58,819 bases of DNA, taken from assembly GCF_006152145.1 (NCBI RefSeq), contig NZ_VDFV01000020.1:1-58819 (forward strand), given 5' to 3'. Below are positions 1 through 58,819 of this stretch, piece after piece; position 1 is the first letter of the stretch; every line of letters begins with the position of its first letter. The stretch comes from Rubellimicrobium roseum. GTDB taxonomy: Bacteria; Pseudomonadota; Alphaproteobacteria; Rhodobacterales; Rhodobacteraceae. A program made the translations under genes and the position numbers. The notes beneath the pieces were generated by a model that worked only from the letters and a program-made list of their open reading frames with translations, had not been told where the DNA came from and ran no database searches.

Positions 1-23
1 CCTCCGAAGTCGGGCCGGATGAA

Positions 24-854
24 TCAGCTAAGCCGCTGAAACGCCAGAGCGCTTACAGGTCCTGAGCCTAGACGTTCGGCGAGTTCACGGGCCGCAGTGG
101 CGTTGAAGGCCAGAAGCAGGATCTCCTCGGGTTTGGCCAGACCTTCAAGCAGGAGATAGCCTGTCTTGGCCACCAGGGTGGAGGTCTTACCCGAGCCCGC
201 GGCCGCGACGATTTGATCGGCGGCGTCCATACAGATGCACGCTTCGGCCTGCTCGTCCGTCAGCGGATTCTTCTCCACGGTTGCGAAGAAGGGCCTCAGT
301 CGCTCCTTCTGGGCGGGCATGAAGGTGACATTGGCGGCCGCGAACTCTGCGTCGAGAGCCTTCTGGATGCTGTTCCGGCTTCGTTCGAACTGGCTCGACC
401 GGATTATGTTGGTGCCCGGGTAGCTGTAGCTCGACAGAAGACGCGCTGCCGTTCCGGCTCGGATCCATTTGGAGCGGTCGATCGACCTATCCCATAGCGC
501 CTTCCATTCCGGGAAGTCGTCGCTTGTCAGAGTTAGCTCGGCTGGACGAGCCGGCGGCACGTAGACCGGCCTCCGCAGCTCATCGCGAACCGACGATGTG
601 CTGGAACTTCCGAGACCGAAGAGGGCTGCAATTCCCTGAGGACGAGCCACTCGATCAAGCTTCAGCTCGCCTCTGTTGTTTGAGTGATTGTAGCCTCGCG
701 TTCCAAGGCGCGAGCCACGGCTCACCAATCGCCGCGTCCATGATGATCTCCCCAATATACTGCCTGCTTGGTCCAAGACCCCTTGGGCCAGCGTGGCCTG
801 CCGGCGCCGACGGAACAAGGGCAAGCGGAGATCTGATCCGTGGCTTACTGGCAA
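24..854 (-). pseudogene. Broken HelD/UvrD-type DNA helicase, N-terminal part
   Basis: The translation resembles the N-terminal part of superfamily 1 helicase IV (HelD). It has a Q-motif-like NPLTDEQAEA followed by the Walker A loop AAAGSGKTST and a motif-Ia-like ILLLAFNATAARELAERL. In HelD the next block is a TFHALA-type segment; here it reads ALAFQRLS and stops at a TGA at 24-26, and the downstream frame (FIRPDF) still looks helicase-like. The gene is therefore probably inactivated by a nonsense change, with the rest lying outside the window. The first ~100 residues are poorly conserved and the true start is uncertain. If functional, it would be an ATP-dependent 3'-5' DNA helicase. A sequencing error at the stop is an alternative. 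Confidence 0.6.
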
Positions 855-1005
855 CCTATTGGACGGAGACGGCCATGGACTTCCCAGAGGCGCTGGCGAC
901 GGCTGCGCGATAGTCGGTCGCCCTCAGGGCAGGGTACCGCCGGCTCGACCGTCAGGGTCTCCATCCGGTGCTGAACGATTACCTTTTCGGTCGCAATCGA
1001 GCCTG

Positions 1006-1833
1006 ATGCCCCTCTATAAATACGATGCAAGCTGGATAACGAGGATGACGCCGATACGCGGGGCTCTTTACGAGCGCAACCTCGTGCACCATGCGGAAGT
1101 GCGGGATCTGCCCCATGTCGTCACCAACTCCCTCCCGATCCCCTACTTCGGGGATGTGGAGGCCTACGATGCCTCCGACCTCCGCATCGTGACAGCCGCC
1201 CTGAACCCCTCGCGCGAAGAGTTCCCGGTCGGCGGCCCGGCGCGCTTCGACCTTAAGGAGGGGCTGTCCGGGCAGGAGGGGCTCGAAACCCAGCTGTCCA
1301 ACTACTTCAAGCATAAACCCTACACGAGATGGTTCGGCAACTTCGAGCATGTCCTGAACGGGATGGGAGCGACCTACGGCGGCCACATGCGGGGCCGTGA
1401 CAACCGCCGGACCGCCCTCCACCTCGACCTGTGCTCGCCTATCGCCACCAATCCCACCTGGTCCAAGCTCGACGCGGCTACCCGGGAGAGCTTGAGGGGA
1501 CCGGGCCGGGCACTCTTCGAACTCGCCGTCCAAGCCCTCGAGCCTGACATCATCATCGCCTCCGTGGGTCCAAAGCATCTCACGGGGTGGCGGAAGGAGC
1601 TCGCACCGGGCCCACACTGGGAGGAGATTCTGGGCTACAAGGTGAAGGAGAACGGACAGCCGTTTGTCTCGCCCTTGGTCGTCTGCGTGACCTCGGCGGC
1701 GTTCGGCACAGAGCGGTTGATCCCTTTCGCGAACGGCTCCGCCTCCATCAAGCCGTTTGTCAACTTCGCCACCTCGCGGAAGCGGACGGCGGGGGAGGCG
1801 CTCCTGAGGTGGCTCAAGACCAACGGCGAATGA
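1006..1833 (+). CDS. Uracil-DNA glycosylase-like superfamily protein (tentative)
   Basis: A 275-residue protein starting MPLYKYDASW. The frame is open upstream to 793, but the upstream translation is basic and low-quality, so ATG 1006 is preferred. A segment TAALNPSREEF resembles the GxNP-type motif 1 of the uracil-DNA glycosylase fold. Further on, LHLDLCSPIATNPTWSKLD and IASVGPKHLTGW occupy places where substrate-pocket and second-motif residues would be expected. Family assignment rests on these short motifs only; no catalytic residue can be assigned with certainty. It lies divergently from the broken helicase in the accessory edge of the window, so a role in DNA processing or defence is possible but inferred. 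Confidence 0.5.
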   Translation: MPLYKYDASWITRMTPIRGALYERNLVHHAEVRDLPHVVTNSLPIPYFGDVEAYDASDLRIVTAALNPSREEFPVGGPARFDLKEGLSGQEGLETQLSNYFKHKPYTRWFGNFEHVLNGMGATYGGHMRGRDNRRTALHLDLCSPIATNPTWSKLDAATRESLRGPGRALFELAVQALEPDIIIASVGPKHLTGWRKELAPGPHWEEILGYKVKENGQPFVSPLVVCVTSAAFGTERLIPFANGSASIKPFVNFATSRKRTAGEALLRWLKTNGE

Positions 1834-2187
1834 TCGATAACTGAGGCTGCTGGGCGTGCTGCGAGGACTCGTCAGGCCGGTTCTCGGCGCGGAGCACTAC
1901 CTTGGCAACTTTCGGTCAATTCGTCGATTTGGGCCGAAAAACCCTTATGGATCAGAGGCCTAAAAACCCTTAGCAGGGGTGTGCCTTCGACCACTCGTCC
2001 ACGTTTCCGGGGGCGTGTGTAGGGGGACGGGCCGGGGAAAACAAGGCGAAAACGCCCCCCCATGGCAGCAAGCTTCTAAGATCGTGATCCCCGTTCGTGG
2101 TGGCCCCGATCCGTAAGATCCGTCGCCCGATCACCAATGAAGCAGTCGTTCCTGCCTGCCCGGAATGTGGGCAGACTGTCGCAGGCG
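1834..2187. other. Gene-free stretch between the UDG-like gene and the radical SAM promoter
   Basis: Apart from the tRNA-Ser remnant and the short direct repeat described separately, no coding frame with recognisable content is seen here. The stretch 2010-2100 is very C- and G-rich with homopolymer runs. It appears to be a junction between accessory DNA on the left and the SOS-type repair genes on the right. Confidence 0.5.
1966..2008 (-). pseudogene. 5' half of a tRNA-Ser(GCT), truncated after the anticodon arm
   Basis: On the minus strand 2008 to 1966 reads as a class II tRNA-Ser. It has acceptor strand GGAAACG, a D-arm containing GAGTGGTCGAAGGC, and an anticodon loop CTGCTAA with anticodon GCT. 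After GGGT the sequence departs from tRNA. No variable arm, T-arm or matching CGTTTCC acceptor strand follows. The D-stem also carries a mismatch (GAC opposite GGC). An 11-base direct repeat AAAAACCCTTA occurs at 1937-1947 and 1962-1972, the second copy overlapping the anticodon arm. The remnant looks like a junction between core DNA and the accessory segment at 1-1965. Confidence 0.55.
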
Positions 2188-2219
2188 TTGCACGAAAGCG
2201 GCATGAACATTACCTGAAC
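2188..2219 (+). promoter_or_regulatory. LexA-type SOS promoter of the radical SAM repair gene
   Basis: GAAC (2205-2208), seven bases ATTACCT, then GAAC (2216-2219): an exact match to the alphaproteobacterial LexA box GAAC-N7-GAAC (GTTC-N7-GTTC on the other strand). It overlaps a promoter with -35 TTGCAC (2188-2193), a 17-base spacer and -10 TACCTG (2211-2216). The predicted +1 falls on the A of the ATG at 2223, so the transcript should be leaderless and LexA should block the -10 directly. The same arrangement recurs before the next gene. Confidence 0.8.
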
Positions 2220-2222
2220 GTT

Positions 2223-3449
2223 ATGACAGCCCTGACCCTCCAAGAGAAGCTCGCGATCCTGTCGGACGCGGCGCGCTACGATGCCTCCTGCGCCTCCTCG
2301 GGCACAGCCAAGCGCGATTCGCGCGATGGCAAGGGCCTGGGGTCGACGGACGGCAACGGCATCTGCCACAGCTTCACACCGGACGGCCGCTGCGTGTCGC
2401 TCCTCAAGATCCTGATGACCAACTTCTGCATCTTCGACTGCGCCTATTGCGTGAACCGGGTGTCGTCGAACGTGCAGCGCGCCCGCTTCACGCCCGAGGA
2501 GGTCGTGGAACTCACGCTCGAGTTCTATCGGCGCAACTACATCGAGGGGCTGTTCCTGTCCTCGGGCATCATCAAGAGCCCGGACGACACCATGCGCGAC
2601 ATGGTCCGCATCGTCCGCACGCTGCGGGTGGAGCACGATTTCCGCGGCTACATCCACCTCAAGACGATTCCTGGCGCATCGCCGGAACTCGTCGCCGAGG
2701 CGGGGCTCCACGCCGACCGCCTTTCGGTCAACATCGAGCTGCCAACGGAGGCCAGCCTCGCCGCCTTTGCGCCCGAGAAGGACCCCGCCGAGATCCGCCG
2801 GCACATGGCCGACCTTCGCCTGCGCAAGGAGGCCGCCTCGGATACGACGCTGAAGGGCACCCCGGCGCCCAAGTTCATTCCCGCCGGGCAGTCCACGCAG
2901 ATGATCGTCGGCGCCGATCCGACCGACGACGCCACGATCCTGAAGCAGTCCGCGCGCCTTTACGGCTCCTACGGGCTCAAGCGCGTCTACTATTCTGCCT
3001 TCTCGCCCATCCCCGACGCCACGGCCAAGCTGCCGCTGGTGCAGCCTCCCCTCCTGCGCGAGCATCGGCTGTATCAGGCGGACTGGCTCATGCGATTCTA
3101 CGAGTTCGCGCCCGAGGAGATCGCCTCGCAAGGCAATCTCGACCTCGACCTCGACCCCAAGCTTGCCTGGGCCTTGCAGCACCGCGACCGCTTTCCGGTG
3201 GACGTGCAGCGGGCCGACCGCGAGATGCTGCTGCGCGTGCCGGGCTTTGGAACCAAGTCGGTGGACCGCATCCTGCGCACACGCCGCCACCGGACGCTCC
3301 GTTACGATGACCTCCTGCGCATGGGGACGACGCTGAAGAAGGCCCGGCCTTTCATCGCGCTTACCGATTGGAGCCCTGGCGCACTCACCGACCACAAGGA
3401 TCTGCGTGCCCGCTTCGCGCCCGAGCCACGGCAGCTGTCCCTGTTCTGA
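2223..3449 (+). CDS. Putative DNA modification/repair radical SAM protein
   Basis: A 408-residue radical SAM enzyme of the family that accompanies UdgX (TIGR03916-like). The cluster-binding motif CIFDCAYC (Cys69, Cys73, Cys76) is intact, with further conserved cysteines at 23, 48 and 57. A helix-hairpin-helix segment near residue 340 (LRVPGFGTKSVDRIL) suggests DNA binding. The frame is open upstream, but the start at 2223 gives the family-typical N-terminus MTALTLQEKLAILSDAARYD and sits 3 bases after the LexA box. The family is predicted to act on DNA lesions using a 4Fe-4S cluster and S-adenosylmethionine, but the reaction is not established. It is followed after 84 bases by the UdgX fusion with its own matching promoter. 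Confidence 0.88.
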   Translation: MTALTLQEKLAILSDAARYDASCASSGTAKRDSRDGKGLGSTDGNGICHSFTPDGRCVSLLKILMTNFCIFDCAYCVNRVSSNVQRARFTPEEVVELTLEFYRRNYIEGLFLSSGIIKSPDDTMRDMVRIVRTLRVEHDFRGYIHLKTIPGASPELVAEAGLHADRLSVNIELPTEASLAAFAPEKDPAEIRRHMADLRLRKEAASDTTLKGTPAPKFIPAGQSTQMIVGADPTDDATILKQSARLYGSYGLKRVYYSAFSPIPDATAKLPLVQPPLLREHRLYQADWLMRFYEFAPEEIASQGNLDLDLDPKLAWALQHRDRFPVDVQRADREMLLRVPGFGTKSVDRILRTRRHRTLRYDDLLRMGTTLKKARPFIALTDWSPGALTDHKDLRARFAPEPRQLSLF

Positions 3450-3498
3450 TCCCGCCACGCTCCGGGACCCCTTGCCAGACTCGGGCGTTGCTCTCACG

Positions 3499-3530
3499 TT
3501 GCGACTCGGATGCGCGAACAATACATGAAC
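3499..3530 (+). promoter_or_regulatory. LexA-type SOS promoter of the DUF4130-UdgX gene
   Basis: GAAC (3516-3519), seven bases AATACAT, GAAC (3527-3530): a second perfect box. The -35 is TTGCGA (3499-3504), the spacer is 17 bases and the -10 is TACATG (3522-3527), placing +1 on the A of ATG 3534. Spacing from box end to ATG (3 bases) and promoter geometry are the same as for the preceding gene. An in-frame ATG at 3510 lies upstream of the box and is therefore unlikely to be the real start. Confidence 0.8.
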
Positions 3531-3533
3531 TCC

Positions 3534-4982
3534 ATGCCCCATGTGACGCTTCCCAAGGTCGGCACGGCCGAGGCCTGGCGCGAGGCCGCGCGCGCCTGCC
3601 TTTCGGCCCGCATCCCGCCCGAAGGGATCACCTGGAGCCGCGGCCCGACCGAGGCCGTGCTCTTCACCGAGGACGAGGCGCCGCCCGCGGCCAAGGTCGG
3701 CGCCATCCGCGTGCCCGAGAGCTTCGTCCACCTCGCATCTCAGGTCGTCTGGCACAGCCACCCCGAGCGGTTCGCCCGCCTTTACGCCGTCCTTTGGCGA
3801 CTGCGGACCGAGCCCCAGCTCATGCAGGACGCCGCCGACCGCGATCTCGTGGCGCTCCGGCAGATGGAGCGGGCCGTCCATCGCGATCTTCACAAGCTCA
3901 AGGCATTCGTGCGCTTCCGCGAGGTCGGCGAGCGCGCAGCCTCCCGCCGCAAGTTCGCCGCCTGGTTCGAGCCCGCGCACCATACGCTCGAACCCGCGGC
4001 CCCCTTCTTCGCCAGACGCTTCGCGGACATGGACTGGCTCATCGCCACTCCCGACCTCGTGGCCCGCTTTGAGGATGGCGTAGTGACATTCGAGGAGGGC
4101 GCCGAGCGTCCCGACCTCCCCGACGACGCAGCCGAGGACCTGTGGCTCACCTACTTCCGCCACATCTTCAATCCGGCGCGCGTCAAGGTCGACCGGATGC
4201 TCGCGGAAATGCCCAAGAAGTACTGGAAGAACCTCCCCGAGACCGCCGCGATTCCCGATCTCCTCCAGACGGCCGAATCCCGCGTCCGCGCCATGGCCGA
4301 GGCCGCGCCGACCCGTGCGCCCTTCTACGCCAAAGCCATCGCCGCCCGCCCCAAGCAGCCTGCCGCGCCTCCGCCCGACTCGGGCTCGCTCGCCGGCCTG
4401 CGCGCCGAGGAGGCCGCCTGCACACGCTGCCCCCTGTTCAGCGAGGCCACGCAGGTCGTCCCCGGCGAGGGGCCGCCCGATGCGCCCCTGATGCTGGTGG
4501 GCGAGCAGCCGGGCGACCAGGAGGACCTTGCAGGCCGTCCCTTCGTGGGTCCCGCGGGCCAGCTTCTCGACGACATCATGGTCCAGGCCGGCATCGACCG
4601 GCGCCGCGTGTTCCTCACCAACGCCGTCAAGCACTTCAAGTACACGCTCAAGGGCCGCCATCGACTGCACCAAAGCCCCAACGGCAGCGAGATCTCGGCC
4701 TGCCAATGGTGGCTCCGGCAGGAGATCGACCTCGTGAAGCCCCGGCTTCTCGTGGCCTTGGGGGCCTCCGCCGCCGAAAGCCTCACCGGATCACGCGATG
4801 GCATCCTGAAGCGGCGGGGCCAGATCGAGGACGGGCCCGAGGGCCTGCCCGTCTTCCTGACCGTGCACCCGAGCTTTCTCCTCCGCCTGCCCGACCCCGT
4901 GGCGCGCGAGATGGAGACCGAGCGCTTCCGCGATGACCTCGCCGCCGCCCGCGAGCATCTGGAGCGCCTGCTCGCCGCCTGA
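3534..4982 (+). CDS. DUF4130 / UdgX-family uracil-DNA binding fusion protein
   Basis: A 482-residue fusion. Residues ~1-250 match the TIGR03915/DUF4130 domain that partners the radical SAM protein. Residues ~285-482 are a family-4-like uracil-DNA glycosylase domain of the UdgX type: Cys pair CTRCPLF, motif GEQPGDQEDLAGRPFVGPAG, the UdgX-specific loop GRHRLHQSP whose His should form the covalent bond to deoxyribose at an abasic site, and the second motif HPSFLLR. UdgX proteins excise uracil and stay covalently attached to the DNA through that His (established for the mycobacterial member). Start at 3534 is chosen because it follows the LexA box and predicted +1. It probably works with the upstream radical SAM enzyme. 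Confidence 0.9.
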   Translation: MPHVTLPKVGTAEAWREAARACLSARIPPEGITWSRGPTEAVLFTEDEAPPAAKVGAIRVPESFVHLASQVVWHSHPERFARLYAVLWRLRTEPQLMQDAADRDLVALRQMERAVHRDLHKLKAFVRFREVGERAASRRKFAAWFEPAHHTLEPAAPFFARRFADMDWLIATPDLVARFEDGVVTFEEGAERPDLPDDAAEDLWLTYFRHIFNPARVKVDRMLAEMPKKYWKNLPETAAIPDLLQTAESRVRAMAEAAPTRAPFYAKAIAARPKQPAAPPPDSGSLAGLRAEEAACTRCPLFSEATQVVPGEGPPDAPLMLVGEQPGDQEDLAGRPFVGPAGQLLDDIMVQAGIDRRRVFLTNAVKHFKYTLKGRHRLHQSPNGSEISACQWWLRQEIDLVKPRLLVALGASAAESLTGSRDGILKRRGQIEDGPEGLPVFLTVHPSFLLRLPDPVAREMETERFRDDLAAAREHLERLLAA

Positions 4983-5051
4983 CCGCCCCTTCCGGGATCG
5001 GGAGCGAATGCTATCTTGCAGGCGACCGGACACAGGACACCCGCCTCGGCC

Positions 5052-5351
5052 ATGCCCGACCTCGTCCTCCTGCCCAAGCCCAAGACGCGGACCGAACGGC
5101 CGCGCCTCTACAAGGTCATCCTGCTCAACGACGATTTCACGCCGCGCGACTTCGTGGTGAAGGTGCTCAAGGCGGTGTTCCGAATGACCGAAGCCGAAGC
5201 GCTGGGCGTCATGCTGACCGCCCACCGCAAGGGCGCCTGCGTGGTCGCCGTCTACACGCAGGAGGTGGCCGAGACCAAGGCCCGGCAGGCTACCGATATG
5301 GGCAGCCAGGCCGGCTACCCGCTGGCCTTCACGACCGAGCGGGAGGAGTGA
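5052..5351 (+). CDS. clpS: ATP-dependent Clp protease adaptor ClpS
   Basis: A 99-residue ClpS-type N-degron adaptor that would deliver substrates with bulky N-terminal residues to ClpA/ClpP. The core VILLNDDFTPRDFVVKVL carries the Asn-Asp-Asp residues that bind the substrate amino group, and MLTAHRKGACVVAVYT carries the pocket His. Start ATG 5052 gives the usual short flexible N-terminus (MPDLVLLPKPK); the frame is open slightly upstream to 5016. clpA is not adjacent. It lies 69 bases after the UdgX gene, so co-transcription from the SOS promoter is possible but not shown. Confidence 0.85.
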   Translation: MPDLVLLPKPKTRTERPRLYKVILLNDDFTPRDFVVKVLKAVFRMTEAEALGVMLTAHRKGACVVAVYTQEVAETKARQATDMGSQAGYPLAFTTEREE

Positions 5352-5360
5352 CGCCCCCCT

Positions 5361-6290
5361 TCATCGCGTGAGCCCGGCGACGGCCCGTTCCGCCTTGAAC
5401 TCCGCTTCAAGAGCTTCGCGCCACAGCCGGATGAAGCGCCGATACCCGTCCGGGTCCAACCAGGCCGCCGTGCCCCCGGTCGCGGCGCGCCCGCGCTTGC
5501 CCCAAAGATCGACGACCGGGTTGTGGGGCGGCAGCCAGGTGTCCGGGTGCAGCATCTCCAGCCGGTGACAGGTCTCCCGCAGGTCGCCGCCGATCCCCGG
5601 ATAGGAGGGATCGACCTCGACGCGGGTGCCGGGATCGATCTTCGTACCGTCCGGGAACACGACGCGGTAGACCCGTCCGCCGCCCATCGCGAAGGTCGCG
5701 GAGCCCATCGTGTGCCCCGGAGTCGCGATGATCTCCAAAACGACCTAGCCCAGCGTTACGCGGTCCCCGCCCCTCAGCACGCGGTTTACTTCGACGGGAT
5801 TGAAGGCCGTGTTGCGGGCCCGTCGGCGTAATGGAAGTCCAGCTTGCCCCCGCTCTCGATCAGCGGCACCTCGGTATCCAGCATGATCATCTGCGCGGCG
5901 GACAGATCTTTCATCTAGGCATGGCCGCCCACGTGATCGACATGGGCGTGCCCGGCCAGCAGGATCTCGATCTCCGCCGGATCGTGCCCCAGGGCCCGGA
6001 TCGGCTCCTCGATCATCGGGCCCGAGCCGGGCATCCCCGTGTTCATCAAGATCAGCCCGTCGCCCGTCTCGATCAGGCAGATGCCAAGCCCGCGCGTCCC
6101 GACGAAGCTGATGGGTCCCACGATGCGGAACGGCTCCGCCGGCTCCTCCCACCGCCGCCCCTGATCGGTGGCGAGCGCGGCGGCCCAGTCCTAAGGCGCC
6201 TGAGCGAACGCGGGCTGACCCGTCCAGGCAAACAGGCCAAGGGTCCCCAGGCAGGCAAGCCGGCCTCAAGACCCTCCCGCACCCGTCCTT
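5361..6290 (-). pseudogene. Decayed metallo-beta-lactamase-fold hydrolase (B3-like)
   Basis: Pieces of one secreted MBL-fold protein are recognisable across frames. They are a signal-peptide-like hydrophobic stretch ending PAFAQAP near 6195, a domain start with GTRGLGICLIETGDGLILMN, the metal motif GHAHVDHVGGH near 5918-5940, then FNPVEVNRVLRGGDRVTLG and EIIATPGHTMGSATFAMGGG (residues around 5660-5738), and an intact C-terminal tail. In-frame stops interrupt the sequence at about 6190 (after AQAP) and about 5914 (after GGHA), and a frameshift lies between about 5820 and 5840. Family members hydrolyse beta-lactams or related amide/ester substrates in the periplasm. This copy should be inactive. 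It is convergent with clpS. Confidence 0.75.
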
Positions 6291-6363
6291 GAAACAGGAG
6301 CGACAAGCATACGGCGCCCTTACGTCAGCCTGTCCGCCGGTCCGGGATCGGGACCGACGCGCC

Positions 6364-7461
6364 TCAGGTGTTGAACAGGAAGTGCATCACGTCGCCGTCC
6401 TTGACGACGTAGCTCTTGCCCTCGGCGCGCAGCTTGCCCGCGTCCCGCGCCCCGGCCTCGCCGCCATAAGTCACGTAGTCGTCGTAGGCGATGGTCTCGG
6501 CCCGGATGAAGCCCTTCTCGAAGTCGCCGTGGATCACCCCAGCCGCCTGCGGGGCCAGCGTCCCCTGCCCGATCGTCCAGGCCCGCGCCTCCTTGGGTCC
6601 GACCGTGAAGTAGGTCTGGAGGTGCAGGAGTTCGTAGCCCGCGCGGATCAGCCGGTCGAGCCCGGCCTCCTCCAGCCCCATCGTCTCTAGGAACTCCGTC
6701 TGCTCCTCGGGCGGAAGCTGGGCGATCTCCTCCTCGATCCGGGCCGAGATCACGACATGGCTGTTGCCCTCGGCGCGGGCCATCTCGGCCACGCGGGCCG
6801 AGTAGGCGTTTCCCTCGGCCGCATCGTCTTCGTTGACGTTGCAGACGTAGAGCACGGGCTTGGAGGTCAGGAGCTGCAGCAGCCGCCACGCCCGCCGCTC
6901 GTCGTCGCTGACCTGCACCGTTCGCGCGGGTTTGCCATCGGACAGCGCGGCTTGGGCGCGCTTGAGCAGCACCTCCTGCTCCACCGCCTCCTTGTCGCCG
7001 CCCTTGATCTTGCGCTGGATGTTCTGGAGCCGCCGCTCGACCGACTCGAGGTCCGCCAGCATCAGCTCGGTCTCGATGGTCTGGGCGTCCGCAACGGGAT
7101 CGACGCGGCCTTCGACGTGGGTGATGTCCCCATCCTCGAAGCAGCGCAGCACATGGGCGATGGCATCCGTCTCACGGATGTTCGCGAGGAACTGGTTCCC
7201 CAACCCCTCCCCTTTGGACGCGCCCTTCACCAGCCCCGCGATGTCCACGAAGGTCATCCGCGTCGGGATGATCTGGCGCGACTTGGCCAGTTCCGCCAGC
7301 CTGTCCAGCCGGGGGTCGGGCACCGCCACCTCACCCACGTTGGGCTCGATGGTGCAGAACGGGAAGTTGGCGGCCTGCGCGGCGGCCGTGCGCGTCAGCG
7401 CGTTGAACAGGGTGGATTTGCCCACGTTGGGCAGCCCCACGATCCCCATGCGAAAGCCCAT
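6364..7461 (-). CDS. ychF: Redox-regulated ATPase YchF (Obg-family)
   Basis: A 365-residue full-length YchF. The G1 loop is [15 protein letters not shown] near residue 10, followed by [12 protein letters not shown], the switch region [17 protein letters not shown], and a C-terminal TGS domain ending with [10 protein letters not shown]. YchF is an ATP-hydrolysing translation-factor GTPase relative that binds ribosomes. The start [16 protein letters not shown] is the family standard. It is transcribed away from the VOC1 gene, whose SOS-type promoter lies 63 bases upstream of this start; the shared intergenic region is short. Confidence 0.95.
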
Positions 7462-7523
7462 GATCCCCTCCGTGGCCGAAACGCCGCGCTTCTAGGGCGA
7501 CCTTGGCCCCACCGCAAGCAAGG

Positions 7524-7553
7524 CTTGGGAACAAAACAGGAACGTGGTAGTTT
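7524..7553 (+). promoter_or_regulatory. LexA-type SOS promoter of the first VOC gene
   Basis: GAAC (7529-7532), seven bases AAAACAG, GAAC (7540-7543), a perfect LexA box. It lies over the spacer of a promoter with -35-like TTGGGA (7525-7530) and -10-like TAGTTT (7548-7553) 17 bases apart. This 30-base module matches the promoter before the second VOC gene at 23 of 30 positions. The translation start is 40 bases after the box. Confidence 0.75.
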
Positions 7554-7583
7554 ATGAGTCGCCCCAAGGGAAAGGAATCGGTC

Positions 7584-7931
7584 ATGACCATTCCCCGCAT
7601 CCGCATCGAGGGCCTGGACGAGGCGCGGCGCTCCTATGCCGCGATCTTTCGCCCCCCGGCCCGCTCCCGCGTCCTTTACACGGCCATACGGACCCGCTCG
7701 GGCTGGCGCCGCCTCGCCGATCCCGCGCGAACCGAACCCGGTCACGCCGTGGCGCTCACGCTCTCCGACCCGGGTGAAGGGCGGCGCGTGTTCGACGCCC
7801 TAGCCATTGGGGGGCGCGTCGAGACGCCTTACCAGCCCACGGTCTGGTCGCCGGGCTTCGGACGCCTCATCGATCGCTGGGGCACGCGCTGGATGGTGGA
7901 TGCGATGCCGGCGCCGCGTGGCGGGGCCTAA
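7584..7931 (+). CDS. VOC-fold (PhnB/glyoxalase-like) protein, internally shortened paralogue
   Basis: A 115-residue relative of the two following VOC genes. The C-terminal half aligns closely: GEGRRVFDALAIGGRVETPY and WSPGFGRLIDRWGTRWMVD match the second gene's EGRRLFDALADGGAIEMPYE and WSPGFGAFTDRFGTRWMID. About 25-30 residues after the first helix are missing, and the conserved VMHG of the paralogues reads VLYT, removing its His. ATG 7584 is preferred over the in-frame ATG 7554 because a purine-rich stretch precedes it and it matches the paralogue N-terminus. It may be degenerate or have changed function. Its stop overlaps the convergent Pmp3-like gene by 4 bases. Confidence 0.7.
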   Translation: MTIPRIRIEGLDEARRSYAAIFRPPARSRVLYTAIRTRSGWRRLADPARTEPGHAVALTLSDPGEGRRVFDALAIGGRVETPYQPTVWSPGFGRLIDRWGTRWMVDAMPAPRGGA

Positions 7932-8131
7932 CGGTCGTATCGCCGGGCACGCCGGTCCTCCTGCCGCTGCCAGATGATGATCCAGGCGAGCAGCACGAAG
8001 ATCGGATGTCCCAACCCGCCAGAGAAGATGATGGCGGGCACCCAGAACAGGAACACCACGACGGCCAGAAAGGGCCGACCTGCAAGCAGGATCGACAAGG
8101 GCGGGAGGAGAAGGGCGAGCAGGTAGTTCAT
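7928..8131 (-). CDS. Small membrane protein, YqaE/Pmp3-like
   Basis: A 67-residue protein beginning MNYLLALLLPPLSILLAG. It has two hydrophobic segments separated by a short polar turn, then a basic tail (WQRQEDRRARRYDR). The LLPPL motif and two-helix layout resemble the Pmp3/YqaE proteolipid family, which is linked to membrane potential and stress in other organisms. The start at 8131 removes an unlikely polar N-terminal extension. It converges with the first VOC gene, and its upstream region abuts the second VOC promoter. Confidence 0.6.
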   Translation of the reverse strand: MNYLLALLLPPLSILLAGRPFLAVVVFLFWVPAIIFSGGLGHPIFVLLAWIIIWQRQEDRRARRYDR

Positions 8132-8205
8132 GTCCCACCATCTAGGTGCGCGACGGTCCTCCTTCACCCGGCATCGGCAGAAAATGACCTAAGGGCAACT
8201 CGGCG

Positions 8206-8235
8206 CTTTGGAACGAAACATGAACATGGTAACCT
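8206..8235 (+). promoter_or_regulatory. LexA-type SOS promoter of the second and third VOC genes
   Basis: GAAC (8211-8214), seven bases GAAACAT, GAAC (8222-8225): the fourth perfect LexA box. A -35-like TTGGAA (8208-8213) and -10-like TAACCT (8230-8235) flank it. A ribosome binding site GGAGG (8251-8255) precedes ATG 8264. Alignment with 7524-7553 shows 23 of 30 identical bases, so gene and promoter were probably duplicated together. Confidence 0.78.
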
Positions 8236-8263
8236 GACGCCACCCAACCCGGAGGACGACGCC

Positions 8264-8695
8264 ATGACCCCGATTCCTTATCTCTTCTTCAAGGGCACCT
8301 GCGAAGAAGCGCTGCGCGCCTACGCCCGCATCTTCGGCTCGCCCGAGCCCGAGCTGATGCGCGAGCGCGATGCCCCCGAAGGGCAGTCGATGGGCGGCCA
8401 CCCCGATCACGTCATGCATGGCTCGGTGAAGATCGGCGACGGCCTGCTCTACGCCTCCGACTGGTCGCAGGCGCAGCCGATGGCAGGCAATTCCATCTGC
8501 CTCACCGTCCGCGACACGGCCGAGGGCCGCCGTCTGTTCGACGCCCTCGCCGACGGCGGCGCGATCGAGATGCCCTACGAGCCCACCTTCTGGTCCCCCG
8601 GCTTCGGCGCCTTCACCGACCGCTTCGGCACCCGCTGGATGATTGATACCGAACCGCAACAGGCCATGGCCGATCCGGCCTTTGCCATGGCCTGA
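8264..8695 (+). CDS. VOC family protein, PhnB/YjdN-like
   Basis: A 143-residue member of the vicinal oxygen chelate fold, PhnB branch. It has an N-terminal PYLFFKGTCEEALRAYARIFG, a middle VMHGSVKIGDGLLYASDW, and a C-terminal WSPGFGAFTDRFGTRWMID. Members often bind small molecules or metals; some sequester drugs such as bleomycin or mitomycin. The substrate here is unknown. ATG 8264 has a good Shine-Dalgarno and lies 38 bases after the LexA box. The third VOC gene follows after 65 bases and is probably in the same transcript. SOS control of this gene is inferred from the box. Confidence 0.85.
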   Translation: MTPIPYLFFKGTCEEALRAYARIFGSPEPELMRERDAPEGQSMGGHPDHVMHGSVKIGDGLLYASDWSQAQPMAGNSICLTVRDTAEGRRLFDALADGGAIEMPYEPTFWSPGFGAFTDRFGTRWMIDTEPQQAMADPAFAMA

Positions 8696-8760
8696 GCGGC
8701 GCCGCGCCCCATCTTGCCCAAGGCCGGGCACCCCTGCCCGGCCAAGGACCCGAGGCTCCC

Positions 8761-9225
8761 ATGCCCACGATCCCCTATCTCCACTTCCGGGGCGACTGCG
8801 CCGAGGCGCTGGCCTTCTACGCAGGCGCGCTGGGCGGCACCGACCTCGCCCTCTTGCGCTACGCCGACAGCCCCAACGCCTCCGAGGCGGCCAAGGGCTC
8901 CGATCGCGTCATGCACGGCCAGCTTCGCCTGGGCGACGGAATGCTCATGGCCTCCGACGTCCCTCCGGGGATGGAAGGCCACCCGCAGCAGGGCGTCTCG
9001 GTCATGCAGACCTTTCCGGAACCCGCGGCAGCACATCAGGCCTTTGATCGCCTGACCGATGGCGGCACGGTCATCCAGCCCTTCGCGCCGACCTTCTTCT
9101 CGCGCGGCTTCGGCATGGTCCGCGACCGCTTCGGCACCCATTGGATCATCTCCACGGCACCCGAGGCGGCGTCACAGTCCGCCGACCCCGCCGCCGTGGC
9201 CGAGACCGAGGCGCACCCGACCTGA
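8761..9225 (+). CDS. VOC family protein, PhnB/YjdN-like
   Basis: A 154-residue paralogue of the preceding gene: [20 protein letters not shown] at the start, [18 protein letters not shown] in the middle, and [19 protein letters not shown] near the end, followed by an Ala/Glu-rich tail. The VMHG His and the C-terminal metal-side Asp/Arg pattern are present. It is the third VOC gene in the row, with no promoter of its own visible in the 65-base gap, so it is likely co-transcribed with the second gene from the SOS promoter at 8206-8235. Ligand unknown. Confidence 0.85.
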
Positions 9226-9239
9226 GGGCGCCCCCGACA

Positions 9240-9272
9240 GGGCGGGCCGGTTTCTCCTCCCCCGGCCCGCCC
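9240..9272 (+). terminator. GC-rich hairpin after the VOC genes (possible terminator)
   Basis: An 11-base perfect stem, GGGCGGGCCGG (9240-9250) with CCGGCCCGCCC (9262-9272), and an 11-base loop. No T-tract follows, so intrinsic termination is uncertain. It lies between the third VOC gene and trpA and could separate the two transcripts. Confidence 0.35.
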
Positions 9273-9361
9273 GCCCCGGCCCGCATGCTGCCCGGCGGGC
9301 CGGGGTCCTTGCCTTTCCCCGCGTCCTGTCGCATCCCCGGACCGTCACGGGGGAGCTTGGC

Positions 9362-10153
9362 ATGACACGCATCGACGACACCTTCGCGCGGCTGAAGGAA
9401 CAGGGCCGCAAGGCTTTCGTCTCCTACATCATGGCCGGCGACCCCGACTTCGAGACCTCGCGCGAGATCGTCCTGGGCCTGCCCGCCGCCGGCGTCGACA
9501 TCATCGAGCTCGGGCTTCCCTTCACCGACCCCATGGCCGACGGCCCGACGATCCAGCTCGCCGGACAGCGGGCGCTGGCCAACGGCCAGACGCTGGACCG
9601 CACGCTCCAGATCGCCCGCGACCTGCGCGCGACCGGCGACCAGACACCGATCGTCATGATGGGCTACTACAACCCGATCCACTCGCGCGGCGTGGACACT
9701 TTTCTCGCGCAGGCCAAGGAGGCCGGGATCGACGGCCTGATCGTGGTGGACCTTCCGCCCGAGGAGGACGACGAGCTCTGCATCCCCGCCCAGAAGGCAG
9801 GCCTGAACTTCATCCGCCTCGCCACGCCGACCACGGATGACCGCCGCCTGCCCAAGGTGCTGCAGAACACCTCGGGCTTCGTCTATTACGTCTCGATCAC
9901 CGGTATCACCGGCGCGGCCGCCGCGCAGGCCACGGACGTGGGCCCCGAGGTCGCGCGCATCAAGGCCGCGACCGACCTGCCCGTGATCGTGGGCTTCGGC
10001 ATCCGCACCCCCGAGGCCGCCCGCGAGATTGCCTCCGTCGCCGATGGTGCGGTGGTGGGCTCGGCCATCGTCGCCGAGATGGCGCAGGGACGCAGCCCGG
10101 CCGAGGTCCTGGCCTTCGTCCGCTCCTTGGCCGAGGGCGCTCACACCGCCTGA
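9362..10153 (+). CDS. trpA: Tryptophan synthase alpha chain
   Basis: A 263-residue TrpA that cleaves indole-3-glycerol phosphate to indole and glyceraldehyde-3-phosphate. Visible hallmarks are the catalytic Glu in [19 protein letters not shown], the catalytic Asp in the same block, [30 protein letters not shown] and the phosphate-binding [15 protein letters not shown]. The frame is open upstream, but ATG 9362 gives the family N-terminus [20 protein letters not shown]. trpB (24840-23614) and trpF (26463-25756) lie on the other strand 14-16 kb away, so the trp genes are split in this genome. Confidence 0.95.
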
Positions 10154-10253
10154 CACGGGGGGCGGGACCTCCGGTCTCCGCGCCCATGGGTCCGGGCCCG
10201 ACCTGCCAAGGGCCAGTCACCGAGCCCCGGACGTCACGGCCAGCCAGCCGTGC

Positions 10254-10715
10254 TCACGGCGGACCAGGACGGTCCCGGTCGGCATCGAGCGCCCGGCGCA
10301 GCGCCTCGAGTCCCGGCACCAAGGCCGCCATGGTTTCCTCGGGCACAAGCGCCGCAAGCCGCGCCACATCGGGCCCCAGCCCGGCGATGGCCTCCTCCCG
10401 GAAGGCGCGGCCCTCTTCCGTGATCCAGACGCGTTTGGATCGACCGTCTTCCGGGTTGGGCCGCATCTCGACGAGGTGCGCCCGTTCCAGCCCGCCCAGC
10501 GTGTGCGTCATCGTGGTCTTGGGCACTTGGAAGGCGCGCGCCAGTTCCAGCGGCGTGCGCCCGTCCCCTACGCGGATCAGATGGTTCAGCACCGAGAAAT
10601 GGGACACGAGGAACCCGGACGGCAGCCGCGCCTCGAATAACGCGCGGGCGAGCTGGTCGATGATCGCCACTTCGTTGAGCACGCGGAACCACAGGTCCGT
10701 GGTGGTGTCAGGCAT
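10254..10715 (-). CDS. MarR-family transcriptional regulator
   Basis: A 153-residue winged-helix regulator. The segment LVSHFSVLNHLIRVGDGRTP leads into the recognition region LARAFQVPKTTMTHTLGGLE and the wing PNPEDGRSKRVWITEEGRAF, the MarR layout. The start at 10715 overlaps the 3' end of the nitroreductase gene by 8 bases, so the two form one operon. The palindromic sites in the operon promoter (11879-11901) are the likely autoregulatory operator. The inducer is unknown; nitro-compounds or quinones would fit the partner gene. Confidence 0.85.
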   Translation of the reverse strand: MPDTTTDLWFRVLNEVAIIDQLARALFEARLPSGFLVSHFSVLNHLIRVGDGRTPLELARAFQVPKTTMTHTLGGLERAHLVEMRPNPEDGRSKRVWITEEGRAFREEAIAGLGPDVARLAALVPEETMAALVPGLEALRRALDADRDRPGPP

Positions 10716-11853
10716 TCCGAATCTTCGACTCCAGCGACCAGCGGGGGCTCGGGGGGACAACCGCGCCGAAGCCCACCCGCGCGAACATCTGGACCGTCCC
10801 GCCCTCGGGGGCAAGCCGCGCATGGATCTCCCGGTAGAGTCCATCCATCTCGGGATATTCCTGCAGCGCCTGGCTCAGCGGCTGCACGCCCAACCCCTCG
10901 GTGGTCACCGCAAGGTTCACCCGCAGCCAGTCAACTCCCGCCGCCAACTGCCCGACGCGCGAGTTGTCCCGCGACACCAGCCACAGATGTCCCATCGCGC
11001 TGTCGGCATTGGCAAAGACCGCATCAAGCCCGGCCCGGTAGACCTGCGACGAAGGATCCGCCGCCGCCTCGCGCGTGAAGAGGCCCGCCATCCGCAGTGA
11101 TTCGAACAGCGGTCCGGTGAAGTCGATTCCGTCGGGGTTCGCATCCACCTCGCGCCAGCCGATGCGGAACAGGTCCACGCTTTCCTGAAAAGTCCGGGGC
11201 GTTTCGACCTCGATCCGCAGCGCTTCGCGCGTGAGCGCGCGGAGAGCCACGACTTCGGCCTCCGTCACCGTGTTTCCGAAGCGTGTTCCTCGAACCACGT
11301 CACCGATCCGCTCCAAGGACGCAGCGGGCACGGGACGGGTCATGTCGAAAGGCTCCTTGTTCGATCTCCTGGCCAGCGCCTGCGCGAACAGCGGCTCTCG
11401 TGCGACATCAGGCTCCTTGAGGAACACCGCGCGCGCAACCGGCCGACCATCGAGTTCACTGGGGTCTTCCCCGTCCGGGAACGGAACGATCTCCACACGG
11501 TATCCGTCCGCGGCGGCCGCCATCCGCATCAGTTCCAGAAAGGCGCCGAGCCCGATGGTGATCTGGCGGCTGTACGGATCCGTTTCCGGCAGCAGCCGAC
11601 CAAGATCGGCGCGCAGCGTCACGATGCCCTCCTCGCGCAGATCCGCGATCCAAGGCTGGCGATTGTGGGGGTTGGGCGCCAGCAGCGCCCAGGACAGGGC
11701 CCGTTCCCGCGGGCCCTCGTAGGTTCCGGCGAGTTGCCATGGACGCCCCGCCAGTTGTGGCTCGCGCGTTGCCGCCCATCCGGCTCCGCCTCCCGCCGCA
11801 AGAATCATGCCTCCGCCGACAAGGCCCAGCATTCGACGCCGCGTCAGGGTCAT
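10708..11853 (-). CDS. Exported nitroreductase-like flavoprotein (Acg-type)
   Basis: A 381-residue protein with an N-terminal twin-arginine-like start (TLTRRRMLGLVGGGMILAAG) that suggests Tat export or membrane anchoring. The body resembles FMN-binding nitroreductase-fold proteins of the Acg type: SWALLAPNPHNRQPWIADL, a central ARRSNKEPFD, and a late VTTEGLGVQPLSQALQEYPEM, matching the two-halves layout of that family. ATG 11853 follows a GGAGG sequence and is preferred over the upstream in-frame start. It heads an operon with the MarR regulator. The substrate cannot be told from sequence. Confidence 0.75.
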   Translation of the reverse strand: MTLTRRRMLGLVGGGMILAAGGGAGWAATREPQLAGRPWQLAGTYEGPRERALSWALLAPNPHNRQPWIADLREEGIVTLRADLGRLLPETDPYSRQITIGLGAFLELMRMAAAADGYRVEIVPFPDGEDPSELDGRPVARAVFLKEPDVAREPLFAQALARRSNKEPFDMTRPVPAASLERIGDVVRGTRFGNTVTEAEVVALRALTREALRIEVETPRTFQESVDLFRIGWREVDANPDGIDFTGPLFESLRMAGLFTREAAADPSSQVYRAGLDAVFANADSAMGHLWLVSRDNSRVGQLAAGVDWLRVNLAVTTEGLGVQPLSQALQEYPEMDGLYREIHARLAPEGGTVQMFARVGFGAVVPPSPRWSLESKIRNA

Positions 11854-11878
11854 GGCCGCCTCCATAGTTTCACATCGC

Positions 11879-11909
11879 ACTATATAGTACGATATGATAC
11901 TAAAGGCAA
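11879..11909 (-). promoter_or_regulatory. Nitroreductase-MarR promoter with overlapping palindromic operators
   Basis: Minus-strand -35 TTGCCT (11909-11904), exactly 17 bases, then -10 TATATA (11886-11881). Two palindromes overlap it: AGTACGATATGATACT (11886-11901, imperfect inverted repeat filling the spacer) and ACTATATAGT (11879-11888, perfect, over the -10). AT-rich palindromes of this size are typical MarR binding sites, and MarR is encoded in the operon, so autorepression is likely. Confidence 0.7.
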
Positions 11910-11930
11910 CGCCGTTAAGTTGAGCTTGGT

Positions 11931-11945
11931 GTTCGGCTCCCGTTC
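11931..11945 (-). promoter_or_regulatory. LexA-box-like GAAC-N7-GAAC upstream of the nitroreductase promoter (weak)
   Basis: On the minus strand GAAC-GGGAGCC-GAAC. The half sites are perfect, but the spacer is GC-rich, unlike the A-rich spacers of the four stronger boxes. The site lies about 20 bases upstream of the -35 rather than over the core promoter. It may be a chance match. Confidence 0.3.
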
Positions 11946-11991
11946 ACAAGCCTGACCTGTGGCAGCGGCCGATCCTCCACGGCAGGCCACG

Positions 11992-13545
11992 TCAGCCGGC
12001 GTCTTGCAGAATTCCTGGCTCGTCGGCCAGCAGCTGCGCAATGCCCTCGGCCGGTTGCGGGCGCCCCAGAAGAAAGCCCTGTCCCCGGGCGCAGTGTCTT
12101 TGCTGCAGGAAGCGCAACTCCTCGTCGCGTTCGATCCCTTCGGCGGTGACGGACAGCCCCAGCGACTCGGCCAAGGCCAGGACGCCCGTGACGATCTTGC
12201 CCCGCTCGGGAAGCCGATCCACGCCGGCGATGAAGCTCCGGTCGATTTTGATATGGTCGATGGGGAGCTGGGTCAGGATGGCGAGGCTCGAAGTCCCGGT
12301 CCCGAAGTCGTCCAGCGACACCCGCACGCCGGCCTCCGCGAGATCCCGCACGATCCGCCGTGCCACGTCGATATCGGCCAGGACGGCCCGTTCGGTGATT
12401 TCGATCTCCAGCCGCGAGCCCGGCAGCCCGTGCCGCCCCAGGATCTCCAGGATGCGGCGGGGAAGATTCGGATCGGCGAACTGCCGGGGCGAGAGATTGA
12501 ACGAGAACGGCAGCGGCAAAGGCCAGGCCGCCGCCGCCGCGCAGGCCCGGTCCAGCACCAGCTCCGACAGGCGCTCGATCTGCCCCAGCTCCTCGGCCAG
12601 GGGGATGAAGACATCGGGAGGCACGAAGCCGCGGCGGGGGTCGATCCAGCGCGCCAGCACCTCGACGCCGCGCAGCGACCGGCCGCCTATGGCCCAGATC
12701 GGCTGGAACCAGGGCGTGATCGCCCCGATGGCCAGCGCGACGCGCAGATCCTGCTCCAGCGCGGCTCGCTCCCGCTGACGATCGCCCAAGGGACCGTCGA
12801 AGCGGGACCAGCCGTCGCGACCGGACTGCTTGGCGCGGTACATGGCCTGATCGGCCATCCGCAGCAGGTCCGCCGACCCCAGTCCCGGCATCCAGTCAGC
12901 CACGCCGATGGAGCAGGAAATGCCCGCCGACCACCCGTCGAAATCGAACGGCTCCGTCAGGGCCTGCAGGATGTGCTGGGCCAGCGTCTCCCCCATTCCG
13001 GAGGCGTCGGCGCGCGCAAGCACGACCACGAATTCGTCTCCGCCCAGCCGGGCGACCATGGCGTCCTCGGGGCAGGTTTGTCGTAGCCTCTGTGCGACCG
13101 CGCGCAGCAGCAGGTCCCCCGCGTCGTGGCCACGCAGGTCGTTCACCGGCTTGAACCGGTCGAGGTCGAGAAGCAGCAGCGTCACGCCGCCCGGCCCCTC
13201 CCGTTCGGCCGCTCGCATGGCGTACTCGTGAACGGCGCGGCGGTTCGGCAGCCCGGTCAGCGGGTCCTGCAGGGCGACCCGCTGCGCTTCGTCCTGGGCC
13301 TCGCGGGTCTGGCGCTGGGCCATCGCCAGCCTGCGGTTCCAGCGCCACTGGAACAGCGGCAACGTCACCCCGGCCACGATGGAGATCGCGAAGAACTCGT
13401 CGATCTCCCAGTCCTCGTGCAGCCTGGAGAACTGATAGAGTCCCTCCAGAAGCTCCAGGCGCATGGCCAGGAGGACAGCCCCGGCCGAGGCGGCCAGCCA
13501 CAGGAGCGCCGCTGGCTGAAGCGCACGTTGCAACAGGTTCCTCAT
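11992..13545 (-). CDS. Membrane GGDEF-EAL cyclic-di-GMP enzyme
   Basis: A 517-residue bifunctional c-di-GMP protein. Two N-terminal hydrophobic segments (near residues 8-28 and 47-65) anchor it. The GGDEF domain (~90-255) has DPLTGLPNRRA and an intact LGGDEF active loop. The EAL domain (~265-505) has GVEVLARW (EVL variant keeping the catalytic Glu), NLSPRQF, the metal-site DDFGTG and EGIE. It could both make and degrade c-di-GMP; the net activity cannot be predicted. It stands alone, with 128 bases between its start and the divergent dehydrogenase gene. Confidence 0.9.
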   Translation of the reverse strand: MRNLLQRALQPAALLWLAASAGAVLLAMRLELLEGLYQFSRLHEDWEIDEFFAISIVAGVTLPLFQWRWNRRLAMAQRQTREAQDEAQRVALQDPLTGLPNRRAVHEYAMRAAEREGPGGVTLLLLDLDRFKPVNDLRGHDAGDLLLRAVAQRLRQTCPEDAMVARLGGDEFVVVLARADASGMGETLAQHILQALTEPFDFDGWSAGISCSIGVADWMPGLGSADLLRMADQAMYRAKQSGRDGWSRFDGPLGDRQRERAALEQDLRVALAIGAITPWFQPIWAIGGRSLRGVEVLARWIDPRRGFVPPDVFIPLAEELGQIERLSELVLDRACAAAAAWPLPLPFSFNLSPRQFADPNLPRRILEILGRHGLPGSRLEIEITERAVLADIDVARRIVRDLAEAGVRVSLDDFGTGTSSLAILTQLPIDHIKIDRSFIAGVDRLPERGKIVTGVLALAESLGLSVTAEGIERDEELRFLQQRHCARGQGFLLGRPQPAEGIAQLLADEPGILQDAG

Positions 13546-13673
13546 TCCGATCTCACATTTGAGTCGGGATCAGTTCTAAAGGGCAAACGGAAAGACCCGG
13601 TTAAGGCCGCGAACGGTTCTTTCATCGGCGGGGGAAAGAACGCTAAATCCCTCCGATCACCTGCGAGAACCCC

Positions 13674-14849
13674 ATGCCCGTCATCACCTGCATCGACGAC
13701 CTCAAGCGCCTGCATCGTCGGCGCACGCCCAAGATGTTCTTCGACTACTGCGAGTCGGGCTCGTGGTCCGAGCAGACGTTCCGCGAGAACACCACCGACT
13801 TCGACCGTCTGCGTTTCCGCCAGCGCGTGGCGGTGGACATGTCGGGGCGCACTCTGCGCTCCACGATGCTGGGCGAGCCGGTGACGATGCCCGTGGCGCT
13901 CGCGCCCGTGGGCTCGCTCGGGATGCAGCGCGCCGATGGCGAGATCCTGGCCGCCCGCGCCGCCGCGCGGTTCGGCGTGCCCTTCACGCTGTCCACGATG
14001 TCGATCTGCTCCATCGAGGACGTAGCCGAAGCGGTGCCCCAGGCGCCCTTCTGGTTCCAGCTCTACGTCATGCAGGACACGGGCTTCACGGACGAGATCA
14101 TCGAGCGCGCCCGCGCCGCGAATTGCTCGGCCCTCGTGCTGACGCTCGATCTCCAGATCCTCGGGCAGCGGCACAAGGACATCAAAAACGGCCTCTCCGC
14201 GCCGCCCAAGATCACGCCCCAGAACGCCTTCGACTTCGCCACCAAGTGGCGCTGGTCCTTCGCCATGGCGGGCACCAGGCGACGCACCTTCCGCAACATC
14301 GTGGGCCATGCCAAGAACGTGGGCAACCTCGCCTCGCTCCATTCCTGGACGGCCGAGCAGTTCGACCCCCGCCTCGATTGGGCCAAGGTCGAGCGCATCC
14401 GGGCCAAGTGGGGCGGCAAGATCATCCTGAAGGGCATCCTCGATGCCGAGGACGCGCGCCTAGCCGTCAAGGCCGGGGCCGACGCCATCGTGGTGTCGAA
14501 CCACGGCGGCCGGCAGCTCGACGGGGCGCTGTCCTCGATCCGCGTCCTGCCCTCCATCGTGCGCGCAGTGAAGGGCGAGACCGAGATCTGGCTCGACTCG
14601 GGCATCCGCTCGGGCCAGGACATCCTCAAGGCCGTGGCCCTGGGTGCCGACGCCACGCTCGTGGGCCGCTCCTACGTCTACGGACTGGGCGCGATGGGCG
14701 AGGCCGGGGTGACCCGCGCCCTCGAGATCCTGCAAAAGGAGATGGACGTCACCATGGCCTTGTGCGGGCGCAGGAACCTTCAGGAGGTCGACCGCGACAT
14801 CCTGCTGGTCCCCAAGGATTTCGAGGGCGAGTGGGCGCAGAACGCCTGA
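13674..14849 (+). CDS. lldD: FMN-dependent alpha-hydroxy acid dehydrogenase (L-lactate dehydrogenase LldD type)
   Basis: A 391-residue flavoprotein oxidising 2-hydroxy acids such as L-lactate to 2-oxo acids and feeding electrons to the quinone pool. Family features: DYCESGSWSEQTFREN, PVALAPVGSLGMQRADGE, STMSICSIEDVAE, WFQLYVM, the catalytic His in VVSNHGGRQLDG, and the FMN-phosphate segment DSGIRSGQDILKAVALGAD. ATG 13674 starts the standard N-terminus MPVITCIDDLKRLHRRRTP. L-lactate is the likeliest substrate, but glycolate or mandelate relatives share these motifs. Confidence 0.88.
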   Translation: MPVITCIDDLKRLHRRRTPKMFFDYCESGSWSEQTFRENTTDFDRLRFRQRVAVDMSGRTLRSTMLGEPVTMPVALAPVGSLGMQRADGEILAARAAARFGVPFTLSTMSICSIEDVAEAVPQAPFWFQLYVMQDTGFTDEIIERARAANCSALVLTLDLQILGQRHKDIKNGLSAPPKITPQNAFDFATKWRWSFAMAGTRRRTFRNIVGHAKNVGNLASLHSWTAEQFDPRLDWAKVERIRAKWGGKIILKGILDAEDARLAVKAGADAIVVSNHGGRQLDGALSSIRVLPSIVRAVKGETEIWLDSGIRSGQDILKAVALGADATLVGRSYVYGLGAMGEAGVTRALEILQKEMDVTMALCGRRNLQEVDRDILLVPKDFEGEWAQNA

Positions 14850-14853
14850 CGGC

Positions 14854-15054
14854 TCAGGTCCGGCGCCCGGCCTCCAGCGGCTGGCAGGTCCAGCGCCGGA
14901 CCTCCCATCCTGGATGATCGTTCAGCCATTCGGCCAGTTGCGGCTGCGCGCCCATGAGGCAGGCCATCAGTGACACGTCGGCGAACTGCATCGCCTTCTG
15001 CTCGCAGCGCATCGGCTCCGTGCCGAGACACACCACGAATGCCAGTTCGATCAT
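14854..15054 (-). CDS. Small cysteine-containing protein of unknown function
   Basis: A 66-residue protein starting MIELAFVVCLGTEPMRCEQK. It has four cysteines spread along the chain and a short hydrophobic N-terminus that could be a membrane or export signal. The start at 15054 follows a GGAAAGGGG stretch usable as ribosome binding site. It ends 4 bases from the stop of the convergent dehydrogenase. I do not recognise a family; a periplasmic disulfide-containing protein is conceivable. Confidence 0.5.
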   Translation of the reverse strand: MIELAFVVCLGTEPMRCEQKAMQFADVSLMACLMGAQPQLAEWLNDHPGWEVRRWTCQPLEAGRRT

Positions 15055-15271
15055 GACAGGAAACCCCTTTCCACATTGCGTCGGACGCCCGACGCAGGCG
15101 AAAGCCTGCGCACGGGACCATGCCCCGTCCCGAAACGAACCGGAAATCCGGCCGAATTCAGGTCGCCTCCGCGGTGAAGTCGCGCAACGGCGGGGCCGGC
15201 ACCGGGCGCTTGCCCGAACCGCCATCCTGCCCTAACCCGCCAAGGGTTCCGCGAGTCCCGGAGGACGCCCC

Positions 15272-17177
<1,906 letters not shown>

Positions 17178-17194
<17 letters not shown>

Positions 17195-18332
17195 CGACAG
17201 GGCGTCGCGCCAGCGCCAGCGCCAGCGGCACCGCGCAGGCCACCAGCACCGCCATGGCGGTGAAGGCCCAGCGCAGACCCGCCGCCTGGCTCACAAGCCC
17301 CATGATGACAGGGGCGAAGAAGAAGCCCGAGAAGCCCATGACTGCCGCCCGGCTGATGGCCTCCGTGCGGAAATGCGCGGGCACCATCTTTCCCACGAGC
17401 GCGAGGCCCATGGGCCCGATCACCGACACGCCCAGCCCGAACATGCCGAAGCCCAGGTAGGCCACCACGGGCGCAGGCGCCCAGGCGGCGACCAGCGCGC
17501 CCGCCGCCGCCAGCGCCGAGGCCGCCACGACCACCTGCACCTCGCGCAGCCGCTCGGCCACCACCTGCCCGCCGAAGCGCCCGATGCTCATCGTGAGCCC
17601 CAGCATCGCCGGTCCCAGCGCGCCCTCGGCAGCCCGCCCGCCCAGCGTCCGCTCGATGTGGAGCGCCGACCAGGCCTCGGTCGCGGCCTCGGTCATGAAG
17701 GCCGCCAGCACCACGCCGCCGCAGAGCAGGATCGGCACCAGCGGATAGCGCCCCCGCCCGCCCTCCGGGTGCGGCACGACATGGGGCTCCTGCCGCATCC
17801 GGGGCACGAGGCCCACGACCACGACCACCGCCACGCACAGGAGCGCCCCCACCGGGGGCAGCCCCGCTTCGCGCGCGAAGCCCGCGAAGACCGCCCCCAG
17901 CGTGTAGCCCACCGAGAACATCCCGTGCGCCCCGTTCATCAGGCTGCGCCCCGTCTGCGCCTCCAGTTCGGACACGCGCGAGTTCATGGTGACGTCCAGA
18001 AGCCCCGAGCAGAGCCCCACGACGACGAGCGCCGCGAAGAACGCCGCCTCCGAGGGCGCCAGCGTCGGCAGAAGCCAAGCCAGCGCGAAGCAGGCGGCCA
18101 GCACCTGCATCGCCCGCGCGCCCAGCGCCCGGTCGGTCCGCGGCGCAATCCACATCGCGGACACGAGCCCGCAGGCCGAGCCCAGCAGCAGAAGCCCGAA
18201 GGTCCCGTCCGAGACCCCGAGCCCCCCCTTCACGACGGGAACGTAGGCGGCCCAGCAGCCCCAGAAGAGCCCCAGCGAGAAGAAGGCGGCGCTCGGCCGG
18301 GCCGATAGCCGGACGGCGGTCAGGATGGACAT
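17178..18332 (-). CDS. MFS transporter
   Basis: A 384-residue carrier with about twelve hydrophobic segments. The first half begins MSILTAVRLSARPSAAFFSL, and the loop MWIAPRTDRALGARAM between helices 2 and 3 holds the MFS-type Asp-Arg pair. The central loop is short. It resembles sugar/fucose-permease-like or drug-exporter-like MFS proteins without adjacent clues to the substrate. It overlaps the amylosucrase stop by 17 bases in convergent orientation, and a role in uptake of a related sugar is possible but unsupported. Confidence 0.8.
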
Positions 18333-18435
18333 GGGATCAACCTGTTCGTGTTCGGAATGAGGCGCTTCTCGCAGCCCCGCCCGCCCCCCGCAACAACTCC
18401 GGCTTCACCGATTGTTACTCCAGCGGCAGGACATT

Positions 18436-18756
18436 TCAGCCCGCCGAGGACAGCTTCATCAGGACCAGCCCCGCGACGATCAGCCCGGCCGCCACGACCC
18501 GCCCCGGATTCAGCGGCTCCCCTAGGACGATCACGCCCACGGCGAAGGCCCCGACCGCGCCGATGCCGGTCCAGACCGTGTAGGCGGTCCCCAGCGGCAG
18601 CACCCGCATCGACCAGGCCAGGAGCGCGACGCTCGCCAGCATCGCGACGAGCGTGACGACGGTCGGCCCAAGCCGGGTGAACCCCGCCGACTGCTTCATG
18701 GAGAAGGCCCAGACCACTTCCAGCAGTCCGGCGACAAGGAGCGACATCCAGGCCAT
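18436..18756 (-). CDS. gdx: SMR-family guanidinium exporter Gdx/SugE
   Basis: A 106-residue four-helix SMR protein. The conserved membrane-embedded Glu is in [17 protein letters not shown], and the Gdx-type signature [16 protein letters not shown] separates it from drug-exporting EmrE-type members (GIVYAIWSG). Gdx exports guanidinium in exchange for protons. The start [10 protein letters not shown] at 18756 has GGAGGG six bases upstream of the ATG. The leader contains the two ACGG hairpins of a guanidine-II riboswitch, which strongly supports the substrate assignment. Confidence 0.9.
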
Positions 18757-18776
18757 GCGGCCCTCCGCGAAAAGGG

Positions 18777-18826
18777 CCGGGCCGTCCCGGACGATGGTGC
18801 CAAGGAATGGGCGGGGCCGTCCCCGC
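18777..18826 (-). promoter_or_regulatory. Guanidine-II (mini-ykkC) riboswitch
   Basis: On the minus strand two perfect stems each close an ACGG tetraloop: GCGGGG-ACGG-CCCCGC (18826-18811) and CCGGG-ACGG-CCCGG (18790-18777). They are 20 bases apart. Twin GG-ACGR-CC hairpins are the defining consensus of the guanidine-II riboswitch, in which guanidinium stabilises a loop-loop contact and frees the ribosome binding site. The Shine-Dalgarno and start of gdx follow within 21 bases. Confidence 0.85.
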
Positions 18827-18896
18827 GCGGGACATATGGTCCGGTCCGGCCGGCGCGGCAAGAGGGTCCTTCCCTTCCGCCGCGACCTGCGCTAAG

Positions 18897-18947
18897 GGGG
18901 CCGCCTCGAAGCCGGGCCGCACACCCTTGGAGGGCGGCCCCTTTTTT
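18897..18947 (+). terminator. Terminator-like hairpin in the rplY leader
   Basis: Stem GGGGCCGCC (18897-18905) pairs with GGCGGCCCC (18933-18941), followed by a run of six T. It is a plausible intrinsic terminator on the plus strand only 17 bases before rplY. There is no plus-strand gene upstream after 17194, so it cannot simply end another gene; transcription attenuation of rplY is the likely meaning. Confidence 0.5.
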
Positions 18948-18963
18948 CATATTGGAGACTACC

Positions 18964-19578
18964 ATGGCTGGTGAGGTCATCGATCTCGTGGCCCAGGTCC
19001 GCGCGGGGACAGGCAAGGGGGCCGCCCGCGCCGCTCGCCGTGACGGCGCGGTTCCTGGGATCGTCTACGGCGGCGGGCAAGAGCCGCTTCCGATCAACCT
19101 CGAATTCAACGCGTTGATGAAGCGCCTGAAGGCCGGGCACTTCCTGTCGACCATGTTCAACCTCAAGGTCGAGGGTCAGGCCGACCAGCGCGTCGTCTGC
19201 CGCGGCGTCCAGCGCCACGTGGTCAAGGACCTGCCGACGCACGTCGACTTCCTGCGCATCTCGCCCACGACGCGGATCAACCTCCGCATCGACGTGGTGT
19301 TCGAGAACCACGCCGCCGCCCCCGGCATCAAGCGCGGCGGCACCCTCGTGGTCGTCCGCCCGCAGGTCGAGCTGGAAGTCACCGCCGGCGACATCCCCGA
19401 CCACATCACCGTGGACCTGACCGGCCGCCAGATCGGCGACGTCATCCACATCAACGACATCTCGCTCCCCGCCGGCGTCAAGCCGACCATCGAGCGGAAC
19501 TTCGTCGTCGCCAACATCTCGGCCCCCTCGGGCCTGCGCGCCTCCGACGCGGTGGACGAGCCCTCGGCCGAAGCCTGA
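18964..19578 (+). CDS. rplY: 50S ribosomal protein L25/general stress protein Ctc
   Basis: A 204-residue long-form L25 (Ctc/TL5 type). The N-terminal 5S-rRNA-binding domain is [33 protein letters not shown], and a C-terminal beta domain follows ([18 protein letters not shown]). It binds 5S rRNA in the large subunit. ATG 18964 is preceded by GGAG at 18953-18956. pth (20112) lies downstream after a minus-strand SMR gene; rplY and pth are commonly neighbours in bacteria, so the SMR gene looks like an insertion. Confidence 0.93.
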
Positions 19579-19604
19579 GCGGATCGCACCTGACGTTCGA
19601 CCGG

Positions 19605-19628
19605 ACGGGGCCCTTCGGGGTCCCGTTT
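19605..19628 (+). terminator. Terminator of rplY
   Basis: ACGGGGCCC (19605-19613), TTCG loop, GGGTCCCGT (19618-19626) with one G-T pair, then TT. It is a compact UUCG-capped hairpin 26 bases after the rplY stop and should end that transcript before the minus-strand SMR gene. Confidence 0.6.
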
Positions 19629-19641
19629 GCGTTCGGGGCCC

Positions 19642-19983
19642 TCAATGCCCCACGGACTTGGAGAACAGGTTCACGACCAGCACCCCCGCGAGGATCAGCC
19701 CCATGCCGAACAGCGCCGGGCCGTCCAGCGCCTGCCCGTAGCGCAGCCAGGCCACGGCGGCGATCAGCACGATCCCCAGCCCCGACCAGATCGCATAGAC
19801 GATCCCCGTCGGGATGACCTGAAGCGCGAGCGACAGGAGCCAGAAGGCCACCGCATACCCCCCGATCGCCACCAAGCTGGGGACGAGCTTCGTGAAACTC
19901 GCCGAGCGGGCCAGCGCGGTCGTTGCCACCACCTCGGCCGCGATGGCCACGGCCAAGACGGCGTAGATCTCGATTCGGCCCAT
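19642..19983 (-). CDS. SMR-family multidrug/cation exporter (EmrE/QacE-like)
   Basis: A 113-residue four-helix SMR transporter. The essential Glu is in [18 protein letters not shown], and the EmrE-type motif [15 protein letters not shown] points to the quaternary-ammonium/drug branch rather than the guanidinium branch. [11 protein letters not shown] at 19983 is the natural start. Its leader shows no ACGR hairpins, unlike the gdx gene at 18756. It sits convergent to rplY and interrupts the rplY-pth neighbourhood. Confidence 0.85.
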
Positions 19984-20111
19984 GGCGTACCTCCCTGTTC
20001 CCAAGTCGTGCCACGCCGCCCCGCCGCGCGCGGCGGCCTCCGCGACACGGCCGCGCCCGCCCGCGACCTCCCCCGTTCCCTTCGGAGGGCCCGCGCACTA
20101 CAACCCAAGCC

Positions 20112-20798
20112 ATGAAACTCTTCGTCGGCCTCGGCAACCCCGGCGCGAAGTACGCGCTCAACCGTCACAACATCGGCTTCATGGCCGTGGACCGCATCGC
20201 CGAGGCGCACGGCTTCGGCCCCTGGCGGTCGCGCTTCCAGGGCCAGACCTCCGAAGGCACGCTCGGCGGCGAGAAGGTCCTGCTCCTCAAGCCCCAGACC
20301 TACATGAACGAATCCGGTCGCTCGGTGGGCGAGGCGATGCGCTTCCTCAAGATCGCCCTGCCCGAGGTGACGGTCTTCCACGACGAGATCGACCTGCCTC
20401 CCGCCCGGCTCAAGGTCAAGACCGGGGGCGGCCATGCCGGGCACAACGGCCTGCGCTCGCTCCACGCCCATGTCGGCGACGCCTACCACCGCGTGCGGAT
20501 GGGCGTGGGCCATCCGGGCCACAAGGACGCGGTGCCGGGCTACGTGCTCCACGACTTCGCCAAGGCCGACCGCGAGGGGTGGCTGGAGGATCTGCTGCGG
20601 GGCGTCGAGGACGGCGCCGCCGCGCTGGCGCAGGGCGACGTCGCCACCTTCCAGAACAAGGTGGCCCTGCGCCTCAACCCGCCGCGCTCCTCCAGGCCCG
20701 CACCTGATGCCAAGGCTCCGGCCGCTTCCGCCGAGCCCCCGAAGACGACCTCGGACACCCGCAGCCCCCTCCAGAAGCTCGCCGACCGCTTCCGCTGA
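20112..20798 (+). CDS. pth: Peptidyl-tRNA hydrolase
   Basis: A 228-residue Pth1. The catalytic His lies in [11 protein letters not shown], and the substrate residues in [40 protein letters not shown] and GVGHP. It hydrolyses peptidyl-tRNA dropped from ribosomes. The C-terminal ~40 residues are a Pro/Ala-rich tail ([19 protein letters not shown]) beyond the usual length, ending LQKLADRFR. The frame is open upstream, but ATG 20112 yields the standard start [11 protein letters not shown]. Confidence 0.95.
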
Positions 20799-20868
20799 GG
20801 CGTCGCGCCTTGTCCGCCGGGCGACCCGACCCAATGTTCCGAAAGACCGCAACGCACCGGAGGACAGC

Positions 20869-21243
20869 ATGGACAAGGATCCCTCGCTCAACGTGCTGGG
20901 CGGCGCCCTCGCCCCCTGCTCGCGCGATCCTCTCACCGGCTTCTTCCGCAATGGCGCCTGCGACACGTGCCGCGAGGACCGCGGCTCGCACACCGTCTGC
21001 GCGGTGATGACGGCCGAGTTCCTCGCCTACTCGAAGTACGTGGGCAACGATCTCTCCACCCCGCGTCCCGAGTTCGGCTTTCCCGGCCTCAAGCCTGGCG
21101 ACTCCTGGTGCCTCTGCGCCGGCCGCTTCCTTCAGGCGCACGAGGAAGGATGCGCCCCCCGCGTGCACCTGGAGGCCACGCACCGCCGCGCGCTCGAGAT
21201 CGTGCCGCTGGAGATCCTGCGCGCCCAGGCCGCCGAGAGCTGA
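20869..21243 (+). CDS. DUF2237 family protein
   Basis: A 124-residue protein with the family pattern SLNVLGGALAPCSRDPLTGF near the start, a cysteine pair ACDTCREDRGSHTVCAVMT, and GLKPGDSWCLCAGRFLQA. The family is widespread and of unknown function, with conserved cysteines suggesting metal or redox chemistry. A GGAGGACAGC stretch precedes ATG 20869. It follows pth by 70 bases and may share its transcript. It ends 3 bases before the stop of the convergent LuxR-type regulator. Confidence 0.85.
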   Translation: MDKDPSLNVLGGALAPCSRDPLTGFFRNGACDTCREDRGSHTVCAVMTAEFLAYSKYVGNDLSTPRPEFGFPGLKPGDSWCLCAGRFLQAHEEGCAPRVHLEATHRRALEIVPLEILRAQAAES

Positions 21244-21246
21244 GCC

Positions 21247-21753
21247 TCAGGCCTTGACCGGCACGCGGCTCTTCTCCAGGGGCCCGTCCATCAGGTCCTC
21301 GATGAACAGCGACAGAAGCTGAGGCCGGCCCGACACGCCCGCCTTGCGGTAGATCGCGGCCGTCTGCGCCTTCACGGTCCCTTCGCTCGTCTGCCGCATC
21401 TTCGCGATCTCGGGCGTCGACATCCCCTTGATGGCGAACAGGGCCACGTCCCTTTCGGCGGGCGTCAGACCCCAGGCGGCGAACCGCTCCTCCAGCAGGT
21501 CCATGAAGGCCCCCGAGGCCGCGCGCAGCCGCGCCTCGGCCTCGCGGGTGCGGATCAGGCTGCGGCGCAGCGCGACGCCGCCCAGCACCGTGCCCAGGAT
21601 CAGCCCCAGCGCGGCGCCGATCTCGGTCAGCTCATACACCACCCAGGCCACAGGAGCCACGCCGAGCACCGAGAAGACGATGTTGGCGATGAAGAGCACC
21701 GCCGACACCGCCTGCACCGCAAGGATGGCGACGATCACGCCCGTCCGATTCAC
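21247..21753 (-). CDS. Membrane-anchored LuxR-type HTH regulator
   Basis: A 168-residue protein with two N-terminal transmembrane segments (about residues 5-28 and 33-62) and a cytoplasmic LuxR/GerE helix-turn-helix: LTPAERDVALFAIKGMSTPEIAKMRQTSEGTVKAQ. Membrane-bound LuxR-type proteins of this size usually respond to envelope or membrane signals. The adjacent, same-strand genes downstream (21795 and beyond are upstream on this strand) encode two secreted acidic proteins, which could be targets, but no link is shown. Confidence 0.85.
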   Translation of the reverse strand: MNRTGVIVAILAVQAVSAVLFIANIVFSVLGVAPVAWVVYELTEIGAALGLILGTVLGGVALRRSLIRTREAEARLRAASGAFMDLLEERFAAWGLTPAERDVALFAIKGMSTPEIAKMRQTSEGTVKAQTAAIYRKAGVSGRPQLLSLFIEDLMDGPLEKSRVPVKA

Positions 21754-21794
21754 AAAGGTCCCTCCCCCGAAGCCTCTATGTAGGGGAAAGCGTC

Positions 21795-22550
21795 TCAGTC
21801 GTCACCGTCATCGCTGTCGTCGTCGTCATCTCCGCCCCGACCGCGCCCTTGGCCGCCGCCATTGTCGTCATCGTCGTCCGACCCGGACCCGCCATTCCCG
21901 CGCGGGTCGTCGCCGCCCCGGCCGCGCCCGCGCCCCTGGCCGCCATCATCATCGTCATCGTCGTCGGCTCCGGAGCCGTTGCCATTACCGTTGCCGTTGC
22001 CATTACCGTTGCCGCGGCCCGGGCCGTCGTCAGAATCGTCGCCGCCCCGACCGCGTCCCCGCCCCTGGCCGCCATCGTCCTCATCCTCATCGTCGTCGGC
22101 ACCGGAGCCATCGCCCGATCCGCTGCCCGCATCATCCGAGTCGTCGTCCGAGGCATCGTCGCCACCCCGGCCGCGCCCGCGCCCTTGGCCGTCGCCCTCA
22201 TCGTCACCCGCGACCACCGCGCCACCGCCCGCTGTCCCGTTTCGGCCCTCGTCATCGTCCTCCTCGACGGGGTCGAAGATCCGAGGCACGGCGCTGCCGT
22301 CCCGCCGCTCGATGTAGTCGCGCAGGATCTCGCCCGTGCCGGGATTGAAGACGATCTCCCGCCGCTCCTGCGGATTTTCGGCCACCACGCGGATTCGGCC
22401 CAGCAGGGTCCGCGTGACCGTGAACTCCTCGTAGCCCTGCGCCCGGAGCTGCTCCACCACGCTGTCGGCAGCCGACTGCGCCAGCGCCGCGCCCGCCCCC
22501 AGCACCAGCGCCGCCGCCAGGAGCCGTCCGCGCCAAGATCCCATTCCCAT
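21795..22550 (-). CDS. Secreted PepSY-like protein with Asp/Gly/Arg-rich repeat tail
   Basis: A 251-residue protein. A signal peptide (RLLAAALVLGAGAALAQS) is followed by an ~80-residue folded part, VVEQLRAQGYEEFTVTRTLL and RREIVFNPGTGEILRDYIE, similar in pattern to PepSY-type domains. The rest is low complexity. It holds four copies of a GQGRGRG(RG)GDD unit separated by Asp runs, plus a (GN)n stretch. The tail is strongly acidic with regularly placed RGRGRGG islands. The start at 22550 is picked from the signal peptide. The next gene upstream is a paralogue. Function unknown; ion or matrix binding outside the cell is possible. Confidence 0.7.
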   Translation of the reverse strand: MGMGSWRGRLLAAALVLGAGAALAQSAADSVVEQLRAQGYEEFTVTRTLLGRIRVVAENPQERREIVFNPGTGEILRDYIERRDGSAVPRIFDPVEEDDDEGRNGTAGGGAVVAGDDEGDGQGRGRGRGGDDASDDDSDDAGSGSGDGSGADDDEDEDDGGQGRGRGRGGDDSDDGPGRGNGNGNGNGNGNGSGADDDDDDDGGQGRGRGRGGDDPRGNGGSGSDDDDDNGGGQGRGRGGDDDDDSDDGDD

Positions 22551-22625
22551 CCCCCTCTCCGGCCCAAGGCCCCCGCATCGCTCGGATGCGGAGGCCGGGT
22601 CCCGTGTCACGCCGGACGTCGGCGC

Positions 22626-23342
22626 TCAGTCGTCGCTGTCGTCATCGCCGCCGCGGCCCCGGCCACGCCCGCGCCCGCGGTTGTCGTCCTCGTCATCGTC
22701 GTCCCGGTCGCTCCGGTCGTCGTCGTCGTCGTCGTCGTCGCGACCACCGCGGTCATCGTCATCATCGTCACCGCCGCGGCCCGGATTGTCATCGTCGTCG
22801 CGGTCGTCGTCGTTGCCGTGGCCCCGGTCGTCATCCTCGTCGTCGTCGCGGTCCCGGTCCCCGCCGTTGTCGTCCTCGTCATCCTCGTCCACGCGCCCGT
22901 CACCGTCGTCGTCCACGCCGTTGCGGTCATCGACGTCGTGGTCGCGATCCGGGTTGTCGTCCTCGTCGGCCTCGTCCACCAGCCCGTCGCCGTCATCGTC
23001 CCGGCCGTTGCGATCGTCCCTGCCGTCCCCGCGCGACCCGCTGCGCACGAAGTCCTCGTCCTCGCGGTCGATCTCCACGCCGGGGGCGGTATCGTCGTCG
23101 CCGTCGACCCGCTCGACCTCGCGGCTCAGGACCTGGCCGGTCGCCCGGTCATAGACGTATTCGAGCTTGGTGTCGCCCTGGATCGCCTCGACCTTCATCT
23201 GGGTCGGGCCTTCCTTGACCTCGATGCGGGTGTAGCCCTGGGCCTGAAGGCCCGCAATCACCTCCTCGGCGGCCGACTGCGCCAGCGCGGCGCCGGTGCT
23301 CAGGGCCATGACGGCCGTGGTGGCCAGGAACATGCGCGTCAT
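22626..23342 (-). CDS. Secreted PepSY-like protein with Asp-rich, EF-hand-like tail
   Basis: A 238-residue paralogue of the preceding gene. Signal peptide MTRMFLATTAVMALSTGAALAQS; then EEVIAGLQAQGYTRIEVKEG and KLEYVYDRATGQVLSREVE, the same PepSY-like unit. The tail contains at least two EF-hand-like or thrombospondin-3-like repeats (NGRDDDGDGLVDEADEDD and NGVDDDGDGRVDEDDEDD) and long Asp runs, ending [17 protein letters not shown]. DxDxDG loops suggest Ca2+ binding. The 75-base gap to the downstream paralogue suggests an operon. Its GC- and repeat-rich DNA could be assembly-prone. Confidence 0.7.
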   Translation of the reverse strand: MTRMFLATTAVMALSTGAALAQSAAEEVIAGLQAQGYTRIEVKEGPTQMKVEAIQGDTKLEYVYDRATGQVLSREVERVDGDDDTAPGVEIDREDEDFVRSGSRGDGRDDRNGRDDDGDGLVDEADEDDNPDRDHDVDDRNGVDDDGDGRVDEDDEDDNGGDRDRDDDEDDDRGHGNDDDRDDDDNPGRGGDDDDDDRGGRDDDDDDDDRSDRDDDDEDDNRGRGRGRGRGGDDDSDD

Positions 23343-23613
23343 CTCGAACCTCCGGTTTGGCAGGGCAGTCTGCGCCTGCGGCTGCCCCGACCATGCACGC
23401 CGCGCTCCACCGATCCATACTCCGCCTGCATAGCGCGCCCCAACCGAACGCAGTAACATGGGTTATGGCGGAAAGTTTAAGGGCGGTTTGGCCCGCCCGC
23501 CAATCCGGACGCCACCCCGTCACCACACCTCTGCCCCATTGTCACCCCAAAGAGACGGGCCCGGAGGTGTCCCTCCGGGCCCCGGCCCGTCGCACGACTC
23601 GCGGTCCCCCGCC

Positions 23614-24840
23614 CTAGGTGCGGACTTCGACGCCCAGGTGCTTGGCCACCGTGAAGATGTCCTTGTCGCCCCGCCCGCACATGTTCATCACGATCAGGTG
23701 GTCCTTGGGCAGCGTCGGCGCGATCTTCATGACATGCGCGAGCGCGTGGCTCGGCTCCAGCGCCGGAATGATCCCCTCCATCGCGCAGCAGAGCTGGAAC
23801 GCCTCCAAGGCCTCCTTGTCGGTGATCGCCACGTACTCGGCCCGCCCGATGTCATGCAGCCAAGCGTGTTCCGGCCCGATCCCCGGATAGTCGAGCCCCG
23901 CCGAGATCGAGTAGCCTTCCAGGATCTGCCCGTCCTCGTCCTGCAGCAGGTAGGTCTTGTTCCCGTGCAGCACCCCCGGCCGCCCGCCGGTCAGCGAGGC
24001 GCAATGCTCCATCTTCTCGTCCACGCCCTTGCCGCCGGCCTCCACGCCGATGATCCGGACCGTGGGATCGTCCAGGAACGGATAGAACAGCCCCATGGCG
24101 TTCGAGCCGCCACCGATGGCCGCGATGATGGTGTCCGGCAGCCGCCCCTCGGCCTCCATCATCTGCGCCTTGGCCTCCTTGCCGATGATCGACTGGAAGT
24201 CGCGCACCATCGCCGGATAGGGATGCGGCCCCGCCACCGTGCCGATGCAGTAGAAGGTGTCGCGCACGTTGGTCACCCAGTCCCGCAGCGCGTCGTTCAT
24301 CGCATCCTTGAGCGTGCCGCGCCCCGAGGTCACCGGCACGACCGTCGCGCCCAGCAGCCGCATCCGGAACACGTTCGGCGCCTGCCGCTCCACGTCGTGC
24401 GCGCCCATGTAAACGATGCACTGGAGCCCGAACTTCGCGCAGACCGTGGCGGTCGCCACCCCATGCTGCCCCGCCCCGGTCTCGGCGATGATGCGCGTCT
24501 TGCCCATGCGGCGGGCGAGCAGGATCTGCCCCAGCACGTTGTTGATCTTGTGCGCGCCCGTGTGATTCAACTCGTCGCGCTTGAGGTAGATCTTCGCCCC
24601 GCCGAGGTGCTCGGTCAGCCGCGGCGCGTAATAGAGCGGCGAGGGCCGCCCCACGTAATGAGTCCAGAGATCGTCCATCTCGGCCCAGAAGGACGCATCC
24701 GTCTTGGCCCTCTCGTACTCCGCCTCCAAGTCGAGGATCAGAGGCATCAGAGTCTCCGAGACGAAGCGCCCCCCGAACTCCCCGAAGCGGCCGCGCTCGT
24801 CCGGCCCGGTCATGTAGCTGTTCTGTCGCGTATCCGGCAT
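23614..24840 (-). CDS. trpB: Tryptophan synthase beta chain
   Basis: A 408-residue PLP enzyme joining indole and serine. The PLP-lysine is in [16 protein letters not shown], the catalytic Glu in [16 protein letters not shown], and the glycine-rich phosphate loop in [12 protein letters not shown]. It acts with TrpA, encoded at 9362. trpF lies upstream on the same strand, but a plus-strand gene (25007-25606) intervenes, so trpB probably has its own promoter in 24841-24950. Confidence 0.96.
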
Positions 24841-24948
24841 CGCGCGCCCTCCCCTCGTGTCCGGGCGTGTCTAGCGCGATCCGAGGTGCGGCGGAACCCA
24901 TGGTCCGTCGGTTCCGCCACAGGCCGATTGAAAGGGCAATGTCGGCAC

Positions 24949-24976
24949 TTGACTCAACCCATGGGTGATCTAATGG
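24949..24976 (+). promoter_or_regulatory. Sigma-70-like promoter of the unknown membrane gene
   Basis: TTGACT (24949-24954), 16-base spacer, TAATGG (24971-24976), 30 bases before ATG 25007. The -35 is near-consensus and stands out from the GC-rich surroundings. It reads away from trpB. Confidence 0.5.
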
Positions 24977-25006
24977 AACCTTGTAAGCGCATGATGAGAG
25001 CGCCGA

Positions 25007-25606
25007 ATGACTGGCCCTTCGAACAGACCCGTTGCCCGCCTTCTCCTCCCCTGTCTCACGGCCCTTCTCCTGATCTCCGCTCTCCTGTCGGCTGGTCCGG
25101 TCCCGGCGATGGTCCCCGGAGCGCCCACGTCCAGCGGAGAAGCCGTCATGGCAGGCGCGCAGCCCGACGCCGCCCTGTCTGATCTCGGGATGGGGCTGCC
25201 TTCGGCCGCGGGCACTCCGTTCGCGCCAACCGAACGTGCGATCCCATATCGGCGTCTGGACGGCATCGCGGCGACACTACCAATGGTCGTGCCGACTGCC
25301 GAAGGTCCGCCGACCGCCCAAGGACGTCCATCCCTGATCCCGGATGGTTCCCTGCCGCTGCCCAAGCCGCTGAATCCGCTCGCCCGGTGGCTCCTGATCG
25401 GTGGGAGCCTGGTCCTTCTGTCACTCCTTCTGTGGCTGGTCTTGGCGCTGCGTCGCCGGCACCAGGCCCGCGCCGAAATCCGCAAGAGGCTGCGCCGAAG
25501 CAGGATCCGCCAAGATCGCCGGAGCAGATCGACGCTGCCTCTTCGCCGCACGTTTCCCAATGCCGAGCCGATGCCGGGGACCGCGGATCTCCGGGAAGCC
25601 GCCTAG
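25007..25606 (+). CDS. Unknown exported membrane protein between trpF and trpB
   Basis: A 199-residue protein with an N-terminal signal-like hydrophobic segment (LLLPCLTALLLISALLSAG), a ~100-residue Pro/Ala/Gly-rich low-complexity region, one transmembrane helix (WLLIGGSLVLLSLLLWLVLAL) and a very basic cytoplasmic tail rich in Arg. I recognise no family. It has its own promoter-like sequence and opposite orientation to the flanking trp genes, so it looks like an insertion into a trpF-trpB unit. Coding status is supported by the well-formed signal and membrane segments, not by homology. Confidence 0.5.
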   Translation: MTGPSNRPVARLLLPCLTALLLISALLSAGPVPAMVPGAPTSSGEAVMAGAQPDAALSDLGMGLPSAAGTPFAPTERAIPYRRLDGIAATLPMVVPTAEGPPTAQGRPSLIPDGSLPLPKPLNPLARWLLIGGSLVLLSLLLWLVLALRRRHQARAEIRKRLRRSRIRQDRRSRSTLPLRRTFPNAEPMPGTADLREAA

Positions 25607-25711
25607 GCCATGCGGCCGTCAGACCGAGCAGGATCGGGCGCCCTTGGGCCACCCCCAGAGACGGCGGGCAAGACGAGCTAGTCCGTAGCCCTTTCGGCTA
25701 AGGGGCTGCCG

Positions 25712-25747
25712 GCCGGCCTTGGCCAGTCCCCTACTCCCAAGGCCGGC
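25712..25747. terminator. Perfect 11-bp hairpin between the unknown gene and trpF
   Basis: GCCGGCCTTGG (25712-25722) pairs perfectly with CCAAGGCCGGC (25737-25747) around a 14-base loop. It lies between two convergent genes and could act in both directions, though neither side has a clear T-tract. Confidence 0.45.
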
Positions 25748-25755
25748 GTCCTCCC

Positions 25756-26463
25756 TCAGGAATGACCGCTCCCTGCCGCCTTCACGAAGGCGCGCACGAG
25801 CCCCGCGTCCTTCACCCCCGGCGCGCTCTCGACGCCCGAGGAGACGTCCACCTGCCGCGCGCCGCTCGCGGCCAGCGCCTGGGCCACGTTGTCAGGCCGG
25901 AGCCCCCCGGCCAGCATCCACGGCACGCCCCAGCGCGCCCCGGCGACCAGCCCCCAGTCGAAGGCCACCCCGTTGCCTCCGGGCAGCGGCGCCCGCGCCG
26001 GCGCCTTGGCGTCGAGGAGAAGCTGGTCCGCCGCCCCCTCGTAGCCTCGCGCCCGCTCCACGTCCTCCGGCCCGGCGATGCCCACGGCCTTCATCACCGG
26101 CAGGCCCCAGCGCTCGCGCACCTCGCGCACCCGCTCCGGGGTCTCGCGGCCATGGAGCTGCACCATGTCCAGCGGCACGCGGTCGATCACCGCCTCCAGT
26201 TCCTCGTCGGTGGCGTCCACGAACAGCCCGACCTTGGCCAGCCCGACCGGAGCCGCCCAGGCGATCTCGCGCGCCGCATCGATGCCCAAGGCGCGCGGCG
26301 AGGGCGGAAAGAACACGAGCCCCACATAGCCCGCCCCGGCCTCGGCCGCGGACTCGACCTGCGCGGGGGTGGTCAGCCCACAGACCTTGACCCGCACCGG
26401 GCCGCCAGCCCGCCCGGCCGCCCGCGAACCCGCGGCCTCCGGCCCGGTGACGCGAAAGGCCAT
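25756..26463 (-). CDS. trpF: Phosphoribosylanthranilate isomerase
   Basis: A TIM-barrel enzyme of tryptophan synthesis. VKVCGLTTPAQVESAAEAGA carries the catalytic Cys, VGLVFFPPSPR follows, the general-acid Asp lies in GLFVDATDEEL, and the phosphate loop includes WMLAGGLRPDNVAQAL and DVSSGVESAPGVKD. ATG 26463 gives 235 residues and overlaps the lapA stop (ATGA), implying translational coupling. The first ~23 residues (MAFRVTGPEAAGS) exceed the usual TrpF start, so initiation just before VRVKVCGL is an alternative. Confidence 0.92.
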   Translation of the reverse strand: MAFRVTGPEAAGSRAAGRAGGPVRVKVCGLTTPAQVESAAEAGAGYVGLVFFPPSPRALGIDAAREIAWAAPVGLAKVGLFVDATDEELEAVIDRVPLDMVQLHGRETPERVREVRERWGLPVMKAVGIAGPEDVERARGYEGAADQLLLDAKAPARAPLPGGNGVAFDWGLVAGARWGVPWMLAGGLRPDNVAQALAASGARQVDVSSGVESAPGVKDAGLVRAFVKAAGSGHS

Positions 26464-26828
26464 CAGGCCCGCCGGGCCGGGACGACCGGCGCCTCGATGG
26501 CGGCCAGCACCCCATCCTTGGGCGCGGCGGCCTCGCGCTGGCGCGCGACCTCGCGGCGCAGCCGCTCCAGCTCGCGCTGCGTCGCGCGCAGCTGCGCCCG
26601 CTCGGGGATCTCGCGGATCCATTCCCAGATGAAGCCGATGAACAGGCCCAGCGCCACGCCCGCCAGGATCACCAGGAACTGCGGAAGCTGCAGGTCCGGC
26701 GCCACCCCCAGCCAGTCGCTGAGCGCCTCGGGCAGCACACGGAGCCGCACGATGTCGCGGTTGGCGAGCCCCATGGTCACGAGGGCGATGGCGACGATCG
26801 CCCAGAAGGCGGTCTTGAGCAGTCTCAT
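26463..26828 (-). CDS. lapA: LapA (DUF1049) domain membrane protein
   Basis: A 121-residue inner membrane protein with two transmembrane helices (RLLKTAFWAIVAIALVTMG and FLVILAGVALGLFIGFIWEW) and a charged C-terminal coiled-coil-like tail (LRATQRELERLRREVARQRE). LapA-type proteins work with LapB in controlling lipopolysaccharide synthesis in enteric bacteria. The location between ihfB and trpF is a conserved alphaproteobacterial arrangement. Its stop overlaps the trpF ATG. Confidence 0.88.
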   Translation of the reverse strand: MRLLKTAFWAIVAIALVTMGLANRDIVRLRVLPEALSDWLGVAPDLQLPQFLVILAGVALGLFIGFIWEWIREIPERAQLRATQRELERLRREVARQREAAAPKDGVLAAIEAPVVPARRA

Positions 26829-26895
26829 GCAGCGGGCTCCCGGCTCTGGCGGCCGACCTATAGCGCCGGCCCTGCCCCATCCGCAACGGGGCGCG

Positions 26896-27207
26896 TCAGT
26901 CCTCGCCGTTCTCGTCGATGCCGATGCCCTGGCCGTTCAGCCTCTCGCGCAGCAGCTTGCCGGTCTTGAAGAAGGGAACGTGCTTCTCGGTGACCTCAAC
27001 CGACTCGCCGGTCCGGGGGTTGCGACCCGTGCGCCCGTCGCGCTTCTTGACGGAGAAGGCGCCGAAGCCCCGCAGCTCCACCCGGTTGCCCTGCGCCATG
27101 GCCTCGACGATCCGGTCGAAGATCACGTTCACGATCTTCTCCACATCCTTCTGGTACAGATGCGGGTTCTCTTCCGCGATCTTCTGGATCAGTTCGGACC
27201 GGATCAT
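26896..27207 (-). CDS. ihfB: Integration host factor subunit beta
   Basis: A 103-residue HU/IHF-family protein. The N-terminus [20 protein letters not shown] is typical of IHF-beta, and the DNA-binding arm [20 protein letters not shown] with its Pro-containing tip is intact. IHF bends DNA sharply at specific sites in recombination, replication and transcription. It lies downstream of rpsA on the same strand, as in many proteobacteria, but here a plus-strand peroxidase gene separates them. Confidence 0.93.
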
Positions 27208-27438
27208 CTCACCCCCAGGGACAGTGAACGTCGTGCAGGCGCGCCCTGCTTTGTTCGTGGACTATAGGGGTTTCCCGTTCTGCGACAAAGGCTTTCGCAC
27301 ATCGTCGCCACGTCACCCCGCCCTGTGCGGCCATTCGCCGGGCGCATGGCCGGTCCCCGCCTGCGGCTTGCGCCAGATCAAGGCGCCGAGAGCGGCCGGC
27401 TCCGATCCTTCGGCCGGAACCAATCACGAGGGATCATC

Positions 27439-28500
27439 ATGAGACGACTCATTCCCCTGGCAGCGGCCCTGGCGCTGACGGCCGGGGCCACCTCCGCGCA
27501 GGAGGCCGAGGTCGCGCCGGGCTACACGGACGCGGCGCTTCGACAGGCCGCGCAGGACAGCTTCGACGTCATCCTGCCGCCCGCCCCCGCCGCCGACGGG
27601 ATCGAGGCCGCCCGCCGCGAGCTCGGCGCCATGCTCTTCTTCGATCCGCGCATGTCCTCCTCGGGCCTCTTCTCCTGCCAGACCTGCCACAATGTCGGCA
27701 TGGGCGGGGTGGACGCGCTGCCCACCTCCATCGGCCACGGCTGGCAGAAGGGCCCGCGCAACGCCCCCACCGTCTACAACGCGCTCTTCAACGCCGCCCA
27801 GTTCTGGGACGGCCGCGCCGCCGACCTGGCCGAGCAGGCCATGGGCCCCGTCCAGGCCGCCGTCGAGATGAACAACACCCCCGAGCAGGTGGTGGCCACG
27901 CTCAATTCAATGGACGCCTACCGCGAGGCCTTCGTCGCCTCCTTCCCCGACGAGGCCGAGCCGGTGAGCTTCGCCAACTTCGCCACCGCCATCGCCGAGT
28001 TCGAGGAAACGCTCGTCACGCCCGGCGCGGATTTCGACCGCTGGCTGGCGGGCGACGCCGACGCCATGACCCACGAGCAGAAGCGGGGCCTCGCGCTCTT
28101 CATGGACTCGGGCTGCTCGGCCTGCCATTCGGGCGTCAACTTCGGCGGTCAGGACTATCATCCCTTCGGCGTGGTCGAGAGGCCCGGCGCCGACGTCCTG
28201 CCCGAAGGCGACCGCGGCCGCTTCGCGGTGACGGCCACGGCCGGGGACGATTACGTGTTCCGCGCCGCCCCCCTGCGCAACGTGGCGCTGACGCCGCCCT
28301 ACTTCCACTCGGGCGCGGTCTGGTCACTCGAGGAGGCGGTGCACATCATGGGCACGTCGCAACTCGGCGCCGACCTGGGCGAGCCCGAGATCGCGGCCAT
28401 CACCGCCTTCCTTCACAGCCTCACGGGCGAGGCCCCGAAGGTCGAGCATCCGGTGCTGCCGCCCCGGACCGCGGAAACGCCGCAGCCGACGCCGTTCTGA
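27439..28500 (+). CDS. Periplasmic di-haem cytochrome c peroxidase (CcpA/MauG family)
   Basis: A 353-residue protein with a cleavable signal (LIPLAAALALTAGATSAQE) and two haem c motifs, CQTCH near residue 78 and CSACH near residue 232. FDPRMSSSGLFSC, GWQKGPRNAPTVYNALFN and FRAAPLRNVALTPPYFHSGA match bacterial cytochrome c peroxidases, which reduce H2O2 with electrons from small c-type cytochromes. Start ATG 27439 is just before the signal peptide. It sits between ihfB and rpsA in opposite orientation and shares its terminator region with rpsA. Confidence 0.9.
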   Translation: MRRLIPLAAALALTAGATSAQEAEVAPGYTDAALRQAAQDSFDVILPPAPAADGIEAARRELGAMLFFDPRMSSSGLFSCQTCHNVGMGGVDALPTSIGHGWQKGPRNAPTVYNALFNAAQFWDGRAADLAEQAMGPVQAAVEMNNTPEQVVATLNSMDAYREAFVASFPDEAEPVSFANFATAIAEFEETLVTPGADFDRWLAGDADAMTHEQKRGLALFMDSGCSACHSGVNFGGQDYHPFGVVERPGADVLPEGDRGRFAVTATAGDDYVFRAAPLRNVALTPPYFHSGAVWSLEEAVHIMGTSQLGADLGEPEIAAITAFLHSLTGEAPKVEHPVLPPRTAETPQPTPF

Positions 28501-28537
28501 GGCGCCCGCTGCGCCCCGGCTCCTGGACAACGCAAAA

Positions 28538-28560
28538 GGGCCCCGCCAATGGCGGGGCCC
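28538..28560. terminator. Bidirectional terminator between the peroxidase and rpsA
   Basis: GGGCCCCGCC (28538-28547), AAT loop, GGCGGGGCCC (28551-28560). TTCT follows on the plus strand and TTTTGCG on the minus strand. A perfect 10-bp stem midway between two convergent genes fits a shared intrinsic terminator. Confidence 0.75.
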
Positions 28561-28603
28561 TTCTGATGTCATCGTTCTGGCCTTGAGGCCGGACGGTCCC
28601 GAC

Positions 28604-30268
28604 TCAGCGGTCGCCGCCGCGCAGCGCCGCGCCCAGGATGTCGCCGAGCGAGGCGCCCGAGTCGGACGAGCCGTACTGCTCCACGGCTTCCTTCTCTTCC
28701 GCGATCTCGCGGGCCTTGATCGACAGGCCCAGCTTGCGGGCCTTGGTCTCGACCGACACCACGCGCACGTCGACCTTGTCGCCGGGCTGGAAGCGCTCGG
28801 GGCGCTGCTCGGAGCGGTCGCGCGACAGGTCCGAACGGCGGATGAAGGACTTCATGCCCTCGTAGTCCACCTCGATGCCGCCGTCCTCGATCTTCGAGAC
28901 GGCCACGGTGATGACGTCACCGCGCTTCACGCCGCCCAGGGCCTCGGCATAGGGATCGTTCTCGAGCGCCTTGATGGAGAGCGAGATGCGCTCCTTCTCG
29001 ACGTCGACCTCGATGACCTTGGCCTTGACGTGGTCGCCCTTGCGGAAGGACTGGATGGCGTCCTCGCCACGCTGGTCCCAGGACAGGTCCGACAGATGCA
29101 CCATGCCGTCGATGTCGCCGGGCAGGCCGACGAACAGGCCGAACTCGGTGATGTTCTTGACCTCGCCCTCGACGGACGCGCCCTCGGGATACTGTTCGGC
29201 GAACACTTCCCACGGGTTGCGCTGGGTCTGCTTGAGGCCCAGGGACACGCGGCGCTTCTGGCTGTCGATTTCGAGCACCATGACCTCGACCTCTTGCGAG
29301 GTGGAGACGATCTTGCCGGGGTGCACGTTCTTCTTGGTCCAGGACATCTCGGACACGTGGACGAGGCCCTCGATCCCCGGCTCCAGCTCCACGAAGGCGC
29401 CGTAGTCGGTGATGTTGGTGACGCGGCCGGTGTGGACCGACTCGATCGGGTACTTCCGCTCGACGGTGTCCCACGGATCTTCCTGGAGCTGCTTCATGCC
29501 CAGGCTGATGCGGTGGGTTTCCTTGTTGATCTTGATGACCTGCACCTTGATCGACTCGCCGATCGACAGGATCTCGCTCGGGTGGTTCACCCGGCGCCAG
29601 GCCATGTCGGTCACGTGCAGCAGGCCGTCCACGCCGCCCAGGTCCACGAACGCACCGTATTCGGTGATGTTCTTGACCACGCCCTCGACCACCTGGCCCT
29701 CGTAGAGGTTGCCGATGACCTCGGCGCGCTGCTCGGCGCGCGACTCTTCCAGGATGGCGCGGCGCGACACGACGATGTTGCCGCGGCGACGGTCCATCTT
29801 GAGGATCTGGAACGGCTGCTTGAGGCCCATGAGCGGGCCCGCGTCGCGCACGGGGCGCACGTCCACCTGCGAGCCCGGCAGGAACGCCACGGCGCCGCCC
29901 AGGTCCACGGTGAAGCCGCCCTTGACGCGGCCGAAGATCGCGCCCTCGACGCGCTCCTCGCGCTCGTAGGCCTTCTCCAGGCGATCCCAGGCTTCTTCGC
30001 GCTTGGCCATCTCGCGGGACAGCACGGCCTCGCCACGGGCGTTCTCGACGTTGCGGAGGAAGACCTCCACGTCGTCGCCGACCTTCACGGCGGGGGCTTC
30101 ACCCGGAGCGGCGAATTCCTTGAGGTCGACGCGGCCTTCCATCTTGTAGCCGACGTCGATGATGGCTTGGCCCGCCTCGACGGCGATGACCTTGCCGCGC
30201 ACCACGGTCCCTTCGGACGGGGTGTCGATCTCGTAGCTTTCCTTGAGGAGTTCCTCGAACTCCGCCAT
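28604..30268 (-). CDS. rpsA: 30S ribosomal protein S1
   Basis: A 554-residue protein with six S1 (OB-fold) repeats, recognisable by segments such as GAFVDLGGVDGLLHVTDMAW, GAFVELEPGIEGLVHVSEM and GLFVGLPGDIDGMVHLSDL. It helps mRNA bind the small subunit. The start MAEFEELLKESYEIDTPSEG at 30268 is standard; the frame is open further upstream. cmk and aroA lie upstream on the same strand, as in most proteobacteria, but a FUSC gene and an acetyltransferase gene are inserted between. Confidence 0.95.
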   Translation of the reverse strand: MAEFEELLKESYEIDTPSEGTVVRGKVIAVEAGQAIIDVGYKMEGRVDLKEFAAPGEAPAVKVGDDVEVFLRNVENARGEAVLSREMAKREEAWDRLEKAYEREERVEGAIFGRVKGGFTVDLGGAVAFLPGSQVDVRPVRDAGPLMGLKQPFQILKMDRRRGNIVVSRRAILEESRAEQRAEVIGNLYEGQVVEGVVKNITEYGAFVDLGGVDGLLHVTDMAWRRVNHPSEILSIGESIKVQVIKINKETHRISLGMKQLQEDPWDTVERKYPIESVHTGRVTNITDYGAFVELEPGIEGLVHVSEMSWTKKNVHPGKIVSTSQEVEVMVLEIDSQKRRVSLGLKQTQRNPWEVFAEQYPEGASVEGEVKNITEFGLFVGLPGDIDGMVHLSDLSWDQRGEDAIQSFRKGDHVKAKVIEVDVEKERISLSIKALENDPYAEALGGVKRGDVITVAVSKIEDGGIEVDYEGMKSFIRRSDLSRDRSEQRPERFQPGDKVDVRVVSVETKARKLGLSIKAREIAEEKEAVEQYGSSDSGASLGDILGAALRGGDR

Positions 30269-30501
30269 GCTGTTGCCAGCCAAATGCTTATCCTTTTCTC
30301 GGTTTTCGGGCCTGGCGGTTGTCTCCGCCGGTCTGTGGGGGATTCGCCCCATATGGGACACGCCCCTCTACATCACAAGAGCTTTCGGGGCAAGCAAAAG
30401 GCGCAAAACCCCGACGGACGGCCTTGCCGCGCGCCCGTCGCCGCCCGATCAGGCGGGCCTCCGTGCCCGCTCCGGCCACCGCCTGCGCGGCAGCGCGGCG
30501 C

Positions 30502-31128
30502 TCACACCTCCCCAAGCGCCCCCTGCACGGCCGCGAAGAAGTCGCCCACCTGCCGGCCGTCCACCAGGGCGTGATGCACTTGAAGCGTCATCGCGCAGGT
30601 CCAGCGCCCGCCCGCCTCGACGAACCGCCCCCAGGAGATGCGGGGGATGCAGTCGTCCGCATGGGGCAGCGCGTTGTCGAGGCTCGTGTAGTCGAGCCAA
30701 GGCAGGCAGCTCAGATAGGCCAGGTCGTCGCGCGACCCGTCATTCGCCGCAAGAGGCTGCCCCGCCCGCACCGCCTCGATCCGCCGCGCGGCCCCGGCGT
30801 CGAAGGCCGCGAAGTCCGGCTCCCAGGGCAGGTAGACGTAGTTGAAGTTTCCGTCCGCCAGCGGCACCGTGGCCGACAGCTCGATCCGGTCGTATTCGGT
30901 CACGACGTCTTCCCGGAACCGCATCCGCAGTTCGGGCACCGCATGGACCCCCGCTCCGATGGCCCAGATACAGGCCCGGAAGGGCGAGACCCCCTCGCGC
31001 CGCCCCGCCTTGAGCCGCGTCACGTCCACCCGCGCCGTGATCGCATAGTGCGGCCTGCCGAAGCCGCGGAAGAACCGGAACTGGTCCGCGCGCGGCCAGG
31101 CCGCCAGATCCACCACCCGTCCCGCCAT
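30502..31128 (-). CDS. Chloramphenicol O-acetyltransferase-like protein
   Basis: A 208-residue trimeric-CAT-type acetyltransferase. The catalytic His motif is HHALVDG near residue 186, with SCLPWLDYTSLDNALPHADD and PRISWGRF matching the CAT core. The N-terminus (MAGRVVDLAAWPRADQFRFF) is typical. CAT transfers acetyl from acetyl-CoA to chloramphenicol. Here it is embedded between core genes without mobile-element signs, so it may be an intrinsic gene with another physiological substrate. Its length is near the usual ~215. Confidence 0.82.
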   Translation of the reverse strand: MAGRVVDLAAWPRADQFRFFRGFGRPHYAITARVDVTRLKAGRREGVSPFRACIWAIGAGVHAVPELRMRFREDVVTEYDRIELSATVPLADGNFNYVYLPWEPDFAAFDAGAARRIEAVRAGQPLAANDGSRDDLAYLSCLPWLDYTSLDNALPHADDCIPRISWGRFVEAGGRWTCAMTLQVHHALVDGRQVGDFFAAVQGALGEV

Positions 31129-31204
31129 CGTGCCGCCCCCCTGCCGACGTTTCGCCCCTGCCCTAGCGCCTCGCGGTCCGGATGCCCATGCGCCGCGTGA
31201 CCCT

Positions 31205-32215
31205 CTAGCGCGCGCTCTCGGCCGCGATCAGATCGGCCAGGGTCCGGCGCACCTCGCGCAGGCCGAAGTCCAGCGCCCCCCGCCCCCCGTGCAGCAGGGT
31301 CGCCGGGTCCTCTCCGGCCAGATGCTTCTCCAGCCTCTCCAGCGCCGGATCGAGGTCCCCCGGATCGGGGCTCCGCTCGCCGCGGGCCAGCGACGTCAGC
31401 ACCCGGCAGGCCTCGCGCCGAAGGTGCTCGACCTCCTCCCGCATCCGCCGCGCCCCGGCCACCGGCGGCTCGTCGCTCTCGGCCGCGCGGTCCAGGATGA
31501 TGACCGAGTTGTAGAGCCGCCGCAGCGCCTCCAGCCGCCGCCGCATCCCGTCGCGCTCCACCAGCTTGGCCGCGTCCAGCGCGTCCTGCGCCCGCCCGAC
31601 CGCCCGGTGATAGGCCGAGACATGGTCGGCCGGCGCGGCCTCGCGGCTGGGCTCCATCGTGGCCTCGATGGCGTCCGACAGCCGGGTCGCCGTGGCGCGC
31701 AGCGCCTCGCGCAGGTGGCGGTCGAAGCGCGCCTCCGCCCGGTCGGGCCAGGCCAGCAGCGACACCAGCACCCCGATTCCCGCGCCGATGGCCAGCGCCA
31801 GGGTCCGCTCGACCGCCTCCTCGACTGCCTGGTCCTGGCTGGCCAGCGCGATCCCTACGGCCGCCACCATGCCGTAGCTCCAGTCCGACCGCAGCCCCGA
31901 CACGCCACCCACGACCAGGAGCGACAGCGCCAGCGCCCCCATGGTGCCCCAGCCATCCGGCAGCACCAGAAGGCAGGCGAGCCCCAGAAGGCTGCCCACC
32001 ACCGTCGCCTGAATGCGCGTCAGCGCCGCGCCCATGGTCCCGCCGATGCTCGTCGTCAGGATCAGCGCCGCGCCCAGGACGGCCAGGAACTCGTGTCCCA
32101 GCCCCAGCGCGCGCACCGCCGCATAGGTGCCGACCCCCGCCAGGGCCGCCTGCAGGCCGCGCCGGATCGCGTCGCGCCAGTCCTCGCGGGGGATGGTCCG
32201 CAGCCGTTCAAGCAT
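31205..32215 (-). CDS. FUSC family membrane protein
   Basis: A 336-residue protein with an N-terminal block of about six membrane helices ([20 protein letters not shown] through [19 protein letters not shown]) and a cytoplasmic helical domain with [19 protein letters not shown]. The FUSC domain is related to aromatic-acid and fusaric-acid efflux proteins. The start [20 protein letters not shown] at 32215 is favoured over longer options that add a low-quality polar stretch. The substrate is unknown. Confidence 0.78.
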
Positions 32216-32429
32216 CCGTCCTCGGGTCCTGCCTCGTCGCGCCCCAACGCCGCCCGGCCCGCCCGGGTCCGCCGGGGGATGCTGCGCGAATCGGCCGGGG
32301 ACCGTTCGGTGCCCCAAGGTTTCGTTAACCTCTGCCGGCGATCCTCTCCCTCAGACCCAGGGAGAGCCCATGCCCGCCGCCCACCGCCTTGCCCCTGCCG
32401 ACGCGCCCCGCCCGGGCGGCCTCGGGCGC

Positions 32430-33041
32430 TCAGCGCCCGATCCGGCTCCGCACCACCGCCAGCGCGGCGGAGACCGCCTGCTCGATGCTCAGGCCCGAGG
32501 TGTCGATCAGCACCGCGTCCTCCGCGGGGCGCAGCGGGGCCACGTCGCGCCCGGCGTCCCGCGCGTCGCGCGCCCGGACCTCGGCCAGCGTGCCCTCCAG
32601 GGTCGAGTCGAGCCCCGCCGCGACCTGCTCGGCGTGGCGCCGTCCCGCGCGGGCCTCGGCGGTCGCGGTGACGAACAGCTTGGCTTCGGCCTCGGGGCAG
32701 ACCACCGTGCCGATGTCGCGCCCGTCCAGCACCGCGCCGCCGTCGCGCCGGGCAAAGCCCTTCTGGAAATCGAGGAGCGCCGCCCGCACCTCGGGGATGG
32801 CGGCGATGCGGCTCGCCTCCTGCGCGACCCGTGGCTCGCGCAGCCGAGGATCGCCCAGCCGCTCGGGGTCGAGGCTCCGCGCCGCCGCCACGGGGTCCTC
32901 GCCCTCCAGGCTCCGCAGCGCGACCGCTCGGTAAAGGCTCCCGGTGTCGAGATGCCGGAAACCCAGCTCGCGGGCGAGCGCCTTGGCGATCGTCCCCTTG
33001 CCCGAGGCGGCCGGCCCGTCGATGGCGACCGTGAAGATCAT
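32430..33041 (-). CDS. cmk: Cytidylate kinase
   Basis: A 203-residue kinase phosphorylating CMP/dCMP. P-loop [20 protein letters not shown] at the N-terminus, [20 protein letters not shown] for nucleotide recognition, [20 protein letters not shown], and a LID-like [20 protein letters not shown]. Its start overlaps the stop of the small gene upstream by 4 bases. It follows aroA in the conserved aroA-cmk-rpsA order. Confidence 0.95.
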
Positions 33042-33265
33042 GGGACCTGCCGCCCGCGCGTCAGCTGCGACAGCAGCCGCGCCGCCCCGATCCCGCCCAG
33101 GGCCACACCCAGCAGCAGCCGGCGCCGCGACCGCGGGGCGGCGGGTTTCGCCTCGGCCTCGGCAAGCCGCGCCAGCGCCTCGGCCCGCGCCGCCCGCATC
33201 CGCCGCATCGCCACCGCCTCGGGCGTGTTGTCCAGAAGCTCGTCCCGGCTCGGCTCCGCGCTCAT
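33038..33265 (-). CDS. Small protein between aroA and cmk
   Basis: A 75-residue protein, [20 protein letters not shown] followed by an Ala/Arg-rich helix and a single hydrophobic segment ([20 protein letters not shown]) near the C-terminus, suggesting a tail-anchored membrane protein. Its start is one base past the aroA stop and its stop overlaps the cmk start, so it is part of a tightly coupled aroA-cmk operon. I know no function for it. Confidence 0.6.
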
Positions 33266-33266
33266 G

Positions 33267-34610
33267 TCAGCCCCGCGACAGATCGGCGCCAAGGTCGCGC
33301 ATCAGCGCCTCGAAGATCGGGAACGAGGTCGCGATGGGCGAGCCGTCATCGACGCTCATCCCCTTCCTCGCCGCCATCCCCAGAATCAGCCCCGACATGG
33401 CGATCCGGTGGTCGAGCCGGCTTTCGGCCACCGCCCCGCCCCCGACCCCGTCCGCGCCGCGCCCGTGGACGATCCACCAGTCCGGCCCTTCCTCGACCTC
33501 CACGCCCGCCGCACGCAGGAGCTTGGCCATCGCGTCGATCCGGTCGCTTTCCTTGACGCGCAGCTCCTTGACCCCGCGCATGACCGTGGGCCCCTCGGCA
33601 AAGGCCGCGACCACGGACAGGATGGGATATTCGTCGATCATGCTGGCCGCGCGCTCGGGCGGCACCTCGAGGCCCTTGAGGTTGCCCCCGAACCGGGCGC
33701 GCAGGTCGGCCACGGGCTCGCCTCCCTCGTCGCGCAGGTTCTCGTAGGACAGATCCGCGCCCATCTCGCGCAGCGTCGTGAACAGCCCCGCCCGCGTCGG
33801 GTTGAGCCCGATGTTCGGCACCAGCACGTCCGACCCCGGCACGACGATCCCCGCGCAGACCGGAAAGGCGGCGGAACTGGGGTCGCGCGGCACGGTGATG
33901 GTCTGGGCCCGCAGCTCCGGCTGGCCCACCAGCGTGATGACGCGCCCCTCGGCCCCGTCCTCGACCCGGACCTCGGCACCAAAGCCCGCGAGCATCCGCT
34001 CGGTATGGTCGCGCGTGGCCTCTTTCTCGATCACGACCGTCTCGCCGGGGGCGTTCAGCCCCGCGAGCAGGATCGCCGACTTCACCTGCGCCGACGGCAC
34101 GGGCAAGGCATAACGCACCGGCACGGGCTCCCTCGCGCCCACGACCGTCATGGGCAGGCGCCCGCCCTGCCGGCCGAAGCTCTGCGCCCCGAACAGCGAA
34201 AGCGGATCGGTCACGCGTCCCATGGGGCGGCCCCGCAGGCTCGCGTCCCCGGTGAAGGTCGCGGTGATCGGGCTCGTGGCCATGCACCCCATGATGAGCC
34301 GCACGCCTGTCCCCGAGTTGCCGCAGTCGATGACGTCCGACGGCTCCGCGAAGCCCCCCACGCCCACGCCGTGAACGACCCAAGTCCCATTCTGCCGCTC
34401 GACCTGCGCCCCGAAGGCCCGCATCGCCTTGGCGGTGTCGAGCACGTCCTCCCCTTCGAGGAGGCCCGTCACGCGCGTCTCGCCCACCGAGAGCGCGCCC
34501 AGGATCAGGGAGCGGTGCGAGATGGACTTGTCGCCGGGGACGTTCGCGACGCCGTTCAGCGGATGCCCCGGACGGGCGGTCATCGGGATGGGTTGGCCGT
34601 GGCCGGACAT
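33267..34610 (-). CDS. aroA: 3-phosphoshikimate 1-carboxyvinyltransferase (EPSP synthase)
   Basis: A 447-residue shikimate-pathway enzyme. [16 protein letters not shown] near the N-terminus, [26 protein letters not shown], and [14 protein letters not shown] are the EPSPS substrate segments, and [20 protein letters not shown] carries the conserved Lys-Glu-Ser-Asp-Arg. Ala rather than Gly follows in [14 protein letters not shown]. It is typical alphaproteobacterial length. It lies 36 bases downstream of trmB and heads the aroA-cmk unit. Confidence 0.96.
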
Positions 34611-34646
34611 GGCGCCTCCTTGTTCGGGGGGCCTTCTAGCCCGCTG

Positions 34647-35339
34647 TCAGAGGCGACGGAAGGTCATGTAATGCGGCGACCGCCCCTCGCGCAGCGCCTT
34701 GGCCTCATAGCGGGTGCGCGTCCAGTCGGGCCAGGCCTCGTCCGTGGGCCCTCGCTCCAGCGCGAAGCCCGCCGGCGGCACCTCCTCCAGCGTCTGGCGC
34801 ACGTAGTCCTCGATATCGGTGGCGACCCGCAGCTCGGCCCCCGGCGCCATGGCGCGGGCGAGGAGCCGCAAGGGCTCGGGCGTCACGAAGCGTCGCCGGT
34901 GATGCCGCGCCTTGGGCCAGGGGTCGGGGTAGTTGAGGAAGGCCTTGTCCAGGCAGCCGGCGGGCAGCACCTCCAGCAGGTCGCGCGCGTCGCCCGGATG
35001 GACGCGGACGTTCCCCACTCCCTCGGCCTCCAGCTTGCCCAGGAACTGCGCGATCCCGTTCACGAAGGGCTCGGCCCCAATCAGCGTCACGTCCGGGTAG
35101 GCCTTCGCCATGTGGACGAGATGCTCGCCGCCCCCAAAGCCGATCTCCAGCCAGAGCGGCCCGTCCAGGGCCGAGACGTCCAGCACCTCGCGTCCCGGAT
35201 TCTCCTCGCGGGTGACGCCGCCCAGGGTCAGCCGGGGCAGCAGCCCCTCCAGCCGCTCGCGCTGGAGCGGGCGGAGCGTCTTGCCCCGGGTGCGGCCATA
35301 GAAGTTGCGCCACTGGCGGTCAGGCATGTCTTCGGTCAT
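34647..35339 (-). CDS. trmB: tRNA (guanine-N7-)-methyltransferase
   Basis: A 230-residue SAM-dependent enzyme making m7G46 in t[23 protein letters not shown] near the start, SAM-binding [39 protein letters not shown] and the C-terminal [15 protein letters not shown] match TrmB. metK is a common neighbour in Rhodobacterales; here an oxidoreductase gene lies between metK and trmB, all on the same strand. Confidence 0.94.
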
Positions 35340-35378
35340 GGGACCGGGCGTATGGGAGCCACCCGGTCCCGCGTCAAG

Positions 35379-36632
35379 TCAGCTCCGGGCCGAGCCGTCC
35401 TCGTTCAGCTCGATCCAGCGTCCCGCCTCTCCGGCCGACCGGTAGATCGCCTCGATCAGCCGCACGTCGCGCAGCCCCATCTCGCCCGGGGTCAGGACCT
35501 CCGTGTCGTTCAGGATCGCCCGCGACAGGTGGTCGATCTCCCGGTCGAACTGGACTTGGCTGCCGAACTCGGACTGCCGTTCCTCGGTCCCTTCGCTGGA
35601 CGACACCATGAGCCGGTTGCCCATGTACTCGGTCGCGGGGTCGAGCACCGCCACCGCCTCCGAGCCCCAGGCATCGATGCGCTTCTTGTCCGCGATGTAG
35701 CCCGAGGACAGCGTGGCGAGCCGCCCCGAGGAAAAGCGGAGCTGCACCGTGCAGACGGCCTCCACCTCGGCGAAGCGCGAGTCCCCCTCCGGGCTCCAGG
35801 TCCGGGCCGACAGCGCGGCGGGCGTCTCGCGCAGATACCAGAGCGCGCCGTTCAGGGCATAGATGCCGATGTCGATGAACGAGCCGCCGCCGGACAGCGC
35901 GCGCTTCATGCGCCACTGGTCCTTGGGCGTGGAGGGATCGAGCGGCCGGTGGTGATCCGAGGAGAAGAAGGTCAGGTCGCCGATCTGCCCTTCGCGGATC
36001 ATGGTCCCGGCCATCAGGTTCACGGGCTCGAAATGCGCGCGATACGCGACCATGAGCTTCTTCCCGGCCGCGTCGCGCGCCGCGATCATCGCCTCGCAGT
36101 CCGCAGGGGTCGTCGCCATGGGCTTCTCGACCATGACGTGCTTGCCGGCCTCGAAAGCCCGGACCACGAGGTCGCGGTGCAGCGAGTTCGGTGTGATGAC
36201 GTAGACGACGTCGATCTCCGGGTTCTCGGCGATCCGGTCGAAATCGTCGTAGCTGTAGACGCTTCCCTCGGCGACGCCCGTGCGCTGGGCGATCTCGGCC
36301 GCCTTCTCGGGATTGCCCGAGACAAGGCCCTTCAGCTCCGAGTAGCGCGCCCTGCCCAGCGCCGGGATCTGGTAGGAGGTGGCGAAGTGGCCCAGTCCCG
36401 CCACGGCCCAGCCCAGACGGCGCGCCTCGGGCTGGCGCAGCTCGTTCTCGATCTCGGCGGGCCGACCCACCAGTTCGTTGGGGACGTCCGCATCGCGCAC
36501 GACCCCGCCGGCAGCCTCCTGCGCCTGGGCCCGTCCGGCCGCTCCGGCCAGCACGGCCCCGGCAGCCAGGCCGCTCGCCCCGGCCATGAAGCCGCGGCGC
36601 GAAACGTCCGCGGTCCAGTTCTGATGCGCCAT
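35379..36632 (-). CDS. Tat-exported Gfo/Idh/MocA oxidoreductase (glucose-fructose-oxidoreductase-like)
   Basis: A 417-residue protein with a twin-arginine signal ([20 protein letters not shown]). The Rossmann segment is [20 protein letters not shown] and the catalytic-site motif [18 protein letters not shown] carries the conserved Glu-Lys-Pro; [20 protein letters not shown] carries the late Asp. Export with bound NADP resembles periplasmic glucose-fructose oxidoreductase, but the sugar is unknown. The start at 36632 was chosen from the Tat signal. It sits between metK and trmB on the same strand. Confidence 0.85.
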
Positions 36633-36716
36633 CGCTCGTGCTCCCGTGTCGGTGACAGCGGTGAACAAGGGCGGGCCGGCGCGAGGGCAACTCACGCCAG
36701 CGTGAAACGGCCGATC

Positions 36717-37907
36717 TCAGGCGGCGATCGCCACCGAGCGCCGCAGCGCCTCGGCCAGATCGGTCCGTTCCCACGAGAAGCCGCCGTCGGCCTCGGGCGT
36801 GCGGCCGAAATGGCCATAGGCGGCGGTGCGGGCATAGATCGGGCGGTTCAGGCTCAGATGCTCGCGGATGCCACGGGGCGTGAGGTCCATGACCTCGGGG
36901 ATCGCCCGCTCGATGGCGGCGGCGTCCACGACACCCGTGCCGTGCAGGTCGGCGTAGATCGTCAGGGGCCGCGCGACGCCGATGGCGTAGGAGAGCTGGA
37001 TCGTGCACCGCTCCCCCAGCCCCGCCGCCACGACGTTCTTGGCAAGGTAGCGCGCCGCATAGGCGGCCGAGCGGTCGACCTTGGACGGGTCCTTGCCGCT
37101 GAAGGCGCCGCCCCCGTGCGGAGCCGCGCCGCCGTAGGTGTCGACGATGATCTTGCGCCCCGTGAGGCCCGCATCCCCGTCAGGGCCGCCAATCACGAAG
37201 GTCCCCGTGGGGTTCACCCACCACCTGGTCGCGTCGGTGATCCAGCCCTCGGGCAGCACTTCGCGCACGTAGGGCTCGACGATGGCGCGGATGTCGGCGC
37301 TGGTCTGCGCCTCGCTCTCGTGCTGGGTGGACAGCACGATGGAGGTCACCTCCACCGGGCGCCCGCCCGCGTAGCGGAGCGAGACCTGCGACTTGGCGTC
37401 GGGACGCAGCAGCGGCTCCTGCCCGGACTTCCGCACCTCGGCCAGCCGCCGCAGGATGGCATGGGCGTACTGGATCGGAGCGGGCATGAGCTCGGGCGTC
37501 TCGCGCGTGGCGTAGCCGAACATGATGCCCTGGTCGCCCGCGCCCTCCTCGCCCCGCTCGCCGGTGACGCCCTGGGCGATGTGGGCGGACTGCTCGTGCA
37601 GGAGATTGGTCACCTCGCAGGTGTTCCAGTGGAACTTGTCCTGCTCGTAGCCGATGTCGCGGATGCAGGCGCGGGCGATGTCCTCGACGCCCGCCTTGAA
37701 CTCCCGCAGGCGGGCCTGGTCCGACAACCCCACCTCGCCGCCGATTACCACCCGGTTCGTGGTGGCGAAGGTTTCGCAGGCGACACGCGCGCGCGGGTCC
37801 TCGGCCAGGAAGGCGTCGAGGACGGCGTCCGAGATGCGGTCGCACAGCTTGTCGGGGTGCCCCTCGGAGACGGATTCCGAGGTGAACACATAGTCGAGGC
37901 GGGACAT
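36717..37907 (-). CDS. metK: S-adenosylmethionine synthetase
   Basis: A 396-residue SAM synthase. N-terminal [60 protein letters not shown] (P-loop-like) and [20 protein letters not shown] are all intact. It makes S-adenosylmethionine from methionine and ATP. The leader carries a SAM/SAH-type riboswitch, giving direct feedback at translation. The gap to the upstream lnt gene is 66 bases and holds the riboswitch. Confidence 0.96.
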
Positions 37908-37909
37908 GG

Positions 37910-37960
37910 GGAGCGCTCCATTGAGGTCAGCCCGTCACGCCAGGAAGCCGTTGTGACGGG
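37910..37960 (-). promoter_or_regulatory. SAM/SAH riboswitch of metK
   Basis: On the minus strand CCCGTCAC (reading 37960-37953) pairs perfectly with GTGACGGG (37938-37931), closing a loop with ACGGCTTCCTGGC. CAATGGAGCG just before the metK ATG contains the ribosome binding site and can pair with the CTTCC loop as a pseudoknot. This loop, stem and GGAGC element are the SAM/SAH riboswitch described upstream of metK in Rhodobacterales. Ligand binding should hide the ribosome binding site. Confidence 0.88.
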
Positions 37961-37973
37961 GGTTCGGACATCG

Positions 37974-39464
37974 CTAAGCGCCACGCCCCCTCGGGTCAAT
38001 CCCCCGGCGTCCCCATGCCGCAGCCAGCAGGAGCAGGAGCAACAGAAGCACGGGCGCATCCCCAAGCCGGGCGTAGACGGTGGGCGGCAGGGCCTGCGGC
38101 AGCGGCATGTCGATGACCCCGGCCTCGTGGAGCGGCAGCGCCGCCAGCACCCGCCCCTTCCCGTCGATCACGGCCGAGATCCCCGTGTTCGCGGCCCGCA
38201 CCATGGGCAGGCCCAGCTCGACCGCGCGCAGGCGGCCCCAGGCGAAGTGCTGCTCGGGCCCCGCCCGCCGTCCGAACCAGGCGTCGTTGGTGACGAGCAG
38301 GAGGAAGCGCGGCCGTTCGGGCCCGATCTCCTCCGCGAAGATGCCTTCGTAGCAGATGAGCGGCCGCGCCGTCCCCAGGCCGGGAATGTCGATCAGGCTC
38401 GGCCCCGGCCCCGGCGTGAAGCCCTCGCCCTGGATGTCCGCCAGCGCCCGCAGGCCGATCCGCGACAGGAGGCCGCGGAACGGGATGTACTCCCCGAACG
38501 GCACGAGGTGGACCTTGTCGTAGAGCGCCGTCACCGCCCCCGTCCCGTCGGCCACCACGAGGCTGTTGCGGTAGCCCCCGTCCCCGTCCACCCGCACGAC
38601 GCCGGTGGCGAGCGGCGCGCCTCCTGCGGCCTGGGACCCCGCCGCGAGCGTGGGTCCCGCCCAGTCGAGCGGCTCGGTCAGCGCCGTCTCGGGCCATACC
38701 ACGAGATCGACGGGCGCCTCGCCGCCCGACAGCTCCAGCAGACGGCGCAGATGCATGGGCTGGAGCACCGGGTCCCACTTCTCCTGCTGGGGTACGTTGG
38801 GCTGGACGACCCGGACGACCGGCGCCTGCGGGTCCGGCACGGGCGCAGGTCCGGGGTCGAGCCCGACCCAGCCCAGGGCGATGGCTCCGACAACCGCCGT
38901 ACGCCCTGCCCAGCCGCCCGCCGCCAGCAGCGCCGCCCCGCCCAGCGTGAGCAGCGTGAGTCCGTGCACGCCGACGAAGGCCGCGAGCTGCACGAGCGGC
39001 GTCGGGCTCCAGACCTGGCCGATCAGGACCCAGGGAAATCCGGTGAAGGCCAGGGACCGCAGCGCCTCGACCCCCGCCCACAGCACGACGAGTCCCAGCA
39101 GCCCCAGCCGCAGCCGCCTCGTCAGTCCAAAGGCCGCGCCCCAGAAGAGCGCCAGTCCCCCCGCCATGAGAAGGAGCGCGAAGGGCGCCATCCAGCCGGT
39201 GCGCGCGGGGTCCACGAGGAAGGGCTCGGTGATCCAGCGCAGGGTCAGCGCGAAGTAGCCCGCCCCGAAGGCCCAGCCCTCACGGAAGCCCGCCCCCTCT
39301 CGCCGCGCGAGCGCCAGGACCAGCGTCAGCGCCAAGAGCGTCACAAACGGCCAGCCGGTCGGCACCTGCCCCAGCCCCGCGACCGCGCCCAGCGCCCCGA
39401 GCCCCGCCATCCGCAGGACGGAGGCCCCGAGACCGCGCCGGAACAGGACGGCGGTGACGGTCAC
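37974..39464 (-). CDS. lnt: Apolipoprotein N-acyltransferase
   Basis: A 496-residue inner membrane enzyme adding the third acyl chain to lipoproteins. About six N-terminal membrane helices precede a periplasmic nitrilase-type domain with its Glu-Lys-Cys triad: Glu in [11 protein letters not shown], Lys in [15 protein letters not shown], Cys in [14 protein letters not shown] final helix follows ([16 protein letters not shown]). Its start overlaps the corC stop by 4 bases, so corC-lnt are translationally coupled. Confidence 0.94.
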
Positions 39465-40330
39465 CGGGCCTCGGCAGGCAGCCGCACGCGCAGCCGCCGG
39501 ACCCGGCGCCTGTCGGCGTCGAGCACCTCGAACAGCGGACCTTCGGGATGGACGATCACCTCGCCCTTCTTCGCCACGTGGCCCGCCAGCAGGAAGACGA
39601 GCCCGCCCAGGGTATCGACCTCCTCGGCGTCGATCTCCTCGTGCGCCGTGAGGTCGAGCCCGATCTCGCGCTCGAGTTCCTCGATGGGGGTGGTTCCGTC
39701 CACGACCCAGACGCCTTCTCCCTCGCGAAGGACGTGCTCGGGCTCGGCGATGTCGTGCTCGTCGTCGATCTCGCCCACCACGGTCTCCAGCAGGTCCTCG
39801 ATGGTGCAGAGCCCGTCGGTCCCGCCGTACTCGTCGATGATGAGCGCCATGTGGATTCGCTCCTGCTGCATCTTCTGCAGAAGGGTCGCCAGCGGCATGG
39901 AGGGCGGCACGTACAGCAACGGCCGCAGCATCTCGCGCAGATTGAAATCCGCGCCCCGGCCGAAGCCGTGCCGCAGCGCCACGTCCTTGAGGTTCACCAT
40001 GCCGATCGGCTGGTCCAAGGTTTCCTCAAAGACCGGGATGCGCGTGCGCCCCGACTCGCGGAACTCCTCGACCAGATCCGCGAGCGAGATGGTCACCGGC
40101 ACGGCGACGATCTCGGATTTCGGGATGGCCACGTCCTCGGCGCGCATGCGCCTCAGGTTGACCAGCGTGTGCGAGGATACCGTCGCGGGCGCCGTCCGGG
40201 TGGCAGGGCGCTCCTCGTCAGGGGGACTCAGCGCTTCGATGATGCGGGAAAAGAAGCCGCGACTCTGGCCTTCGCCAGCGTCCTCGCCTCCCTCGTCGCG
40301 GCGCGGCGCGGGGTTGCTCGCGTCAGACAT
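39461..40330 (-). CDS. corC: CBS-domain hemolysin/CorC family protein
   Basis: A 289-residue soluble member: two CBS domains ([20 protein letters not shown] through [20 protein letters not shown]) and a C-terminal CorC/HlyC domain, without the DUF21 membrane part. CorC-type proteins are linked to Mg2+/Co2+ efflux. The position between ybeY and lnt is the conserved arrangement. The start overlaps the ybeY stop by 8 bases. Confidence 0.9.
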
Positions 40331-40874
40331 CGGTGATCCTCGTCATGGCGGCCCCTTCTGCCCCAGGAGCATAGGGGTCCGCAAGCCCGAGCCCGAGCAG
40401 GATCTCGGTCTCCAGCCCCTCCATCAGCAGGGCGTCGGCGTCCCTCTCGTGATCGAAGCCCAGAAGGTGCAAGGTGCCGTGCACCAGAAGGTGCGTTGCG
40501 TGATGTTCCAGGGACTTGCCCGCTTCCTTGGCCTCGCGGGCGCAGGTCTCCCAGGCAATGGCGATGTCGCCCAGGCCCACCGGCATCGGCGGCTCGGGCG
40601 CGGGAAGGTGCGGCATCTCGCCCGCCTTCTCGGCGCCCCGCTCCTCCGAGGGCCAGCTCAGGACGTTGGTGGGCTGCGGCTTGCCGCGGAAGTCCTCGTT
40701 CAGTTCGGCGATGCGCGTGTCGTTGCAGGCCAGGAGGCTGATCTCATAAGCCGCGGGATCGAGACCCAGCCGTTCGAGAGTCGCGCGCGCGGCGCTCTCG
40801 GCCAGGGTTTCGAGATCGAGCCCCTCCCAGCGGTGGTCCTCGGTCAGGGTCTCGACGAGTGGGTCGTCCGTCAT
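40323..40874 (-). CDS. ybeY: rRNA maturation endoribonuclease YbeY
   Basis: A 183-residue metalloprotein. The zinc motif [20 protein letters not shown] (His-x3-His-x5-His) is intact, along with [19 protein letters not shown]. YbeY acts in 16S rRNA 3' end maturation and ribosome quality control. It is part of a phoH-ybeY-corC-lnt run with gaps or overlaps of under 10 bases. Confidence 0.94.
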
Positions 40875-40877
40875 CGG

Positions 40878-41921
40878 TCAGCCAGGGTCCTCGAGCCGTT
40901 CGCGGGCACGCGCATCGGCGTCATAGGCCTCGATGATGGCGGCGACCAGCGGGTGGCGCACCACGTCGCGGGCCGTGAAGCGGGTGAAGCTGATCTTCGG
41001 CACGTTATGCAGCAGCCGCTCGGCCTCGATCAGGCCCGAGGGCACGCCGCGCGGCAAGTCGATCTGCGTCCGGTCCCCCGTGATGACCATGCGCGACCCT
41101 TCGCCCAGCCGCGTCAGGAACATCTTCATCTGCATCGACGTCGCGTTCTGCGCCTCGTCCAGCACGATGAAGGCGTTGCTCAGCGTCCGGCCGCGCATGA
41201 AGGCAAGCGGCGCGATCTCGATGATCTTCTCCTCGATCATCTTCTGCACCTGCTTCTGCGGCAGGAAGTCGTTCAGCGCGTCATAGAGCGGCTGCATGTA
41301 GGGATCGACCTTCTCCTTCGCGTCGCCGGGCAGGAAGCCCAGGCGTTCCCCCGCCTCGACGGCGGGGCGCGACAGGATGATCTTGTCCACATGGCCGCCC
41401 AGGAACATGCTGACGCCCACGGCCACGGCGAGGTAGGTCTTGCCCGTCCCTGCAGGCCCGATGCCGAAGGCCAGCTCGTGATCGAAGAGCGCGCGGACAT
41501 AGGCCTTCTGCGCCTCGGTCCGGGGTTCCACCACCTTGCGGCGGGTGCGGATCTCGACGCGGTCCGCGGGGCCGCCTTTCCCGAACATCTCCGTCTGGTC
41601 GCCCTCCTGCGGGCCGGCCTCGCGGCCCGCGGGGCCCATGCGAAGCTCACGGTCGATGTCGCCCAGATCGAGCCCCTTGCCCGATTCGAGCCGCTGGTAG
41701 AGCGCGCGCAGCACCTCGGCCGCGCGGGCGCGGGCCTCGGCGTCGCCCATCACCGCCAGGCGGTTGCCCCGACGCAGGATCTGCACGCCGATGCGATCCT
41801 CCAGCACGGCGAGGTTGCGGTCATGCTCTCCGCACAGGTCGATCAGCAGGTAGTTGTCGGGGAACTCGAGCAGGGTCTCGCCATTGGCGGGGGCAGCGGC
41901 GGACGCGTTCAGCGCGGTCAC
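40878..41921 (-). CDS. phoH: PhoH-like ATPase (YbeZ)
   Basis: A 347-residue PhoH family ATPase. Walker [21 protein letters not shown], Walker [21 protein letters not shown], and sensor segment [15 protein letters not shown] are intact, preceded by an N-terminal KH-like region. GTG 41921 is chosen as start because AAGGAG lies 12 bases upstream and the longer frame adds an unlikely basic stretch; ATG 41963 is an alternative. It partners YbeY in RNA processing. Confidence 0.9.
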
Positions 41922-42083
41922 GGGCAGGGTCGCTCTCCTTTGGCAGGCGCCTCGTGGGGCCATGGTGGCGCGGCCGAGGCTCTCGCGCAAGCGTCGCGAC
42001 GACCGCTGGCGATGGAACGCCCGAGAGAGCGCAAGTTTCCCTGTCCCCGGCCCCGACCAGCACATTTCCCGGTCGGGCGATCA

Positions 42084-43385
42084 TCAGGGCGCCACAAGCT
42101 CGCCTCCGAGGGAGTTCTGGAAGGCAGCCGTGACCCGCACTGGGCGAATCTCGCCGCGCAGGGATTCGGAGCCGACAACGCTCACCGCCATGAGGTGCTC
42201 GGACTTGCCGGCCATCTGGCCGGGCAGCCGCCCCGGCTTCTCGAAAAGCACGGGAATCACCTGCCCCACCATCGCGGCCTGCGCCTCTCCCTGCTGCCGC
42301 GCGATCACGGCCTGAAGCCGCAGGAGCCGGTCATGAGCCTCCTCCGCCAAAACCGGCGTCCTCTCGGCAGCCGGGGTTCCGGGACGGGAGGAATAGGCGA
42401 AGGTGAAGGCCGAGGCGAACCGCACGGCCTCCACGAGGTCGAGCGTCGCCTGGAAATCCTGCTCCGTCTCGCCGGGAAAGCCCACGATGAAGTCCGAGGA
42501 CAGCGCGAGGTCGGGCCGCGCCACCCGCAGCCGCTCCACGAGCCGCAGATAGCTCTCGGCCTTGTGCTTGCGGTTCATGGCCTTGAGGATGCGATCCGAC
42601 CCCGACTGCACCGGCAGGTGCAGGAAGGGCATCAGCTTCGGCTCCCCGCCATGGGCGGCGATCAGGGCCTCGTCCATGTCGTTGGGATGCGAGGTCGTGT
42701 AGCGGATGCGGTCGAGCCCCTCGATCCGCGCCAGTTCCCGCACCAGCACCGCCAGTCCCCCCTCGGCCCCGTGCCAAGCGTTGACGTTCTGACCCAGGAG
42801 CGTGATCTCGCGCACTCCTTGCCCCACCAGCGCGCGGGCCTCGGACAGGATGCGCGCGGCCGGACGGCTGACCTCGGCGCCGCGCGTGTAGGGCACGACG
42901 CAGAAGGCGCAGAACTTGTCGCAGCCCTCCTGCACCGTGAGGAAGGCCGTGGGCGCGCGCGGCTTGCGCGGCGGCAGATGGGCGAACTTGTCCTCGGGCG
43001 GGAACTCGGTCTCCACGACCTTCTCGCCCGCCTCCATGCGCTGCATGAGCCGGGGCAGGTTGTGATAGCTCTGCGGCCCCACCACGAGGTCCACCATTGG
43101 CGCGCGGGCGATGATCTCCGGCCCCTCCGCCTGTGCCACGCAGCCCGCGACCGCGATGCGCAGGTCGGGCTTGACGGCGCGCAGGGGCTTCAGGCGCCCG
43201 ATGTCGGAATAGACCTTCTCGGCCGCCTTCTCGCGGATGTGGCAGGTGTTGAGGAGCACCATGTCGGCCTCCTCCTGCTTGTCGGTCTGCTCGTAGCCCT
43301 GCCCGGCCAGAAGCTCGGCCATGCGCTCGCCGTCATGGACGTTCATCTGGCAGCCGTAGGTCTTGACGAAGAGCTTCTTGGTCAT
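42084..43385 (-). CDS. miaB: tRNA-2-methylthio-N6-dimethylallyladenosine synthase
   Basis: A 433-residue methylthiotransferase. The N-terminal cluster-binding domain ([20 protein letters not shown]), the radical SAM motif in [20 protein letters not shown] (Cys-x3-Cys-x2-Cys), and a TRAM-like C-terminus are present. It adds methylthio to i6A37 in tRNA. It heads the minus-strand miaB-phoH-ybeY-corC-lnt-metK block. Confidence 0.95.
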
Positions 43386-43508
43386 GGAAGGGACCTCGCG
43401 CTGGGGCGGGACGGGGATAGGCGGTCAGGGGCGGGGTTGCAACGGCAAAGCCCAAGGCCTTGGCGTCCCGGGTGCCTCACTACGGCCAGACGAAGGGCTG
43501 AAACGCCT

Positions 43509-43943
43509 TCAAACCTTTCTCAGCCGAATCACCACATCCACGGCCGCGATCTCGGCGCCCTCGGGGGCCTCGGGCAGGCGACGGATCTCCAGTTCGGACG
43601 CGGGCGCGTCGGTCAGCCGACACTCGTCCTCCCAGAAGAAGTGCGGGTGGTCCGTCATGTTGGTGTCGAAGTAGCTCTTGGACCCGTCCACCGTGATCTC
43701 ACGCATCAGGCCCGCCTCGCAGAAGGCGCGCAGCGTGTTGTAGACGGTGGCGAGGCTCACGGGCTCCCCGGCCCGGACAGCGGCGTGGTGCAGGCTTTCG
43801 GCGGTCACATGCCGGTCGCGGCCATCGCCCACGAGGAGTTGAGCCAGGGCCACCCTCTGCCGCGTCGGCCGCAGACCTCCGCGCGCGAGCCACGCCTTGC
43901 CGCGCCCTTCGGTCGCCGCTCCGGTCGTCATGTCGTCGTGCAT
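43509..43943 (-). CDS. irr: Iron response regulator Irr (Fur family)
   Basis: A 144-residue Fur-superfamily regulator. The winged helix [20 protein letters not shown] and [20 protein letters not shown] are followed by a metal/haem-type [10 protein letters not shown]. The CxxC zinc motifs of Fur are absent, and only two isolated cysteines remain, which fits Irr. Irr controls haem and iron genes in alphaproteobacteria through haem-dependent degradation. Its position divergent from fabA is characteristic of Rhodobacterales. Confidence 0.88.
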
Positions 43944-44093
43944 CGGCCTCGTGCGCCCTTTATCCCAAGCATCCTAAGCATATGTCGCCCAAGGGGTCGG
44001 ATTCAACCGGGGCCTGGCCCCGCCCTTGCCCCCGTCGCCGGGCGGGTGATAAGGCATCCCCCGGCGCGCAACAACCGGATGGACCAGCGACAC

Positions 44094-44609
44094 ATGGCCG
44101 ACTTCCCGCGACACTTCGACAGGGAGGCGCTGCTCGCCTGCGCCCGGGGCGAGCTTTTCGGCCCCGGCAACGCCCAGCTGCCCGAGCCTCCCATGCTGAT
44201 GATGGACCGCATCACCGACATCTCGGGCGACGGCGGCGCGAACGGCAAGGGCCACGTCGTGGCCGAACTCGACATCCAGCCGGACCTCTGGTTCTTCCCC
44301 TGCCACTTTCCCGGCAACCCGGTCATGCCCGGCTGCCTGATGCTCGACGGGCTCTGGCAGCTCACCGGCTTCAACCTGGGCTGGCGGGGCTGGCAGGGCC
44401 AGGGCTTCGCGCTGGGCGTGGGCGAGGTGAAGCTGTCAGGGATGATCCGGCCGGACCGCAAGCTCGTTCGCTATGTCGTGGATTTCACCCGGGTGATCGA
44501 CCGCCGTCTCAAGATGGGCGTGGCTGACGGCCGCGTGGAGGCCGACGGCGAGGTGGTGGCCGAGGTCAAGGACATGCGGGTGGGCCTGGCCGTGGCGCAG
44601 GGAGGCTGA
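44094..44609 (+). CDS. fabA: 3-hydroxydecanoyl-ACP dehydratase/isomerase
   Basis: A 171-residue Fab[21 protein letters not shown], the catalytic His in [20 protein letters not shown] and the catalytic Asp in [10 protein letters not shown] are intact. FabA makes and isomerises trans-2-decenoyl-ACP to start unsaturated fatty acids. MADFPRHF at 44094 fits the family N-terminus; ATG 44079 (MDQRHMADF) is the alternative. fabB follows after 3 bases and fabI overlaps or follows closely: one operon. Confidence 0.94.
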
Positions 44610-44612
44610 GGC

Positions 44613-45839
44613 ATGCGTCGAGTCGTCGTCACCGGGATCGGGATCGTCTCGCCCATCGGAAACAGCGCGGCCGAGGTGCTGGAAGCCTTGAAGGCCGGCC
44701 ACTCGGGCGTCGAACGCTCGGAGGAGATGGCCGAGCACGGCTTTCGTTCCCAGGTCGCGGGCACCATCAAGCTCGACCCGGCCCAGCACATCGAGAAGCG
44801 CAAGATGCGCTTCATGGGCCCTGGCGCGGCCTATGCCTACATCGCCATGGAACAGGCCATCGCCGACGCGGGCCTGACCGACGCCGAGGTGAGCCACGAC
44901 CGCACCGGCCTGATTGCCGGATCGGGCGGGCCCTCCACCTCGAATCTCTTCGCTGCCCACCAGATCGTGCTCAAGACCGGCAGCCCCAAGAAGATCGGGC
45001 CGCTTATGGTGCCGCGGGGCATGTCCTCGACCGTCTCGGCGAATCTTTCGACGGCCTTCCGGATCAAGGGGATCAACTACTCGATCACCTCCGCCTGCTC
45101 GACTTCGCTTCACTGCATCGGCGCGGCGGCCGAGCAGATCCAGATGGGCAAGCAGGACGTCATGTTCGCGGGTGGCGGCGAGGAGCTGGATTGGACGCTG
45201 TCCTGCCTCTTCGACGCGATGGGGGCGATGTCCTCCAAGTTCAACGATGATCCCACCCGCGCCTCGCGCGCCTTCGACCGCGACCGCGACGGCTTCGTGA
45301 TCGCGGCGGGCGGCGCCATCGTCGTGCTGGAGGATCGGGACCGGGCGCTCGCCCGTGGGGCCAGGATCTACGCCGAGGTCGCAGGCTTTGCCGCGACCTC
45401 GGACGGGCACGACATGGTCGCCCCCTCGGGCGAGGGTGGCGAGCGGGCCATGCGCCTTGCGCTCCAGACGTTGCCGCAGGGCCGCAAGGTCGGCTACATA
45501 AACGCCCATGGCACCTCGACCCCCGTGGGCGACGTGGGCGAGGTGGAAGCTGTGCGCCGCGTGTTCGGCGACGAGCATCCGCCCATCTCCTCCACCAAGT
45601 CCATGACCGGCCACAGCCAAGGCGCGACCGGCGCACAGGAGGCGGTCTACTGCCTGCTGATGCTTCAGGACGACTTCATAGCGCCGTCGATAAATGTCGA
45701 GAACCTCGACCCAGCGCTGCGGGAAGGCGAGATCGCCACAGCCCTCGTGGAAAACGCCGGCCTCGACACGGTGATGACGAATTCCTTTGGCTTCGGCGGC
45801 ACGAACGGGTCGATGCTCCTGTCCCGGCACCTCGATTGA
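44613..45839 (+). CDS. fabB: 3-oxoacyl-ACP synthase I
   Basis: A 408-residue KAS I. Catalytic Cys in YSITSACSTSLHCIGAAAEQ, His residues in INAHGTSTPVGD and STKSMTGHSQGATGAQEA, and the C-terminal NSFGFGGTNGSML. It condenses acyl-ACP with malonyl-ACP and is needed for unsaturated chain elongation. It lies directly after fabA and before fabI in a plus-strand operon, the usual alphaproteobacterial set. Confidence 0.96.
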   Translation: MRRVVVTGIGIVSPIGNSAAEVLEALKAGHSGVERSEEMAEHGFRSQVAGTIKLDPAQHIEKRKMRFMGPGAAYAYIAMEQAIADAGLTDAEVSHDRTGLIAGSGGPSTSNLFAAHQIVLKTGSPKKIGPLMVPRGMSSTVSANLSTAFRIKGINYSITSACSTSLHCIGAAAEQIQMGKQDVMFAGGGEELDWTLSCLFDAMGAMSSKFNDDPTRASRAFDRDRDGFVIAAGGAIVVLEDRDRALARGARIYAEVAGFAATSDGHDMVAPSGEGGERAMRLALQTLPQGRKVGYINAHGTSTPVGDVGEVEAVRRVFGDEHPPISSTKSMTGHSQGATGAQEAVYCLLMLQDDFIAPSINVENLDPALREGEIATALVENAGLDTVMTNSFGFGGTNGSMLLSRHLD

Positions 45840-45853
45840 GCGGACGCGACTTC

Positions 45854-46636
45854 ATGAACCTGTCTGGCAAACGCGCGCTCGTCATGGGCGTCGCCAACGA
45901 CCACTCGATCGCCTGGGGCATCGCCAAGGCGCTGCACGGGGCCGGGGCGGAACTGGCCTTCACCTACCAGGGCGAGGCTTTCGGCCGGCGCGTCGCCCCG
46001 CTTGCCGCCTCGGTGGGCTCGGATTTCCTGGTGGACGCCGACGTGACCGACGACGCCTCGCTCGACCGCGCCTTCGGGGGCATAGCCGACCGGTGGGGCA
46101 CCCTCGACATCCTTGTCCACGCCATTGCCTTCGCCAGGAAGGACGAACTCCAAGGCCGTTTCGTGGACACTTCGCGCGACGGATTCCAGACCGCGCTGAC
46201 CATCTCCTGCTACTCCCTGATCGAGGTGGCGCGCCGCGCACGACCGCTCATGCCGAACGGCGGGACGATCCTGACGCTGACCTACCAAGGCTCCAATCGC
46301 GTGACGCCCCACTACAACGTCATGGGCGTGGCCAAGGCGGCGCTGGAATCGGCGGTACGCTATCTGGCGAACGATCTCGGACCCGAGCAGATCAGGGTCA
46401 ATGTCATCTCTCCTGGCCCCATGAAGACGCTGGCGGGCGCGGCCATCGGCGGCGCGCGGGCCACCTTCCGGCATACCGAGGCCAATGCGCCCCTGCGGTC
46501 CAACGCCGCACTCGACGCCATCGGCGGCACCGCCGTCTGGCTCTGCTCGGACGCGGGCCGCTGCACCACCGGCGAGGTCGTGCGCGTGGACGGCGGCTTC
46601 CACGTCCTGGGCATGCCGCAGGCCGAGAACTTATAG
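45854..46636 (+). CDS. fabI: Enoyl-ACP reductase (NADH)
   Basis: A short-chain dehydrogenase-type FabI of 260 residues. NADH-binding ALVMGVANDHSIAWGIAKAL, LVHAIAFARKDELQGRFVDT, and the Tyr-x6-Lys pair in YNVMGVAKAALESAVRYLAN are present; GPMKTLAGAAIGGA covers the substrate loop. ATG 45854 (MNLSGKRALVMG) is preferred; a TTG at 45836 overlapping the fabB stop is an alternative. It performs the last step of fatty-acid elongation and is the triclosan target. Confidence 0.93.
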   Translation: MNLSGKRALVMGVANDHSIAWGIAKALHGAGAELAFTYQGEAFGRRVAPLAASVGSDFLVDADVTDDASLDRAFGGIADRWGTLDILVHAIAFARKDELQGRFVDTSRDGFQTALTISCYSLIEVARRARPLMPNGGTILTLTYQGSNRVTPHYNVMGVAKAALESAVRYLANDLGPEQIRVNVISPGPMKTLAGAAIGGARATFRHTEANAPLRSNAALDAIGGTAVWLCSDAGRCTTGEVVRVDGGFHVLGMPQAENL

Positions 46637-46638
46637 AC

Positions 46639-47178
46639 GTGACCGCCTACGTCCTCCTGTTCCGAGGCGTGGGCGGAGCAACGCAGCTTCCTACGGCGCC
46701 CCTACGCGCTGCGTTGACAGAGGCGGGTTTCGGGAACGTCGCGACATACATCAATAGCGGCAATGCAGTCCTCGCTAGCGGTCGGCCGCGCGAGGAGATC
46801 TTGGCGCAGGTCGCAGCCCTATGCGCCGTTCGCTTCAGCTTTTGCAAGGACATCCACGTCCGCAGCCGCGCGGAATGGGTCGAACTCGTCGCACGGAGCC
46901 CGTTTCCAGCTGCCACCGCCGCTCCTACGTCGCTCCACGCGGCCGTGCTGGCGCAGGACCCCGATCCCGCCCGCATCGCCGCCCTCCAGGCCGTGGCCGA
47001 GAACGGGGACGAACTCCTTGTGCTGGGCCGAGTCGCCTATCTTCACACTCCAAGAGGCTTCGGCCGCTCCAAGCTGGCCGCCCGCTTCGACAAGGGCCTG
47101 GGCGTCCCCAACACTGCGCGCAACTGGAACACGGTGCTGCGATTGCTGCATCTCGTCACCGAGGCTGAGCGGGACTGA
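46639..47178 (+). CDS. DUF1697 family protein
   Basis: A 179-residue protein with the DUF1697 start YVLLFRGVGG, then ALTEAGFGNVATYINSGNAV and late NTARNWNTVLRLLHL. The family is common in soil and marine bacteria and has no assigned function. GTG 46639 is the likely start, 2 bases after the fabI stop. No ATG in this frame gives the conserved N-terminus, so the GTG decides it. Co-transcription with fabI is probable. Confidence 0.85.
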   Translation: MTAYVLLFRGVGGATQLPTAPLRAALTEAGFGNVATYINSGNAVLASGRPREEILAQVAALCAVRFSFCKDIHVRSRAEWVELVARSPFPAATAAPTSLHAAVLAQDPDPARIAALQAVAENGDELLVLGRVAYLHTPRGFGRSKLAARFDKGLGVPNTARNWNTVLRLLHLVTEAERD

Positions 47179-47244
47179 CCAGCGAGGCGCTTGGCCGGCG
47201 GCTGGTCCACCGCTAGGCTTAGTCGACCCTCCGGAGGAGTTCCC

Positions 47245-47685
47245 ATGCCGCAGCTCGTCTTCGTCAACCTGCCTGTCACCGACCTGCCTCGGGCCCGCGC
47301 GTTCTACGCGGCGCTCGGTTTTGGCTTCGACGAGCGCTTCTCGGACGACACCGCCGCCTGCGTAGTGGTATCGGAACAGATCAACATGATGCTCCTCACG
47401 CGCGAGAAGTTCGCGGCCTTTGCGCCCCGACCGGTAGGCGATCCAGCCAGTGCCTGCTCGGTCCTCGTGGCGCTCTCGCGGGCCTCGCGCAAGGAGGTGG
47501 ATGCTTTCATGACGGCGGGCCTTGGCGCGGGGGGCACCGACAACGGCTCCTTCCAGGACTTCGGATTCATGTATGCGCGCTCGATCTCCGACCCCGACGG
47601 AAACGTGCTGGAGCCGATGTGGATGGATGTCGGCGCCTACGAAGGCACGCTGGGCCAAGAGATCGCCGCCGCGGTGGACGCCTGA
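47245..47685 (+). CDS. VOC family (glyoxalase/bleomycin-resistance-like) protein
   Basis: A 146-residue VOC-fold protein, a different branch from the SOS-linked cluster at 7584-9225. MPQLVFVNLPVTDLPRARAF, DDTAACVVVSEQINMMLLTR and the C-terminal SISDPDGNVLEPMWMD show the metal-site Glu. GGAGGAG precedes ATG 47245. The stop overlaps the HAD gene ATG by one base, so the two are coupled. Substrate unknown; no LexA box is seen in its leader. Confidence 0.85.
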   Translation: MPQLVFVNLPVTDLPRARAFYAALGFGFDERFSDDTAACVVVSEQINMMLLTREKFAAFAPRPVGDPASACSVLVALSRASRKEVDAFMTAGLGAGGTDNGSFQDFGFMYARSISDPDGNVLEPMWMDVGAYEGTLGQEIAAAVDA

Positions 47686-48368
47686 TGGGCCTCGAGCCGA
47701 AGGCAGCGGTCTTCGACGCCTATGGCACGCTCTTCGACGTGGCGGGCGCGCTACGTCACGTGGCCGAGGGCGATCCCGGCGCTTCCTGGGCTGCCGATTG
47801 GCAGGGACTCGCGCGCCTCTGGCGGCAGAAGCAGCTTGAGATCACCTGGCTTCGGGCGGCAGCCGGGCGGCATTCCGACTTCGCCACCGTCACCGCCGAC
47901 GCGCTCGACTGGACGCTGGCACGGGCGGGCCTTTCGGAGCCTGACCTGCGCGAACTGCTCTTGGAACTCTATGCGGCGTTGCCGGCCTATCCCGAAGCCC
48001 GCGCGGCGGTAGAGGCCCTGCGTGCTAAAGGTCTGACCTGTGCGATCTTGACCAACGCCACGCCGGGCATGATCGCGGGCCTTCTCGATGCCTCGGGCTT
48101 CGCCCCCCTCTTCGATGCGGTTCTGACAGTGGAAGAGGCCGGGGTCTACAAGCCACATCCCTCCGTCTACGCCCTTGCAACTGCCCGCTTCGGGGTTCTC
48201 CCCGAGGAGGTGCTCTTCGTCTCCGCCAATGCATGGGACGCTGCAGGCGCGGCGGGCTTCGGCTTCCGCACCGCCTGGATCAACCGCGAGGGCGCGCCGC
48301 CGGACCCGCTCTGGGCGCGGCCCAACTGGACCCTTCCCTCCCTGGACACACTGCCGGAGCTGATCTGA
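47685..48368 (+). CDS. HAD superfamily type II haloacid dehalogenase
   Basis: A 227-residue protein with the nucleophile Asp in VFDAYGTLFDVAG, AILTNATPGMIAGLL, Lys in GVYKPHPSVYAL, and the dehalogenase-type SANAWDAAGAAGFGFRTAWI. This last motif is characteristic of L-2-haloacid dehalogenases, which remove halogen from 2-haloacids. Start 47685 overlaps the upstream stop, and the stop overlaps the next start, so it is central to a VOC-HAD-hydrolase operon. Confidence 0.88.
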   Translation: MGLEPKAAVFDAYGTLFDVAGALRHVAEGDPGASWAADWQGLARLWRQKQLEITWLRAAAGRHSDFATVTADALDWTLARAGLSEPDLRELLLELYAALPAYPEARAAVEALRAKGLTCAILTNATPGMIAGLLDASGFAPLFDAVLTVEEAGVYKPHPSVYALATARFGVLPEEVLFVSANAWDAAGAAGFGFRTAWINREGAPPDPLWARPNWTLPSLDTLPELI

Positions 48369-49198
48369 TGCCCCATGTCACCGTCGCCGACGGCGCACGG
48401 CTGTTCTATGCCGACGACGGCGAGGGCCTGCCTGTCCTCGCTCTGGCGGGCCTCACCCGCAACGGCGGCGACTTCGACCATGTGGCGCCGCACCTCGCCG
48501 GGGTCCGCCTCCTCCGCCTCGACGCACGCGGGCGCGGGCGCTCCGATTGGACAGGTCCCGCGACCTACACGCTCCCACAGGAAGCGGCCGATGCCATGGC
48601 TCTCCTTGACCACTTGGACCTGCCCCAAGCGGCGATCCTGGGCACCTCGCGCGGGGGTCTCGTGGCCTTGGCGCTGGGCGCGATGGCCAAGGACCGCCTC
48701 CTCGGCGTCGCATTCAACGACATCGGCCCCGTGATCGAGCGCAAGGGCCTGGGCGTGATCGAAGGCTATCTTGGCCGTCGCCCCGCGCAAGCGACCTGGG
48801 AGGAGGCCGCCCGGGCCCGCGCCCGGCTCTGGACCGGGTTCGCGGAGGTCCCGCACGAGCGCTGGGTCCATGAAGTGCGCAACCACTACGAGGAGACGCC
48901 CGAGGGGCTCCATCTTCGTTACGACCCCCGCCTGCGCGAGGCCTTCCTGCCTCCGGGCGATGCGCCGGTGCCGGACCTTTGGCCCTATTTCGACCTCCTC
49001 GACGGGCTCCCCCTCGCAGTCCTGCGAGGCGAGACCTCGGATATCCTGTCGCGAGCCACGCTGGACGAGATGCGGCAGCGTCGCCCCGACCTCCTCTCGG
49101 CCGAGATCGCGGGACGCGGCCATGTCCCCTTCCTCGATGAGCCCGAGGCGCTCGCCACGCTGCGCGCCTGGCTCGACCTCTGCCGCGCTCGGGCCTGA
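48368..49198 (+). CDS. Alpha/beta-fold hydrolase
   Basis: A 276-residue alpha/beta hydrolase. The nucleophile elbow is LGTSRGGLVALAL (Ser), an oxyanion segment LALAGLTRNGGDFD lies near residue 27, and the catalytic His is in GRGHVPFLDEPEAL. DARGRGRSDW matches the strand 4 region. The substrate is unknown. Translational coupling with the HAD dehalogenase suggests action on a related small organic acid or ester, which is inference. Confidence 0.88.
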   Translation: MPHVTVADGARLFYADDGEGLPVLALAGLTRNGGDFDHVAPHLAGVRLLRLDARGRGRSDWTGPATYTLPQEAADAMALLDHLDLPQAAILGTSRGGLVALALGAMAKDRLLGVAFNDIGPVIERKGLGVIEGYLGRRPAQATWEEAARARARLWTGFAEVPHERWVHEVRNHYEETPEGLHLRYDPRLREAFLPPGDAPVPDLWPYFDLLDGLPLAVLRGETSDILSRATLDEMRQRRPDLLSAEIAGRGHVPFLDEPEALATLRAWLDLCRARA

Positions 49199-49266
49199 CG
49201 CGTCCGCGACATCCGGGGGCGCTGGCGTGCTGGCCGTCCTCCTCGGGGCGGACTAGCTCCGGGGCC

Positions 49267-50490
49267 ATGCGCTCGCCCCTGCCCCTCATCATGGCCATCC
49301 TGTTCCTCGACGCGGTCGGGATCGGCCTCGTCTATCCCGTGATGCCCGACCTCATAGCCCAGATCGAGGGCGGCAGCCTGGCCGACGCCGCGCTCTGGGG
49401 CGGGCTGCTCGCCACCGTCTATGCGCTCATGCAGTTCCTCTGCGCCCCCGTGATCGGGGCGCTCTCGGACCGCTGGGGGCGGCGTCCGGTCCTGCTGGTG
49501 GCGCTGGCCGTCCTGGCAATCGACCACGCAGGCAGCGCGCTCGCCCAGTCGATGGAGATGCTGCTCGTCCTGCGCGTGATCGCCGGGATCACCGCCGCCA
49601 CCCACGCCACCTGCAACGCCGCCATGGCCGACGTCACCCCGCCCGAGAAGCGGTCCCAGACCTTCGGCCTCCTGGGTGCGGCTTTCATGGGGGGCTTCAT
49701 CTTGGGCCCGGTGATCGGCGGCCTCTTGGGCGAGATCGGCCCTCGCGCGCCCTTTTGGGCGGCGGCGGCGCTGGCAGCGGCGGGTTTCGTCTTCGGTTGC
49801 TTCACCCTGCCCGAGACCGTGACCGATGCCACGCGGCGTCCCTTCGACCCGTCCCGCACCAATCCCCTGGGCGCGCTGCGGGCGGTTGCGCAACTGCGGG
49901 GCGTGGCCCCGCTCCTCGTTGTCCTGGGGCTGACGGAGTTGGCCTTCCTGTCCTACGGGACGATCTGGGCCTACTGGGGCAAGGCGGCCTTCGGCTGGAC
50001 CCCGACCCAGACGGGCCTGTCGCTGGCCGCCTTCGGCATCGCGGCGGTCGTGGTCCAGGGATGGGGCATCCGGCTCTATCTGCGCTGGCTGGGCGAGCGG
50101 GGCACGATCCTGTGGGGCTTCGTCTGGGGGATCGTCACCTTCGTCGTCTTCGCGGCGCTGCCGCCTACCCCTTGGGGCGGCCTCCTGGCCATCATCCTGT
50201 GCCCGATCTCCGCCTTGGGCGAGGTTGTGATGCCTGCGCTTCAGGGCCGCATCTCGCGGCTTGTGCACGCCGACGCGCAGGGCGAGGCGCTGGGTGTCGT
50301 GGCTTCGGTGCGTTCGGGTGCGCAGGTGATCGGCCCGCTCGTCATGACGGGTATCTTTGCCTGGGGCGCCTCGGTGCCCGGAGGCTATCTCTACGGCGCC
50401 CCCTACTACCTGGGCGCGGTGCTGATGGTCGCCTGCTGGCTTCTCTTCCGCCGGACCAACGCGACCGAGCCCGCGCCTGCGACTTCCTGA
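49267..50490 (+). CDS. TCR/Tet-family MFS transporter
   Basis: A 407-residue twelve-helix MFS exporter of the TetA-like type. The motif A sequence GALSDRWGRRPVLLVALAVL lies between helices 2 and 3, and RVIAGITAATHATCNAAMAD covers helix 4-5 with the motif-C-like GAAFMGGFILGPVIGGLLGE. DHA1/TCR members export tetracycline or other drugs by proton antiport. No TetR-type repressor is next to it, so a resistance role is not implied. It stands 68 bases after the hydrolase. Confidence 0.88.
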   Translation: MRSPLPLIMAILFLDAVGIGLVYPVMPDLIAQIEGGSLADAALWGGLLATVYALMQFLCAPVIGALSDRWGRRPVLLVALAVLAIDHAGSALAQSMEMLLVLRVIAGITAATHATCNAAMADVTPPEKRSQTFGLLGAAFMGGFILGPVIGGLLGEIGPRAPFWAAAALAAAGFVFGCFTLPETVTDATRRPFDPSRTNPLGALRAVAQLRGVAPLLVVLGLTELAFLSYGTIWAYWGKAAFGWTPTQTGLSLAAFGIAAVVVQGWGIRLYLRWLGERGTILWGFVWGIVTFVVFAALPPTPWGGLLAIILCPISALGEVVMPALQGRISRLVHADAQGEALGVVASVRSGAQVIGPLVMTGIFAWGASVPGGYLYGAPYYLGAVLMVACWLLFRRTNATEPAPATS

Positions 50491-50539
50491 GGTCGGTTTC
50501 CGGCCTGCGGCGCAGGCCGGGACCGCGCAGGATGGCCGC

Positions 50540-51766
50540 ATGAAGCTCCGCGAACTCGACATCCTCGTGACCGCGCCCCCCGCCCCCGGCTGGGGCGGAC
50601 GATACTGGATACTTGTCAAGCTCACCTCCGACACGGGCGTCACCGGCTGGGGGGAGGTGTACGCCGCCGCCGTGGGCTCCGAGGCGATGGGAGCCGTGAT
50701 CCGCGACGTATTCGCCCGCCACATGGAGGGCGAGAACCCCGAGAACGTGGAGCTTATGTTCCGCCGCGCCTACTCCTCGGGCTTCACCCAGCGCCCTGAC
50801 CCCACGGTGATGGGCGCCTTCTCGGGGCTGGAGATCGCCTGCTGGGACATGGTCGGCAAGGACCGGGGCCGACCCGTCCACGCCCTGATCGGCGGGCGTG
50901 TGAGCGACCACATCCGCGCCTACACCTATCTCTACCCGACGCGACCGCACCACGCGCTCCCCGCCTTCTGGGGCGACGCGGACCAAGCCGCCGAGGCCGC
51001 TCTCGACACCGTGGCGCGCGGCTACACGGCGGTGAAGTTCGACCCTGCGGGTCCCTACACGATCCGCTCGGGGCACATGCCCTCGCTCCACGATATCGAC
51101 CGCTCCGTCGCCTTCTGCCACGCGATCCGCGAGGCAGTGGGGCCGCGCGCCGACCTCCTCTTCGGCACCCACGGCCAGTTCTCGACCGCCGGCGCGCTGC
51201 GCATGGGCGCCGCCATCGCGCCCTTCAACCCGCTCTGGTTCGAGGAACCGGTGCCCCCGGACGACATGGACAGCCTGGCCCGGGTCGCGGCGGCGCTTCC
51301 CATTCCCGTCGCCACCGGCGAGCGCCTGACGACGAAGCGAGAGTTCGCCCAGGCGCTCGCGGCCGGGGCAACGATCCTCCAGCCCGCCCTCGGCCGCTCT
51401 GGCGGGATCTGGGAAACGCGCAAGATCGCCGCCCTGGCCGAGGCCGCGAACGCTCAGGTCGCGCCCCATCTCTATGCCGGCCCCGTCGAATGGGCGGCCA
51501 ACATTCACCTTTGCGCCGCGATCCCCAATGGCCTCATGGCCGAGACCATCGAGACCCCCTTCCACAACGCGCTCATCCGCGGCGCCATCCGCGTCGAGGA
51601 GGGGTTCGTCCGGATCCCGACCGAGCCGGGCCTAGGGCTTGAGGTGGACGAGGCTCTTGTTCGCGCTCATCCGTTCACAGGGACGGGGTTGCATCTCGAA
51701 ATGCAGGAAGCCGAGGTCGACTACCGGGGCAGGACGGTCTTCGGAGGTGGCGCGCCGCGGGAGTGA
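50540..51766 (+). CDS. Mandelate racemase/muconate lactonizing enzyme family protein
   Basis: A 408-residue enolase-superfamily enzyme. An N-terminal capping domain runs to about residue 125. The barrel contains AVKFDPAGPY near residue 166 in place of the usual Lys-x-Lys, GTHGQFSTAGALRMG, WFEEPVPPDDMDS, a metal Glu in ATGERLTTKREF and a late HLYAGPVEWAANIHLCAAIP. Such proteins dehydrate or racemise acid sugars. The reaction cannot be fixed from sequence. It is preceded by the MFS gene, after which the window becomes degenerate. Confidence 0.88.
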   Translation: MKLRELDILVTAPPAPGWGGRYWILVKLTSDTGVTGWGEVYAAAVGSEAMGAVIRDVFARHMEGENPENVELMFRRAYSSGFTQRPDPTVMGAFSGLEIACWDMVGKDRGRPVHALIGGRVSDHIRAYTYLYPTRPHHALPAFWGDADQAAEAALDTVARGYTAVKFDPAGPYTIRSGHMPSLHDIDRSVAFCHAIREAVGPRADLLFGTHGQFSTAGALRMGAAIAPFNPLWFEEPVPPDDMDSLARVAAALPIPVATGERLTTKREFAQALAAGATILQPALGRSGGIWETRKIAALAEAANAQVAPHLYAGPVEWAANIHLCAAIPNGLMAETIETPFHNALIRGAIRVEEGFVRIPTEPGLGLEVDEALVRAHPFTGTGLHLEMQEAEVDYRGRTVFGGGAPRE

Positions 51767-51870
51767 CCCGGCCGCAGACCGCGGTCGTGCAGGGGTGGCC
51801 CAAGCGGGGGGCGCCCGGGGGCTTCCCGCTTCCAAGCACGCCCGCCACGCGCCACTCTGAGCTAGCCTAT

Positions 51871-52427
51871 CAGCTGCACGATCCTCATCCCTGTCTATGT
51901 GTTCGCTCTCTGCCGTGCTCTAGGCGTTCCGCGACAGCCCCGACCGCTCCCTGCCCCGCGTGGCGGAAACGCAATGGGCCCTCATGACCTGCGATTATGG
52001 CGCGAGCCACACCCCCGCGCTGGTCACCCTGCCGCTTGGGGGCGCACCGCTCATCGCCTTCCTAATCTTCACCGTACAAGGAGCCGCGATCACCGACGCC
52101 GTGGCGGGCCGGCGGCTCGGAGTCCGACCCATTGCCCCTGCGCTGTCGCCGCGTTCCTAGTGCGGGGCAGGCGCGGAAGTCGGGGCGGAAGTGCTGCTCG
52201 GGGCGGGGCTATCTTGGCTCACGCCCTTCGGACTTGCCGGAACCGCCGGGATAGGGATGGCCGCGGCGATAGCTGGGCTGGCCGGCACCTTTGTGCTGGC
52301 CGCTGTCAAGCGCGAGAGGGACTGGAGCCGCCAGATCCCCGGCTGAAGGGGCGTAATCGACCAGTTGGGCGGCGTCCTCTTCGCGGCCTTTCTCGTCTAT
52401 AACCTCGCCAGCTACGGTTGGAACTGA
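51871..52427 (+). pseudogene. Phosphatidate cytidylyltransferase-like (CdsA family) pseudogene
   Basis: Reading across frames gives ILIPVYVFALCRALG, a frameshift near 51920, then WALMTCDYGASHTPALVTLP, APLIAFLIFTVQGAAITDAV, AGRRLGVRPIAPALSPRS, a TAG stop at 52158-52160, WLTPFGLAGTAGIGMAAAIA, LAAVKRERDWSRQIPG, a TGA at 52344-52346, and GVIDQLGGVLFAAF to a final stop at 52427. The order and the IPG-x2-GVID ending match the C-terminal two thirds of CdsA-type enzymes, which make CDP-diacylglycerol. A frameshift, two stops and altered key residues show decay. Confidence 0.75.
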
Positions 52428-52548
52428 ACTCTGGCCACAACAGCGCCGGATGGTCGCGCGGACAGTTGCCAATCGGAGCACCGGCCCAAAGCGGAAGGCC
52501 GCCGGCCCAGTGAACGCCACCGAATTGCAGTCTCGACCCGTCCCGGCC

Positions 52549-52752
52549 CTAGGTGTACTTTCTTCTCATATAATACGTTAGCGCAATTGACGCACCCAAA
52601 CCGTTTCTGATGGCCGACATGATCCAGAGCTCCTCAGCTTCAAGCCGGCCATACTCATTGCAATCATTCAGTTCGTATAGTGTTTCGGTGTCCCGACAGC
52701 GACTTGGTCGACCGGGAGACGAACTAGACCCAACTAAACGAATGGGAAGCAT
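52549..52752 (-). other. AT-richer remnant ORF
   Basis: A short minus-strand frame ending SAIRNGLGASIALTYYMRRKYT with ELNDCNEYGRLEAEELWI before it. The DNA of 52550-52740 is clearly richer in A and T than its surroundings. It may be the C-terminal remnant of a transferred gene. I do not recognise a family and coding status is doubtful. Confidence 0.2.
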
Positions 52753-52999
52753 GGGCAGCCGCTACCACCCGACGATCCGTTGCGGCTTCTGCTGGGGGCC
52801 GATCGGCCATCGCGTCGAGCACGACCCCGCCAGCCGTCTCGGCTGCGCCCTCTGCGATAACTGGGCTGGCCTCCCCGAGGTCGCGGCCTCTGTCGAGCGC
52901 TTCGAGCGTGACCACGCCCGGATCATGCACGCGACGCACCGACCGACCGCCCGGCCTCTTCCCCCTTACCGTCGCTATCGCTTCGTGCCGGAGCCCTGA
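52742..52999 (+). CDS. Small CxxC protein, possible zinc ribbon
   Basis: An 85-residue protein with RCGFCWGPIGHRVEHD and GCALCDNWAGLP, two CxxC knuckles 22 residues apart that look like a zinc-binding ribbon, followed by a basic/proline C-terminus (RPTARPLPPYRRYRFVPEP). ATG 52742 or 52751 may be the start. It lies in the degenerate region between the cdsA pseudogene and tRNA-Arg, convergent with the next small gene 7 bases away. I know no function. Confidence 0.45.
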   Translation: MGSMGSRYHPTIRCGFCWGPIGHRVEHDPASRLGCALCDNWAGLPEVAASVERFERDHARIMHATHRPTARPLPPYRRYRFVPEP

Positions 53000-53006
53000 G
53001 ACACGC

Positions 53007-53264
53007 TCAGCCGCGGACGGCGTTGCCGAAGGCCACGGCCTCCCGAAGCAGCAGCGAGGCCCATCCTTCCCTCTCCTCCCCGGCCTCAGGCAACCGGGCC
53101 AGCTCGGCCTCGAGCCAGTCCAGGATGACTGTCCGGGGGTGCACCTTGGTCGCCGCCGCCACGGACGCCTCCAGGCGGCCATAGGCTTCACGGGCCACGT
53201 CCGAGCGGGCCTCCATCTGCCGGAGTGCGAGCATGTACATCAGCCGCTCAGGTGGCTTTGTCAT
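53007..53264 (-). CDS. Small helical protein of unknown function
   Basis: An 85-residue protein, MTKPPERLMYMLALRQMEAR, then a predicted helical segment with VHPRTVILDWLEAELARL and an acidic middle. The start at 53264 is favoured over a longer frame to 53297 because the extension is polar and low-quality. A perfect FNR-type box lies 79 bases upstream of its ATG (53343-53356), so oxygen-responsive control is possible. I recognise no family. Confidence 0.4.
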   Translation of the reverse strand: MTKPPERLMYMLALRQMEARSDVAREAYGRLEASVAAATKVHPRTVILDWLEAELARLPEAGEEREGWASLLLREAVAFGNAVRG

Positions 53265-53342
53265 GTTCGGGCGACCCTCTAGGCTGCGACCGCCCAAACG
53301 GGCCGGCGGATGGCTCTTCTATCCGACTCAATGACGGACGGC

Positions 53343-53356
53343 TTGATTTCGATCAA
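53343..53356. promoter_or_regulatory. FnrL/FNR-type box
   Basis: TTGAT-TTCG-ATCAA is an exact match to the FNR-family consensus TTGAT-N4-ATCAA. The nearest gene start is the small minus-strand gene at 53264; no plus-strand gene with support begins before 53933. It may control the small gene or be left from a lost one. Confidence 0.6.
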
Positions 53357-53754
53357 CCTATGGGACACAACACGCGATCGTGAGCAAGGGCCACGATGCA
53401 TCGCGGCTCGTTGCATGGCAACCGTGGACCATCCGGGATGCGGTCAAGAGTTGCTGTCGGGCATTAAGTGCGGCTTTCGCAACCCGCGCCGATCCCGGCC
53501 GGGCAAGGATCGAGCGCACCGTCACGCCCGCAGCCGATTGTGCATTTTGGACATCATAACGGACGAGGCTGCACTCTCGACGCCGCGCTCCGTTTCGGCC
53601 GTTGCTCCCTCAAATCCCGAGTGTCCGACAAGGCCAGCAGGGATGAAGGCGGCCCCGGCGTGCGACATCGAGAGCATCTGCAGGCTCATCCCATCATAAC
53701 TTCAGCTCGGTTCAGGGTGCGGACCAGCAAGCCCACGACGACCGGCCCGAAGAC
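53357..53754. other. Gene-poor stretch next to tRNA-Arg
   Basis: About 400 bases between the FNR-type box and the 3' end of tRNA-Arg. Open frames exist, but their translations show no recognisable domain, signal or membrane segment, and none has a convincing ribosome binding site. It is probably decayed DNA. Confidence 0.4.
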
Positions 53755-53831
53755 TGGCGATCCCGGGAGGACTCGAACCCCCAACCAGCCGCTTAGAAGG
53801 CGGCTGCTCTATCCGGTTGAGCTACGGGACC
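53755..53831 (-). tRNA. tRNA-Arg(TCT)
   Basis: A 77-base tRNA on the minus strand. Acceptor GGTCCCG pairs with CGGGATC (one G-T), discriminator G, and an encoded CCA at 53757-53755. Anticodon loop CTTCTAA gives anticodon TCT (reads AGA). The T-arm contains GGTTCGAGTCC. Its 3' side faces the decayed stretch, a common setting for integrated elements. Confidence 0.95.
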
Positions 53832-53932
53832 GCTGCGCCTTCACCTAGCCCGGATCGAGCCGAAGGGGAAGCGCTGGGAACGCCGGGGCCGTGCCGGGGG
53901 TTGGAGCGGGACCACTCCACAGGGAGGCCCCC

Positions 53933-54736
53933 ATGACCCGAACTCCGATCCTCGCCTTGGCGCTCGCCGCGCTGTCCGTCCCCGCCCTCGCGCAGGAGGC
54001 CGCCCGCCCCGCCGAGGAGCAGCCTCAGACCGAGAGCGAGGAGACGCGCCCCACCAATCAGACCAGCCAACAGACCACGGAAGGCCTGACCGAGCAGGAG
54101 GCTCAGGCCGACCAGCCCGAGGACGCCATGCCGACGACCACGGACAGCCAGGGTGGCACGGGCGGCCTCGTGGCAGGAGACGGGACCGAACTCGGCAACG
54201 TCTCGGTGTCCGCCACCGCCTCGGGCCACGCCCTCGTGCTCATCAACGCCGAGGGCCTCCGCGAGGGGATCTATGGCATCCACCTCCACATGGTCGGCCA
54301 GTGCGAGGGCCCAAGCTTCGAGTCGGCCGGCGAGCACATCGGCGGCGGCGACGAGCACGGCGTGATGGCGGATACCGGCCCACATCCGGGCGACCTGCCA
54401 AACGCCCATGTCGGCCCGGACGAGCAGATCGCGCTCGAGGCCTTCGCCATTGGCCTGACGATGGACATGGTCTTCGACGAGGACGGCTCGGCGCTCATCG
54501 TCCATGCCGAGCCCGACGACTACACGACCCAACCCGGCGGCAATTCGGGCGACCGCATCGCCTGCGCGGTCATCGAGCCCGCACCCGGCACGATGTCGGA
54601 CGAGACGCAGGACGCGAACGTCAGCGAGGAGGAAGCCGCCGCACAGTCGCCGGAGCAGAGCGACCAGGGTGGCCAAGCCGAGCCCGCCGACGAATCGCAG
54701 AACGCCGTGGAGACCGAGGAAAACTCGGGCGGCTGA
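53933..54736 (+). CDS. sodC: Cu/Zn superoxide dismutase-like exported protein with acidic extensions
   Basis: A 267-residue protein. Signal peptide LALALAALSVPALAQEA, a ~50-residue Glu/Gln/Thr-rich linker, then a SodC domain (about residues 75-220). Copper-site His residues are in YGIHLHMVGQCEG and in AGEH; zinc ligands are in DEHGV, TGPHPGDLPNAHV; the last His is in IVHAEPDDYTTQPGGNSGDR. A C-terminal ~45-residue Glu/Gln-rich tail follows. The usual NP after the third His is GG here. It should dismute superoxide in the periplasm; the flanking acidic tails are unusual. Confidence 0.85.
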   Translation: MTRTPILALALAALSVPALAQEAARPAEEQPQTESEETRPTNQTSQQTTEGLTEQEAQADQPEDAMPTTTDSQGGTGGLVAGDGTELGNVSVSATASGHALVLINAEGLREGIYGIHLHMVGQCEGPSFESAGEHIGGGDEHGVMADTGPHPGDLPNAHVGPDEQIALEAFAIGLTMDMVFDEDGSALIVHAEPDDYTTQPGGNSGDRIACAVIEPAPGTMSDETQDANVSEEEAAAQSPEQSDQGGQAEPADESQNAVETEENSGG

Positions 54737-54775
54737 CGCCCTGAGGGCGGCGGGGGCAGCCCCGCCGCCACGCGT

Positions 54776-55087
54776 TCAGTGGGTCCAGGGCTGGCGGCGT
54801 GAAGGCGAGAAGTTCTCGCCGTAGCCCGCCGGCCGGATGTTGGCCTTGCGTGGCGTCGCGGGCACCACCACCACCTCGATCCCGCGCTTGAGCGCGAAGG
54901 CCAGCGCCTCCTCCTTCGAGTTGAAGGTGATGCGCACCTGGGCCTGAGTGTCGCCGCTGCCGGTCCAGCCCATCAGCGGGTCGATGACCCGCTCGGTCGC
55001 GGGCTCAAAGTCGAGCACCCAGTCGGAGGTGTAGAGGTCCCCGATCTGGGTGTTGTTCCGGGGCATCTGCGTGATGCGTCCGCGCAT
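54776..55087 (-). CDS. NADH:ubiquinone oxidoreductase accessory subunit, NDUFS4-like
   Basis: A 103-residue protein with [40 protein letters not shown] and ending [19 protein letters not shown], the conserved NDUFS4/ETC complex I subunit pattern. Alphaproteobacterial and mitochondrial complex I carry this accessory subunit at the peripheral arm. ATG 55087 is the preferred start; the frame runs further upstream. It is encoded away from any nuo cluster and divergent from uvrB. Confidence 0.9.
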
Positions 55088-55154
55088 GGCATGGCTCCTC
55101 GTATCCGGTCCGGCGCCTTGTGCCGGATGGGTCGTCGCGGCGCAAGCGGCAGGC

Positions 55155-55183
55155 TTGTTTCGAGAACAAAGACAGACCAAATA
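55155..55183 (+). promoter_or_regulatory. uvrB promoter with a degenerate LexA-type box
   Basis: -35 TTGTTT (55155-55160), 17-base spacer, -10 CAAATA (55178-55183). GAAC (55164-55167), seven bases AAAGACA, GACC (55175-55178) matches the LexA box with one mismatch, has the A-rich spacer and lies between the -35 and -10. uvrB is an SOS gene in many bacteria, so weak LexA control is plausible. Confidence 0.45.
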
Positions 55184-55212
55184 GAGGGGCCCCTTCCGTC
55201 AGGACAGCCCCT

Positions 55213-57417
55213 ATGCACAACAACTCGCCCGAGCAGATGCCGGTTCTCTTCGCCCCGTCGAAGCCCCCGCGCGCGCAGCGCGAGAAACTGGAGGGCGGCA
55301 AGCGCTTCAGGCTCAAGACCGACTTTGAGCCTGCGGGTGACCAGCCCACCGCGATCCGCGAACTCGCGGGAGGCGTGCGGGAGGGCGAGCGCAACCAGGT
55401 CCTCCTGGGCGCGACGGGCACGGGCAAGACCTTCACGATGGCTAAGATCATCGAGGAAACCCAGCGCCCCGCGATCATCCTCGCCCCCAACAAGACGCTC
55501 GCGGCGCAGCTTTACGGCGAGTTCAAGGGGTTCTTCCCCGACAACGCCGTCGAGTACTTCGTGTCGTACTACGACTACTACCAGCCCGAGGCCTACGTGC
55601 CCCGGTCGGACACCTACATCGAGAAGGAATCGCAGATCAACGAGCAGATCGACCGGATGCGCCACTCGGCCACCCGCGCCCTGCTCGAACGCGACGACGT
55701 CATCATCGTGGCCTCGGTGTCCTGCATCTACGGCATCGGCTCCGTGGAGACCTATTCGGCCATGACGCAGGATTTCCACGTCGGCCAGCCCTACGAGCAG
55801 CGCAAGGTCCTCGCGGACCTCATCGCCCAGCAGTACCGCCGCAACGACGCGGCCTTCGCCCGCGGCTCCTTCCGCGTCCGCGGCGACGCCTTGGAGATCT
55901 GGCCCGCCCACCTGGAGGACCGCGCCTGGCGCCTGTCGTTCTTCGGCGACGAGCTCGAGTCGATCACCGAGTTCGACCCCCTGACCGGCCACAAGGAGGG
56001 CAGTTTCGACCGCATCCGCGTCTACGCCAACTCCCACTACGTGACCCCGCGCCCGACCATGGCCCAGGCCATCAAGGGCATCAAGGAAGAGCTCCGCGTC
56101 CGCCTCGCCCAACTGGTCGGTGAGGGCAAGCTCCTCGAGGCCCAGCGCCTTGAGCAGCGCACCCAGTTCGACCTCGAGATGCTGGAGGCCACGGGCGTCT
56201 GCAACGGCATCGAGAACTACTCCCGCTACCTCACCGGCCGCGCCCCCGGCGAGCCGCCCCCCACCCTCTTCGAGTTCATCCCCGACAACGCCATCGTCTT
56301 CGCGGACGAGAGCCACGTCTCCGTCCCTCAGATCGGCGGCATGTACCGGGGCGACTACCGGCGCAAGTTCACCCTGGCCGAGCACGGCTTCCGCCTCCCC
56401 TCCTGCATGGACAACCGCCCCCTTAAATTCGAGGAATGGGACGCCATGCGCCCCCAATCCGTCTTCGTCTCCGCCACCCCCGCGGCGTGGGAGCTGGAGC
56501 AGGCCGGCGGAGTCTTCACCGAGCAGGTGATCCGCCCCACCGGCCTCATCGACCCGCAGATCGAGGTTCGCCCCGTCTCCATGCAGGTGGACGACCTCTT
56601 GGACGAGATCCGCAAGGTCGCGAGCGCCGGCTACCGCACCCTCGCCACCGTGCTGACGAAACGCATGGCCGAGGACCTGACCGAATACCTGCACGAGCAG
56701 GGCATCAAGGTCCGCTACATGCACAGCGACATCGACACGATCGAGCGGATCGAGATCCTGCGCGACCTCCGCCTAGGCGCCTTCGACGTCCTCGTGGGCA
56801 TCAACCTCCTGCGCGAGGGGCTCGACATCCCCGAATGCGGCCTCGTGGCCATTCTGGATGCCGACAAGGAGGGCTTCCTGCGCAGCGAGACCTCGCTCAT
56901 CCAGACCATCGGCCGCGCCGCGCGCAACGCCGAAGGCAAGGTCATCATGTACGCCGACCGCATCACCGGCTCCATGGAGCGCGCGATGCGCGAGACCGAG
57001 CGGCGTCGCGAGAAGCAGATGGCCTACAACCTCGAACACGGCATCACGCCGCAGACGGTCAGGAAGAACGTCGAGGACGTGCTGGCCGGCCTCTGGAAGG
57101 GCGACACCGACCAGAGCCGCATCACCGCCAAGGTGGACCGCATCACTTCCGGCTCGAATCTCCAGGCGGTGCTGGATGGCCTCCGCGCCGACATGCGCAA
57201 GGCCGCCGAGAACCTCGAGTTCGAGGAAGCCGCCCGCCTCCGCGACGAGGTCAAGCGCCTCGAGACCGTCGACCTCGTCCTCCACGACGACCCTCTCGCA
57301 AGGCAGCAGGCCGTGGAGAAGGCGGTCGAGGACGTGGAGAAGGCGAGCGGGCGGAGCACCGCCGGGCGGCCGGGGCAGCGTGGGGGGAATGTGAAGAGGA
57401 AGGGGCGAGGGAGGTGA
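55213..57417 (+). CDS. uvrB: Excinuclease ABC subunit B
   Basis: A 734-residue nucleotide-excision-repair helicase-like protein. Walker [18 protein letters not shown], damage-probing beta-hairpin [37 protein letters not shown], helicase motif [22 protein letters not shown], and the C-terminal UVR motif [17 protein letters not shown] basic tail ([13 protein letters not shown]) ends it. ATG 55213 follows the promoter by 29 bases. It acts with UvrA and UvrC, which are not in the window. Confidence 0.97.
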
Positions 57418-57420
57418 GTC

Positions 57421-57905
57421 TCAACTGCTTTTTACGTTCTTCGCCGCTTTCCGAGCCAACGCCTTGTCACGATACGCCTGAAACTCGGAGAGTATGGGGC
57501 GGCAAAACCTCTCCAACTCCACCAGAAACTCTCGATAACCTGTTCTCGAAGTTAGGCTCTCTGGCAGTTCGATGTGCTCCCGCATGCGATCTCCAATAGG
57601 AAGCAGTACTTTCTGCCGCTGACCCGGCAACATGCTCATATAGGGCATCATTGACATCAGCATCGGCAGAAGTGGCATGTAGTCACGATGCATCACCTTC
57701 AATCTTTCAACGTCCTCTGGGTCGAGATGCTCATCCCAGTGTATCATCGCGGGCAACGGCTCTAGGTAGCTACAGAGCGGATCGAGGTTTTCATGGACCC
57801 AGTTTATGAGAGACTCCCAGTACCACTGGTCCTCAAAGACCTCTTGAAACTGCACCCAAGTTAACAATCTCACGTTTGTATTTGCTGCTGCTTGGTAGTT
57901 CACCC
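57421..57905 (-). pseudogene. Unknown gene truncated at its 5' end by an insertion sequence
   Basis: An open frame ends 3 bases from the uvrB stop and runs back into the IS boundary near 57905. The remaining ~155 residues are hydrophobic/acidic: LTWVQFQEVFEDQWYWESLI, HENLDPLCSYLEPLPAMIHW, MPLLPMLMSMMPYMSMLPGQ. No start codon of its own is evident; upstream sequence in the same frame belongs to the IS. The DNA is less GC-rich than neighbours, suggesting transfer. I recognise no family. Confidence 0.5.
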
Positions 57906-58819
57906 TGAACAACGTGCTCAGGCGGTCGTGTAGCCGAATTGGCGGTCCTGCATGGACCTGACGAGGCTCCGGATCACGGCGATGATCTGGGCAAGCCAAG
58001 CCCGGAGGTGGGTGAGGATCTTGCGGAGGTTGTGGCCGCAGCCGCAGAGCACGGCAAAGAGCGCGTCGCCCATGGTGCCTTTGAGGCCGCAGCGGGCGAG
58101 CCGGCCGTCGGTCTTCATGTGTCCGATCTCCGGCTCGATACTGCTGCGGCGTCGAAGGAGCCTGGCCAGGGCGGGGGTCAGGCCGCGGCGGGTGCCGCTG
58201 ATCAGGACCTGTGTGCCCTCGATGCCGTGGCCGCGGGTGCCGCGATCGACGACGGCCAGGTGGGGACGGCAGTCGGTGAGGATCGCCACCTGCTCCAGCG
58301 CCTCGACCAAGGTGTGTCCGTCGTAAGGGTTGCCCGGCAGCGACCGCATACCGACGACGAACCCGCCCTGGAGGGTCGTGGCCACGCTGACCTTGCAGCC
58401 GAACTCGTATCGTACCCGGGCCTTGCCCTTGGAGATGCAGTCGACCTCCGGCTCGTGCAGCGAGTAGATCTTGCCGCTGCTCTTCGGCGTCTGGTGCAGC
58501 AGCCGGGAGACAAGGACCAGCTTGTCAAGCACCCGTTCCCGCAGCGATCCGGCAGGGATTTCGTCGAGCTGGCGGCGCAGGTCGCGTAGCACACGCCCGG
58601 TGTAGCCCTTAAGCTTGCGCAAGGCCTTGCGCATGCGCTTGAACTGCCTCGCGTGGGCATAGCGGCCGACCTGTGCGGCCAGCCGCGGCGCCAAGCGTGC
58701 GTAGCTCTGCCGCAGCTCGATCCCGGCCTCCCGGGCAAGGTTCACCAGCTGCGCCCGTGCCCGCTCCAGCAGCCGGGAGTCGGTCGGGTGGGCGATGGCC
58801 TTCTCCATCACCGTGGTGT
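57906..58819 (-). mobile_element. Partial IS5-family insertion sequence
   Basis: The 3' part of an IS carrying the transposase below; the other end lies beyond the window. The inner boundary is estimated at about 57900-57910, where the transposase stop is followed on the minus strand by ACGTTGTTCAGGGTGAA and then by the disrupted gene. Terminal repeats cannot be confirmed because the left end is missing. Confidence 0.7.
57918..58819 (-). CDS. IS5-family transposase, C-terminal part
   Basis: About 300 residues of a DDE transposase, open to the window edge. TTVMEKAIAHPTDSRLLERA is the segment that follows the first catalytic Asp in IS5-type enzymes. A middle Asp lies in LAVVDRGTRGHGIEG, and the last Glu in RRSSIEPEIGHMKTDGRLAR. 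The C-terminus ALFAVLCGCGHNLRKILTHL is typical of the family. The N-terminus is outside the window. The IS has inserted into the gene at 57421-57905. Confidence 0.85.
   Translation of the reverse strand, partial: TTVMEKAIAHPTDSRLLERARAQLVNLAREAGIELRQSYARLAPRLAAQVGRYAHARQFKRMRKALRKLKGYTGRVLRDLRRQLDEIPAGSLRERVLDKLVLVSRLLHQTPKSSGKIYSLHEPEVDCISKGKARVRYEFGCKVSVATTLQGGFVVGMRSLPGNPYDGHTLVEALEQVAILTDCRPHLAVVDRGTRGHGIEGTQVLISGTRRGLTPALARLLRRRSSIEPEIGHMKTDGRLARCGLKGTMGDALFAVLCGCGHNLRKILTHLRAWLAQIIAVIRSLVRSMQDRQFGYTTA

Follow-up and report, generated by a model that had tools for sequence, protein, structure and literature searches.

Organization of the VOC locus

The window, that is, the whole stretch of 58,819 nucleotides of Rubellimicrobium roseum DNA that was analyzed, contains three mutually homologous VOC genes beside a divergent ychF gene (Table 1).

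Table 1. Genes and promoter features of the VOC locus (positions refer to the window)
Feature	Position	Strand	Remarks
ychF, divergent neighbor (context)	6364..7461	-	
LexA box of VOC1, GAACAAAACAGGAAC	7529..7543	+	perfect GAACN7GAAC; 68 bases from the divergent ychF start
VOC1 promoter TGnTA, putative extended -10-like element	7545..7549	+	read by eye
VOC1, 115 aa	7584..7931	+	shortened VOC domain; Tyr replaces the conserved VMH His
LexA box of VOC2, GAACGAAACATGAAC	8211..8225	+	perfect GAACN7GAAC
VOC2 promoter TGnTA, putative extended -10-like element	8227..8231	+	TG and TA invariant in 8/8 genomes
VOC2, 143 aa, PhnB/YjdN-like	8264..8695	+	PF06983, PF00903
VOC3, 154 aa, older PhnB-like paralogue without its own box	8761..9225	+	65 bases behind VOC2

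All three VOC genes exhibited coding constraint. In VOC1, codon positions 1 and 2 were more conserved than the third, indicating that VOC1 is a coding gene; an extra in-frame ATG lies at 7554, and the start kept in the relatives is that at 7584. PhnB-like VOC proteins are widespread, and we know of no function for them. VOC2 and VOC3 matched PF06983 nearly over its full length, with scores of 32.3 and 32.1 (gathering threshold, 24), and PF00903 was passed as well. The Pfam scan of VOC1 yielded no hit at E 0.001, and VOC1 matched NF007537 in part only. The cut-off of this YjdN equivalog (122) was missed by VOC1 (44.3), VOC2 (71.8), and VOC3 (59.4), and the VOC proteins are therefore not YjdN itself. 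The closest solved chain was 1u6l (E 3.3e-28), which is named a hypothetical protein. The Rubellimicrobium genes differ from the PhnB/YjdN-like family in carrying LexA boxes and in including VOC1, which is shortened and lacks the His.

The VMH His was retained in all Rubellimicrobium sequences of VOC2 (8/8) and VOC3 (5/5), and among the aligned sequences of other genera, it was absent from two (L019 and L059). In each of the four VOC1 sequences, Tyr occupied this position and the loop was shortened. Asp66 and Asp119 were invariant in all 40 rows of the alignment, VOC1 included.

LexA boxes and putative promoter elements upstream of VOC1 and VOC2

A sequence-only reading of this DNA had placed perfect LexA boxes at 7529-7543 and 8211-8225, and a pattern search confirmed both. 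The box-to-gene spacing that it gave, 40 bases for ATG 7584 and 38 bases for ATG 8264, was likewise correct, and its 23 matches between the two promoters were reproduced over the 30-base stretches. GAACN7GAAC occurred six times in the window against an expectation of 1.05, a count reached in none of 100 shuffles; the spacers of two of the six boxes (those at 372 and 11931) are richer in GC. The whole genome (4.85 Mb) contains 102 matches, with no excess over the reversed control pattern (61+41 vs 60+42), and the bare pattern is therefore weak evidence. The case for the VOC boxes rests instead on position, sequence, and conservation. By chance, 0.0026 boxes would be expected in the 122-base intergenic stretch and 0.007 in the 332-base one.

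Scanning the VOC promoters with a generic sigma-70 consensus produced no match, and no standard terminator was detected either; such consensus scans are poorly suited to alphaproteobacteria. The leader of VOC1 and its first codons (GAAAGGAATCGGTCATGACCATTCCC, window 7570-7595) were invariant in 4/4 species and better conserved than the gene downstream. An RNA structure in this leader was considered and rejected because the fold was not unusual (z 0.51).

Conservation of the boxes within Rubellimicrobium

We compared eight Rubellimicrobium genomes (Roseobacteraceae, Rhodobacterales), including that of the window. VOC2 was present in all eight, each time with a perfect box upstream, although the identity to the VOC2 of the window ranged from 50% to 79%. 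The box lay 37-46 bases from the ATG in seven genomes. In the remaining one (G005), additional DNA separates the two, and use of this promoter is uncertain because the box sits 181 bases from the ATG. Across the eight VOC2 promoters, aligned without gaps, the mean majority share was 100% in the GAAC columns vs 64% in the spacer; it was 79-80% over the 10 bases flanking the box in each direction and 50-55% beyond them. Five of the seven spacer positions varied freely between the invariant half-sites. The TTG directly before the box was nearly invariant, and the TG and TA after it were invariant (8/8). The arrangement looks like a LexA site between a -35 element and an extended -10 element.

VOC1 was found in four of the eight genomes, every time with a perfect box, and the distance between this box and the ychF start was always 68 bases; two of the four genomes without it are <90% complete. 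One of the four VOC1 promoters, that of G005, lacks the TG of TGnTA. In G003 and G004, the VOC2 box was kept, and no ychF start was found in the 3.1 and 1.5 kb upstream. Absence of the boxes from close relatives had been proposed as grounds for refuting LexA control; LexA control withstood this check, as VOC2 carried the box in 8/8 genomes and VOC1 in 4/4.

VOC3 was intact in five of the eight genomes. In G002 and G003, it shares one base with the VOC2 stop; it follows VOC2 after 65 bases in the window, 567 in G007, and 657 in G004. Given this variable spacing, shared control is likely in some species only; in the window, the 65-base gap would possibly allow cotranscription of VOC3 with VOC2. 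The VOC3 relative of R. thermophilum (L066, about 3492-3870) shows an apparent frame break in the assembly.

VOC loci of other genera

In a family survey with one genome per genus, a VOC2-like gene was identified in 95 of 394 genomes at E 1e-15, two of the 95 being Rubellimicrobium. Upstream DNA was covered for 90 loci in 89 of the 93 non-Rubellimicrobium genomes (leaving out G167, G274, G352, G392, and several second copies): 25 loci within 200 bases, 60 within 300-350 bases, and 5 as whole loci. None of the 90 loci exhibited a perfect box. As a control, 26 of 30 recA promoters of the family, that of our own genome included, carried a perfect box in 320-base stretches. LexA boxes before VOC genes thus held throughout the sampled Rubellimicrobium but not as a general trait of Rhodobacterales.

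Degenerate boxes outside the genus were considered and rejected; a 7-of-8 site was present in 7 of 60 stretches from other genera vs about 20% of mononucleotide shuffles, which is no signal. Within 200 bases, 0/24 loci from other genera had a 7-of-8 site, and L040 had one 7-of-8 site and no perfect one. Two perfect boxes outside promoters were also set aside: in G021, one (L030) precedes a second VOC copy by about 1.1 kb, and in G071, the other falls within the VOC gene itself. In three other genera (G071, G395, and G013), box-less VOC genes lie next to a divergent ychF, with their starts 100-133 bases away from it, an arrangement also seen in Rubellimicrobium.

We further scanned genome contigs of 84,980 species for a box followed by a VOC-like start. 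The scan returned 37 stretches, and six of these contained VOC genes, all from Rubellimicrobium; the remaining 31 did not look like VOC genes. Because the pattern required a single type of VOC start, located 22-52 bases from the box, it would miss others, for example that of G005, if it is in the collection. On the basis of these comparisons, LexA control of the VOC genes was most likely gained in Rubellimicrobium, probably at a locus that adjoins ychF without a box in at least three other genera; its loss elsewhere would be the less economical account.

Duplication history of the VOC genes

The sequence-only reading had also proposed that gene and promoter were duplicated together. In the VOC tree, VOC1 fell among the Rubellimicrobium VOC2 sequences (weak support, 65/47) on a long branch of 0.8, in line with this proposal for VOC1 and VOC2; VOC3 fell outside, grouping with genes of other genera (support 99/96). 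Inclusion of VOC3 in the same recent duplication was accordingly rejected, and on the tree VOC3 is an older paralogue. The 23/30 promoter match is insufficient as proof of duplication. Among box-centered 30-mers of 16 genomic boxes, compared in box orientation (120 pairs), the mean was 15.7 matches, and the imuA/umuD pair also reached 23. VOC1 and VOC2 may represent a gene-plus-promoter duplication.

The SOS regulon of the same genome

Boxes were identified in the same genome at the recA, lexA, uvrA, umuD, and uvrD genes and at an imuA homologue. The VOC1 box and that of the imuA homologue agree at all 15 positions, and the VOC1 box shares its form with those at recA, uvrA, umuD, uvrD, parE, parC, priA, and nrdJ; in the box of lexA, the spacer is GC-rich. 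These genes were read beside 25 genomic box stretches picked by eye for AT-richer spacers, and several of the stretches lack a convincing gene, their boxes probably being chance occurrences. In NCBIfam scans of 13 proteins (10 and then 3, one of the latter from the window), lexA, recA, umuD, parE, priA, and nrdJ scored above the cut-offs, as did a PA0069-type radical SAM gene, a Bcr/CflA efflux gene, and the TIGR03916 radical SAM gene of the window. UvrA and the UvrD/PcrA helicase remained below their cut-offs because the stretch ends within the gene; parC, also cut short by the stretch end, passed a subfamily model only, and the ImuA homologue stayed below its equivalog cut-off (56.5 vs 150).

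With respect to membership in the LexA (SOS) regulon, the VOC promoters carry a box of the type used by this organism, the box is kept in the orthologous promoters of close relatives (8/8), and genes for both LexA and RecA are present in the genome along with boxes of this type.

Several further boxes were observed. A perfect box at window 2205-2219 lies 3 bases ahead of the TIGR03916 radical SAM gene (2223-3449), and another at 3516-3530 overlaps the start of a DUF4130-UdgX frame (3510-4982); this repair pair looks SOS-controlled from its boxes. Perfect boxes also accompany parE, parC, and nrdJ, and another separates priA from a divergent reading frame (L111, L114, L116, and L118); topoisomerase IV and the B12-dependent ribonucleotide reductase may belong to this SOS regulon. 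A perfect box 24 bases before the Bcr/CflA-family efflux gene (L126) makes an SOS-induced exporter possible. The imuA-type box and leader occur on two contigs (L110 and L131); either the operon may be present twice, or the assembly may contain a duplicate.

The Caulobacter LexA consensus is given as GTTCN7GTTC in PMC12700426. Read on the other strand, it is GAACN7GAAC, the same direct repeat as in the VOC boxes. The Rubellimicrobium case differs from the alphaproteobacterial LexA regulon in that the VOC link is limited to one genus; no VOC/PhnB target was found among the matches listed, as far as the sources were available. Among the literature matches listed, none linked VOC, PhnB, or glyoxalase genes to LexA control. 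RegPrecise lay outside the search, as did the alphaproteobacterial LexA survey of 2004 (cited in PMC6473078) and supplementary material such as the Caulobacter table of 47 SOS genes, and an earlier listing in these sources is possible. The word glyoxalase did not occur in the main texts of PMC6473078 (Dinoroseobacter LexA) and PMC12700426 (Caulobacter SOS), and PMC13384398 and PMC9380542 contained no matches for the terms looked up.

Discussion

The sites, their positions, and their conservation (VOC2, 8/8; VOC1, 4/4) support the LexA control proposed by the sequence-only reading. We estimate a probability of approximately 85% that the LexA (SOS) regulon of Rubellimicrobium includes VOC1 together with the VOC2-VOC3 unit. 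We infer the promoter elements, LexA binding, and induction at these genes from the DNA sequence. In undamaged cells, LexA would occupy GAACN7GAAC between the -35 region and the extended -10 element (TGnTA) and block transcription; after DNA damage, RecA-driven cleavage of LexA would free the VOC promoters. The products would most likely be small cytoplasmic VOC dimers, and VOC1 might be a diverged partner or a binding-only form, a tentative suggestion.

This placement suggests that the VOC proteins may help the cell to withstand chemicals that damage DNA, or the products of these chemicals. A damage-linked small-molecule role is the most economical inference from LexA control, and it is a reasonable possibility, at somewhat less than even odds, that the proteins bind, or else convert, a small reactive molecule that is present while DNA is being damaged.

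Alternatively, the LexA sites could be real and the VOC proteins could have a housekeeping role, such as general carbonyl detoxification, with SOS control an incidental drift fixed in one genus. The box-less state of the examined homologues of other genera suggests that the basic role of the protein is independent of SOS control, and the patchy occurrence of VOC2-like genes in the family also speaks for this alternative. However, retention of the box in all eight species despite the divergence of VOC2, and in all four with VOC1, points to selection on the control, and we consider incidental drift rather unlikely.

The bleomycin- and mitomycin-binding VOC resistance proteins bind the DNA-damaging drug; to our knowledge, they are not LexA-controlled. 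By analogy, the SOS-induced VOC set might bind such a drug itself. Both groups belong to the VOC superfamily by PF00903, loss of the conserved His from VOC1 would fit metal-free binding, and with a boxed Bcr/CflA efflux gene in the genome, drug handling may belong to the regulon. The nearest families are nevertheless PhnB/YjdN and not the drug-binding proteins, which, judging from the family scans, form another subfamily; the analogy therefore extends to the superfamily only, and drug sequestration appears improbable. Chance matches to GAACN7GAAC, which the genome-wide parity with the reversed pattern would permit, are a negligible prospect, since the conservation across the genus (8/8 genomes, invariant half-sites around a variable spacer) makes a chance origin untenable and the VOC1 box equals the imuA box.

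Within the preferred reading of LexA control, the VOC set could constitute a chemical arm of SOS, binding or destroying the damaging agent or a reactive product of the damage; VOC2 and VOC3 carry the conserved His, and the His-less VOC1 may pair with them. We regard this extension as unlikely but worth stating; if it is true, the SOS response would remove the cause of the damage besides repairing the lesion. LexA control of the VOC genes would be a well-bounded case of recruitment into the SOS regulon, for which the box-less homologues at the ychF locus of other genera serve as the comparison. The LexA placement across the sampled genus provides a clean clue that PhnB-like VOC proteins matter during DNA damage.
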